DNA of 64,000 bases from Nymphaea colorata (taxonomy: Eukaryota > Streptophyta > Magnoliopsida > Nymphaeales > Nymphaeaceae). The first letter of the stretch is position 1, and the number at the start of each line of letters is the position of its first letter. The notes under the pieces were generated by a model that worked only from the letters and a program-made list of their open reading frames with translations, made no database searches and was not told the DNA's origin. Shown here piece by piece: positions 1-64,000 of the stretch. The stretch is taken from the NCBI RefSeq assembly GCF_008831285.2, contig NC_045141.1, positions 6,926,853 to 6,990,852 of the forward strand, written 5' to 3'. A program made the translations under genes and the position numbers.

Positions 1-442
1 ATGCTAGAAGAGAAGCGGCTCTTTTTGCATCCTCTTTTGAAGCACTTGATGGCCCCTCAACACAATGAATGGGGGCATTGGAAGGGAGAACCACGTGACA
101 AGTGACACCATCCAAATCATCAAAATAAATGAACTCTGGGGCAGGATTAACAAAGATGGAAGAGATAAGTAACATATTTAACCAAGCACAAAATTGATAC
201 ATGGTGCGGTTGTTCTGTCAATTTGGAGCTAGGAAGGTGTCCAAATGAAAAATATTGTATTCGTGTAGTGGCGATCAACACAAACATCCATTGATACTTT
301 ATCGCATGAGCCACATGTTGTCGCATCACAAATTGTCATTGTCGCATGTTGAAATAAGCAAGCTGGCTGATGGTGTAGGTATACTGCCAAGGAAGGCATA
401 TTACTGGTTTGTTAAGTAGAAAGTGGTCATGAGAATGTCCTA
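1..442. other. No gene seen; left edge of window
   Basis: I see no open frame or motif I recognise here. The stretch directly precedes the FAR1-like pseudogene. It could hold its degraded N-terminal FAR1 DNA-binding region, but no zinc-binding Cys/His pattern can be read. Confidence 0.4.
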
Positions 443-2075
443 TTCACAGACATGGATCATAAAAATCACTTGAGTATAAAAAGGATAGAATCAATGAAAG
501 GAGGAGAAATTATGACATTGATCGAATCCATTCAGAAAAGATTAAGCAAAGACACAAGTTTCTACAACGCCATTCAGATGGACAAGGATGGTTATGCTAT
601 AAATATCTTCTCGACAAATTTGAGGTCTAGCTTAGGCGATGTGCTTATTTTTGACACAACCATGGAGGTCAATACCCATAGGTGGCCCTTTGCTCACTTT
701 GTGGGGGTGAACCATCATTCCAAAAGTTGCATTTTGGCGGCCCATTATACTTTGATCAGACTACTGAGACATTTGAGTGGTTGTTCAAGGTTCCGAGGCC
801 ATAAACGGGAAGCACCCCAAAGTTGTACTGACTAATGGTGACAATGCAATAGCAGCTGCAATGTTCTTTGTATGGCCAGAAGCGCATTATCGTTTGTGTT
901 TGTGACATATATCCAAAATGCAGCGAAGAACATAGGGCATGTAATGAATCAGAAAACTGGCTTTAAGGAGAGTTTTGCAAATTGTGCCATTAAGTGCGAA
1001 GATGGTGAGACGGTTGAATGTATGTGGACATAAATGATTGAAACATATAACCTATACAAAGAAAAGTGGGCATTGGCATATAGAAGACAAAACTTTTGTG
1101 CTGACATGATAAGCACACAAAGAGGAGAAAGCATGCATGCTGCGCTGAAAAGGGGATTATACTTTTACTTATAAATATGTCATTTCATGGAACATGACAG
1201 ATTTTTGGATGATCTTAGTGACTATGAGCTTGAAAACAATGTCAAAGCATTTGTTTGTCACCCTCAAAGTCTCGGTATGAATATCTTTGAGCGAACTGAA
1301 GTTGTGTACACACCAATTGCATTTGAATGATTTAAGGAGGAGGCAATTCAAGCGACTAACTGTGACATAGAATTACATTAACAACAAAGAAGCTGCTGTG
1401 TATATCATGTAATAAAAAGGGAGATGGATTCGACTAAGATCAATGATGGTTCATGAGCTACATCATCGAAACAGGTGATGTCAAATATTCTTGTAAGGAA
1501 TTTGAATTTAAAGGTATTTTGTGTTGTCATGCCCTACTCTCGATTGAGATTCGGGAACTGCCAGAGAGATACATCCTAGGTAGATGGACCAAAAATGTAA
1601 AAATGGACTTAATGAAGATTTCTCTTGAAATTCCTTCCTATGATGTCAACTATCCCACAGCTTTTCTTGCTATTAGCATCTGTGCAGGACACTGATGTAT
1701 GTTACAAACCTAGCAGCAAAAAACGACCAAGCTTATGAACACATGATGTAGTTGGTGAATGTAGTTGTAGAGAACGTTTCAAATCTATACTGTGACAACA
1801 ACGTGGCAATGAAAAGCCAACCAGAAGTAACAGGTCCTATCACCCAAAACTCCTTGAAGAGGAAGAAAAGCATGGCTCTACTAATATGGTGTTCGATAAT
1901 GTCATGGTGAAGATTGAAAAACACAATGACACCAGTCTATCGGTCACTGCTTTCAAAAGGAAGCCAGATAGGAGTTTGCATAGGACAAAAAGTGCCCTGG
2001 AGAAAAGAGGCAAGTCTAGGAAAATCAAGCAAGAAAATCGTCCTCAACAAGTTGATTATGTTTCATACACAAACA
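443..2075 (+). pseudogene. FAR1/FRS-like (MULE transposase-derived) pseudogene
   Basis: FAR1/FHY3/FRS proteins are domesticated Mutator-like transposases that act as nuclear transcription factors; related MULE transposases share the domains. Bases 443-735 read FTDMDHKNHL, then KDTSFYNAIQMDKDG, GDVLIFDTT (first catalytic Asp context) and PFAHFVGVNHH, all hallmarks of the MULE domain. After about 735 the frame breaks. Another frame continues with TNGDNAIAAA near 834-870, where family members have T-D-x-D, so the usual second Asp position is Asn. Bases 1453-1600 encode a SWIM-type zinc finger (SCKEFEFKGILCCHAL, then LPERYILGRWT), but the first Cys of its CxC pair is Tyr. A basic tail (RKPDRSLHRTKSALEKRG) follows at 1960-2020. 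Several frameshifts and stops show it is dead. I cannot tell whether it descends from a host FRS gene or a transposon. Confidence 0.8.
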
Positions 2076-2329
2076 GTGCAGTTGAGACCTGCATGCCATC
2101 CACATGTATGCAAGATGTATATGATCACGGTGATTTTATGAAATTCTTGATAAGTTTCTTGTATTATACATATTATGTATGTTTAAACTTTAAGCACATT
2201 CTGATAATCGATTTTGTGTAATTGTTACCGTGCTGCAGGGATTTAGTTTATCAATCCCAATAGTACCCAATTCTCTCAATGTATGATACAATAAATAATT
2301 TTGTAACAACCTTTAAGATGGAGACGCAA
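2076..2329. other. Spacer between FAR1-like pseudogene and first tandem array
   Basis: This is AT-rich sequence with no coding signal. It may include decayed 3' flank of the FAR1-like pseudogene. Confidence 0.4.
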
Positions 2330-3020
2330 TAATGTGATAACTACACACAAACCTGGTGCAAGAATGGATATGAGAGTATCCGATAATGACAAGAAGGGCC
2401 TAAATAGATACATGAGAGTGAGATAACAATACATCTGCCAAGAAGACAAAAATAGAGCAGAGATGAATTAATGCGATCACGACATAAAGGGCCATGCAAA
2501 TAAATTAATGTGACAAAACAATGAGCTAACAACGAGTCTACATTAAAGAGAGATCATGATAATAGCAGGAAGGGCCTGAACGGATACGAGAAAATAAGAT
2601 AACAACGCGTCTGCCAAGAAGATGATAAGAGAACGGAGACGAAATAATGTGATCACAACATAAAGGAATATGCGTATAAATTAACATAATGAAACAATGA
2701 GATAACAACAAGTTTACATTAACGTGAGAACGTGATAACGACAGAAAGGGCCTGAACAGACACGAGAGAATGAGACAACGACGCATTTGCCAAGACTATG
2801 ATAAAAGAATGGAGACAGACTAATACAATCACAACATAAAGGGTTGTGCAAATAAATTAATGGAACGAAACAATGAGATAATGACGAGTCTACATTAACG
2901 AGAGAACACAATAACGACAAGAAGGGCCTGAATGGATATGAGAGAATGAGATAACAACATATATGCCAAGAAGACAATAAGTAAATAGAGACAATGAGAT
3001 AACAACGAGTCTGCCATACC
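2330..3020. repeat. Tandem array A, 176-bp period
   Basis: The landmark AGGGCCTRAA recurs at 2395, 2571, 2747 and 2923, exactly 176 bp apart each time, so about four head-to-tail copies are present. Each unit also carries GAGATAACAACG-like, CATAAAGGG and TCTACATTAA blocks in the same order. Copies differ mainly by transitions. The period is close to one plant nucleosome repeat. A diverged stray copy lies at about 3560-3680 and another fragment at about 6480-6540. The open frames read through it on the minus strand are a by-product of the repeat. Confidence 0.9.
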
Positions 3021-3784
3021 AGTTTATTATATGAGGGAACCACATGCGATATGTACTATCGGCCGCTCTTTATGACACACATTTGGCTGCATTTAGTGAA
3101 GCCATCAATTATTGTAGCTACATTAAATGAATGTAGTTTATAACGCACACCACACAACGTCTGAGCAACATTCCTCCCTCTACTCTATTGCGACAGCACA
3201 AAAAATGGAAACGTAACACCATGAAATGTATTGTGATATGTGGGTGCATTAAATGTGGCATGGTGGGAACAATTTGGATTATACTCGTAAAATACTTTGA
3301 CACTGTATGGATTGCAACAATACATATCAATACACAACACAAATAAGATAACAATGGAAGATGATAAGTTATCGATGAGACGATTTAATGCGATGGCAAC
3401 AAAATAATGTGATAATGCAACTACAGGATTTATTATACGATTGCTTATCTCACACACATACTATAGGAAGGGCTGTGTGAATTAGATAACAATGGAATTC
3501 ATGATAAATATGGACACTAAATATGCAATAAATTAACGTAACGATACAATGACACAACGAGTGTATAATAATGATAGAATGTGATAATGACAGGAAGCCT
3601 GGAACAATTGCGAGAGAATGAGATAACAATGCATCTGCCTAAAGATGATAAGCAAACGAAGACAAATGCGATAAGCACACTTATATGATTGTTGCGTTTA
3701 CAATTGCATTAATTAAAAGAAAAGGTTACAATGATGCAAGAATTAATAGAAATGGTTACAAAGATGATATTATTCAAATTTCAG
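3021..3784. repeat. Dispersed repeat R, copy 1, plus stray array-A unit
   Basis: Bases 3021-3300 run from TACCAGTTTATTAT through ATGCGATATGTACTATCG to GGTGCATTAAATGTGGCATGGYGGGAACAATT. The same ordered blocks recur at about 6226-6480 and 6560-6840. Bases 3560-3680 hold a diverged unit of the 176-bp repeat. I see no gene. Confidence 0.7.
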
Positions 3785-4350
3785 AACATTTACTTACTTG
3801 AAGCCAATTTCCAATAGATATTCTATTACTATTGGTAACATTAGCTTGGGTAAGGTAGATTTCTTTCCTAACGTTATCTCCTACATAAATTTCATCATGA
3901 ACACACCGTAGTCATAGTTGTTTCTTTGCTGTAGACATTTTTCCTGGTAAAAGTTTGTATTCATCCAACGTTTTGGATGCCGAAGACATGTTGGAGACAA
4001 TATTTCTGCAAAATAACCAAAACTTATTAAGGAAATAAAAAGGAGTTATCCTAATAGTCTAAAGAGGTTAAACTGCACACCAGTCTAGAGGCCTTCTGCA
4101 ATTTGGTAGTCATCATAGCTTATGCATGAGTCATATATCTGTACTTGTTTTTTAGCATTGTGACATACAACACCCAATGTGCCTTCTCCACCCACACAAA
4201 AGGAAATTAAACCTAAAATAGATGGACGTTAGACAACAGCTAGATTAGAGTAACTAAGAGCAATAGATTTAGGAATCTATAGAAAGAGGAACAACCATTT
4301 CAACATCAGTGATGGATTGGTTCTTAATTTTCGAAACATTTTCTATGACA
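3785..4350 (-). pseudogene. Ulp1 (C48) protease-like remnant, catalytic Cys lost
   Basis: Ulp1/C48 cysteine proteases remove SUMO, and plant CACTA and MULE elements carry many Ulp1-like genes. Read on the minus strand, about 4200-4100 gives VVCHNAKKQVQIYDSCISYDD, matching the region after the catalytic His of Ulp1 domains (hWvlvichl...yDSl). About 3930-3860 gives QQRNNYDYGVFMMKFM, which corresponds to the Q-x-N-x-x-D-C-G-V-F active-site motif with the nucleophile Cys replaced by Tyr. Stops follow immediately, and the two blocks are separated by a likely intron that ends in TTTGCAG near 4010. The remnant faces the FAR1-like pseudogene. Together they could be relics of one MULE carrying both proteins, but no terminal repeats can be matched. 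Confidence 0.6.
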
Positions 4351-5035
4351 TCTGTAATCATAGCCGCAATATCATCCATTAGTGAAAACAACACTTGTTG
4401 TTAAACATTCGTCAGTTTGATCAATACTAATCACAATGTGAATGTTACTTAATGGAATAAGATGAAGGATATGTACCATGAGATCCTATCTTATAGGATA
4501 CCTACCAAGTCCTAGACTCTGATGTGTACGCTCTACAAAGTCAACAAAATAATTGAGACTAATATTCATTACTTGCTTGCAAGGGAGGAAGACTTCAATG
4601 TAAATAGAGAGTAGATCATCCCTAAGTTCTCTCAAACGTGTCTTGGACTCACCAGCTGGTTGCTGGACTTGTGGGCTGCTTTGCTAGACTCACTGGCTCT
4701 TTTCTGGTCGAACATCTTTTGGATTCGCCCACAGGTTTGGTGGCATCATCGGCAGGCTTGCTAGCATCGCCGGCTGCTTTTCTGGTTGAACACGTCCTTG
4801 TTGTTGCAATGCTAGGCAAACTTATGGTGTTGATGGTTTGTTTATCTCTCTGCATGGAGTCTCTCTTCATTTCTACCTCAATTTGCACTAATCTATTCTA
4901 AACCACCTCTTTTGTTATGGGAAAACACATGAAAATATCACTCCCGCCGATGAGCCAACATCTGTTTTGGGTTAATGATGTTGATTTATTTTCAAAAGTT
5001 ATGTAAATTGTCATGTTCTCCTATAACAACAGTAC
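4351..5035. other. Unrecognised stretch, possibly N-terminal part of the Ulp1-like remnant
   Basis: Minus-strand frames here (for example 4649-4888) are rich in Lys, Thr, Ser and Ala (CSTRKAAGDASKPADDATKP). They look like a disordered linker of the kind found upstream of Ulp1 domains. Short internal duplications, such as the repeated CSTRK segments, are visible. I cannot assign it further. Confidence 0.35.
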
Positions 5036-6165
5036 TAACACTTATGTTCAATGCTTGAGCAGCGCTAATACTGCACAAAACGGATTATCTCATTTATGAT
5101 ATATGCATATGATTGTCATATATATATATGTGTGTAACAACAATATTATCTCATCCATGAAGTAAACATATAATTGTCATATACATATATGTAAGAATGA
5201 TATCTAATTGACATGTATGTCCATACCAAGCTTATGGTCATGTTTGAGCATCAGAGTACTGCTTGAAAGATATATATACACGTATGGTTTTCATATGTGC
5301 ACAATCGATCAATAATAGTGATGTTTATGTCACATTTTGATCATTACAAATCATATATTCAAATTAGATATAGATAAATGACAACTAATTGATGTGTATG
5401 ACCATACCAAGCTTATGTTCACGTTTGAACATCGGTAGTACTGCTCAAATATACATATATAAACATATGGTTTCTATATATGCACAATCGATCAATGACA
5501 ATGGTGCCCATATCAAATTTTGATCATTGCAAATCATATGTTCAAATTAGATATAGATACTTGAAAACTAATTAATGTGTATATCCATACCAAGCTTATC
5601 TCCACGTGTGAGCATCAATAATACTGCACAAACATATATACACACATATGGTTTTCATATGTGCACAATCGATCAATGATAACAGTGCTTATGAGAAATT
5701 GCGATCATTGCAAATCATATGTTCAAATTAGATATAGCTAAATGACAACCTAATTGACATGTATATCCATACTAAGCTTATGTTTACATTAGAGCATTGT
5801 ATGGATATGTGCACAATATATACACATATGGTTTTCATATGTGCACAATTGATCAATGATAACAATGCTTATGTCACATTTGGATCATTGTGAATCATAT
5901 GTTCAAATTAGATCTTTGTTAAATGACAACCCAATTGATATTAAGCTTATGTTCACGTTTGAGCATCGATAGTAATTCTCAAAGATATATATACATATAT
6001 GGTTTCCATATGTGCACTACTAATCAATGATAATGGTGCTTATGTCACATTTTGATCATTGAAAATCATTTGTTCACATTAGATCTTAGATAAATGACAA
6101 CTTAACTGACGTGTATATCGATATGTACACAATTGTTTGATAGTACTGCTCATCCATATGATAGT
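5036..6165. repeat. Tandem array B, about 182-bp period, HindIII-type satellite
   Basis: CCATACCAAGCTTATG-like landmarks recur, with AAGCTT at 5228, 5409, 5592, 5774 and 5943. Spacings are 181, 183, 182 and 169 bp, the last shortened by a small deletion. Each unit also holds ATATATACACATATGGTTTTCAT, GTGCACAATCGATCAATGAT and TTTTGATCATTGCAAATCATATGTTCAAATTAGAT in order. There are about six units including partial ends. The sequence is unrelated to arrays A and C. No coding potential is seen. Confidence 0.9.
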
Positions 6166-6845
6166 CACACTACAACTTCAAAAATGAAAATCTATTTTTG
6201 TAGAAGCATAAAATAACGCATTCGGCTATACCAGTTTATTATCTGAGAGGGAACAACATGCGATATGTACTATCGCCTATTGTTTTTGACACCCATTTGG
6301 CTGCATTAAATGAATGCAATCGATAAAACATAACACACAACGTCCAAGCAACATTCTTGTGCACTATCATGTGTTCATTAGCAACAAAAAACATGTAAAT
6401 GTAGCATTGTGATTTTTACTATTGCATGCGGGTGCATTAAATGTGGCATGGCGGGAACAATTGGGACTATATGCATAAATGCCTAAACGGATATGAAAAA
6501 ATGAGATAACAACTCGTCCGCCGAAAGGCAATAAGTAAACAAAGGATTCGTTATATGATTGCTTATCTCACATGCAATCAGCTGAGTAAGAACAACACAT
6601 GATATGTACCATCAGATGTTGTTTCTGATACCAATTTGGCTGAATTTAATGAAGTCATCAATTGTTGCAGCTGCACTAAATGAACGTGGTCAATGACACA
6701 CAACACACAACATCCAAGCAATATTTTTATGCACTATCGTGTGTTCATTCAGCAGTACAAAACATGCAAATGTATTGTCACATGCAGGTGCACTAAATGT
6801 GGCGACTTGAACAATTTGGACTACATTCATAAATACAAGAGAGGC
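6166..6845. repeat. Dispersed repeat R, copies 2 and 3 in tandem
   Basis: The blocks seen at 3021-3300 return at about 6226-6480 and again at about 6560-6840: GATATGTACYATC, TTTGGCTG, CATCCAAGCAA, CACTATCRTGTGTTCATT, then GCATTAAATGTGGC. Spacing between copies 2 and 3 is roughly 345 bp. A short fragment of array A lies between them at about 6480-6545. Confidence 0.75.
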
Positions 6846-7532
6846 AGCATGTAATATCTCATTTCAAAAGGTGATGATAATGAAGAAGGGGAAACGTAAT
6901 TTGTTCAATGATGATATAGATAGGATTGTTCATGAACTCAGCCCAAAGAAATGGATTAGCAATATCGTAGGTATTATCTCATTAACGCAACTGTTAGGGA
7001 ATATGGTAGGTGGATCATTTATATAGTTTGTCTTTTCCTCACAATTTTTGCAAGATGCAATGGAGTTAATGCAACAAAGACTTGTGAATGAAAAGCGCTG
7101 CATTCTCAATCTTGTTGTCATAATAGTTTACTTTTTTAAATAGATTTATAGCTTCTTTGACCTATGACATTCTTTATGTTCTTCTATCTTGATGTAAAGA
7201 GTGCAATCCATCGACAGCCCTTCGGTTGTGGTTTCATGCATGCTTATGCTTTCTGACCTATTGCTGAACTCGTTTGAAGTGGTTCTACTTCCAACCTTGT
7301 GGGAAAAGTGCCATAATTGGGTATTATACGTTTTCAACATGCAGAACAAAGCTTATTTATACTACAATTCAATGCAAATGTATGATCCAATACTGCATGA
7401 TTTGTGGTTCATGAAAGAATCCTTAAAGAGTTAGTGCAGAATCAACACGATTCGGTGGCATTTTTTTCATAGGAAGGAAGCTCCCCACCAAAACAATGGC
7501 TACAATTGTGGTGTTTTCATCATCAAATACAC
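6846..7532 (+). pseudogene. Second Ulp1 (C48)-like fragment, active-site Cys retained
   Basis: At 7300-7400 the plus strand encodes CHNWVLYVFNMQNKAYLYYNSMQ. This fits the Ulp1 pattern around the catalytic His (H-W-x-L-y-v-x-n...yyDSm), but the His position reads Asn. In another frame at 7478-7532 it encodes APHQNNGYNCGVFIIKYT followed by a stop, which is the Q-x-N-x-x-x-C-G-V-F active-site motif with Cys intact. The two blocks are out of frame or split by an intron. Bases 6880-7080 may hold upstream exons that I cannot assign. The fragment directly precedes array C. Confidence 0.6.
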
Positions 7533-10095
7533 ATAAGAAATTTACAATAACAACGAACCTATTTGTATGAGACAAATTCGTGCAATAACACAACTGCATG
7601 ATTAGTTTTACGATACACTCAAATAAAATCATGTCCAAAAAAACAAGATAGCTACTCAGACAAATTAAATGAAACAACAACACTGTATGAAATTCTTTTA
7701 CAATAGGAAGGCACCTACTAAAAGGCGATAAGCACTCGGATGAAACAAATTGTGATAATGCATTTGCAGGATTCGTTATACGAGTCACTCAAATAAAATC
7801 GTGTTTATAAGGATGTGATACCCACTTAAAAAAATTAAACGCAACAACGACAAAATGCGACAATAACATTGTATCAAGTAGTTGTTTGCGGCAACGACAC
7901 TATATCAAGTAGTTTTATGACAACAAGGCACTAAGGGAATAACATATCCACTCGAAAAAATGCAATGCAACAACGACAATTGTAGGCACTTCTTTTACGA
8001 TAAAAAGGCACCTACTAAAAGGCGATAAGCATTCAGAAAAAACAAATTGCGATAATGCCAATTGCAATATTCGTTATACCATACACTCAACTAAAATCAC
8101 GCTTATAACGATGCGATATCTACTCGAAAAAATTAAGTACGACAACGAAACTGTATCTAATGGTTTTATGATAATAAGACGATTACTAAGAGAATATGAA
8201 ACCCACTCGAAAAAATGTAATGCGACAACGAGTATGGTAGGCACTTCTTTTACGTTAAAAAAGCATCTACGAAAAGGCGATATGCACTATGACAAAACAA
8301 ATTGCAATAATGTTAATTGTAATATTTGTTACACGATACACTCAACTAAAATCGTGCGTATAACGATGCAATACCCACTAAAAAAAATTAAATGCGACAA
8401 TGAAACTGTATCTAGTGATTTTATAATAACAAGGCACTTACTAAGAGAATGTGATACCCACTCGAAAAAATGTAATGTGACAATGACAATGGTAGGCACT
8501 TCTTTTACGATAAAATGGGGCTTATTGAAAGGCGATAAGCACTCCGACGAAAAAAATTGTGATATCACCAACTGCATTATTCATTATACAATACACTTAA
8601 CTAAAATCATGTAATGAAGCAATAACCACTCAAAAAAATTAAATGCGGCAACAAAAAAATGGAACAATGAAACTATATCTAGTGGTTTTACGATAATAAG
8701 GCGCTTACAAAGAGGATGTGATACCCACTCGAAAATATGTAATGCGATAATGACAATGGTAAGCCCTTCTTTTACGATAAAAAGGTGTCTACTAAATGGC
8801 GATAAGCACATCGACTAAACAAATTGCGATAACGCCAACTGCAATATTCATTATAAACTTGAATCATACTTATAATGACATGACACCCACTCGAAAAAAT
8901 TAAATGTGATGATGATAAAATGCAGCAACGAAAACTGTATCCAGTGATTTTATGATCCAAAATGCTTACTAAGAGAATGCGGTATCCACTCGGAAAAATG
9001 TAATGTGACAATGATAATGGTAAGCACTTCTTTTACGATAAAATGGCAACAACTAAAAGACGATAAACACTCCGACGAAACAAATTGTGATAACGCCAAC
9101 GGCAATATTTGTTATATGAGACACTCAACTAGAATTGTGCTTATAACAATACAATACTCACTTGAAAAAATTGAATGCAACAACAACAAAATGGGACAAT
9201 GAAACTGTATCCGGTGGTTTTACAATAACAAGGCATTTACTAAGGTAATGTGATACCCACTCGAAAAAATGTAATATAACAGCGACAATGGTAGGCACTT
9301 CTTTTACGATAAAAAAGGTACCTACTAAAAGCCAATAAGTACTCTTACGAAACAAATTGTGACAACATCAACTGCAATATTCAGACGGGATACCCATTCA
9401 AAAAAATGAAATGCGACAATGACAAAATGCAACAACGAAACTGTATCTGATGGTTTTACGATAACAAGGAGCTTACTAATAGTATGCGATACCTACTCAT
9501 TAAAATTTAATGTGACAATGACAATGGTAGGCACTTCTTTCATGATAAAAAGGCGCCTACTAAAAGGTGAAAAGCATTTCGACGAAACAAGTTGCGATAA
9601 TGCCAACTGCAATATAGTTATACGATACGTTCAACTAAAATCATGCTTATAACGATGCGATATCTATTCAAAAAAATTAAATGCGACAACGACAAAATGT
9701 GACAATGAAACTGTATCTAGTGGTGTTACGATAACAAGGCACTTACTAAGAGAATGCGAAACCCGCTCAAAATAATGTAATGTGACAACAACAATGGTGG
9801 ACACTTCTTTTACTATAAAAAGACACCTACTAAAAGGTGATAAGCACTCCGAAGAAACAAATTGTGATAACGCCAACTGCAGTATTCGTTATACGATACA
9901 CTCAACTATAATCGTGCTTATAAGGACGCGATACACATTCTAAAAAGTTAAATGCGACAACGACAAAATGAGACAATGACAAAATGCGCCAACAAAACTG
10001 TATCCAGTGGTTTTACAATAACAAGGCACTTACTAAAGGAATGCGATACCCACTTGGAAAAATGTAATGCGACAATGAAACAACAATGCGTTGAA
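7533..10095. repeat. Tandem array C, about 255-270-bp period
   Basis: The landmark TAGGCACTTCTTTTACGATAAAA recurs with starts at about 7983, 8238, 8493, 8760, 9021, 9292, 9528 and 9798, spaced 255, 255, 267, 261, 271, 236 and 270 bp. Partial units extend to about 7680 and 10090. Each unit contains two related halves built on CCCACTCGAAAAAAT...AATGCGACAA, so the unit is itself an old dimer. Many differences are CG-to-TG/CA changes, as expected from methylated DNA. Frames up to 167 codons, such as 8111-8614, are repeat artefacts that recur from unit to unit with stops. Confidence 0.92.
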
Positions 10096-11248
10096 GAAAG
10101 AATGAAATAATATTAGCTTGTTATAGATCATTCTTATGAACAAAAGAATAATGTTTGTAATCAATAAAAAAAATAGGATTAAAAAAAAAAGATTGTTCTC
10201 TATCCTGTCGTGACAAGATCTTCTTCAACTCAGAAATTCTTGAGTCAAATTGGCAACATGATCAATCATTGACTTTGTTATTGTGACTAAGCTCTCTTCC
10301 ACGGGGTGGCTAGGACTCTCGGCTACAGTCTCCACAGGCCCTAACATCTTTTGCTTCATATCTCCCTGCCCATATGATCCTGGCTCTGTTTACTGTGAAT
10401 CTCCCTCTGACCAGCATCCTGCGCTTGAGATGATAATGATGTTGTTGTTGCTGATGGCGATCCAAGTTGGGGGCACATCTAAACAAGTTTCAGTTACCCG
10501 AGAATGAAGTACATCCCAATCCTGGTCACAGTACCTTGGTGCAAACCCATTGCTATCATAAACAATGGCAACTTCACCACCACAATCCCAATTACGGAGC
10601 TCTGTCTAAGACAAAAGTTGTGAGTCAACTCCGACCCTAAAAGCACTCTTGTTCCTTAATCTCTTCTAGGGATGGGGTGGCTGTGGAATTGACTGGCGAA
10701 GACCACACTGCAAGAAGACTTGGCTTTTGTGTTGTATTTCTGCTTCATTCATGCAGAACAACCACAAGTCTTTACACGACAACTGAAAAGCTTTCTTGAT
10801 AATCCGATAATTTGTTTCGCCACCAATGTATGGTCTAAACAATACCTACACATAAAAATGAAATAATCATTATTACACAAGTATTCCAGCGTTAATATAA
10901 AACACAATTTACTATACATATCTAAGCCATATGTAGATTCGATATGATCAACCTAGATGACTCTGCATCATTGTAAACTCTTGGACTGATACCTCTCCAC
11001 TGTGCATGTAATGGATGAACAATTGGAAATGGACACTCGACAATGGGTTTAATAGAAGGTATGTATTCCCACATCCTGAACTATCGATAAAACATAGATA
11101 CAAGCATTATAATATGATAGATGATCATCTGACACAAATAAATTTGCATCATGAAGATACTATCCATACCTGCAGGAACAACCAACATCCAATGGATGCA
11201 ACCCCAGTCTTTCTCTCACACACACACAGATTATATATATATATATAT
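10096..11248. other. No recognisable gene
   Basis: A plus-strand frame of 74 codons at 10283-10507 and minus-strand stretches near 10700-10860 (reading FRPYIGGETNYRIIKKAF) have mildly protein-like composition. They match no family I know. They could be remnants of a transposon-encoded protein. Confidence 0.3.
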
Positions 11249-11800
11249 GTACTATATGTTCCCAAATAGTTAAACTCAAAATCTGCCACTAAAAATGAGC
11301 AATTGGAGAGGGAGGCAGGCAGTGAGGGGGATGCGCGACCTTCCCCTTCTCCCTGATGTGACAAGAGGCATGACCCCACCAGCCCAACGCTTGTTGCATG
11401 TCCTTCGTTTTTTCTAAATTTTTATTAAAAATATGTTGGCCATTTGAATGGAAGGCCCACACTGCAAATGTAGGTTTGACCGCGTCTTAACTTCAACAAA
11501 GACGTGTGTGAGTATATATATATATATATACTGTCTGTCAGATGTTCCCAAATAGTTAAGAACTCAAAATCTGCCACTAAAAATGAGCAATTGGAGAGGG
11601 AGGCAGGCAGTGAGGGGGATGCGCCGACCTTCCCCTTATCCCTGATGTGACAAGAGGCATCACCCCACCAACCCAACGGTTGTTGCATGTCCTTCGTTTT
11701 TTCTAAATGTTTATTAAAAATATGTTGGCCATTTGAATGGAAGACCCACACATCAAATGTAGTTTTGGCCGCATCTTAACTTCATATATATATATATATA
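11249..11800. repeat. Direct duplication, 286-bp offset, edged by TA microsatellites
   Basis: A unit of about 245 bp runs from GTTCCCAAATAGTTAA to GTCTTAACTTCA. It starts at 11258 and again at 11544, with roughly 95% identity by eye. TA runs sit on the outer edges and between the copies (11231-11248, 11516-11530, 11786-11806). The arrangement suggests a duplicated or doubly inserted small element that prefers TA repeats. Frames within it are not genes. Confidence 0.8.
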
Positions 11801-12212
11801 TATATGTTGTAGGAATTATTTGAGCTGTGATTACAAGGTGTTTGGATGGTGAGATTAAGTTACAAAAGCCAAACTAATTTTTTTTAAGAGTGACATATTT
11901 TTCAAAGGAGGAGAGAGAAAAAAAGGAAGAAAAAAAATAAGTTTCCTTAAATTCTCTTATCTCATTTGGGGGTAAGGACTTTTGATAAAAAAAAACAGCT
12001 TGAGTTCTATATTTACAATGTAATTTTGACTGTCTAATCTCCTTGTATTCAATAGCTTAAACTATTTCAATTATAGGCTGGTATATGATGATCTAGTAAA
12101 TAAATGTTTGCGCACACACACACACACAGATATATATATATAAACTGAATTTCTCTTGCCATCCCTCCTCCTTCCAGTCTCTCATGCATGCAGCTTGACT
12201 CAATGCATGACG

Positions 12213-12261
<49 letters not shown>

Positions 12262-13900
12262 ATCTAGGGATTTCATCTCTCATAACTTACCCAATGAACC
12301 ACCGGGCAGTAGCACAAGGGCCCCAACGCAAATGCACGAGGGTGTGAGCACTAAGGAGCCATATGAATTTTGTGGTCTTTTGGATGCTCTGGACTCCCAC
12401 ACATGCAGCATGAAATATAGCAGGTAAATTTTAGCTTATATACATACTGCCATCTTCAGCTCCATCCAATCAGGCCAAGCGATGTCTGCTATGGAAGGCT
12501 GGTAGATTTTTCCGGCCAAGTGCAAATCATATTTATACGATATGTGGATTTCTCCATGCAGGTCTGAATAGAGAAATCCTTCGGTCTATCACAACACATC
12601 ATCTCTGTGTTTAATTCTGCTGCCCAATGTAATGAGGCAACTTTGATTGGTCGAAGCTATATATATATATATATATAATATTACCTTTTGAGATGGTCAT
12701 GTCAATTAGTACAGCTGTTGGGGCTGGTATTTTTCCTTTTTCTGGCAGGGTTCGGGGACATAACTGGCCTCGTCCTCTAAACGTGCTGTTACTTGAGGTG
12801 AAAAGAAGGAGACAGAATCTCAGCCTTTAATTTTTCATTTCCCCCTTTTCGTTTTCCCTTTGGGGTGCTTCATGGTGCTTCGATCGTTTCCCCCAAAAGT
12901 TGCTTTCTTCGCATCACGCATCTCAAACCAACTTGCAGTTACATCTCCAATCAAAAGTTCACTCTCTTATCGCCTGAATGTGTCGAATATTCCCATTAAC
13001 CGTCGAAAATAGTGCTCCACATGAACCTGACTCAAGCCTTAATTAAGCCTGAGCTACCGGAGATTAGCTTTTTTCCACCTCAATGGAGATTAGCTTTTTT
13101 CCACCTCAATGGACACAGTATAGTTGGTCGAGCTATAGTTGGTCGAGCTTTAACAATTGAAAGCAGAACTGCACATGAATCCAGTTCCAGCCTTAAGCAC
13201 GAGTTATTGGAGCTCATCTTGTTTCAAGGGGCATAACACCAAACTGATGGGACACACACGGAACACATGTCAGTTCGATTACCATGTATAAAGGACTCTC
13301 TGAGGCATGAGTCGTAAACATTGCATTCGCCCAGAAAAAAAGAACTTGATCCGAGATCCGGCTAGGAGCCCCTAGTTGGAAGCTATGGTCCCTCGCGCAT
13401 GGAACGGCCAATAATTACCAAAGCGCAAGTTCTGCGGAAGAAATAGCGGTGGAACTTATTCCCTTGGTCCGTCGCAACCCCACCAGATGAGAGAATTTAT
13501 TCCTTCTCTTGCTCCAGCGGCCTAGTGGCTTCACCACTACACAGCCAGATTCTAATGGCGCCTGCTGTTCATTGTGAATTGATTAAAAATTAATGGGCGG
13601 CCCTGTTTGCGTCGCTTGCAACGTTTTCCTACCATGCATTTGGTGCTCAAAGCGAACTTCAACCGCACATTAATAGATAATTTTCACACACTTCTCCGTT
13701 CACTGTGAATGGATTAAAAATTAATGGGCGATACTGTCTGTCCCTTCAATTATGTAACGTTTTCCTAACATTTGGTGCCCAACTTTAGTTGAACATTCTA
13801 TATTTTTCAAGTCACTTTTTGGTGTTGAAGGCTGAAAATAAGCTGCCTTCCTGAAACCTCCTCCCTCGTGTCTCCTTTTCCGGAACGGATGTAACCAGTA
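11801..13900. other. Intergenic sequence with short repeats, no gene
   Basis: The stretch contains CA/TA runs at 12113-12142, TA runs at 12658-12677, a perfect 26-bp direct repeat around 13062-13113 (GAGATTAGCTTTTTTCCACC), a second short repeat ATAGTTGGTCGAGCT at 13121-13150, and a diverged pair GTGAATKGATTAAAAATTAATGGGCG at about 13575 and 13707. No coding motif is recognised. Confidence 0.5.
12214..12258. repeat. (AT)n microsatellite
   Basis: An almost uninterrupted run of alternating A and T about 45 bases long. Both strands give spurious Tyr-Ile repeat frames across it. Confidence 0.95.
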
Positions 13901-15789
13901 AACAAAGGAGACCAAATTAAGAGACTGAATGAGAGAGAAAAGCTAATGAGGGAGGAAAGGCATGGAAGGAAGATGCTTAATTTGTATACATGGTTGAAAC
14001 TAACACCACAGTTCTCAGTTCCTTTTCATTTCATTCAACCACTTGGTATCTGTTTGTACAATCTAAACACTCTATCAATAGTGAAAGCCTGCCTACAACA
14101 GAAAAGGATTTCAAGGCTGAGGTTGAGATCTATACATCCATTGATCGAATCTCAGTTTTTTATTTCTTTTCTTTTTTCTTTTACTTTTTTCCGACTAGTC
14201 GGCTAGGGTTGAACCCTACTGATTTATTTTTTTCATGATATGTATGCAATGAAGATATACACATGTAAGGAGGTTTCTGCTCAAGTAGTCATGTTCCACT
14301 TTGAATCGAGCTATAAAAGTCAACTAGCGTTCTTATCTGACACATACATGAACCACCTAACACAGAGAGTGTCTCAACAATTCATTCCTCTCCCTTACGG
14401 TAAAAGCCTGCGGGAAAGAGGGCTTCTTAACTCTATTATTACAAAAAAATCAGGAAAACAGTCGTTACAAAGCAAGAAAGGATGAGATACAGTCAAAAGG
14501 ACAAACCATCAGAGTCTCCTGCCCAAGATGATTCCATTCCGAGATGGAATTTACAAGAACATGCACAAAAAGAAGGTTAATCACATCCTCAACCGCCTCG
14601 CATTTCTTATCGGGAACTAATTATATGTGGATAGGCGGTTCATACCCATCCCCTAAGTGGGGAATTCATTGTAAAGTTGCTGTTGGAGTAGACAAGGCTT
14701 TCTGCATCAAGGAAATCGAGAAACAGTATTCTCCATGACATTGAGGAGAAAGGGGTAGCTGTAATAATATACTATGAATATACACCAATAGTTAAGACAG
14801 ATTCATAAAACAAAACACACTGTTAGCATTCTTATTGCCAAACACCACCTAAAGTCCTAAAGTTTCTGTTTGTACATCTTCATTGGGGAACGAATTGCAC
14901 ATAGTTCAGACCATAAAAATCAGTAGATCAATGGAGTTCAGAAACTTGTGATCATGATAAAGAATCAGAATCAGTTTGCAGTCTAGGCTGGGATCAGATT
15001 CTTCGATCAATAAGATGGAAATTATTCTAATAGGGAAGATGGAGGAGTGAGACTGAGACAAGACATGAGGGTGTCCTCTCCGTCATAATTGCTCACTTAC
15101 TCTTTAAACTAGAGGCATCCAAGATGTTTAGATCTAGTTGCAGATATATACGAAAGAAAAAAGATGGGGTATTTTAGAAATTTTGTATAAAATTTGTACT
15201 TTTTGAACTTTTAATTTTTTTAACCCCTTTTTTATCCTTGTGAAAGGCCCCCTTTTTACCTTAAATCAAGGGCAATTTAATCATTGTATACCTCAGGCAT
15301 AATTTTTTATTTTTTATTTTTGGTGCACATAGCTGTGCTCATAACCAGCTCAACAAAATTATTCTATCATTATAGAGATAAAGAAGCTTAATTTTTGAAA
15401 AATTTTGGCCCTCCATACCATTCTCCTGAATGTGTCTGTTTCCTTCGCAGAAACGCCAGCCCATGCACAAATAAAAACTTGCAATTTCGTTTGAACCATC
15501 TACAGGTCAAGGAGAAACAATATTTCACCATCAATATAAAAAAATAAAGTAAAAGACACATGTAATATAGGAGGCCTTCACACCCAAATTGGGGAAACTC
15601 TAGGAGGAACATCAACAAAAGAGGGCAACCGAGATAAAAGCCAAGAAGAAGACAAATCTCTCTCTCCCCACAAAAAAGAGAAGACAACAAAAACCAGTGA
15701 CACATTGATAGATGATACCCCAATTTCAAAGAAAGAGTACTCACCACAAATGGAAGTGAAAACCTTCGCTTTTGTTCTTTCTTTCTGGA
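13901..15789. other. No recognisable gene; 3' flank of CACTA remnant
   Basis: Short plus-strand frames near 13946-14740 have no motif I recognise. AT-rich blocks occur at 15170-15320. Minus-strand sequence at 15388-15790 may be a decayed intron or exon of the TNP2 remnant: a donor-like GTGAGTACTC lies near 15745. Confidence 0.35.
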
Positions 15790-17290
15790 AAAGGAGACAA
15801 ATGCATCTCGAAGGAATGTCACTATTATAAGTAGTTATGAGAACACCTCTTAGTTCCACTGTTCCATTAAAAGCATGCTTGTCTAGGCGAAACGCGTCAA
15901 TTGGTAAAAATGTATGTCGATCCATATAACAAAATTTTGACTGTTCTTCAACCAAATAGAGTTGGTTTCAGATTGACATTAACGACACCAATATACCTTC
16001 AGTACTTTATCTTGATAAATTAGCATATGCCAAAAAAAAAATCATTTATTATCCATAATAGTGCAGAACGTATTTTGAATGTTTCTTTTTTTAAGCATCA
16101 TAAGTGTTTACTCCAACCCATAGACCTTGCAATTCATCAATAAGTGGCTATAAATAGATATCTACTTCATTTATAGGGCTTAATGGGCCATAAATCAATA
16201 AACTCAATATTATGTGCCTTTTTTCATGATCAACTATGAAGGCAAATTATATGGTATAAGAACCACTGGTTATGTGCTATGAATGATACTGATTGTTCTG
16301 AGTGAATTAAACCCATCAGATGCTAAACCAAGATTTATGTTACGATGATCAAAAGAAAAAGAAATGTTTTTTCTTATCAAATGATTTTCAAACAACAGAA
16401 TCTACTGAATGTAGTAAAATGTCATTTTTGATGTGTTCCTCATCATGACGTGACACATAAGAAGTTTTTTTTGGATGACATAAACAGCTTTTGAAGTCTT
16501 AGAATTAAAAGAAAATGCTACATCACTTTCATAGAAATTTTACTTCTTTCTCCTTGTACCATATCTATGTCATCATTCTAACTCTCATCTTCAAAAACTT
16601 TCCATCTTGAAGCACCACAAATGTAAGAAACTTCTTTTTTTTTTCAATGACTTTCTAATATAACATGCACATTTGAACAAGCAATAACATTATTGTATTT
16701 GAAACCTAAATCGCCAATAATATTTTTCACCTTATAACAAGATGGTAGCAACAAATTTCCATATGGCAGGATTTCTTTTAAAAATTTTAACAACATAGTA
16801 AAACTTTTATTACTCCACCTATCTACACACATTATTTGGTAAAGCCAAACAACATATGACAATTTTGAGAATTTGCATCCTAGATATAAGTCATGAATCA
16901 TGATCAATATCATTTAAAATTTCATAAAATGTATTTGTCTCTTCATTGGTTCTATTGAAACACTCACCACTGTTTCCATCATTGTCAACCTCAATGGTAG
17001 CATTGAAAAATGTATTTGCCAACATTTCTTGAATCTCAGAATTATTTTGATGTTGTGATGATCTTGTTCTTACTACATAGTCTGTTGACATAGGCTCCTC
17101 ATGATAAATTCAATTTGTGGAATTTTCACAAAAACCATGACAAATGATGTCATCTAAAACATCTTCTAGAGTCTTCAAATAACAATTTTTACACTTCACA
17201 CATGGGGATTTGATAATCCGGTTTACCATTGACTTGTTTTAGATAGCAAAGCGCAAAAAATCTTTAACCCCAGCCACATGTTTTGTACTT
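15790..17290 (-). pseudogene. CACTA (En/Spm) TNP2 transposase remnant
   Basis: TNP2-type proteins mobilise CACTA elements. Read from 17290 downward, the minus strand gives the transposase-associated domain (HVAGVKDFLRFAI, SPCVKCKNC, CHGF), then an acidic linker with NEETNTFYEILND. Next come LYLGCKFSKLSYVVWLYQIMC and RWSNKSFTMLLKFLKEILP at about 16690-16880, with LPSCYKVKNIIGDLGFKYNNV after it. NINLGLASDGFNSF lies near 16330 and PVVLIPYNLPS near 16250. KFCYMDRHTFLPIDAFRLDKHAFNG follows near 15850-15950. This is the standard TNP2 order, broken by many stops and frameshifts. It is therefore a long-dead copy without its C-terminal part. No CACTA terminal repeats were found nearby. Confidence 0.88.
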
Positions 17291-17608
17291 AACTTATTCA
17301 TAACATAAAAAAATTAATGTGAATATATTTATTGTACCAAAATAAAGTCATAAACCTTAGATAATTAATAATTGATTAGCGCATGTCCTTGCCAATCCAG
17401 CTTTTACCAACTATAGTGACTACTTTAACAATTGGAAGGACGTTTTCACAATAAAAAATGATACCACATGCAATCCCTTAGGATTGAAAAGATTAAGTTC
17501 ACAGAGTCCTCAAACATCTGCAAATTAAGATCAATTGCATAAATGATCAACTGCTTTGAACAACAATAATAAATAAGGCAAAAATAACAATTTCACGTTT
17601 AACAATAA

Positions 17609-17620
17609 TCTCTCTCTCTC

Positions 17621-17663
<43 letters not shown>
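17609..17663. repeat. Compound (TC)n(TG)n microsatellite
   Basis: A TC run (17609-17623) is joined through TA to a TG run that reaches 17663. It gives a spurious Thr-His repeat frame on the minus strand. Confidence 0.95.
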
Positions 17664-17666
<3 letters not shown>

Positions 17667-20256
17667 GAGTATGAGACCCTTTTAAAAAACAAGTTATTAA
17701 GCCACTTAAAATTGCTATAGAGCATCCATGGGTTGTATTTTGGCTACTCTATATTGGATTTGGTGGTTTAACTCCATGAAAAACTATGATGAGCTTGATT
17801 CACATTTGATGAACTAATGCTACATTTAAAAGTCTACCAGACTTTTGTGAACTACTTTAGCATAGAACATGGTGACATATGGACTACAAAACCTTCTCAA
17901 GAACGTAGAGCCTTCTAACTTCTTTTTGTTGAAAAAATAGGTAATCAAACTAAAAACAAAAAACCAAGCCAAGCCTTTCTAAAAGTATAAAAAAGCAGCC
18001 ATACATTACCTTCCCTTAAGGAGAATTGGAGAGAAAAATGGAAATGTGAAGAATGAAAAGTAATGCATGCCTTACTGGTGAAAACATAACGTCCATTTTC
18101 ATCACATTTCACAACAAAATCAAGATAAAACAACAACTTGTCTTTGGATCAAAACAAGATTTTGGAACTAGTTTTGACAGTAAAACACATCCAAACATAC
18201 CAATCATAATTTAAATGCTAAATATGCCATCATACAATCATATTGTCTGGATAACTAGCTTAGTATGATAGTTCTAAACCTTGTTCATGCAGTTAGATTT
18301 CTTTAAGGTAGTTGGAGGAACCGACTTTTGGGATTTGACATAAACACACGAAGAATTGTGTATGAATCCTTTTTTATTACTAGAAATATGTTGAGACCAA
18401 GATCCAAGTTAATCTAATGGTCATACAACGAAAAATAGGCCACTTTGAGCAAAGTTACTTCTAATCAAATCACACTAAGCTAAAATTCTATCACGAAACC
18501 AAGAGGTTGGCAGTTGCTCTTTTAATCAGGATCCCCATTATTAGAAAAGACCCATTCCCACAATTCAAGCGAAGGTCATCTCTCTTAGCAACCATCTCTA
18601 ATGCCAAGAAACTATTGCAGGAACCTGAACAGTTAGATGCAGTTTGTGTCCAAATATTAAATTATTGAATGTCTTAGTACATTGAACTGGAAATATGCCC
18701 TACATTGGAGATGATTCTCTACAAGTGCTTTGATTCAGATTGACACATGGGTAATAAAATGATAGTATACTCAAGCAGGTAATCAGCTCCCTTTTTGTTA
18801 TGTTCCCTGGCAATGAAAAAGAAACAAAAGCCCTGCTGGCTTCCTACTCTTTCCAACGAACAACTGATTCCTCTTTCTCCTAGTCTGCTGCTTTCTTGGG
18901 TGTTGTTGGAGAATGTGAGTGGCCCACTATAACCATTTTTATTTCGAACTCTCCATCTATTAGTAGCAGTAATAGTAATTGTAGCATGGTGGAAGTAGTA
19001 GTGGCTGCACCAACGGTAGGAACAAGGGAACGAGCAACACCACCATATTCTTGAAAAAGAATGAAACAAAGGCAATTTATTTCGTCACACTAACAGTTCA
19101 GGCTGATCATTGAGTGATTAGACAAGTGTGAGCATTGAAACTGCATACAAGATGGAAGAAACGAACATGAATTCCCTTGTGGCGCTTATAATGGTTATTG
19201 TGCACTCAGCGCTGATCACTTGGGATTTGGATGTGTACATCAACATCTAAGTGAAATTTATGCTAATAATTTCTGTAAAAAGACAAATTAAATGAGCCAC
19301 TTACCGTTACGGTCCAGCCATACAAGTTCTATGTTTTGTTAGATTGATTCACTAATACATTATTCAAACATGAACCACAGTGGCAAAAGCAGCAGGTTAG
19401 AAAATAAAGCCCAGAGCATTTTCCATCTACTAATTGGGGTAGGAATTAGATGAAAAGAGAGACCATATTGTAGTTATTCCTCACTAGGGATGCTAGAGGA
19501 GACCCATATAAACAAATTCAGTAATATTGGCACAAACTAGTGGCCCAAAAAACCATTCTCTCGCAGTTTATTACAGGCAATTTTAAAGGATTGCACTGCA
19601 AATTGCAAAAGCCATCACAAGATTACAAATAATAGGCTGCAATGTTACCATGGCACAAATGCCTCTTGTGCATTAGTAGGTCAATTATGCCATCTAGATT
19701 GTAAGAACTCTTAATCACAAAGAAACCATCATACAAAATCAGCCCATTAATAGATTTTATAAACCATCCAGAATCTCAACAAAACCAGGTAGATGAATAT
19801 CAGACTTAATATACCTACAAATGGTTCCAAATTGGGTTTCCTAGCATCTGTCGTTACTGGAACGAGAATTCCAAAAATCATGTTTCTGTAAGCAGGACTC
19901 AGTCAATATGCATAAATAATCATCTAACCATTCAATGTGTCATATTGAGAATCTGAGATATCAAAACGTCAAATAAGCTGCACTTTTCTATCCTCATTTA
20001 GTATCTCATTGGGTACTCATTGCCTTCGTCACATTGACTATCTAACTCGTTATAGTTACAGCTAAGCAACCATGTGATACAAGACTTGTCGAATTCACCA
20101 CCTCTTGACCTCCTTAACAAGCCATAACCATCCAATGGCCTTTAACTTTCTTACTGACTGAACATTAGCCACCAGTGGAGCAAGCCATCTAGTGATCTTA
20201 CTTGGGTATGGTTGGTTCGTCAAGGTCACGTCTCCTTGTTTGAATCATTGAGCTAA
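17664..20256. other. Intergenic, no gene recognised
   Basis: I looked for coding motifs on both strands and saw none. The 118-codon minus-strand frame at 18719-19075 has no domain I recognise and lacks a supporting context. Confidence 0.45.
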
Positions 20257-20264
20257 CCACCATG

Positions 20265-21246
20265 CTATGTGACACTGGTATGTGGGATTGCCCCACGTAC
20301 CTGCTCCGGTACGCTGGTACATGGAACCGGGTATGGCGATAGTGTTGGGTATGGGTTCGATCAGGTTTGGGTCAGACCTGATCCAAACGATAAAAAACCA
20401 CAGTTTATATGTTACGAAAAGGTCGAGCTCTTCAGCTCAGCCAGATCGGCATTGTTCTATAGTAGAGCGATGACTGGTGGTGGCGATGATGTCCGGCCAC
20501 ATCTGGCGATGCATGGCGGCAACTGGCAGCAGTAAGGTAAGTTTTTTTTTTTTTCGTTCCACTATGGGTTCCATTTTTTTTCATTTGTCGTTTTTCGTTT
20601 TTTTGATTTGGGGTTGTTTTTGTTTGAACATTGAAATGTAAATCTTTAGATTTATATACGTTTTGATGTTTTGTTTGATTTTATGTATTTATCTGTTGCT
20701 GCCACTTTTGTTTGGATGCATTTTATTTCTATCGGCTATTTCGGCTGCCAGTTTTGTTTGGTTGCATTTTATTGCCAGTTTTGTTTGGTTGCTGCCACTT
20801 TTGATTAAAAGTTTGATGAATCTATCAGCTATTTCTTTTGATTAAAAGTTTGATGAATCTATCAGCTATTTTTTTCAAATCTCTTCATCAACAAAAAAAA
20901 AATGATGCTGCTGATCAGCCAAGCTTATGCACAAGCCTAATCCTAATGAAGAGTGATCGCCTGACCGTGATCAGTTTTCTCACTTTTCTGTAATAGCTGA
21001 TTGCTTATTGTTTTATTCTTTGAATTTTTTGTTCATTATGTATTTTTTGTTTTGCATATTTTTATTATTTTGTTTGAGACTTTTTTAAGAGATTACACTT
21101 ATGGACTATTAATGTTTTTTTTTTTCATTTTACCATTTTTTTGAAAATTCAAAAATTTGTCGTACCGGCATACCTACAATTTTCAAAACCGTTGTACCCA
21201 AACCCGTATCACCGTACCCATACAGTACCAGCACCCATGTGACTAG
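20265..21246. mobile_element. Non-autonomous hAT-like DNA transposon with 8-bp target duplication
   Basis: The octamer CCACCATG occurs directly at both edges (20257-20264 and 21247-21254), the 8-bp target duplication expected of hAT elements. Both ends begin CTA going inward and share GC-rich subterminal blocks in inverted orientation: GGGTATGGCGATAG and TTGGGTATGGG near 20330-20355, and GGGTACGGTGATACGGGTTTGGGTAC on the complement of 21180-21225. The inside is T-rich with local duplications, for example two copies of TTTTGATTAAAAGTTTGATG at 20798-20875. It has no transposase. At 982 bp it would need a helper element. Confidence 0.7.
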
Positions 21247-21254
21247 CCACCATG

Positions 21255-21622
21255 TTTTCCTATTTAAACTACCATTCCTTTATCTATACTACATGAATTG
21301 ATCAAGTCAATAGAAAAACAAGCAGCGGCAACTAGGTGTAAAAAGGGAGACAGAGTTCAAGGCCTTCAGTCTACCATCACCAAGACCATGTGAGAAATGG
21401 CAGCCTCTCCCACCTTTTATCCTTCCTCCTTCTACTGCCCCATTTTCTACTGCCGTAGTTAAATAACCTGGCTAACATTTGCAACGAGAGAAGTAAAAAG
21501 GCCCGGAGATACTTTTGTCTTTTTCTTCACTAACCTAAGTTATACTAGGGTTAATGTAGTGATGATAAGGGGCCACGAGCTTGACTGTAGGGTGCATCGT
21601 ATTAATTATCTTGCCCCTTATT
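21255..21622. other. Spacer between two inserted elements, no gene
   Basis: Nothing coding is seen in this short stretch between the hAT-like element and the LTR element. Confidence 0.4.
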
Positions 21623-22327
21623 TGTTGCCGGCCGACTCTGGCCCGGCCAAGCCACTAAAAGGTGATGCTGCTTGGCCAACTTAGGCATAGTTGGAAGGTA
21701 TATGGGATTCGATCGCACGCCGAGTCTAGCAGAAAGTAATGCACGTGGAATGTGCAGCGCGGTGGTGCGACGACAAGGCGTTTCAATGCATCAAGATCAG
21801 CGGTCCCTTTGAAAGTGCAAGTCCGCCGTTGGGGAATCTAGTGGGTTCCTCACGCGTAGTGTTTGGATACACAAGGGGGTGCGTGTGGGTTAGGGGCAAT
21901 TCCCCCAGTGAGCGCATACGCTGCGTTCCACAACCGCGTAGAGTCACGCGGGGTTGAGCAAGTGAATGCTCATCGTCGAGTAGGGCGATGGTCGGTCACC
22001 TTACTTAATGACATATAGTCGTCAACTGGCTTCGGCTGGGGACTTCCTCCCAAGGGAAGTCTACCCCCACCCAGATTTCGTTTGGATGTAGATAGGCACT
22101 TAGAGGAATGACGAAGTTCTGACAGGGCCTCATAACCACGGCTTGCCGATGGCCGACAATAGGATAAACCTGGGTGATGGTGTGCCGAGTGCTTAGCACT
22201 CATCGTCTAGTCCACAGTCCCATTTAAAAGATGAATGCTTCCGCTAGCTTAAGAGAGAGACGGCTGGCCGAAGGCTTTGGGGAACGCCTTCGGCGCCGCG
22301 CGGGCTGGAGAAACTCGGCCCGTGACA
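21623..22327 (+). repeat. Left LTR of the 2.0-kb element
   Basis: It starts TGTTGCCGGCCG and ends CCCGTGACA. It aligns end to end with 22932-23639, apart from small indels such as the extra TGT near 22946. A GC hairpin near its end (CCGAAGGCTTTGGGGAACGCCTTCGG, 22270-22295) is kept in both copies and could be part of the RNA 3'-end signal. Confidence 0.9.
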
Positions 22328-22329
22328 AG

Positions 22330-22341
22330 TGGTCTCAGAGC
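22330..22341 (+). promoter_or_regulatory. Primer binding site (tRNA-iMet type)
   Basis: TGGTCTCAGAGC differs from the canonical TGGTATCAGAGC by one base. It lies two bases inside the left LTR, where reverse transcription would be primed. Confidence 0.8.
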
Positions 22342-22931
22342 AGACGATTTCTCGAAGGGAACTTGAAAGATGAGAACGCTGTGATGATAACAAACAAGTA
22401 GTTCAAAGAAAAATGTTGGCTTGTTTGGTGCCCTAAGGGTTCGGGCATGTTCGTCGGACACTGGTTCAAGTGACCGCATTGGTGTTGGCCAGATGGAGAT
22501 CACACGTTCCGAAGATGGTGTCTGGGCGTCAGGAGCAGAAGGGCCAAGAGAGCCGCTCACTGAGACAGATAGGATAAGACCCGACGTGGAAAAGGATTGA
22601 GGGCAAGTGCCCTTAGTGTTGACATGTCTCGAGAAATGAGCATGTGCACGGATTGGCAACACGGCTTGGAAGTTTGAAACTTAGTGGTCGCCGGAGATGT
22701 TCCGAACTTTACTAAGGAAAAAGTGCAAACAGTGATAGAAAAGTGGGATGATGCTAAGGAATGGACTAGAGGCAAAACACCCGATAAGGCAGCTAGCCAC
22801 GACGTGACGGGTGTGTCAACCAGACGAACAGATGAAGGCTGAGTTGAAAAGAAATCAAGGGAACGGTAGCTGAACTTCTATCACTCGGGATAGAGTCACT
22901 AAGGACAGTGATGATTTTGGCGGTGGGAGAA

Positions 22932-23639
22932 TGTTGCCAGCCGACTGTGTCTGGCCCGACCAAGCCAGTAAAAGGTGATGCTGTTTGGCCAACTTAGGCA
23001 TAGTTGGAAAGTATGTGGGATTCGATCGCACGCCGAGTCTAGCAGAAAGCAATGCACGTGGAATGTGCAGCGCGGTGGTGAGACGACAAAGCATTTCAAT
23101 GCATCAAGATCAGCGGTCTCTTTGGAAGTGCAAGTCCGTTGTTGGGGAATACAGTGGGTTACCCACGCGTAGTGTTTGGATACACAAGGAAGTGCGCGTG
23201 GGTTAGGGGCAATTCCCCCAGTGGGCACATACGCTGCGTTCCACAACCGCGTAGAGTCACACGGGGTGAGCAAGTGAATGCTCATTGTCGAGTAGGGCAA
23301 TGGTCGGTCGCCTTACTTAATGACATATAATCGTCAACTGGCTTCGGCTGGGGACTTCCTCCCAAGGAAAGTCTACCCCCACCCAGATTTCGTTTGGATG
23401 TAGATAAGCACTTGGAGGAATGGCGAAGTTCTGACAGGGCCTCATGGCCACGGCTTGCCGATGGCCGACAATGGGATAAACCTGGATGATGGTGTGCCGA
23501 GTGCTTAGCACTCCTCATCTAGTCCACAGTCCCGAAGAAAAGATGAATGTTTCCGCTAGCTTAAGAGAGAGACGGCTGGCCGAAGGCTTTGGGGAAAGCC
23601 TTCGGCGCCGCGCGGGCTGGAGAAACTCAGCCCATGACA
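22932..23639 (+). repeat. Right LTR of the 2.0-kb element
   Basis: It starts TGTTGCCAGCCG and ends CCCATGACA. It is preceded by the polypurine tract at 22919-22931. Confidence 0.9.
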
Positions 23640-23999
23640 CTATAAATAATGTGCTTTACTATCCAAAAACAAAATCTGCCTTAGGAACTTCAAGCTGAAA
23701 GAGGTCTGGAGCTTGATTGCAGGGTGCATCACTTGGCATAAGCTCGATGACTCTGCCTAAGCCCCTGCTAGCCAGGAAAGAATGGTAATCTAGTGATCTA
23801 TAACCTTAAACATGGATGCAGCTTGAAAAGGGTCAAACAGTGTTCTGCCCTTTTTAGCATGACTTGTACATGCTCCACTTGATTAATAGGAAACTCAAGT
23901 TAACTGTGATAGATCATGAAACTGACCTCACTCTGAATCCCAGCTGAAATGTTCCAGACATGCCCTGAATTTTTGAAGCACAATAGGAATGTAAGTCTT
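23640..23999. other. No gene seen
   Basis: AT-rich sequence without recognisable features between the LTR element and a MITE. Confidence 0.4.
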
Positions 24000-24165
24000 T
24001 AGCGATGGCTAAAACGGTCGCTAAAAATTCTAAAAACCATGCCTAAAAAGTTTTAGGCATGGTTCGAACCGCACCTAAAATTATTGCCAACCATGCCTAT
24101 TAGCGCTGGGCTAAAAATCAGTAGGCACGGTTTTATATTTTTAGCAATGGTTTTCCTTGTAATTA
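24000..24165. mobile_element. CACTA-type MITE remnant with foldback repeats
   Basis: The stretch is built of short inverted repeats on the theme TTTTTAGCRAYGGTTTT / AAAACCATGCCTAAAA. It includes a near-perfect palindrome AACCATGCCTAAAAAGTTTTAGGCATGGTT at 24035-24063. Such GGTTTTTAGCGACGG motifs are common in plant CACTA-derived small elements. The ends and a target duplication cannot be fixed. Confidence 0.55.
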
Positions 24166-26885
24166 TGAAAAAAAAGTGTGTGTGTATATATGTGTGTATA
24201 TATGTATATGTATATATATATTGAGAGAGAGAGAGATCACAAAATTGTAATTTTCATGATCACAGCACTATCGTTTGCCACAATGTTTCAATGTAAAACT
24301 CAAAAATTAAATTAGAAAAATAACTAACAAAAATTAAATTGAAAACAGACTACTATAATATAAAGTTGCTGATCAGGCGGGCAAGATTCATGGAATAGTG
24401 GACGACCGTGACCACCCTTGTTATCATCCCACCGGTACTGCTTCATCAACAACACCGCTTGAATAGACTCTCTCCAAGAAAACAAAAACAAAATAGATTC
24501 CTTGTAAGAGTCGGTGATGAATTAAAGAGAAATTGAACACCAGCAACAGCTTGCCTTATGTATGGATTCTTTATATACTCTGTTAACATGTGTGGAGCAT
24601 AGACTGAAAGCCTGCATTCAGCTGCTCTTTGAGCCTTTCTTGCTGATCTTTCCTTCTTGTGTGAATTTTGGTGACAACCCAACGCCTGAGAACTGCCAAA
24701 CCTTTTTTTAGAACAAAAGAGGTAGGGGAAGAACCCAGCCTTTTTCCTCCAGTAGAGCATGAAAAAAAAAGTGCATTTTACTTAGAAACAATAATGATAT
24801 GTACCTCTCCCTTGCCATTTGAAAATCTTCTCTGGTTAGAAAAACGATGGTGTAACAATTTACTATGACCAAAGAGCATGTCAAAGCAATCTTTGTAAAG
24901 CAATAGCCAATGAACCAAAAGAATAAAATGAGAAAAAATCACACCTCTGTTAAAGATTAAGAATTCAGAGCAAAAGACGCTATGCTTTGCGCATGATAGT
25001 GTCATTGGTAGCATAGATATAAAGCAGCAGACTGATGTCATATGTACGGCAAACACAGAAGCTATGTAACGTCCCCTCCCACTACACCCACATGTGTATA
25101 CACGAGCTACAACCAAACTTCAAAATCCTACCGGCATTTATCAAAACAAGAGACTTAGAAATGCACAACCACAAATAGCGTTGGGTAACTACCAATCATT
25201 GATGATTCTCTATCAGGCCATATTTAAGCATAAATAAAGAGGTTTTACTGAACGTATATAAAATAAGGTTGGTAAAACCTGAAAAGCAGCAAGAATTCAA
25301 CTTTATGCATGAGTACTAACGCAAAATGATCCCATGACTTGATATACAATGCAAGAGTGTAGTCAGTTTATGTAATGACCTAGTTCTTGTCAACAAGCAA
25401 ATTCAGTGATTTGAGCTCATGATTGTAGGCACATTTCTGAAATTTTGCGTAACAATAAACTAAATAAATTGAAAATAGGTCATATAATAAAGAGGAAGGT
25501 GAAAAATGCCAATCTCATTCTATGTTCTTCATCTTTTGATATTTAGAGCAATGACGAATCTTGTACGAGCTCCCTCTGAAAAAGAAAAGTACATGCTAAT
25601 AAAACATGAGTTAGAAAAAAAAAAGTCTTGAAATTATGGGCTCTTAATAAATTTTGGAAAATCTTAGTATATAAATTTCAAAAAAATTAGAAAGTAGTAA
25701 AAAGTTAAAAAACTAAGAAAACAACATATTTGCATGAAGAAAAACACATAAATTAGTTTGAGAAGAACAAGACGTCTTCCATCTAGATGTAAAACCACTA
25801 TATCTTTGAAAGACCACCAGCGTCTGCAACTATAGCATGACCCCTAGCATCCTATTGGCACAGGCTGTTGCCTTCTTAGATATGAAGGTAAAATGGGTAA
25901 GCAAGCCAAGTAAACACTAGTATCAAATTTAATATGTTTGCAATTTTTCATAAACAAAATCAACCATGTCATTTTTTTCATGTAATGAACAATAAACAGC
26001 TCATAGCAATGATAGAAAGGAACATGGTAAAAGTCTTACCTCGGAATTAAAAAACAAGAAAGAAAATAACCATGGCAGGTTATGTATAATGGAAAATTTC
26101 ATCTATCAATCTCATATTATGACATATCACTAGGGATATCCTATTGACTAGGGAAAGTGAACGAGATTATAGAGGGGCATTTACCCAAATTCTACATAAA
26201 AATGTACATTTGAGGTGTACCAAAGAACATTCCCAACAGGAACACTAAGAGCCCATACTTTGAATAATAAAAAGGTTGTACAAGGGCCAATAGAAACAAA
26301 ATACTTACTGTGCCATTCCAATCAGCATGTAAACTTCTGCACATGAACCTACAAACAGAAATTATGCATCATATATTTTGAATATCTAAAATCAAAACAA
26401 CCGTAAGCAAGAAGGTTCAAACCCATGGAAATTCACCGCAAATAACAGTTTATCCTTGGACCACAGGCACTTCAAGTGGTTAATCATACAAGATGAGTAC
26501 TGTGCACAACATGCAACAATTGATCACACATAAATCCACTAGACAGATTAACTTGGAGAGTTTATCTGAATACATGGCTACATGCTTCAATAATGTTTTT
26601 GCATGTCTCCTTGAGAAATTACATATTCATTGATCTAAAAGAAGGCATTCTATTGCACAGGCAGCTGACAATTTCTCCTCTGAAAATCAAAATAACAGCA
26701 ATTTGTTTCTCCTCAAATATCCATATCTGTCTACCCTCAAGCATCACAATTCAAAGGCCATGTTAAAAGACGATGATTCATCCCCCTCCCAAGTTCCCAA
26801 ACAAGACAATGTGCAATTTAGTAAGCCCACAAAGCAAAAGCCTTACATTTAGAGGATATATATGCATAGAGGAAGCTTTTTTATC
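24166..26885. other. Intergenic or intron-like sequence, no gene recognised
   Basis: Microsatellites (TG/TA, then GA) lie at 24176-24236. Elsewhere I find no motif on either strand. Minus-strand frames at 24446-24760 and 24778-25116 are unassigned. The stretch lies downstream of the orphan PPR exon on the same strand and could be its former introns. Confidence 0.35.
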
Positions 26886-26892
26886 TTTTCTA

Positions 26893-26996
26893 AAAGAATA
26901 CCATTGATCCCACTATTCCACAGACACCAAACGCTTTCACCACTTGTCCATCTTTTGCACAAATATCAATTACTGCACCATACGTTGGACAGTTCA
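26893..26996 (-). pseudogene. Orphan PPR exon fragment, MRL1-like
   Basis: The minus strand reads PTYGAVIDICAKDGQVVKAFGVCGIVGSM. This has the shape of a pentatricopeptide repeat (T-Y-x-A-L-I-D-x-C-A-K-x-G-x-x-x-K-A-F). From memory it resembles the segment of the chloroplast rbcL-mRNA stabiliser MRL1 that reads HTYGALIDGCA...GQVAKAFGAYGI. An acceptor-like AATTGAG lies just upstream, and ATG|GTATTC at the end could be a donor. A short deletion before the TYG motif seems to break the frame relative to the family. No other PPR exon is visible within several kb, so I take it as a relic or captured exon rather than a working gene. Confidence 0.4.
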
Positions 26997-28064
26997 ACCT
27001 CAATTTGAGAAAAACAATGCAGCAGAAAGCTGTAAAAAGAGAAATTGCAAAAAGAGAAATATCCCAAAAGACCACAACAAACAGAAGCTTACAGCTGCTA
27101 CAACAAACGAATAAGGTTTCATGAATAAGCTTATTCTAATGGCAAGGTCTACCTGAAAAACATAGAAAATAAAGTGTGTGTAATTGATCAAGCATGACAT
27201 AAAAAGGTAACTTTTATGTCCTGCAGATGTATCTATGAATTGTCAATGCCAGCATGGCACCATCTCCCATACAAGCAATAAAACTTCATCAATTCATGCC
27301 CAAGAATGAAACTTTCTGTCTTGCACTAAGAAATTGGTAAATTTATGTTTCATCTTTTAAAATATGGTCTACTTTACTGTTGTAACACATTTATTATCTA
27401 CTTCTTATATTATCGTTTGGAAAAATATCTTAAATTATTTAATTTCTTCTACCAAATATTTTAATTGATGGAACTACTTTTAGGTCCTGTGAAGGCATGC
27501 TCATCCATATGAAGTTCAAGAGCAGCACAACAAAGGAAATCAAAAAACAAACGAAAATTTATATCAGGGGCCTGCTGCTTCCCCCCTGCAGGGGAACGTC
27601 TCCTAAGTCATGCTTCCGGCTACCTATGCTCGCCAGTGTTATAAACAATCGGACTTATTCCAACTTATGTCCCACATGGCAATCACATGTTTGACTAATT
27701 GAGATGTGAATGCTAGTCGCACAAAGCTAGCAAGAAAGAATATTCCAAGGTACAAAAAAAATTTGAAATAACACACCTTAAATAGTGTGCTTTTCTTTTT
27801 CTTTCCTTGAAACTGAACGGTCGAAAAAAAGAAAATGCCGTCAATCTCTCCTCTACAACTCAGTGTACTGTTTTCTGCATCAGGTGGTTTCTTCCATTAG
27901 CATGTGGACCCTAACAATGGCGTCTTCATGGAAACAGTATAGGAAGGTCGAAGCATGATATATTATACAAATGTGTTTGCTAAGAAACTAATCGAGTTCA
28001 ACTATCAAGCTTGCCATTGAATTGAAAGGAAAAAGTATATTTTATATTTTGCCATATTGGTAGT
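26997..28064. other. No gene recognised
   Basis: AT-rich sequence. A short GC-rich patch at 27575-27610 contains the inverted pair CCCCTGCAGGGG. Nothing else stands out. Confidence 0.4.
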
Positions 28065-28750
28065 ATAATGTATTGTGACACAATTTAGATGCAATGTACA
28101 TTGAGAAAAATGTTTGTGATAATATTCTTCATATATTGTTGAATATACATGGAAAATCTAATGATTCTTACAAGGCTAAATTATATCTAGAGGATATGAA
28201 TATCAAAACTCACTCCATCTAAAAAGGATGTCAGGTTCTAATAAAGCTTATTTACCTGCTGCTTCATTTTCAATGACCAAGGATAAGAGAAAAACATTAT
28301 GCAAAGTACTAAAGAGCCTAAAGACCCTTGATGAATTTGAGTCAAATATTTCACGAAGTGTGCAGTTAAAAGAACTGAAAATATTGGGTCATAGAAGCCA
28401 TGATTTTCATATTTTGGTGCACCATATTCTTCCACTAGCTATTAGAAGATTATTAGCAAAGAATGTCAGCTTGGTACTGAAAGAGTAAAAACTAAAGATA
28501 GCTTCAATCATTTAGATCGGGACATTGGTATGATATTATACAAACTCGATAAGATTTTTCCTCATGCTTATTTTGATATCATGATGCCTTTGCCAATACA
28601 TGTGGCCAAAGAAGTGATTTATGAGGACCTATAAATTATCGATGAATGTATCCAATTGAGAGGTAAGTATCAATTGTATTCATTAGTGTGTGTGTGTGTA
28701 TAATTATCGATGAATGTATCCAATTGAGAGGTAAGTATCAATTGTATTCA

Positions 28751-28792
<42 letters not shown>

Positions 28793-29330
28793 CACACACA
28801 CACACACACACACACAGTGTGTATACACACACACACACACACAAAATTATTTTAATAATGTGTCCTTTTTACACATGTACAAGTATCTTATGAAGTTGAA
28901 GTCACATGTAAGAAATAAAAGTCATCGGAAGGTTTAATTGTAGAATGCTATTTGGCAGAAAAATATTTAATATTTTGTTCCAGGTATCTACATGATGTTG
29001 AGAGCAAATTAAACCAATATTAATGAAATGAAGATGGTAACTATGTCAATGATGAAGCGACTCCTGTCAGCCCATCCACCTATTTGAAATGCATTTCTAG
29101 TTTCCAACAATGATGATTAAGCATCTGAAATATAAGCATGCAATTAAGTCAATTAGAGGAGACTTAGTTGTTCCTAATCAACTCATGTATTTCTTGCTAC
29201 ATGGAAAATATGGTTAACCAATCTCTTTTTCTATAACTAAGCCTAAAGAATCAAAATGTCGTATACATTCACTGGTGAGCAAGTAATGTTAGAAGAAAAA
29301 ATTGACCAGAAGTTGCTCTAGAGGCATTTC
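28065..29330 (+). pseudogene. CACTA TNP2 C-terminal (DUF4218) remnant
   Basis: Bases 28085-28220 read AMYIEKNVCDNILHILLNI and KAKLYLEDMNIK, matching the TNP2 segment M-H-I-E-K-N-V-C-D. After a frame change, 28228-28488 gives MTKDKRKTLCKVLKSLKTLDEF, SVQLKELKILGHRSHDFH and LPLAIRRLLAKNV, which is the start of DUF4218. About 28540-28620 gives LDKIFPHAYFDIMMPLPIHV. After a 230-bp interruption by duplicated sequence and a microsatellite, 28880-29000 continues as YKYLMKLKSHVRNKSHRKV and YFVPGIYMM. Stops and frame changes are frequent. It is the C-terminal half of the protein type whose N-terminal half lies at 15790-17290 on the other strand. The two are probably separate insertions. Confidence 0.88.
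28634..28845. repeat. 68-bp tandem duplication leading into a palindromic GT/CA microsatellite
   Basis: ATTATCGATGAATGTATCC...CATTAGTGTGTG is present twice (from 28635 and from 28702). The second copy runs into (GT)n-TATATA-(CA)n-GTGTGTATA-(CA)n up to about 28843. The GT and CA arms are complementary and can form a long hairpin. The block splits the DUF4218 remnant. Confidence 0.9.
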
Positions 29331-31496
29331 ACATAAATGCTTGTGTTATTGGTAAGAAGAATGCTAACGGTTACTTTTTGTAAAACTATTTTGCTTCTTC
29401 ACTTTGTTTTAATCTAAAAGAATAAGCTGGAAAATGTCTCTATACATCTATATGGGGAGAGGGAGAGAGGGCAAGAGAGAGAGCCTTGGACTTGAGTGAA
29501 GATAGCGGTGAAGCGGCACCCTCTTCACCTTCTTCTCCCTCTTTTTCTTCTTCACTACATCAGAGATGAAATCCAAAAATCGATAATGTTTAAGATGATG
29601 GACGGTGATACAGGACCTACAAAGTGAGAAGGAAAGAGAACAAAATGAGGAAAAGGCCCATGGATAACTTAGCAGCACTGAAAGAGCTCAAAAGTTTCCG
29701 TTCAGTGCTAAAGTAGAAATCAGTGTCAGTCAGTGAAGAGCACCATCACCATTGGGCAAATTTTTTTGTTATGGATATCAACAAACAGTGAGAGGAGAAG
29801 AGATGCCAAAGAGAGGTGAAATAGAAGACTTAGAAACAGCCAAACGGTTCACAGGCCTTTGATGGTCAATATCATAACATTTTATGTAGAAGTTAATTTT
29901 ATTTATTTGAGAATGAGACCCGCAGAAACGAAAATATTTGTATTAAGCAATAGAAACAACACATGGTACTCCAAGTATCAGCAACTATGTGTCATTAAAA
30001 AAATATTTAATGTAGTGAGAAAAAGAGTATGGATATGTTAAAACACATCCAATTTTCCTTCATTCAAAATGGTGCTTCAAGCTACTGGAAGTCCTATAGT
30101 TGGTACGTATGATCGATTGTTTTTCTAAATGATTCTCAAAATATTTTGATTCTGATGTAGTGAAGAACATGAATAGAAGTTGCACGTTTCTGATTCTAAA
30201 TGATTCCCAAAATATTCTAAACGATTCAGAAAATATTTTGGTTCTAATTCCCATTAGACTAGGTTTTGTTACTCGAGCAGCCAAGCGTTTAATAACATAA
30301 ATTGCAACCCAAGCTGCTTCAAAAAAAAAAAAAGAAAAGAAAGAAAACCATGGAAATTAGCAACATAACTTACAGTCAAGCTTGCTTCTATTGCTGGTGG
30401 AGTCATTGATGCTGGTGACCAGTCATAAGATATTATGTCCATAGAATGAAAGAGAAGCCTGCTGAAAGCAGTCAGGTAGTCAAGGAGAGGGGCCACCAGA
30501 ATTCCCAATAGCGGTCTTAGTATTTTTCCATTCATTCCATACGGTGTTAGTTTTAATGAAGCTGAGGTTCATTTGCACAGTTAGTTGAGTGCAGTTGGAA
30601 GAAATGCAACAGGCAAGACTCAAGGGTGAATCTATCTTATCTACCCTTAATTTCCTTTGCTTTTGCCTCAATGTCCTTTCATTTCCTTCGTTTTTCTTTC
30701 AATTTCTTTTAGTTTCTAACTGTCACTTGCTTTTCTTGGACAAGTTAGTTTCTACACCGTTAGATTATGTTTGCAAATCATGTATTCATTTCTATCACAT
30801 AAGCTCTTCCTTTTTAATAAAAGCAACATGAAGTTGGAGGTTTAGGTGATCATTCTTTTGGTCATGAAACTTATCATGGTATTATTGCTTAGTCGAAATA
30901 AAGACAGTTTTCCTTTTCATGCAAGCGGCAACTAGGCAGACCGATACCAGTGCATGCCAAGAGAGTTGTTACACCTACTGAACTGATCTTGACTTCCATC
31001 ATACATATATACCCACACTGTCTAGCCAGGTGAAGTGAAACCTTCACTCTATAAGAAGAAGTACCGAAGCATGGCCATAATAAAAGATTATAGTCTAGAT
31101 CAACCTCAAACTGCCCCGTGAGGATTATGGTTGTTTACTAGTTCTCTCAAGTCTCAAGTCATCACATATAATTCGAGTTTTTGAATGAAAATTCAACTTC
31201 TGCGTTTTCTATCTGTTTATCTGTGGAATAAATTAATCACACATGATAGTTGCATGTAGAAGATACTTCATTTTTGGATACATAGGCACCAATACCTTGA
31301 AGGTCCTTACGCCCTACTCTATCGATGTGGATGAATTCATGGATATTATACAATTGAGTGTTACCTTCACCACTTACATTTGGTAGAGTGGTCACTAAAT
31401 CAGATCAAATGCTAGACGGAGGCAGCTTGAATTCTCAAATTTCATAATCAAAGAAAAAATCAAATTTTGAAATTGACTACTTTGGTTTTGAAAATG
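29331..31496. other. No gene recognised
   Basis: GA-rich tracts lie at 29454-29482. Short A/T-rich repeats around GATTCxxAAAATATTxT occur at 30120-30250. A possible minus-strand exon at 30382-30500 (SYDWSPASMTPPAIEASLT, then GTAAGTTATG as a donor) has good composition but matches nothing I know. It deserves a search. Confidence 0.35.
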
Positions 31497-31860
31497 ACTT
31501 CTTCTTTGTCTTCTTCTTTTGTTTTTTCTCTTCCTATTGCTTACTTGCTTCCTTCTTTTTTTCGTCTTCTTCGTTTTTCATTATCTTCTTCCTTTCTCTT
31601 TCTTTTTTTTTTTTTTATTTCTATTCTCCTTCTTCTTCTTCGTTTATTGTTATTATTACTATGCTTCTTCTTCTTCTTGTTCTATTCTCCTTGCATCTTC
31701 TTCTTCTTCCATTTGGCTTTCTTCTTCTTCTTTTGTTTTCCTTTTCTTCCGTTCTTCTTCTTACTCTTCCTTTTTTTTTTTGTTTGTTCTTCTCCTTCTT
31801 CTCTCCCATTTTTCTTTTTTCGTTTGTTTTTCTTCTTCTTTGCGTGTTTGGCTTTTATTA
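31497..31860. repeat. Pyrimidine-rich (TTC)n low-complexity tract
   Basis: About 360 bases are almost entirely T and C on the plus strand, mostly TTC and TTTCTT. All three plus frames stay open for 70-148 codons as Phe/Leu/Ser runs. These frames are composition artefacts. Confidence 0.92.
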
Positions 31861-34800
31861 TTCATTTTCGTAATTTCTTAATTTTGTTTTATTTATCACA
31901 ATCTCCATCGTAAATTATTTTCTCTAATTATATTGTTTACATGTAAAATTTTTCAATCTTACATGCAAAATGCAATAAATGGGATGTCGTTGCCTGCTCT
32001 ACTCCCTGTGTGGGATTTCGAGAAATAGGACGCAACCTATCAATATGAGGTTTGACTGGTCCCAGTGCTTTTGCCAAGGTTAATTAGACCAAGAACTAGA
32101 ATAAAATGCTCAAATTCCTAAGTATAAATGTTGTCCAAAAACACAAGAAAGCAAACGTGCCCTAATTTTGAAATCATGTATGTTTTGAAATCTAAATAAA
32201 TTGTAGACTTATGAACAAGAAGAATTAGATCTTAATGTCTATTCATGTCTAGATCATCATAGATCAAGGCAAATCAAGGTCCTAAATCTAATATGATGCA
32301 TCCAAAACTAAGTCTTCAGGAGTCCAATCTCTATTAGGATTGGGGTGTAGAACATGGACCTATTAGGAGAAAACTGGATCTGAATCCAAAACTTATAATC
32401 ATTATTTAAGAGATTTTGTATGATTCTTGTTCTAAATTGAAATGAGATGTGTTATAGAAGTCCAAGATATCATATCATGTTATTGGGAATGAGGATCCCA
32501 AATCCAACCTCAAAGATCTAATAAATTTAATCCAAATGAGGAAACATATCCAAATATGATAATTGCATGGTTTAAAGTTTTATATTTGAGCTAGATTCTA
32601 TGGGAAGTCATCTAAGGTTCATGATCAAATACTCGTTGCTTTGAAATTCGATCCAAGATCAAAGATCTAAAATCAAAATCCATGATCTGAAATCTAAGAT
32701 CCATAATCTATGGTCTGAAATCCATAATTGATATGTATGATTCGAGACTCATATGGGAACTCAGATTCAAAATGCAAGGTCTAAAATCCAAGATTCAAAT
32801 GTAAGATTTGAGATCCAAAATATGAGATCCAAGATCCATAATATAAGATCCAAAATCTCATATTTGGGATCCAAAATCCAATACATGAGATCCAAATCCA
32901 AGTAGGTAGACTTGGGTTATTGTCATGGTTTATGTCAACGTAAGGTTTATGATTTGAATCCAATACTTGGAATTGAGATTCAAGATCCAAATGAGCTAAG
33001 CGTAAGCTGGTCAAAATGATTGAGCTTGGTATTGGCTAATGCTAGATTTGAACCTTTTTGAGATGGGTTTGACTGTAATAAATGTGTTTGGTTTTTGTCA
33101 AACCATATGATATAGGATATCTACTTCATTCATTTCATATGAATGAACATTTAAAGAAGCTTGATTAGACCTAGGTTATGGTACTAGGTTCACACGTAGT
33201 AGACTCTAGTTCACACGTAGTAGACTCTAAGTTCGGTCGGAGCGACGCTTTAGAGAGTTGAACTAGGATTAGACACCATGCCTGCATGGCCTAGGGGTTT
33301 TGAAATCATTTTTAAAACATTGATTTTTAAAACATTTTAGAGAACTATGATTTGAAATTGTGTGAGAACCAAGCAGGATTTAGGTTTTCACATACTCGGG
33401 CTGATGCACACAAGGTATGCTACTAGGCTGACCTAGTCTGGTTTTAGACATGGGGTGCAAGGTGGTTCAGTGCATATTAAAATAGATGTACAACACATGA
33501 TTAAAAAAAAAATGAAAGAAAACTGCATTCTAATGTGCATGCTTTAAGTAAAACTAAGTAAACAAAAGCAAAAAATTTAAAGAGACAAGAAAGACATAAA
33601 CATATTTGACCCTTATGCCCAACCTAAAGATATTAAAATAAATCTAATCTAGAAAATAAACATGCTAAACTACAACATTTTCAAACCAACTTACAAAAAT
33701 AAACTAAGATAGACATGCTAAAAGCAAAAAGAAAGCTAAACTGAACATGCTAAAAGCAAAAAGAAAATTTTAATAAACATGCATAGAGAAAAGCCTTAAA
33801 TTGCAAATGAAAAAAAGAAAGAAGATGAAAAAGAAATTACCTGAAGCTGTTGCCCTGTCTAAGCCTTCTCCCACAACCTCTAAACTTGAGTTTGCTTGGC
33901 CTTAGATTGAGTACTAATGCAACTTGAACCAAGACTTAGACCGAATCTCTAAAAGTTTTACATGTTTTTAGCTAAACCTTTTTTGAGTACCTAGTTGAAA
34001 TTTTACCATCTTGTTGCTTCTATAAGAATAACTCAAGTGTGTAGAGCTAAATGGAGGAAGCAAACCTATTTATAGGACAAAGAACGGGCAAACCCCTTTC
34101 TCCTCATTGATAATAGAACTAAACTTTCTCCCTCTTCTCTCTCATGTTCAAGCCTCGAAAGCATATGTTAAAATCATGATTTTAATGGAATTTTGTTTGT
34201 TGCGATCTTGTTCAGACTCTACATTCAATTCTATAAAAAGCAACATGTACACGAAGAACTGCTGATCAATTCTTGATGAAGTATTTGGATTGATCTCGAG
34301 TCTGGAGAATGAATAATGCGAACATATGAAGGGGATGAAACACACTTTTAAATTTTATTCTAAAACTTGATGTAAATCAGAAAAATGTTAGTTTCAACCA
34401 CATACGGATAATGATTTTGATTATATCAGCACAATAGAGCCCAACAATGAATTTCACACGTTTCAAGTGCTTTCATATGCATGGACTGAGAAAATCATGA
34501 TCCATTTTTAAAATATAATGTGCATTAAGATCACATGTGGACCCTAGTTCTGGATTTGATGTTGAAACCCAAATTAGGTCTAAGTCCAAGGAAAATCCTA
34601 GAAGATGGATATAAATGTGGTATTGAAATTTGGATTATGATTTGATATATGGGATGTGGACTAGGGATAATGGATCTAGGTCTATAAAAATAGAACAGAT
34701 TCGAGACCTGGATATGAGATCCAGATATCGAAATAGGACATGGATCTATGATCTGGATCATAAATATGAAATAGAAATTTGAAAATAGCATAGACCTAGA

Positions 34801-35602
34801 CATGGCTCGTGTTGGACTCGATGGGTTCAAGCTACATGAAATGGGCTAGACCTGGGCTAGGTTCAATATTGAAAAATTGGGTTCAAACCTAGATTAGGTG
34901 TAGGTTCATTGGGCTCAACCTAGGTGTTGTTTTTGAAAAATAAAGTTTTAATGAGAAATTGAGGTAGGTTGAGTCTATGCTCAAGCGTCCTTGATCTATG
35001 GAATGTATATGAAAAGCTGACTAAGATTCATGAGGCTTCTAATTTATGTTTAAAAAACATATGTGCATGACAACCAATGAACAAAATACCCTTGCGTGTG
35101 ATTAGAGCTAAAATGGGTTCAAATAAAGGGATTGGATTGAACTAAGGTGCTAGAATAAAAGAATATCATAAACTAAGGTACATGTGTCCCAAATTCTATG
35201 TTTATGCAGATGAATACACCTCAAAAAGAAATGACCATTTTAACCATATTTGTATTTCTAGAGTTCCAAATGAATTTTATCGATCTAACTAAACCAACCT
35301 ATGGTCAAGATCTTAAATAGGCTCTAGTTAAAATCTTGCTAAAAATTCACCTAGATTGCTTTAAAAACAAAAAACAAATTTTTATCAAGCTATTTGCAGC
35401 ACGTTTACAAAGAGAAATTGAGGAAGGTCATAAAAATCTTACTTTTATTGGAATATTCACTGTGGAACTCGGGGTGCTTGAAAAAAACTACTTACCTATA
35501 AGGACATGCCAAAAGATCAGAAAAATTCGTTTTAATTTTGTAAACTTGTTCTCAACAGTAGTTTATAGAGTATAGCAAGTACTAGGAATGAGACTGAACT
35601 AA
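31861..35602. other. Repeat-derived intergenic sequence, no gene
   Basis: Bases 32640-32960 are a degenerate array of about 10-20-bp units on the theme GATCCAAAATC / AAGATCTAAAATCC, and a weaker version returns at 34600-34760. Bases 33186-33230 contain a 22-bp direct repeat (TTCACACGTAGTAGACTCTA). A-rich sequence at 33480-33840 carries two copies of AAACATGCTAAAAGCAAAAAGAAA. I see no transposon protein. Confidence 0.45.
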
Positions 35603-35607
35603 GAGAG

Positions 35608-36021
35608 TAATAAGCCACACAACCATACACTTGGCGACAACACAACCAGCTCCAATATTGACACTGGATGACATCACGCCCATGCCAACAAGATTATCGC
35701 TGGAGGAGATCACGTCCATTCCAACAACATCAGATTCAAAATTGTACTTAAAAGAGATCATGCCCATGCTAAAGATAACGTCCATCTCAGTATGGCAACT
35801 ATCTCAGAAAAAGGGGAAATTCAAGATTTTGTAAATCAATTAAATCCCAAGAAATGTGAGACTGATATGTGCGCAGATTGAGTATAAATAAAATCTCTTG
35901 TCTTGTGAAAATTAACAAAGAAGGGATATTTCCTATCTAGACATAAATTAAAAGTCGAACCACGTTAAACGGTGTCTTCTCCTCTTTTACTGTCTTCTCT
36001 TCTTTGGTGTGTGGTTTTCTA
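35608..36021 (+). repeat. 5' LTR of the Copia element
   Basis: It starts TAATAAGCCACACAA and ends GTGGTTTTCTA. It contains ATATAAATAAAATC near 35882, a candidate TATA or polyadenylation region shared with the right LTR. Short internal repeats GGAGGAGATCA/ATGCCAACAA give a minor tandem structure near 35660-35720. Confidence 0.93.
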
Positions 36022-36033
36022 TGGTATCAGAGA
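36022..36033 (+). promoter_or_regulatory. Primer binding site (tRNA-iMet)
   Basis: TGGTATCAGAGA matches the complement of the initiator tRNA 3' end in 11 of 12 positions. It starts directly after the 5' LTR. Confidence 0.9.
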
Positions 36034-36047
36034 TCGGTTATTCATAA

Positions 36048-39000
36048 ATGGCATCTCAACCACTAACACCAGAAGGAAACTCCTACAGTATGGCTGCGGC
36101 ATCACCAAAACTGGATCCGACACCATGAATCTGCCGCTTTCAGGCCTGATCTCCTCCATCATACCTGCTCCCACTAGTCTTCAGCATTTCCTATCCATAA
36201 AATTGTCTTTCGACAACTACTTCCTTTGAAAATCTCAGTTCATTCATATGCTTAAGAGTTATAATATGATGGGATATATTTATGGGTCATTCAAGTGTCG
36301 AGACGAGTTCTTGTCCAGTGAAAATGACAATGGAACAAATTTAAATCCAGCCTTTCTGGAATGGAATCGAGGTGATCAACTTCTACTAAGTTGGATCATC
36401 TCATCGTTAAGTGAAGTACATAGTCAAGTCATTGGTCTTGATTCATCGTACAAATCTTGGACCACTATAAAGCGTATCTACGCTGCTCAGTTTAGAGCAA
36501 AGGTGCAAAAACTAAAATATGCCCTGCAAAACCTGAAAAAGGGAACTGAATCTATAACAACATATTTTCACAAGGCCAAAGGCATAGTTCATCAATTTGC
36601 TACGGCCTCCAAACGAATCGACGAAGAGGATCTTGTTATGAACATTCTCTCTGGACTTCCCACCGAGGAATATGGTACTCTGAAAATTTCCTTGTGCACT
36701 CGCGTCAATGATATAAATTTCAAGGAGTTATATTCTTTATTTCTTATTCAAGAAAATCTGAAATTTCGAAATCTAGAAATTTTGAAGACCCTTCAGCCTA
36801 TATAGTGCATCGACAAAATTTCAAGAATCATAACTATCGTGGAAAAATTGAACAGCAAAGAGGGCATCCAAGAAACCATCATCAGGATAAATCTCTTAGT
36901 TGTCATGCTTGTGGGAATCGTGGACATTTTGCTTCTCATGCCAAACTGTATGTCAAGTTTACAGGAAACCAGGACATGGTGTATTAAATTGCAAATTATA
37001 TAAATTTCAAAAGGAATCATCTTTCCCAAAAGCTTATCATATGGAAACTATACCTCATACTGATGACAGATCTTGGTATCCAGACATCGGCACTACCCAT
37101 CACGTGACTGCCGACCTAAATAACCTATTTGTTCATTCAAAATATCGTGGGCAGGATCAGTTGAGAGTTGGAAATGGTGCTAGTCTTCAAATAAAAAATG
37201 TTGGTCATGTTTCTCTACAGCTCGGACTCAAAATTTTTTAATAAATAATGTGCTGCATGTTCCTACTATTTCCAAGAATCTACTATCTTTGCATAAATTT
37301 GACTATGACAATGATGTTATTTTTGAATTTGACACAAATCATTGATATGTTAAGAATCGGACAACGGGGGGGGGGGGGGGGGGACTTTTGGAGGGAGCAA
37401 ATAAAGGAGGCTTATATCAGCTAAAGTTATAACAATATGCAGCTTGCTAGAAAATAGCACTTGTGGGAGAACGGGCCTTAGTTGATAATTGGCACTGTCG
37501 AATGGGACATCCTAATTGTAGAACTGTGATGCATGTTTTGAATAAATTTAATTTACCTATTGACAGCAAGTTTTATAATAAGATATGTGATGCATGTCAA
37601 AAAGGGAAAAGTCATGCTCTTCCTTTTGCATTGAAACAACATAAGATTGATGCTCCACTTGATTTGATTTTCACTGATGTTTGAGGGCCATCAGCTACTT
37701 CATCTTTACATGGTTATAGCTACTATGTTAACTTTATGGATGCATTCTCTCGCTTTTCTTGGATATACATTATCAACAATAGATCAGATGTTCTCTCTGT
37801 TTTTAAAACTTTTTAAGTTATGGTAGAATGACAATTTGATCAAAAAATCAAGCCACAAAGCGAGTACAGAGGAGAATATCAAATTGTTTCCACCTACCTC
37901 AAACAAATTGGTATTGTTCATAAAGTAGCTTGTCTACATGCTTACCAGCAAAATGGCAGCATAGAAAGCAAACATAGACATATAGTTGACATCGGGTTGA
38001 CGCTTCTCGCACATGCAAACTTGCCTTATAAATATTGGGATTTTGCCTTTAGAACTGCTGTCTTCTTGATCAATAAAGTGCCAACTCAGGTTCTTAAAAT
38101 TAAGTCACCTTATCAAATTTTGTTCAAAAACTCTCCAGATTATAAATTTTCAAAGTTTTTTGGATGTGCTTGCTATTCATGTCTACGTGATTTCAACTCT
38201 CACAAATTGCAGTTTCGCAGCAAACAATATGTCTTTTTTGGTTCCAGCAGCATGCACAAAGGATACATTGCTTCGATCAAGATACGAGCAAACTTCTTAT
38301 CAATAGACATGTGGTATTTGATGAAGGTGTATACCCCTTCAAAATCTCGGCGTCATCAACCAAACCCAATGAACCTACACCCACACTCCCCTTAGTCATA
38401 ACCATGCCATCCCAAACCGTACCACATCCACCAAACCATGCACAATCCAAGCTGTGCCACATCCATCAAATCTTATACAACCTCTAGCATCCAATCTCTT
38501 AACTCAACCAACCTCTCCCATTCATTCCCCCTCTACCACCATCTCCCCTAACCAAGATACGCCAATTGAACCTACACCACCACAACCGAACCCTACACCC
38601 CCTCCAACATTCTCCAAACCACATTGATCCCATACCATGCTCACACGGTCCCAAACTAGTTCTCTAAAGCACAAAACCTATACCATCTCCAAATATCCTC
38701 TCCCTAAGATTCATCTCACCCATCTAAATCTTGAAACCGAACCTCATATTGTGTCTCAAGCCTTCAAACATATTCATGAAAGCTGAACTTGCAGCTCTAA
38801 ACAACAATCACACATGGACCCTTGTCCCGCCACCTCCCTCTACTAATATTATTGGTTCAAAATGAGTTTTTCGTATCAAAAGGAAAGCTAATGGCACACT
38901 TGAACGGTACAAAGCTCGCTTAGTCGCCAAGGACTATACCCAAGAACATGATATTGACTACTTTGAAACCTTCAGTCTAATAGTCAAACATTCACTGTAC

Positions 39001-40260
39001 AAGTTCTCCTCATGATTGCCATCACCTATGGTTGGACTGTTCGACGACTTGATGTTCACAATGCTTTCTTTCATGGCGTTTTCACTGAGAAGGTATATAT
39101 GGCTCAGCCCCCAGGCTTCATTGGTGACTGATTTCCTCATCATGTTTGTCAGTTGCATAAGGCCATCTATGGTTTAAAACAGTCTCCTCGCGCCTGGTTC
39201 CATCGACTTACTACCTTCTTGGTTTCATTGGGTTTCGTTAACTCTAAAGTGGATCTCTCTTTTTATGCGGTTGCAGCAAGATTCAACACTATATATTTTA
39301 GTTTATGTCGACGACATCATTATTACAGGCAATAATGATATTATGATTCAGTCTATTATTCATACTCTAGACAAAGAGTTTGGCATCAAAGACCTTCGCC
39401 TCCTACACTATTTTTTGGGCAGACAAGCAACATTCTCTTCCAAAGGTCTGTTTATTTCTCAAGAAAAGTACATGCTTGATCTTCTCCAGAGAGCAAACAT
39501 GGTTGAAGCAAAATCCCACTCTAAACCCATGTCCACCACCTTTAAGCTGCCCAAACATGCTGGGGAGCCCTTATTTGATCTCACTCCTTATCGGCAACTT
39601 GTTGGCGCACTGCAATATCTTACACTTACGAGCCCCGATCTCTCCTTTGTTGTTAACAAAGTTTGTCCGTACATGCACCATCCTACTGCTGTATGCATAA
39701 CTGCGGTCAAACATATTTTACGTTATGTTAAGGTAATGCTATCATGTGGTCTACTTTTAAAACAAGCCACCAATTTTCAAATTGATGCTTACACAAATGG
39801 AGATTGGACTAGAAATATTGATGATCGAAACTCTACTGAAGGATTTGCCATCTTCATGGGTTCATCTTTTGTCTCTTGGTCTGCTCGCAAATAGCCTACT
39901 GTTGCTCGATCGAGCACCGCAGCTGAATACCATGCTCTAACGTCTTGTTCCTCTGAGGTTTTATGGCTCACAATTTTACTTCATGAATTACACATCACTA
40001 TGCCGCATGTTCCTCGTTTATGGTGTAATAACATAAGTGTTGCGCCTCTCTCTGCCAATCCTGTAGTTCATAATAAAAGCAAGCATATTGAGCTCAACGT
40101 CCATTTTGTTTGAAATCGCATCGCAAAAAGTCATCTTCAGGTTCACTATATTCCTAATGTTGATCAACTGGCTGACATTCTCACAAAGCCTCTCGCTCAA
40201 ACTACTTTTGACAACCTCAGATTCAAGCTAAACAGTCTTTCTCGAGCGTTCATCTTGCGG
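36048..40260 (+). pseudogene. Copia gag-pol polyprotein, broken
   Basis: The reading starts at ATG 36048 (MASQPLTPEGNSYSMAAAS), then shifts frame. Gag (UBN2) spans 36248-36790. Zinc knuckles follow, CHACGNRGHFASH (last Cys lost) and CQVYRKPGHGVLNC (second Cys is Tyr). The protease motif near 37080 reads YPDIGTTHHV where D-S/T-G is expected. Pre-integrase WHCRMGHP and CDACQKGKSH lie at 37480-37610. The integrase core has GYSYYVNFMDAFSRFSW, with the second acidic site SEYRGEY in place of S/TDxGGEF and the Glu in QNGSIESKHRH intact. Reverse transcriptase shows RRLDVHNAFFHG, KAIYGLKQSPRAW and LVYVDDIIITG. RNase H shows AYTNGDW, STAAEYHAL and SKHIELNVHFV. In-frame stops (for example at 37682, 37815 and 39892) and frameshifts make it inactive. 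Confidence 0.93.
37366..37383 (+). repeat. Homopolymer run of 18 G
   Basis: An unbroken (G)18 lies in the Copia protease-to-integrase linker. Such runs are rare in AT-rich plant DNA and prone to sequencing length error. Confidence 0.9.
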
Positions 40261-40266
40261 GAGGGA

Positions 40267-40678
40267 TAATAAGCCACACAACGATACACTCGGCAACAAC
40301 ACAAGCAGCTCCAATATTGACACTGGAGGAGATCACACCCATGCCAACAAGATTGTCGCTGGAGGAGATCAAGCCCATGCCAACAACATCAGATCCAAAA
40401 TTGTACCTAAAAGATATCACACCCATGCTAAAGATAACGTCCATCTCAATATGGAAACTATGTCAGAAAAAGGGGAAACTCATGATTTTGTAAATCAATT
40501 AAATCCCAAAAAATGTGGGACTGACATGCATGCAGATTGAATATAAATAAAATCTCTTGTCTTGTGAAATTAACAAGAAAGAGATTTCCTATCGTGGACG
40601 TAGACTAAAAGTTGAACCATATTAAATGGTGTCTTCTCCTCTTTTACTGTCTTCTCTTCTTTGGCGTGTGGTTTTCTA
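40267..40678 (+). repeat. 3' LTR of the Copia element
   Basis: It starts TAATAAGCCACACAA and ends GTGGTTTTCTA, aligning over its whole length with 35608-36021. It is preceded by the purine tract GCGGGAGGGA. Confidence 0.93.
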
Positions 40679-40683
40679 GAGAG

Positions 40684-41100
40684 TATTGAGGTATATATGA
40701 TAAATATAATCCCAACTCAGTTTCAGCTTACTCTGTCTACTTGAGCTGAAACTCCTAAAAACATGTGAGAGAAAGTGCTCATAATTGAATTAAACTTGAA
40801 CCAAGATGAATAAACTCAAATCAAATTAAAAGAAGCTTGATTTATACATGATGAACATGGTCCTCATCGGTTTTAGCTTACTCTATTGGGTTGAGATTAA
40901 ATTCAGCTCAAACCTCTAGAAATAGGAGAGAGAAAGTACTTGAAAATGAATTGAACTCAGATTGAGATCAATAAACTCAAACTGTACTAAAGGAAGCTTG
41001 ATTTCTACATGTTAAACATGGTCCTAACTCGATTTTAGCTCATATTTTTAGGTTGAGTTTAAATTCAGCTAAAGAAAGGTAAGAGAAAGACCCAGTGAGA
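40684..41100. repeat. Short degenerate tandem repeat, about 150-162-bp period
   Basis: AGCTTGATTTMTACATGWTRAACATGGTCCT occurs at 40834 and 40995. TTTAGCTYAYTCT-like blocks occur at 40722, 40872 and 41034. The Copia element inserted at the left edge of this sequence. No gene is seen. Confidence 0.65.
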
Positions 41101-42975
41101 ACTTGTAAATTAGGATAGAGCTGAAACTTGGATTGGATGACTCACAATAAATTAAATAAAACTTTCTCTCTAGTAAGGTAAACTTATTTTGACTTGGTTG
41201 AGCTAAAGATCATAGTTTTGAGTTCTACGAATCTACACGAATTAAATTGAAGTATAGGGGAGTTGGCTTCAGAATGGCATGAACCCAGTGAGCTAACTTT
41301 GGTGACTTCTGAGGCCTAATTGCTCAAATGTAAGGTAATTCTTGAAAATTTAGTGAAAATCTCCTATTTATTAGGTCATAATGCCAGGATGCATGGGCAA
41401 AGTGGCAATTTTCAGCTCAAACAACATAGGTGGTGTTCCTGAACTGCCAATTGGATGGGCATGCCTCCCAGAGCTCATCTTGCTCATTGTCCTTTTACCC
41501 TTCTTTTTCTGGAGGCCCCTTCTCCCTTAGGAAAGGAGATATGCAACATGGGTCTATGTATCCAATGCTGGTGTAAAATGTGTCTGTTTAGCTCAAACAT
41601 AGTCATTTGTTCTTAAAATTTGGTCTTTGAAAATCAATTTTGAAATCTCAAGGTAAATGGTAAGAAGTCTTTTTGAACTTATAAAATTTTGCATATTCAC
41701 AGATGCCCCTCTTTGTTACTGAACTGAAAACTATGCATAATTGTAAAGATTGAAAACCTATCCTAAAAATGATGGACTTTTGAAAAGGAAAATATATTTG
41801 AGATATATAAAAAATACCTAATATAAATACTAATACAATGCTTGTGAAAACGCTTGAAATGTTTGTAAAATCTCTATGTTGGAGTACTTGTATGCTTGTG
41901 AAGTGTGAAAAAAGTGTGAAAAGCTTATGTGAATGTGAAAATTCTTGTAAAATTTATGCAACAAAATACATGTTCTTGTATGCTTGTTTATACCGATATG
42001 CAAAAATTTCACATAAATGTGACTATGTAAGTGCTTGTGAAATACTTGGGAACTAACAAAATGTTTGTAAATTTGATAAAATTCCTTTGCTCATGTCTCT
42101 TGTATCTTGTTAGGACTGTATGATTTCATTTACTGCACAGGCATATTCTTTTAGCTAATGTTATAAGATTTGTTTGTGATAAACTGATAATTATTCTTTC
42201 ATTTCTACATGATGATCGATAAAGAATCAGTTTCTATGTCATAGGATTTCTTAACGCAAGATTTGTCATTGTCCAGACTCTATTGACTCAAACGATCTTG
42301 GCTTTTCAGCAAGCATTTTGCTTGTTTTGTTCTTGAATTTTAGCCATTTTTAGCCCTTTTGTCATTGTTGTTGCTTTCTTGATATTTCAGGCCGACCTTC
42401 ACTTATAAGAAAAATACTTCACCAGCCCACAAACTATTATGATGCTTCATTTCTTGTATAGTCATGCAGCTTTGTCATGTATAATGTCATATTTATTAGG
42501 CTTTCTACTGAACCCTTGTATTGAATTTTGTATTGGTAGCTCCCAAACAATTGGTGAGGGTATAAGTGTATAACACCCCTCAGACTTGCTTGAGTTCAGA
42601 AGGTTGTAGAAGACAGAACTAGAAAAATATTCATAGATCATATAATTTATAGAATAGATGCAAATCAACTTTACGTTACCTGATAATTTCAAGTACTGAT
42701 ATAGTGGAACGACCCCCAAGCCCATCTCTCAATGCTTATTTTTCACGTATTGCCCATTTTGCTCTGGTTAACTCAATCTTTTGTTCTCCAATTGATTATT
42801 GATAAGCTCTAGTTTTACTAGGGGATTAAAGACATTTCCAAGACTTTTCATTGTCTCTATTTTCTTGAGTTTTTTTCATGGCATATAACATGATCTTATC
42901 AAAATTTTCATCTTATGATGATTATTACATCATTGGCTGAAATTTTTCTTGATCTTTTTGAGAAATTGAAATCAT
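41101..42975. other. No gene recognised
   Basis: AT-rich sequence. Bases 41830-42060 repeat the theme ATGCTTGTGAAAA/ TGTGAAAAGTGTG in a degenerate way. Nothing else is recognised on either strand. Confidence 0.4.
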
Positions 42976-43094
42976 TAAGGGGCCGTTTGATGGCTGGAAA
43001 CCATGGAAACGGAAAAACATTTTCAAAAATATATTTTTAGAATTGAGAAAAAGGAAAAAAATTTCCATATTTCCAAAACAAGCTTGTGTTTGTT

Positions 43095-43362
43095 AAGGAG
43101 GAGGAGGAGGAAGAAGGGAAGGGAAGGGAAGGAGGAGGAGGAAGAAGGGAAGGCAAGGGAAAGGAAGGAGGAGGAGGAAGAAGGGAAGGGAAGGGAAGGA
43201 GGAGGAGGAGGAGGAAGGGAAGGGAAGGAGGAGGAGGAGGAGGAAGGGAAGGGAAGGATGAGGAGGAGGAGGAAGGGAAGGGAAGGGAAGGAGGGAGGAG
43301 GAAGAAGGGAAGGGAATAGAGGAGGAGGAGGAAGAAGAAAGGAAGGGAAGGAGGGAGGATTT
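43095..43362. repeat. Polypurine tandem repeat (GGAGGAGGAGGAAGAAGGGAA-like units)
   Basis: About 270 bases are almost only G and A. They are built from GGA triplets alternating with AAGGGAAGGGAAGG blocks in units of roughly 30-45 bp. The only interruptions are single C or T bases near 43151, 43258 and 43317. Confidence 0.95.
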
Positions 43363-43424
43363 TGTGGATGATGGCCGTCAGGCGGTGCCATCGGCGGCGG
43401 TGGGGGACGTGGGGAGGTGGCCTC

Positions 43425-43700
43425 GCCTGCCCTCCTCCCCTTCTTCCCCTCTTCTCCTTCCCTCCTCGCCGTCCCCTCTTCCCCTTCTTCCCCTCTTCTC
43501 CTCGCCGTCCCCTCTTCTCCTTCCCTCCTCGCCGTGCCCTCTTCCCCTCTTCTCCTTCCCTCCTCGCCGTGCCCTCCTCCCCTTCTCCCTCTTCCCTCAT
43601 TCCCTTCCTCCTTCTTCCTCCTCAATCCTTCCTTTCTTCCTCCTTCTTCCTCCTCCCTCCTTCCCTTCCTTCTCCTCCTCCTCCCTTCCTCAGCGTCCCT
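43425..43700. repeat. Polypyrimidine tandem repeat complementary to the polypurine block
   Basis: This block is mostly C and T: CCTCCTCCCCTTCTTCCCCTCTTCTCCTTCCC-type units with interspersed CGCCGT. It is broadly complementary to 43095-43362, so the pair can fold into a large imperfect hairpin. Confidence 0.93.
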
Positions 43701-43902
43701 TCTTCCTCCCAACGGTCAAAAAAATTTTTCTGGAAAAATTTTTTTACCCCTGGCTGGAAAAAATTTTCCAAAAATATTTTTCCATTTCCAATTTTAACGG
43801 TAAAAAAAAAAATTCTAAGTTTGATGGAGAGGAAAAATTTTAAAATTTTGAATTTTTTTTCTACTGCTACAGTAAATTTCCAGGGCATCAAACGTGCCCT
43901 AA

Positions 43903-44189
43903 GTTCTTGTAAGTTACAATATGATAACTTGTAAGGAATGTCCATCAAGCTTCAAGTAATTATATGAAAATGTGCACCGAAGTGTGAAACTACGTACCAA
44001 AGTATGAAAATGAGTGTTGAGATGTGTGTACTTGTATACACCAAAGCATGAAATCTTACGCAATGATAAGTTAATTTGGGGGCATTGAAGTACGAAACCT
44101 TATGCTAATACATGTTTACTTGTGTGCGGCGCAGCACGAAATCATATACTAGAATGCAGAAGTTTGAAACTCTTTGACAACTAGCCCCA
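43903..44189. other. No gene seen
   Basis: Degenerate repeats of ACYAAAGYATGAAAxCTTA lie at 43975-44110. Nothing coding is recognised. Confidence 0.4.
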
Positions 44190-47100
44190 CACCTGCAATG
44201 CAATTTCACACTCTACAAATACATGCTAGTTGTTCTCTACTGCCCTCTTAAATAGGAAACATCTATAGCTATTGACATACCATGTTTCTGAAGCCTATTC
44301 ATGGTTAAAAGTCTATAATGACTAGCAATGAAAATGATCCAACTAGCCCTCACTAGAATAGTTGACCTCTAGAAATTGTTCCTCCAATTTTTAATTGGTC
44401 CTTTCCACCTAATAGCATGCCACATATCAACAGATTGGAGGCTTTTTAGGTCTAGAGTCCTACAAACCAGTTTACCTCATTCATCATTAAGAAATAGAGT
44501 TTCAAGGAATTGGAGGGCAAGCTACATGCATCTAATCTCCATTATAGTGGCCCCTTTTGCACAAGCTACCAACAGGTTTGGGATCTTGGAGACTCTCTCG
44601 TAATCCTGCCCATCTGTTTGCTAAAGAAGGATCCCATCGTACCACCAATCAGACCAGAAGTTAATATTTTACCAACTATTAACTTTGAACTTATCCATTC
44701 TTTCAATCTTACCCCATCATCGCCCAAGGCTGATCCAACTTCTAGCCCCTTCCATCCCTTTTTGATTGTCCATAGACTTTTACCTTTTTTGATGCTAGCA
44801 AGTAGGACTTCATTCACCTCATTTAATGGGCAAATGCCTATTCCTCCTTCATTCTTCGGCCTACATATCAGCCTCCATGCTAGTTTTTGCACTTTCTTAT
44901 GATTGCTAGACTCAGTCCATAAGAAGTCTTCCATACACCTTTCTAGTTTCTCGAGCATGACTCTCAGAAATTTGAATACCTACATCCAAAAGACGGTCAT
45001 AGGGCAAATATTAGTGTTAATAAAGCATGCATATCGGACATGTGATAACAGATTTGCTTTCCAAGTGGACTTCTTTGCCTTTCAATTTAAACATTAGTTT
45101 TCCACAAAATTCCTCTATGAGGTTTCTCGCAAATAGTGGCATCCCAAAGATAGTCCATGGAAAGATTGACAGGAAGTTAGCAAAGCAACCTTCACTCTTG
45201 AAACATTGAAAGTGAATAGAGAAGATTTGGAACAGTTTATAATAAAGCTAACTCCCTACTCTAGCTGCCCCAGAAAGCTACTAATCCCCTGAAGAGACTT
45301 GAACATGATCTCACTAAATAATAAAACATCATTAACTATAAAAATTAGGAACAATTCTCTTGTTGGATGAAATACTGATAGTATTTCTTCGAATCTTGTT
45401 CCTGAGCCCCCAAGATACAACTTCCATCACTAGAATAAACAAATAGGGTGATATAATATCACCCTATCTCAATCCTCTCCTTATAAGAAATTTCCTTTCA
45501 CTTTCTCCATTTAACATCACCGAATAGGAAATTGATGGAACAGAAACCAACAATATATGAATCCACAAAAAATGGAATCCCAGCAATTACAGACTATTTC
45601 TAAGGAATTCCCAAGACATACAATCATACGCTTTAGAAAGATCAAGCCTGAGACAAGCAACTTCCTCTTTCTACTTGTTTAGAAGTTGGATGATATCACT
45701 AGTTAGAGCAATGTGATCGTGAATTACTCTTGATTTAACAAATGCTCTTTAATTAACTCCTACCAGGTGCCTTAGTGGCTCCTTCATACTGTTGACCAAC
45801 TTTCACAATGATCTTGTACAGGCTATTGCACAAGGCAATAGGTTTAAAGTCTTCAATTCTGGTAGCTCCTTGCTTTTTTGGGATGAGCATAAGTGTAGTA
45901 ATATTTACACTTTTCACCATACTACCTATTCTAAAAAATATTGCTATAATTTTTCAAATGTTTATTTTGATTTCTTCTCACATAATTTGATAGGAGAAGC
46001 TTAGGTACCCATTGAGACCTGGGGCACTATCCTTGTCTAGGCTAAAAGTAGTATCCTTCACCTCCTTGAAGTATGATAAGGCTGAAAAAAAAAACATTAT
46101 CATCGTCTGAAATAGAGGCTCCATCAGCTATCTCATCTGAAAGCTCACCAATTGCCCCATCATTGCACACAAAAATTTTGAAGTACTCACTAGCAGCCTC
46201 AAAAGTCTCAGATGTCTTAGTAAACACATTTACATTCACCTCGATCCTACTAATTGTATTACATTGCATTCGGCCACCAATTAAAAGAATTTTTGTGTTT
46301 TTATCTTCATCTCTAAGTCATTTAACTCTAGATTTGTCTCTTCACATGATCTCCTCAAAATGAAGATCCTCTTCCAGTCTCAACCTGGAGCACCATCTTT
46401 AGTTTTTGCACCATGCGCACCATGGTGTAGCTATGATAAGCTTTGTGCCATTCATCAGAGACAATCTACTTATCTTCAATTGTGATGAGCCAAGGTTTAA
46501 GAACACTAAAGCCCCTTTTACAGCCCCCTTGGTAGGTAGGAGCTTTTACCTTGATTAAGACCACTTTGTGATCTGACATAGGGTGAGGAGTAGTATTCAA
46601 AGAGCAACGAAAAGAATTCACATTATCCAAAAAAAGCATTCACGAAGCCCCAGTCTAACTTGTATTGAATATTTTTACTATCTACTTGCCTGGTGGACCA
46701 AGTATAATGATTGTTGTTGTCATGAAGCTCTCTTAAGTTAACGTTGACTATGAAACTATTAAAAGTTACGGAAATTATTGAAAACTAGCACCTTCCCTGT
46801 TTTGTTTTGTACACTGTTGTGCATAGCATTAAAATCTCCTCATAATAGAATTATTATGCATATACACCAAAACTATTCAAACACATGGTTGAAGCCCAAG
46901 ATGTGAAGTATTCCAGCCAACTACCAACGATTACAAATACATTTTTCCACTTCTACTTTCCCTATTTTCCATAAACAGACTATCATGACTTTCCCATCTT
47001 CTGATTCCTCATTCTTTTGAATCTATCATACTAAGATCTCCGCATAATACTCTTAATCACCATCTCCTTTGCTTGAGAATAAATCAAAAAGTTGATTTGA

Positions 47101-48460
47101 GGTCGATTCCTTTGTATTAAACAGATGAGGCCCTGTTGAGCTGACAGCCTACTGGCTCTCCTCATATTCCAGCATAGGATCTTCATTCATTTGAGGCCAA
47201 CTATGTCCCCCCTTCCCAATCCCTAATCAAAAATTTTTATTAAACAATTCTTGCATGTTCTTTTTTCCTAATTCAAGTTGTATGGTCTCTTGACCTACGC
47301 AACTCCTTTCCTTTCTTCACTTGTGGTAAGTCGTTATCCATCCCTCTTCATCCTCTCTTTGAAAGTTATTCTCAATTAGAGGAGTACAAAGAGAGGGTGG
47401 AGCTTCTAAGACCGTAAATTATTTTCAGATTGCTACAAACAGGTGACCTCCTAATTGACTTGCTAGTCGATGTTTTGCTAGCCTCCGTGCCAACAATGGG
47501 TAAACAGGGGTTTTCTCCTTCTTTGTTTTGAAAGAGAATCCAGGCGGAACAATTTAATTTCCTCCAAGATTGACATTATCTGGTAAAGTAAAATGATTAC
47601 TTGAGGAAGATTTAGGGTTCTTCGCTGCATTGGCATTCGCACTGTTTTGCATAGTTGGTCTAGTCCCCTTCTTCTTTGCATTGTCAAAATGGTGCACAGT
47701 TGGGGATCTCCCTTGTTTGGCTGAGAGTTACTCCTACCCTTTCTTCTGCCCATGTTCAGTTGAGTTTCTATTGTGATTCTTCCTACCTTCTCCCCACCCT
47801 TCAACCTGTCATTTAAGCTCTTCTGCACCTGGGGGTTTTCTTCTATAGTCTACCCTTCAACTTTCTTCCCCACACTCTTGCAAGAAGCCCGGTTATGAGT
47901 GAGAGCTCCACATTGGTCTCAAAAACTGATTCTGCTTTCGTAGAGTACTTTTTGGGGAGTGCGTCTTGTCACCCCCAAGGTCTAAATTTAGCATCAAGAT
48001 TGAGATACCTGCCACAAACTTTCTCTCACTATATTATAGCAAAGCCAACTTTCTCTCACTACTTAATATTGACATCCTCTGCCACAAAATCACCCTTCAG
48101 ACCTCAAGTAATGCCCTTGAAGCAATCTTCATTCCAAAGTCACATAGGGAGCAACAAAATTTAAACCAAATAAGAGGTTTCCACTTATACTATCTTCATC
48201 CCTTTTCCTAGTTTCCAACTGCTTGCGATGAGCATGCGTCCTCCAACTCTCCCTGCTCAATGTTTCATAACCTCCTCAATTTCTGCTTTTGAGTCTACCC
48301 TCACCAAAAGACTTTCATTGTCCACAATAAAAAACTTTAGGTGTTTTAACGTTCACCTACTATTTTTTGTGCGTCGAAAAAAAAAAATGCATAATCTATG
48401 CCAGGACGATGACTTGCTTTCAACAATCCATCTAGGACAGCAAATCTAAAAGGCTCTTTT
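44190..48460 (-). pseudogene. L1-type LINE retrotransposon, decayed
   Basis: Reading 5' to 3' on the minus strand, about 48160-47880 carries an ORF1-like region: FKFCCSLCDFGMKIASRAL resembles the DUF4283 end, then a CCHC knuckle with CGALTHNRASC whose first Cys is lost. The endonuclease starts near 47185 (MKILCWNMRRA), with GDFNA near 46840 and SDHKVV near 46580. Reverse transcriptase shows LRLDLSKAYDCMSWEFL near 45640 and GDIISPYLFILVMEV near 45450. FIVNDVLLF near 45340 is in place of F-A-D-D, so the first catalytic Asp is Asn. The C-terminal part at 44958-44566 (EDFLWTESS, KLAWRLICRPKNEGGIGI) is followed by a zf-RVT-like stretch near 44330 (LLTMNRLQKHGMS). Stops are scattered throughout. 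Confidence 0.88.
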
Positions 48461-48949
48461 AATTTTTTCAATGCATCTATGAAAAAAAAAAAAAAAAAAC
48501 TCAGGGAGTATTTTTCCCAAAATCCACTCTTGCTTCTTCAATTTTGCCACATTCCTCCTCCACCACACTCGCCCATGTTTTATTGTTGCCCACCACATTT
48601 TCCTACAATTTGCTTTTGTTCACCTTTAAGTCCATCTCCTTCTCCATCAGTTGCATTCCTCCTCCTTTATGGCAACATGAGGAAGGGTTCAGTTTTCCAT
48701 CTGCTTTATGGTCCACCTCCATCCTTCTACCCTCTCGACTTATGTGTGTGGATGGTGTAATTTTTTATGTTGGCAACTGTCATTGCTAAGAAAACTTATC
48801 TAGTATTATTTTGAAAAGTCTAGAATGACTCTTGCCTTGCATGCTTTCATAGTATTTAATATTTTTATTCAATTTCTTATCATGGGATAGATGAGAGATG
48901 AAACACGGGCTTTAAGAGATTATCATACTATTTGGGCCATGGAGAAGTT
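48461..48949. other. Spacer between two divergent LINEs, with (A)18
   Basis: An 18-base A run lies at 48482-48499. The following 300 bases are pyrimidine-rich and code for nothing I recognise. Confidence 0.45.
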
Positions 48950-50870
48950 AAAAATCTAAAAGCCAATCCTATGGAACAAACAAACAATAGAAGGGTTAGC
49001 ATTTTTTTTGTGCAGCTCCAAAAAGAATTGGTAGCCTTTACGAAGATTCATCATGAGCTTTGAAGAGTGGTTGATTAAAGAAGATCATACCAAAAATGAT
49101 TTGATGGATGCTCTTCAAAAGGAGGAGAGTCTAGGGAAGCAAGATACTAGACTTTTTTGGTTGAAGGAATAGAATATTAATAATTCTCTTTTGCAAGTAT
49201 TTGTCCAAGGAATGAAGATAAAAAACAAATTAATCACATTATCACTGATTAAGGTAAGTTTTTTTATGCTTATTTAATTTTTTATAAGTATAGCAACTAT
49301 TGTAAAAATTTATTGTGAAGGATACTTCATTAGGTTTGCTCTCTTATATGCTTGAACTTACTAAAACATTGATTTAAGATAATAAGATGTTGCTAATTTC
49401 ATCAACAAATGATGTGATCCACTGGGTGGTGTTGAAATAGGGATCCTAGATCCCACAAGGTGCCCACTAACTTCCTCTGAAGATATTGACATATGATGGG
49501 GTTCAATGCCCCTTTGGTTGTTAGATATTTCTTTGCCAAAAGGAAGTTTGTGAGACATTAGAAGAAATATACTTATCCCTAAGAAGTATGAACCAAGGTT
49601 GATGTATGATTTTAGACCTATTTCTTTATGCAATAATAAACTTATTTTCAATATTATAATGGAACTAATAAAGTCAGTCCCTGATCATATCATTTCTCTC
49701 AATCAAGGAGCTTTCTTTAGGAAAGAAATATCCATAAATATTTTTTTGGTTCACTCTATTTTTTAAAGTAGGATGTAAGTTTGACTATAAACTTGATTTA
49801 TCGAAAGCATATGATAGAATTGCTATAGATCTTTCATAGCTGGGATTTCATGATGATTGGTGGGTAGGACTATGAAATTGGTACATGCTACTTCATGTGC
49901 TGCTCTTTAATAGTCAAGATGGATGTTTGTTTACACTGGTGTTTTTCCCCTTGTTTGTTCATGATAGCCATAGAAATATTTGTAAGAAATACTAGATGGT
50001 TGTCTAGGGAGCAAAAAATTTTGGTGCCTAACACTACAAAACGATGATGGAGCTTAGCTTAAGCAGATGATGTATTCTTATATTCCAAAACTTTTAGATA
50101 ATCATTAAGGAATATGTTGGAAGTGTTGGAGGATTTGGAAAAGCGATCAAGTATGAAGGTGAACACAAACAAATCATTAGTGTTTGCTTTTAATATAGAG
50201 GAGAGGGATATTCTAAAAGAGATAAGAAGCAGATCTAGTTGGGTCAATGGATGCTTTTCCAACTAGATAATTGGGGTTGTCTTTGGATGTCATAACTTTA
50301 ATATCTTGTTGAAACTCCAAAATAAACTATATATTTAAAAATCTAAGATGTTGTCATACACAAGGGTACATTGTTTAATTAAACATGTGTTGACAACAAT
50401 TCTATCTTATTTGCTAATGGTGCTCAAGTGCCCCCTGTTCAGTTTGTGAAGTAAATGAGAATATGTTTGTTAAATTTCTTTGGGGTGATAACGATATCAA
50501 TCATATGCATCACCTTATGATTTGGAAGGCTTTATCTTTCCCTATATTAGAAGGGGGGTTGGATTTCAGAAAATGAGAGAAACAAATGTCACTACTCTAT
50601 CTTATATGGGGTGTAAAGCACTTTCAACTAAAGTATGTGGGTGAATTGTTGTGGGGACAACTACCTTATCCAAAGGAGTACTTAGGATGTGAAGATTAAA
50701 GTGAATGCTTCTCCTTTGTGAAAAAAAATTGATTACTTGGAGATGTATCTGTAAATCTGTTGTTTGGAAAATTCATTCATGAGAGCAAACTAAGTTTTGG
50801 GTAGATCCTTGGGAAGGGTTAACCTTGATAAGTAGATTTTTGCTTATCTTATCTTTTTATTGAACCCGAC
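48950..50870 (+). pseudogene. Second L1-type LINE fragment, decayed
   Basis: Plus-strand frames give EESLGKQDTRLFWLKE near 49120 and YEPRLMYDFRPISLCNNKLIFNIIMELIK near 49590-49680. SLNQGAFF follows near 49700, then YKLDLSKAYDRIA near 49790. ADDVFLYSKT near 50065 has both catalytic Asp codons present, with a stop just before them. MKVNTNKSLVFAF lies near 50155, and KFLWGDNDINHMHHLMIWKALSFPILEGGLDFRK at 50470-50570. These are the reverse-transcriptase and downstream segments of a plant L1 ORF2. Endonuclease and ORF1 are missing, but LINE copies usually lose their 5' end. It faces away from the LINE on the minus strand. Confidence 0.88.
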
Positions 50871-51960
50871 TTGGGTTTATCAATTCAACATACTATCCTT
50901 AAATACACTTCTCACCCTAATAAGTGGGAGCAACAACAAAATGGGATATCAAAAAGATGTCATGTGTAGCTTAAGGCTGGCAGAGACTTGCTTCATTGAA
51001 AGGAAGACGATCACTTCATTGTTTCATGAAAATAGATATGAGAGAAAATAAGAACAAAATGGTTTTGTATTATATGTACACATAATAGGAGCTCCAAATC
51101 ACTTCCCAGGACTTGCTGGTTTATGTCTACGTGTCTCAACAAACAACCCACAAATTCATGATCACAAAGGTTCAGAATTCCTTTAGCTTCAAGATATTCA
51201 TTGTGTAGGAATTCTCTAGAGAATCACATTAATGTTATTTCAATGCTTTTACGTGAAACCTATTTTGGATAATGGTGATTTCCTGGTCTAGGGTTGTCAG
51301 GTTGTAAAGGGGGTGTTTGATGGCCTAGAATTATAATTTTTGAGATGAAAATTTCTAGAACCACAATATTCACCCCAAACTGGAATTAGAATGAAAATTC
51401 CAATTCCACACAACTCTAGTTTTCTCATGTGTTTGATAATCTAGAATTTTGATTCCAAGATGCTTTTGATTTAAAGGGAATTAACAATATGTAATTGGAA
51501 GCATATGACCATTGACTTCGCCGAAAAACTTTACACCCTTGCAGCATAAGCCCACAACACCACTCAGTAATTTAAAGATGCAACAAATGAAAAAGAAAGC
51601 TAGGATAAAAAAAATAATTATAAAAATAATTAATTGAAACAGCATCATTCTAAGGCTGATGCTAAGAATTTATTTTCAAGTTTTGCATGTTACAACCTAA
51701 AAAAGACGTAAAAAATATATAAACATGACACACTTGGGAAAAACGACTGATCAGGAATACCTAGTTTTGTCTATTTGTTATTGGCCTTTGACAGGATCAC
51801 GTCAGCAACCATCTTCGTCGACTTGTGCTCCTGGACATGTGGTTGTCAAAGAGTTCTCAACTGGCATCCTCACCGAATAAAGCACTGAAATATATCAGAG
51901 TCATCAGACATATAGACAATTAGATAATATGTTTGCAGTTGGACGCAAAGTCCTAGCATA
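50871..51960. other. No gene; possible left terminal repeat of a larger DNA element
   Basis: At 51309 the sequence GGGGGTGTTTGATGGCCTAGAATT resembles the PIF/Harbinger end type seen at 42979. A weaker inverted counterpart lies at 55530-55552. Otherwise nothing is recognised. Confidence 0.35.
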
Positions 51961-53789
51961 ATCCAATAAGCAGCAAGAGCAATAGAAATATTGGCCAGAG
52001 CCTTTCTTAGCGTCGTTTACATGGGAACAAATAATGTTCAATTGATCAAAAGAGAATGGTCAAACGAAACAAGTAAAATAAGGATTATCTGAAGATGTGT
52101 TAATGTTGCAACCCTATATGCACACGATGACATGTGGCATCACTTGACTTGCATTTTTCCTATCTAAAATTCAAAACATGGGTGTTTTCATCAGTGAGAA
52201 CAACAAACAATATTCAATAAAAAATGTGATAAGAAGCATAAAATCTACTAACCTAACAAAACAATCATATGTACCAGTTGCCATATTCACATTCAATAGA
52301 ACTCACCAGGTACCTAAAACCAAAATGGCATAGCTGCCTAACATGGACTATGGACACCATCCTAAGTATAGGTAAAATCTGGCATTCATGTACTTATTAT
52401 AATCTAAATGACAACCAAAAAGTAAAACAATGCATCTTAATGAGACAGAATTGTAAAACATGGTCCTTCATTTGGTAAAACAACTATAAGATCATAACTG
52501 ATGTATAGAAAATATAAAGATTGGTCAAACCTTTCATTATGACATCGAACCCGCCAACTTGATTCCAACAGATGGCATCTGTACATAAAGTTTTACAATA
52601 TTTTAAAAATTCTATTTATTTTCATATACTTTTGGTTTGTGTGTATACATATAGATATATATTCAATTTCTGATTTTTTATGACACTGCATCATACTGTC
52701 ATTACGAAGATATGTTAGTTTCTTATAGAAGAAAATCTCAGTCGAACTATGGCACCAAAAGATCAATCAAAGATTTAGTTACATTTCCAACTTCGAGACT
52801 AACATCATGCATATACTTTGGCTTGTTGCTTGTTGTGTATTGCGTTAAAAACAAATTCTTTCACTTTCATATGCTTTTACTATTTTTTTTTTGGCAGAAA
52901 AGAAAAGGTGTGGAGCTGTCATCTTATTTATTTAGTGCAGCACTAAATAAATAAGATGACAGTTCCACACCTTTTCTTTTCTGCCAAAAACAAAAAAAAT
53001 TAGTAAAACTGAGATTTTCTTCTATAAGAAACTAACATATCTTTGTAATGACAGTCTGATGCAGTGTCATAAAAAATCAGAAATTGAATATATATCTATA
53101 TGTATACACACAAACCAAAAGTATATGAAAATAAATAGAATTTTTAAAATATTGTAGAACTTTCTGTACAGATGCCATCTGTTGGAATCAAGTTGGCGGG
53201 TTCGATGTCATAATGAAAGGTTTCACCAATCTTTATATTTTCTATACATCAGTTATGATCTTATAGTTGTTTTACCAAATGAAGGACCATGTTTTACAAT
53301 TCTGTCTCATTAAGATGCATTGTTTTACTTTTTGGTTGGCATTTAGATTATAATAAGTACATGAATGCCAGATTTTACCTATACTTAGGATGGTGTCCAT
53401 GGTCCATGTTAGGCAGCTATCCCATTTTGGTTTTAGGTACCTGGTGAGTTCTATTGAATGTGAATATGGAAACTGATACATATGATTGTTTTGTTAGGTT
53501 AGTAGATTTTATGCTTCTTATCACATTTTTTATTGAATATTGTTTGTTGTTCTCACTGATGAAAACACCCATATTTTGAATTTTAGATAGGAAAAATGCA
53601 AGTCAAGTGATGCCACATGTCATCGTGTGCATATAGGGTTGCAACATTAACACATCTTCAGATAATCCTTATTTTACTTGTTTCGTTTGACCATTCTCTT
53701 TTGATCAATTGAGCATTATTTGTTCCCATGTAAACGACGCTAAGAAAGGCTCTGGCCAATATTTCTATTGCTCTTGCTGCTTATTGGAT
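51961..53789. repeat. Long near-perfect inverted repeat with one-base loop
   Basis: The left arm (51961-52938) and right arm (52940-53789) are reverse complements around the single base at 52939; the inner 18 bases pair without a mismatch. Identity is about 97% by eye over the full arms, apart from one block of roughly 137 bp (about 52742-52878) present only in the left arm. The same 69-codon frame appears at 52269-52478 on the plus strand and 53272-53481 on the minus strand, showing the symmetry, but it has no known domain. A transcript from either strand would fold into an RNA hairpin of about 850 bp. No transposase or terminal repeat explains it. Confidence 0.93.
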
Positions 53790-54125
53790 CATTGTCACAT
53801 AAAACACGTATTATTCGAAAAAAACATGTATAATACCCAAGAAATAAGTTAGCGATATAAAACAACAATTAGATGCGTCTTTTTTTAAAAAATGCTAGTA
53901 AATAAAAAACGTGAAAAAACACGTATTAAATGCAATTTTTCACGTTTTTTCGTATTTTTTGTTAATTTTTATTTTTCATAATTTTTAAGATTTATTAAAT
54001 GTTTTCATTTTTTTTTATTTGCTGAGATTTTTCTGAGATATTCCCAAGATATACAACTTTGTCATATTATATCCGAGAAATTCATCGCCGTATAATACCC
54101 GTACACGATATATGTGACAATGATC
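53787..54125. mobile_element. MITE with GATCATTGTCACAT inverted ends
   Basis: GATCATTGTCACATA at the left and TATGTGACAATGATC at the right are perfect inverted repeats of 14-15 bases. GATC is its own complement, so it may be part of the ends or a 4-bp duplication. The interior is AT-rich and contains the palindromic pair AAAAACGTGAAAAAA / TTTTTTCACGTTTTTT (53917-53950). It abuts the right end of the long inverted repeat exactly. There is no coding sequence. The superfamily is unclear. Confidence 0.65.
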
Positions 54126-55671
54126 ACAACAAACCTGATGAAAGGAGAGAAGACTTTCAATCTTTCTACTTTAAGACATAGTCAGGTCGATATAATTAGA
54201 CAACGCTCGCATGGTAGAGAGGTTTGCAGCACCGACTATAGAGGAAAAAAGCCTCTCAAACTACTTGATTCTTTGAACTTTGAAGGCTTGTTAAAAGCCA
54301 AAAAAGAAACTTAGAAAAGGAGTCTAATGCTGCTAAATGCACTAGGAAACTTAGCAAACTATCTTAAAGAAACACTCTAGTAAGATAGGAAACCAAGCTA
54401 AAATTATACAAGGACGATAATTGGCAACTAACCAATAAATAAGGAGAAGGAGGAGCTATGTATAGAACCAATATGTCAAAAAAGAATCGTAAATCGGTCA
54501 GTGCAAAGCCCTCCTGTTTAAGCTAGTTCTCCTGAAAATCAAAGCAATAAGGTCTTTTCAATGTCGTTTGATATATTTTTGCAAATCAGTTTTCGTCTTA
54601 ATGAAAAAGTTAGCAAGAATAGGTTCTAAGGTAAGGTGGACAACAGGTGAAGAGAAAAGTTGGCCGACACAAGGCAGCGACTAGTTCTGCAAAACTTGCT
54701 ATTAGGGGCTGCGGTGGAGAGAGCCCCCTTCAGATCATTTCCAAAACAAAGAAACAAAAACAAAGATAAGTGCAAAGAACATGGTAAGCTCTAGCAATCA
54801 GTAAACATGTTCCACTATGGCTAGTAAGATAATGCAGTTTAGGAAAACCAGAAGCAGAAGAAGTCGGTACAGATGGATCACAAAAGAAATGCGGCATATT
54901 AAAGCAACTAAGTCAGAGATCATGTACATCAATGAATTCGTTATTGAAATCGTGCAAGTCACCGACCAGAAAACCAGAATTGGAAGTCCTATCTGGCCAT
55001 AATCGAGGACATGGCCCATGGGCACCTTCGGTTAGAGGACAGCTATGCTTCAGCCCAAAACGGAAAAAAGAAAAAGGAGGAATAAAGGGGCTGCCAATGC
55101 GGCCCCTCTGTGCGTCCGCCATGGCCGCTGCCAACAGACACTTCAGGTTAGGACGAGAGAGAGAGAGAGAGAGAAAGAAATGGCAGGGAAGACAGAAAGA
55201 GGGCCTTACCCACTATCGGGGAGAGAAAGAGTTGAATCAGGGCTGCAATGGCCGCTACTTGCACTGCTAACAGGTGGACGAAGAAGAAGAGGGCGACCTT
55301 ATGGGGAGGAGGCCAGGATGGTTTCTTTGCGCAAGGGAGAAAGCTTCGCAGGCACGGGAGAAGAAAAATTCATGGACGGTTCAGAATTCCGATTTCGAAA
55401 TTAAAATGAGATCCCCAAACTCAGTTTTTGTCTCCAAATTTCCATTCTGGAATGGGTCCTCAATTATGGAATCAGTCTTTGATTAAGCGATTCCCATTTC
55501 TTTAAAAAATAGAAATTTGATTCCACAATTCCTGCTAATCAAATGACCGCTAGTGATTTCGGCAGTGGTAGAGCAAGAAGTGCCTCCCATGTAAAGAGTA
55601 TCACTTTTGTTGGTTGTAATGCTATGGTTATATGAAAATTTTGGAGGTTCAAAATGATGCCATTCACTTAT
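54126..55671. other. Intergenic, no gene recognised
   Basis: A (GA)n tract lies at 55153-55174. Frames at 54932-55486 are rich in Lys, Arg and Gly because of GA-rich sequence and show no domain. The end of the stretch (55440-55552) resembles the subterminal part of a PIF/Harbinger-like element. Confidence 0.35.
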
Positions 55672-56010
55672 GAAGGGTGGGCGCCGGGCCGGAAAACTCA
55701 GCCCGTGTCCAGGTTTGAGCCGAAAACCCGGCCGGGCTTGGGTCCGATGGACCGGCTTGAGGAGGCCCGACAGCACCTGATCTGACCCGATAATTTTTTT
55801 AAAAATAATTTATTATTATTATTAATATATATTTTATTATGAAAAATTTATTTTATATTCAAAAAAAATTATTTTGTATTTAAATTTTTTTTATTATAAC
55901 TAAGTCAGGCCAAACCGAAGATGGGTTTGGTGTATCGGGCCCATGCCTGAGTTTCAGCCCAAACCCAGTTCTTGCCAAGTGGGGCCGGGCCGGCCTGATG
56001 CCTACCCCTA
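55672..56010. mobile_element. hAT-like MITE, GC-rich ends
   Basis: The left end AAGGGTGGGCGCCGGGCCGG and the complement of the right end TAGGGGTAGGCATCAGGCCGG match over about 20 bases. The outer ends look like the (C)AGGGGTGGGC ends of plant hAT MITEs. ATTCACTT just left and ATTCAAGG just right could be a worn 8-bp duplication. The inside is AT-rich and non-coding. Confidence 0.6.
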
Positions 56011-56424
56011 ATTCAAGGGGATTTAATTGAAGCATGTTAAGTCAAAATTTTGAATTGTCTTACAATCAACAATGACCAGCTATAAAGTCGGGAACTCAAA
56101 CTAAGTTCTTTTGTTCCCATTCTCCCCTTGATTTTCATTTGAGAGAGTTTTTAGAATAAAATAGATTGAATCCCCGTCTGATTCAACTCAATCAGTAGGA
56201 TAGAAAAAGGCTCCTTAGAAGGACAAAAGCATAAAAATTTAAAAAGCTTTTTCTAAATGACAATTTTAAGGGCAAGCTGCCCTTGTAGAACGAAGTTGAT
56301 TCTTGGAATGTCGGATCTACTTCACACTGTCCTCAAAATGTGTATTGTTCTGTTTAGAGGGGATTTTTGTGTTCTTTTGCTCTTGATCATGTAGGCTAAA
56401 GGCCAAGCCATGTGTATGTGGTGG

Positions 56425-56459
<35 letters not shown>

Positions 56460-56751
56460 ACACACAACACATACTTCATATAATTCACCAACATAGTTAC
56501 ACATACGGCGCAGAACATGGGCTATAACACCTTTAACCAACCACTAGCTCTGGGACTAAACTGAAGGACTCTTCTTTAACACATAGAACAAACAGCACCA
56601 CGGTCATACTCATGGCACCTCTCTGCTTAGCCACACTGCTAAAGCTTATTTCATATCCCTAACAACCAGACACAATGATAGTACAATACCAAATACGACA
56701 GAAATCAACCACAAATCTAAAGCTTCAATTTCTGTTATATCACTTGTCTTA
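56011..56751 (-). other. 3' flank and probable 3' UTR of SAMDC
   Basis: The transcript presumably ends somewhere here. On the minus strand an AATAAG hexamer near 56647 is a candidate polyadenylation signal about 105 bases after the stop codon. A (GA)n microsatellite occupies 56420-56457. No other gene is seen. Confidence 0.45.
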
Positions 56752-57915
56752 CTAGGCCAGGCATGTTACCAAGGTACCTTCCTCCATCTCTTCTCCACAT
56801 TCCTCTGCTTCGTAGTAAGCAAGCAGGCCCCTCCTCTCCGGGTCAACAACTTTCTCTCCAACGATCTCAATGGACTTCTTTGGAACAGATTTTGGGGCGC
56901 AGACTCCATTCTTTGCAGAGAAGCTCTGGTATACCAGGCAGCCTCCCCCCACAAGCTCATGCTCCACCACCTTACCACAGGCATAGCCCATCATCCCCTT
57001 CTTTGCAGACATCTTAGCAATTGGGCTTGTCGAGTCACAGTGGATTGCAATGGAGAATTCTGCTGGCTCGAAGCAATTGAGCACACGGCCGATCATCGCC
57101 TCCAGTTCCACTGCATTCACAGCTTTCCTGGCGTCAACCACATCAACAAACTCGAAGCTAGCATAGCTGAACCCGTCCTCCGGAGTGACATGAATGGTGG
57201 ACAGAGCGCTGCCATTGATGGAATTCATGGAGTACCCGCAAGGCTCGAACTCAAAGTCATTGATTTCAAAGTCGGGGAGGATGTTGGCAATCCCAGAAGC
57301 GCTAGTCATCGTCTTTCCCGAGCTCCCATTGTTGTTGAAAAACACAGATGCTCTTTCCCTGCTGAGCTTTGTCATGCACATCTCCATCGTCATTGGCACA
57401 GCAGCCATGGACTCAATCGAGGACCAGTAGATGTGCCAGTTACGGGCGGGGTCACCGCCGTCTATCACATAAGCATCCCCGGTCTTCCCGAACAGCTTGG
57501 CAAAGTGACCGTCAAGCACAGCAACCTCCTCAGAGAAGCTGGAGTGCGGCGAAGGCTGAGCTTCGGGGAAGATGAACATTCCTCGGGAATATTTGACAGA
57601 AATAGGAGCGAGGGACAGACTGCTCGCGTGCTTCAGTATGATGGGAATCGAGCGCAGAAGCTTGGTGGTCCCGCAGGTCTTGATGATGATCTTGTAAGGG
57701 TGGATGAAGAGGCTGGACTCAGACAGGACGTAGGAGTCCATGACACTGTTGGACAGATTGTCCACGATGGTGCATTCTGCAGCACGGAGGAACTCATCAA
57801 TCTGAGGACGAGCAAGCGCCCTGAGACCCTTCCCCTGAGGGTCAGCGAAAACAGAGGGCTCGCGGAAGATGATTTCGAGCCGCTTCTCGTAACCTTCGAA
57901 TCCAATGGCAGACAT
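56752..57915 (-). CDS. SAMDC: S-adenosylmethionine decarboxylase proenzyme (AdoMetDC)
   Basis: It decarboxylates S-adenosylmethionine to supply aminopropyl groups for spermidine and spermine synthesis in the cytosol. The proenzyme cuts itself, and the new N-terminal Ser becomes the pyruvoyl cofactor. The protein has 387 residues, normal for plants, in one intronless ORF as in other plant SAMDC genes. Visible key sites are Glu7 and Glu10 (FEGYEKRLEI), the cleavage motif YVLSESSLF with the cut between Glu66 and Ser67, Cys81 in KTCGTT, Ser229 in GYSMN and His242 in STIHVTPEDGFSYASFE, which also contains the plant PEST-like turnover segment. The frame stays open upstream to 58041, but that extension has no ATG (it begins TTG), so the ATG at 57915 is the start. 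Translation is controlled by two uORFs at 58122-58393. No inactivating change is seen. Confidence 0.97.
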   Translation of the reverse strand: MSAIGFEGYEKRLEIIFREPSVFADPQGKGLRALARPQIDEFLRAAECTIVDNLSNSVMDSYVLSESSLFIHPYKIIIKTCGTTKLLRSIPIILKHASSLSLAPISVKYSRGMFIFPEAQPSPHSSFSEEVAVLDGHFAKLFGKTGDAYVIDGGDPARNWHIYWSSIESMAAVPMTMEMCMTKLSRERASVFFNNNGSSGKTMTSASGIANILPDFEINDFEFEPCGYSMNSINGSALSTIHVTPEDGFSYASFEFVDVVDARKAVNAVELEAMIGRVLNCFEPAEFSIAIHCDSTSPIAKMSAKKGMMGYACGKVVEHELVGGGCLVYQSFSAKNGVCAPKSVPKKSIEIVGEKVVDPERRGLLAYYEAEECGEEMEEGTLVTCLA

Positions 57916-58121
57916 TTTTCCTTTTTCTTTCAGTAACAGGTGCTTAAAACTTGCGCGTCTGAGACCAGTTGCAGGAGAGAAGGGGAAGAAAGGGCAGAAG
58001 GGAAAAGAAGAAGACTTTTTTCTCCCGGCCGAGGTAGACAAGTTTCCTACTGAAAACTGAACAAAGTGAAGAAATCAAAAAGACGTCCTACTCTACGGAT
58101 GGAAACTAGCTTTGGGGAATA

Positions 58122-58385
58122 TCAGGATGGCTTCCTTGCGCACTGCAAAAGAGAAATTGAACCCGAAATTAGGCCATGAAAACGGTAGAAAGATAACAGA
58201 GAGTGCTGCTAAATCGGAGAGCAGAGGAAAAGAAAGAAGGGGAGTATGTAACATACGTTGGAGTAGGCAGCAGATTGGAACTTCTTGATGCCACCGTTTG
58301 GTCGGAGGTCTTCAATGCTATAGCCGAGAGGAGCTTCGTACATCAAGGAACTACTACTGGACTTCTTCTTGAGGCCACTCTCCAT
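58122..58385 (-). CDS. Conserved small uORF of SAMDC (spliced, 49 codons)
   Basis: This is the well-known plant SAMDC leader peptide whose translation stalls ribosomes at high polyamine levels and so represses the main ORF. The first part (58385-58257, 43 codons) starts MESGLKKKSSSSS, continues YEAPLGYSIEDLRP, and ends FQSAAYSN. A 114-bp intron follows (58256-58143; GTATGT...TTGCAG). The second part (58142-58122) encodes CARKPS and a stop, the invariant C-terminus of the family. The stop lies 206 bases before the main ATG. The near identity to the plant consensus shows strong purifying selection on this peptide. Confidence 0.96.
58143..58256 (-). other. Intron inside the conserved small uORF
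   Basis: Splicing AAC|GTATGT to TTGCAG|TGC joins YSN to CARKPS in frame. If the intron is kept, the uORF instead runs on as VCYILPFFLFLCSPI and stops within the intron at 58209-58211, losing the conserved tail. Confidence 0.93.
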
Positions 58386-58393
58386 CACAACAT
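58385..58393 (-). CDS. Tiny uORF of SAMDC (Met-Leu-stop)
   Basis: ATGTTGTGA ends in a TGA whose last base is the A of the small-uORF ATG, so the two overlap by one base. In characterised plant SAMDC mRNAs the tiny uORF lets ribosomes bypass the small uORF when polyamines are low. It begins ten bases into the second leader exon (acceptor CACAG|GACGTG at 58403/58402). Confidence 0.93.
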   Translation of the reverse strand: ML

Positions 58394-58402
58394 TCACACG
58401 TC

Positions 58403-58915
58403 CTGTGCACAGAAAGGAGAGTAAGCTGCAAATACTTAGCCACATTGAATCAATGAAACCCAATAGTTTCAGGCTTTCAGCTATCCATCCTTAGAAAGGA
58501 GAATTTGAAAACTTGATCCGGCGAAGAACTAAACTTGGGTTTCCAAATCTCTTAAAAGAGCCAAAGGGATTGAGAAAGCAAGAATGATCTTGCAGAGTTG
58601 CAGGAAGCAAAGACCTGATCATGAAGAGCGTTTACAACTATAGTTCCAACAAATAGATAGGTGATGGGTGGAAGGAGAAAAAAAAAAGGAAAAAAGAAAG
58701 GATTATCGTTCCTAAGTTTACAAAATGTTCGAGAAGCCATTAAAGGCTTAAAAGGCATCTAAAAAGAGATGTAAGGACAATGAGAAACGAAGCAGAAAGT
58801 ATGTTTACGAAACCATTCTGCAGCGAGTCGAAGAATGAAGTTAAAACTCGAAAGAGGAAGCAAAACAACACGCAAAAACCGAACACAAAGAGAAACACAG
58901 AGATTGAAAACTCAC
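58403..58915 (-). other. Predicted 5' leader intron of SAMDC
   Basis: The acceptor CTTTCTGTGCACAG at 58403 is clear. The best donor is TTCCT|GTGAGTTTTC at 58915, which gives a 513-bp intron and a first exon of about 170 bases. Alternative donors are AAGC|GTGAGT near 59053 and CCAAGG|GTGAAT near 58942. Leader introns are usual in plant SAMDC genes. The donor choice is my inference. Confidence 0.65.
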
Positions 58916-59110
58916 AGGAAATACAAGATGTGGATTCACCCTTGGCGTCAGAACAATGATGAAGGTGCCTTGTCTTCCTGCTTGAATGTCGCAGATAGTT
59001 TGGAAGGAGAAAGAAGGTGAGAGGTAGAGAAGTAAACGTTGTGGAGATTGACTCACGCTTCTTCCTTGCTTGCTGGACGAGAGCTGCTGCACTGGCCTCG
59101 CCTCTCGCCT

Positions 59111-59121
59111 CCTTTTATACC
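59111..59121 (-). promoter_or_regulatory. TATA box of SAMDC
   Basis: The minus strand reads GGTATAAAAGG in a GC-rich stretch. Transcription would start about 30 bases downstream, near 59085. The following leader starts with pyrimidine- and GC-rich sequence as expected. Confidence 0.8.
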
Positions 59122-60783
59122 CGCATGGACGGACTCCTCCCCCGAGGTCGCGGATTCCAGCGACTTCTTAATTGTTTTTAATATCTTTTCATTCATTTTA
59201 GTCAAGGAAAGAAGTTTCACCTAACACTAACACGGCAATGGGTCCCACCAAGTAGGATACCCGTTTCCTTGAAAGGGGGAGATCCTCCCTGCCTACTATC
59301 CTTCCCTGGCACCTCCCTCCACGCAACCGAAGGCGACCGTCCTTTCCAAAAAACAGAAAATCTTTCAATGAGGTACCACTATTTGACTCATATGCTAGAA
59401 AGCTACCGCTCTCTGAAAAATGTGTCAGAATGCTCGATTATTATACAAGTTTATAAGAAAGTTACGTTACTGCTTGAATTAGTTATGCAGTGCCTAATTG
59501 GCATAATTTGGGGAGTACCTTTGCCTTAACATTTGCCAACAGGATGAAATAGAAGCTATCCTTAGCTTCTCTGGTTCTCTACTTTCAAGTTTCTATTGAT
59601 CTCCTTTCTTTGTATAAAAGTATTATGCAACGTAAATTCATGCAAGTTGCGCATTAGAATACGAAACCATCCAAGGTTAAGTCCACCCACTTAAGGCTAC
59701 TTCAATTTTTTTGTTACTCGAACCACTTAGTGAACTTTTTAGACGACTAAGTTTGCCATAGTTGGATAACCTAATGTCCAAAGTCCTCCTTAGGAATGAT
59801 GATGTTACCTCATCCTAGTTCTCTCAAACCACCCTGATTCGAATATGTTCTACCAAACATAGGTTGCTACTTGGAAATTATGGGAAAAAGATCTTTCATA
59901 TGGAATACCAAGTAAAAATTTGGCAGGAAATGCAAGACTATAGTCTTGGTTGCTTGATAGAAGACTGTATCTTGTTCTTTCTATATGTTCTTTCATCTCT
60001 TTAACTTTTACAGCTATAAGTAGCGGAGGTGGGTGTGCCCTTGTGTAGACAATTGCTAAATTTCTAGCTTCGCCGTTCCAGTAACTTAACAAAAATTATA
60101 TTTTACAAAAATGAAACAACCTAACTCCAGTGCTGATGAAGTGCCGATTGTGATTTTGTTTTTTTTTTTGAAAGTAAGTTTAGCTTTTCTGTTTTTTTTG
60201 TGAAGTGAAAATCAGAAGAAATAAATTTATTTTTGTTGGCGCTAAAGAGGGGGGTTGGTGTGGTCGCCGTTCAAAGTCAAATTGATGCTGAGGCGTGGGA
60301 CCTGCCGCGGTTGTTGGAAGGCTTGGCGTCATCCGCTCAACGCCGACGGACTTCTCGAGCGAGGTGTGGGCGGAAACGTCGGGGGTTGGTGATTCCCTTC
60401 TTTTATTTATGTTTTCTTCTTTTTACAAAGAAAGGGGTACTTTGTGTGGTGGGTGGGTCTTAATAACAAAAAAAAAAGTTCTTTCTATTGATTTTCAGAA
60501 CATCAAAGGAATTTGTTTAAATTGTAAACAATATATATATAAAGTTTAATTAATACATATAATTTATATTTCATGTTTGTGTATGAAAGTAACACAATTA
60601 AACGCTCTCGGAAGGTGTGTGTGCTTTTAAAAACGTTTCTATGAATTCATTTCAGATAACATGTAGCAGTTGATCATCTTTTTGTGCCGATAAATTCACA
60701 CTTCGAAAACAGACCTCTTCGCTTCTTTTTAAACCATGTCTCGTATCTTAGAATGGTTATTTGGCCAAAATGGGTTCATGTCA

Positions 60784-60814
<31 letters not shown>

Positions 60815-61126
60815 ATTATAAGTTAAATTCATTCCTTTTATTTGTTCTTTCAAAGGTGCTTCTGTTATTTAATTAATAGTAAAGTTAACGCTTAAAAAGT
60901 CGACCTCCATTACTAATTGTGAATGGCCAAGTAAGAGCTAGGGTATACAATTGAGATGAATTAAAACTAGGATGCATGAGGATGGAAGTACTCCAAACAA
61001 CGTCTCCTTCTCTCTCTCTCTCTCCTCCCTAATATATATATATATATATATATCACCTACTCATTCCAACTCTAATTTGCCTTCATTGCTTTCCTTGGCA
61101 TTGCAAGTTCCAATATCATTTACATA
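59122..61126. other. Upstream of SAMDC; intergenic, no further gene
   Basis: The SAMDC promoter presumably occupies the first several hundred bases. A GC-rich island at 60230-60460, followed by an A run at 60470-60478, stands out from its AT-rich surroundings but encodes nothing I recognise. TA runs lie at 60785-60811 and 61031-61052, and a TC run at 61009-61024. Confidence 0.45.
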
Positions 61127-61315
61127 CAAGGGCGAAGGCAAGGAGCTGGCAGGCGCATGGCCTCCAGTCGGATTAAAAAAAAAAAAAAATACTTATAAAT
61201 TTAAAAAATCCTAGTTTAACTTATATAAAAAATTTCAAAAATTATGTTTTGGCCTCTATTAAAATTTTAAAACTATAGTTCACCCCCAAACGAAGATTTT
61301 CTACCTCCACCCCTG
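61127..61315. mobile_element. 189-bp hAT-like MITE
   Basis: The ends CAAGGGCGAAGGCAAG and, on the complement, CAGGGGTGGAGGTAG are inverted repeats of the CAGGGGCGGAGCCAG type common in plants. TTTACATA (61119-61126) and TTTGCATG (61316-61323) agree at 6 of 8 positions, as expected of an old hAT target duplication. An A run and AT-rich sequence fill the inside. Confidence 0.65.
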
Positions 61316-62058
61316 TTTGCATGGGCCATTCTACAAGACCTTCCACCTTCTTCATGCTTGTACCTAGCTGCCACATTTTCCCACCTCACATTTATGGTGC
61401 CTTTGAAGACATACAAACAGCCACCTAATTCAGTCCCAATACGCATGAGCGAAACTCTTTATAGATGTATCGCTCTTGTAATTCATTCAGAAGGCCCTCG
61501 TTGTGCCTCAAGTCAACTCTCCCTCGATGAAACCTTATAGAAGCAGATAGTTCCCTGGTTATTTAGCATGAAGATGCTTACATGGAACATCCTGGGCCTA
61601 ACCTGCCTTGCAAGCAATTATTTTCTTGGTATCCATTCAGTACCTTCTTTGCAAGCCTGCCGATGTTATTCAATCTAGTTCTTGAAGCCCTATCGGTCCT
61701 CAAATGCACCATTATCAGTCCTCATGTGTTCAACATTCTACATGCTTTTTGCTCCCTTTCAAGTCTATCCACCAATGAGGAGAAAACTTCCTTATTTAAC
61801 GCAGATGACATCTTTGCTCCATATTCTGGCAAACTGTATGCCAGTTTTTAAGACTTCAAAGTCAGTAGAAAAAAAAAGATAACATCCTTGTTATCTCACT
61901 CTATGGAATGGTGCTGATTCCGCACCCAGCTTGTTCTGTTGAGCTCAAGCTCGCCCAACTCCGTCTTTTTCTGTAGTGTCGAGCTCAAGCTGGCTCAACT
62001 TGAGCTCAGCTCAGCTTGTGCGCAGCTCTACTCTGCCTCAAGGCAGTTTCGGGCTTCT
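61316..62058. other. No gene recognised
   Basis: Plus-strand frames at 61358-61882 have no known domain. Bases 61935-62035 repeat GAGCTCAAGCTSGCYCAACT, a motif common in small GC-rich plant transposons. Confidence 0.35.
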
Positions 62059-62470
62059 GAAGTTGTTACTTCAGAAAGGGCCTCTACATTTTTGAAGTTG
62101 TTACTTCAAAAAGGGCCTTCACATTTTTTTGTGGATTCCTTAATAAAGTTGGCAATCTCGGCTTTCCTTTCTTTTTCTTTCTCTCCCACTGAAGTTGTTA
62201 CTTCAAAAAGGCCTCTACATTTTCTTGTGGATTCCTTAATAAAGTTGGCAATCTCGGCTTTCCTTTCTTTTTCTTTCTCTCCCACGTATGAGAATTAAAA
62301 TGAGTATTAAAATTTTCTTTTTCTGCAATTTATAATCAACGGCGTATAGTGAATTTTCCCTTCTCTATTTCTCTCTTTCTCTCACATGAGAATTAAAAAA
62401 AGTGAGTATTAAAATTTTCGTTTTCTGCAATTAAGAATCAAAGGCCTATAGTGAATTTTGCGGTACGAAT
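62059..62470. repeat. Two adjacent short tandem duplications, about 97- and 103-bp periods
   Basis: GAAGTTGTTACTTCARAAAGGSC starts at 62059, 62094 and 62191. The last two head a 97-bp unit that ends TTTCTTTCTCTCCCAC. A second unit with ATGAGAATTAAAAxxAGTGAGTATTAAAATTTTC occurs at about 62288 and 62387. GAAGTTGTTACTTC contains the inverted pair GAAGT/ACTTC. Confidence 0.88.
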
Positions 62471-64000
62471 TTTTTTTTTATTGAAAAGAGAAATTGTTCA
62501 AGTGGGTACTCAAGCAAGTAAGCTATGGTAACGTGTCAATGGCACCAAATTTAAGAATGAATATTTTAAATTTTCATAACCTCTCAGTTAACACATTCCA
62601 CATGCATGATTGCGCGTGTCCGCGGTCTGTGTAGTGGTAGTTGAGCTTATGAAAACGTCCCCATCATCGTGACTGCATATTTCAAGACCGGTCCAAAATG
62701 GAAACCCAGTTACCACCGTCCCAATCCTTTCATCCAGACTCTTGCGAGTGGACACAATGAAACCTACTAAAGTCTTCCAAGTTCCAATCATGGCCTCTTT
62801 CTTCTTTATTTTCACTTGTCAATGTTCGGGAGTTTCTGAATTATTTCTCCTCCGGGATTTATTCTCTTTACTGAAATATTGCAGTAATGCGAATAAAAAA
62901 GAAAGCTTGAGCCTAATGAAAATTTTACTTGTCAAAAGCATAATATTTTAGAGCCACCAACTTTGTCCAGTTGGGGTTGTTGGCGTGACCTAGCCTTGGA
63001 ATAAATCCCATATTAGTTGAGTGCCTAACAACACCAAACTATGTTATGGAAATTGGATTTGGAGGTTAGCCCTATCAACTAGGTTAATTTTTTAATGCCG
63101 TTATGGTCTCTCGACTGATTTAACAAGAGCAACTTGTACTCTTCAACAAGCCCAAAAGACATCGCCAGTTCAAATTTGTCTTGCATTTCTTCTTTCTGGA
63201 TGGAAGTTAGGTGAACTCACTGTGACAGCGACATGGTCTTCTATCCGATCGATTTGGTGAAGTGCCATTGTCCAGGGCCAATCCTGTATCTAGCAATATT
63301 TAATGGCCGAGCCCGACAAATTTTTTAGAGGGGCAACCATTCACAAATTTTCATAAAAGACACTCAGATATGTAACAACGCCAACATTTGAACACGTTCA
63401 TGTGAAAATAAAGAAACATTGAAGGGCATGTGCGGTTAGTTACCCACACCAACCCATACGCGGCTCTGCCACTCGCTATATCGTTTCTACATGATAAGGC
63501 TTTTTTTTTTCTCTGTGGCTCACATTAATTTAAATAGCTCTTGAAAAACTCCTCCGCCATCTAGGTAAGATGCCAGGTGAGTATACTGTATGACCAAAAA
63601 CATCCTCGCCCTCCCTTTGAGCTTTGCTCTCTTCCCCCCTTATTCCCCTTCTCTCTCTAGAATAAGTTGGTAATTTCTGTTAATATTATGTTTAATTAAT
63701 TTTTCACGTTTCTCTGTCAACACTTCAAGACCCAAAATTGTTCATCCTGAAGGACGAATTATGTTATATTGAATGTTTATTTTTTATGATTTTATGAAGA
63801 TATATATGTACATCTTCATGCATTGTTCATTCATTATGACAAATTGCTTAACATTCTAAAGCCCAAACCCACATAGTGCTGCGAGATAACTGCTGAACCA
63901 CTCTAATGTTGGACGACAGAAATCCTAAAGTAGAATTGTTGAATTGAAAATAATGTACTCGGGATATCTATTATAGATAAGGAAAATAAATTTTGACCCA
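62471..64000. other. No gene recognised; right edge of window
   Basis: Short frames near 62588-62951 show no motif. A stretch at 63275-63480 (GGCCGAGCCCGACAAATTTTTTAGAGGGGC) has the look of a worn small transposon, but no ends can be paired. Confidence 0.35.

Follow-up and report, generated by a model that had tools for sequence, protein, structure and literature searches.

The window, i.e. the whole 64,000-nucleotide stretch of Nymphaea colorata DNA that was analysed (contig C4, 6926853-6990852), contains a long inverted repeat that turns on a single base and whose right arm ends at a high-copy MITE. Old, repeat-derived sequence lies on both sides, and an S-adenosylmethionine decarboxylase ORF is found ~3 kb from the inverted repeat and outside it. 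The features, in order, are:

51391..51957, minus strand: old sequence continuing beyond the left arm; a high-copy repeat matches its outer part, ~51307-51461.
51958..52938, minus strand: left arm, in an ancestral context; homology to three relatives (C2a, C13 and C8) crosses its outer edge.
52742..52875, no strand given: segment of ~128 bp in the left arm only, from the arm alignment and the relatives.
52939: turning point of the palindrome, a single central base.
52940..53789, plus strand: right arm, local inverted copy of 52938..51961, missing from five relatives that span the place.
53790..54122: MITE, 333 bp, high-copy, ends CATTGTCACATA...TATGTGACAATG, adjoining the outer end of the right arm.
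54123..55548, minus strand: old flank past the MITE, parts of which precede the inner left arm on the same strand in five relatives.
56752..58074, minus strand: S-adenosylmethionine decarboxylase ORF (PF01536, E 8.6e-106), the nearest gene recognised.

A preliminary description of the locus had reported nearly spacerless arms of 978 and 850 bp around base 52939, and both the arrangement and the lengths are borne out by self-BLAST of the window, a repeat search and full alignment of the arms. Self-BLAST pairs the outer arms (51958-52742 with 53008-53792) over 785 bp at 98.34% reverse complementarity, with 13 mismatches and 0 gaps, and the repeat search pairs the inner arms (52883-52938 and 52940-52995) over 56 bp at 96% with the one base 52939 between them. 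The sole large difference in the full alignment is the left-arm-only segment of ~128 bp, which accounts for the unequal lengths. The further statement that there is almost no loop holds for the spacer, with the qualification that the stem has a bulge of ~128 nt about 60 bp from its tip. The palindrome is far beyond chance. Inverted pairs of at least 150 bp and at least 80% identity lying less than 3 kb apart were surveyed in 260,002 bases, made up of the window and seven 28-kb regions that were picked for arm similarity and not at random; the palindrome and a 174-bp pair in region C2b were the only two found. The C2b pair is 91% identical with 96 bp between its members and is separate from the arm relative in that region.

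Relatives of the arms were sought by searching the 407.8-Mb assembly (783 contigs) with 51961-53789 as query, which gave eight candidates, all scored, and 21 matches. Each arm has the other as its sole near-identical match. Seven other places, on C12, C13, C10, C8 and C6 and two on C2 (C2a and C2b), carry relatives at 71-81% identity in the main piece of each place and 71-87% in single pieces; a donor locus for the arms elsewhere in the genome, which had been envisaged, did not emerge, no place exceeding 81% in its main piece. Each of these places matches the query twice because the query is a palindrome, the place itself being single-armed, and a search of the homologous position in each of the seven found no inverted pair.

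The relatives display the arrangement that preceded the palindrome. Homology to C2a, C12, C10 and C6 passes from window 54399-54418 to 52855 on the same strand, and homology to C2b passes from 54123 to 52930, in every case with neither the right arm nor the MITE. At this junction of flank and left arm C10 has an unrelated insertion of 1.3 kb and C2b has ~213 unmatched bases; the C13 and C8 relatives stop short of it. Since the flank joins the inner left arm in five relatives that have neither right arm nor MITE, the left arm is the old one and the right arm a local inverted copy. C2b shares 8 exact bases at the turning point itself, possibly by chance, and a second alignment did not co-place them. 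The relatives also bear on the ~128-bp segment: five of the seven hold 105-119 of the 119 bases tested (C13 holds 28 and C8 0), so the right arm must have lost it, either while being copied or later.

The MITE at the outer junction belongs to a numerous family, with at least 40 places, the window copy included, scored among 1054 candidates. Twenty other copies were fetched, and a script located the ends of 18; flanks were counted as matching when at least 7 of 8 bases agreed. This was so for 13 of the 18 copies as against 10 of 306 mismatched pairings, and by eye the flanks suggest target-site duplications of 8-9 bp, a length that would fit Mutator-like or hAT-like movers. The window copy, whose right flank starts ATCACAACA, matches at 4 of 8 flank bases and has no target-site duplication. 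Because five of the 18 other copies also fall below 7 of 8 (in one of them, L033, the script misplaced an end), the missing duplication is by itself modest evidence.

Taken with the single-armed relatives, these features make it quite likely that the palindrome arose by a recent local inverted duplication, with a break at the MITE end repaired through template switching, and a duplication origin as such is well supported. The starting state would have been old, low-copy, repeat-derived sequence with a MITE inserted within it, as suggested by relatives that have neither MITE nor right arm and by a MITE that has no target-site duplication. Breakage at the left end of the MITE, or close to it, would have removed its duplication together with some adjacent DNA, and the broken end may then have used the short self-complementary turn TTTAGTGC-A-GCAC to switch template, after which ~0.98 kb of its own neighbourhood would have been copied backwards and the copy joined to the MITE end. 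Either at that time or afterwards the right arm lost ~128 bp, and both arms acquired point changes, as their alignment shows. An alternative order of events, in which the palindrome came first and the MITE arrived afterwards, landing precisely where the right arm ends, draws on the abundance of the MITE family; it is improbable, requiring both an insertion within a base or two of the arm end and subsequent loss of the target-site duplication.

That the palindrome is itself a transposable element of the foldback type, with very long terminal inverted repeats, is more doubtful still and can be given very little weight. The length of the arms and the repeat-derived nature of their sequence would fit such an element, but all seven relatives found are single-armed, and three of them run through the left boundary. 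Elements of this kind are recognised by a target-site duplication and several palindromic copies; here the best agreement just outside the arms is 5 of 8 bases, with no target-site duplication, and the genome search returned no second palindrome.

The arms were described beforehand as young, and their 98.3% identity supports a fairly recent duplication. The full comparison has 22 differing columns, scored by script as 16 derived in the right arm, 3 derived in the left arm and 3 unclear; nine columns outside the 785-bp block were dropped, two in the inner arms and seven beside the 128-bp gap, the latter because they reflect alignment effects. Judged by the relatives, the 13 differences that remain within the block comprise 9 changes in the right arm (one at the very boundary and two on weak counts), 3 in the left and 1 unclear. 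The split is uneven at 9 to 3, yet the changes are too few to set it clearly apart from an equal one. The ~1.7% divergence would place the duplication roughly 0.6-1.2 million years ago, provided that there has been no gene conversion and that substitutions, for which no rate specific to this plant was used, accumulate at 0.7-1.3 x 10^-8 per site per year.

Long-read sequencing is known to generate, as an artefact, near-perfect palindromes with a very small centre, and an assembly or sequencing error, e.g. a palindromic long read, was considered as an alternative. Such an origin is very unlikely and the palindrome is probably real: the arms differ by 13 substitutions across the 785 bp and by an indel of ~128 bp, and the right arm joins a MITE whose far side is the old flank. 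Furthermore, there are three sites (52274, 52349 and 52411) where the left arm has changed and the right arm still shares its base with every one of the four relatives covering the site; retention of the ancestral base in the right arm argues against an artefact, since a read folded back from the left arm could not contain these bases.

The parent of the arms is best called an old, low-copy, repeat-derived sequence, to which we assign no superfamily. The relatives in C12, C10 and C6 sit inside elements, upstream of hAT transposase sequence. Pfam recognises the hAT domains PF14372 and PF05699 in two ORFs of C12, where the arm-like stretch ends ~170 bp before an ORF that has no Pfam match and ~1.2 kb before the first hAT-domain ORF. 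The assignment of C10 and C6 to hAT is by DNA similarity to C12, the one C10 ORF scanned there having no Pfam match. The C10 element has ends TAGGGATGTTAA and TTGACACCCTTA and a 7-bp duplication around 8.4 kb; neither C12 nor C6 yielded a counterpart of the left end. As the remaining relatives lie outside any recognised hAT element, the arms need not derive from one. The preliminary view that no known element type explains the arms has thus to be revised for both: the left arm is old, low-copy dispersed sequence that occurs also inside hAT elements, and the right arm is accounted for as a local inverted copy of the left, ending at the MITE. As a separate observation, a 1.3-kb insertion in the C10 hAT element (L011, 2380-3709) contains a UDP-glycosyltransferase fragment (PF00201, E 1.4e-14) and has ~10 duplicated bases at its borders; it looks like a gene-capturing transposon nested in another.

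The high-copy match at ~51307-51461 scored in at least 34 of 40 rows from 148 candidates, of which ten copies were inspected, and the opposite end near 55548 has two genome matches, its own included. A complete transposon from ~51307 to ~55548 was considered and is not claimed, given those two matches at the high end and the weak hits that were all that a search for inverted ends returned. Searches with the flanks gave partial relatives on C12 near 20.77 Mb, on C1 (including a place near 34.77 Mb) and on C9 (including one near 23.08 Mb). Those at C12 near 20.77 Mb and at a C9 place match the outer flank only, and one C1 stretch aligns with window 54739-55532 and with a small part of the low end.

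The neighbouring S-adenosylmethionine decarboxylase gene is absent from the seven 28-kb regions and from L051, and a segmental duplication that carried it along with the arms was rejected. Protein-coding arms were likewise rejected: a Pfam scan that took in all three frames of the minus strand across 51700-52940, a single minus-strand frame across 54126-55600 and two ORFs gave no credible match, the best (E 0.075) failing the cut-off. Splice-like stretches can be discerned by eye in the arm sequence, and the arms may still contain a short or spliced coding piece. Near the C2b relative lies an aquaporin-like gene (L015, 1818-2961; MIP, PF00230, in ORF 2296-2688).

The palindrome has the long, near-perfect inverted repeat and short loop that characterise hairpin-siRNA loci. 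Computed folding bears out the expectation that a transcript would form long, near-perfect dsRNA, with minimum free energies of -1420.4 and -1413.2 kcal/mol for the transcripts of the two strands and longest unbroken stacks of 216 and 242 pairs; five random stretches of the window gave -346 to -605, the stretch at -605 overlapping the inverted repeat itself. An RNA polymerase crossing the palindrome would thus be predicted to produce an RNA stem of ~840 bp. Stems of this kind are standard substrates of Dicer-like enzymes in plants, and this one might be processed by them.

Most likely, the palindrome has at present no role beyond possible self-silencing. It is possible, if unlikely, that it is instead a working hairpin-RNA locus, whose Pol II transcript is cut by Dicer-like enzymes into siRNAs of 21, 22 and 24 nt that act on the relatives. 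Its near-perfect fold with long stacks is what such a locus would need, and long inverted-repeat RNAs of Arabidopsis are considered substrates of DCL2, DCL3 and DCL4 (PMC4687873). All seven relatives share arm 24-mers at two mismatches or fewer, as against 0 in two control stretches; of 958 24-mers, C13 shares 73, C12 71, C10 62, C2a 33, C8 14, C6 11 and C2b 5. However, in C10, C8 and C2b part of this two-mismatch sharing falls outside the homologous stretch. Exact left-arm 24-mers occur in only three of the seven relatives (C10 19, C2a 9, C13 3), every one of them from a single AT-rich tract at window 52638-52679. Nor does an Rfam family support this reading, tRNA and Rfam searches of the window having returned nothing at threshold; the same 0 Rfam matches mean that the described family at gathering score expected of a miRNA gene was not found. 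The tip gave 32 sub-threshold Rfam hits, mostly to miRNA families, as expected of a perfect hairpin.

That the hairpin silences related hAT elements is conceivable but weakly supported, and it becomes less probable in that all exact 24-nt matches come from the one AT-rich tract. Its stronger form is a very long shot: that the hairpin is a Mu killer-like silencer of natural origin, in a flowering plant of an early-diverging lineage, with siRNAs that match sequence upstream of the hAT transposase genes and contribute to keeping the family methylated and silent.

No paper on the locus itself appeared among the open-licence papers listed, which is weak evidence of absence, and the palindrome is best placed beside systems described elsewhere. 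Inverted duplications formed by template switching or foldback have a very small centre, a local copy and a non-homologous outer junction. The palindrome shares all of these, and differs in that its outer junction is the end of a MITE. The usual miRNA precursor is far shorter than the palindrome. One model has miRNA genes, TE-derived examples among them, originate by inverted duplication (PMC3237417), and the palindrome resembles that model as a de novo, repeat-derived inverted duplication homologous to possible targets. Mu killer of maize (PMC3440606) is an inverted duplication of transposon sequence whose proposed hairpin RNA silences its parent in trans, although the same work detected short antisense transcripts and casts doubt on a long hairpin. 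Both are inverted duplications, with transposon arms in maize and repeat-derived arms here; Mu killer duplicates a transposase gene and terminal promoter and its silencing is genetically proven, whereas no coding domain is recognised in the palindrome. IR71 and IR2039, endogenous inverted-repeat siRNA loci of Arabidopsis, share with it a long, nearly perfect repeat capable of forming dsRNA, and their precursors and siRNAs have been measured (PMC4687873). Unlike Mu killer, IR71 and IR2039, the palindrome is known from sequence alone.

The locus offers a clean and roughly datable case of the birth of a hairpin locus, in which paralogues show the prior arrangement, the outer junction falls at a MITE end and the arms are barely diverged. 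If transcribed, it would be a young test case for two points: whether siRNAs arise immediately from random inverted duplications of repeat-derived DNA, and whether they act on relatives of 71-81% identity.

The window contains a number of other repeats. A degenerate tandem array with a period of ~255-270 bp (~8 copies) occupies 7642-10088, and arrays of 181-bp and 176-bp units lie at 5196-6123 and 2382-2981, respectively. A direct repeat of ~0.7 kb and 92.8% identity is found at 21623-22327 and 22932-23639, its copies 0.6 kb apart. At 43095-43715 a purine-rich (GGA-type) array opposite a pyrimidine-rich one forms an inverted repeat of low identity. Finally, 35608-40678 is probably a copia-type retrotransposon, in which a direct repeat of ~0.41 kb (89.6%) encloses a gag-like ORF (PF14223).
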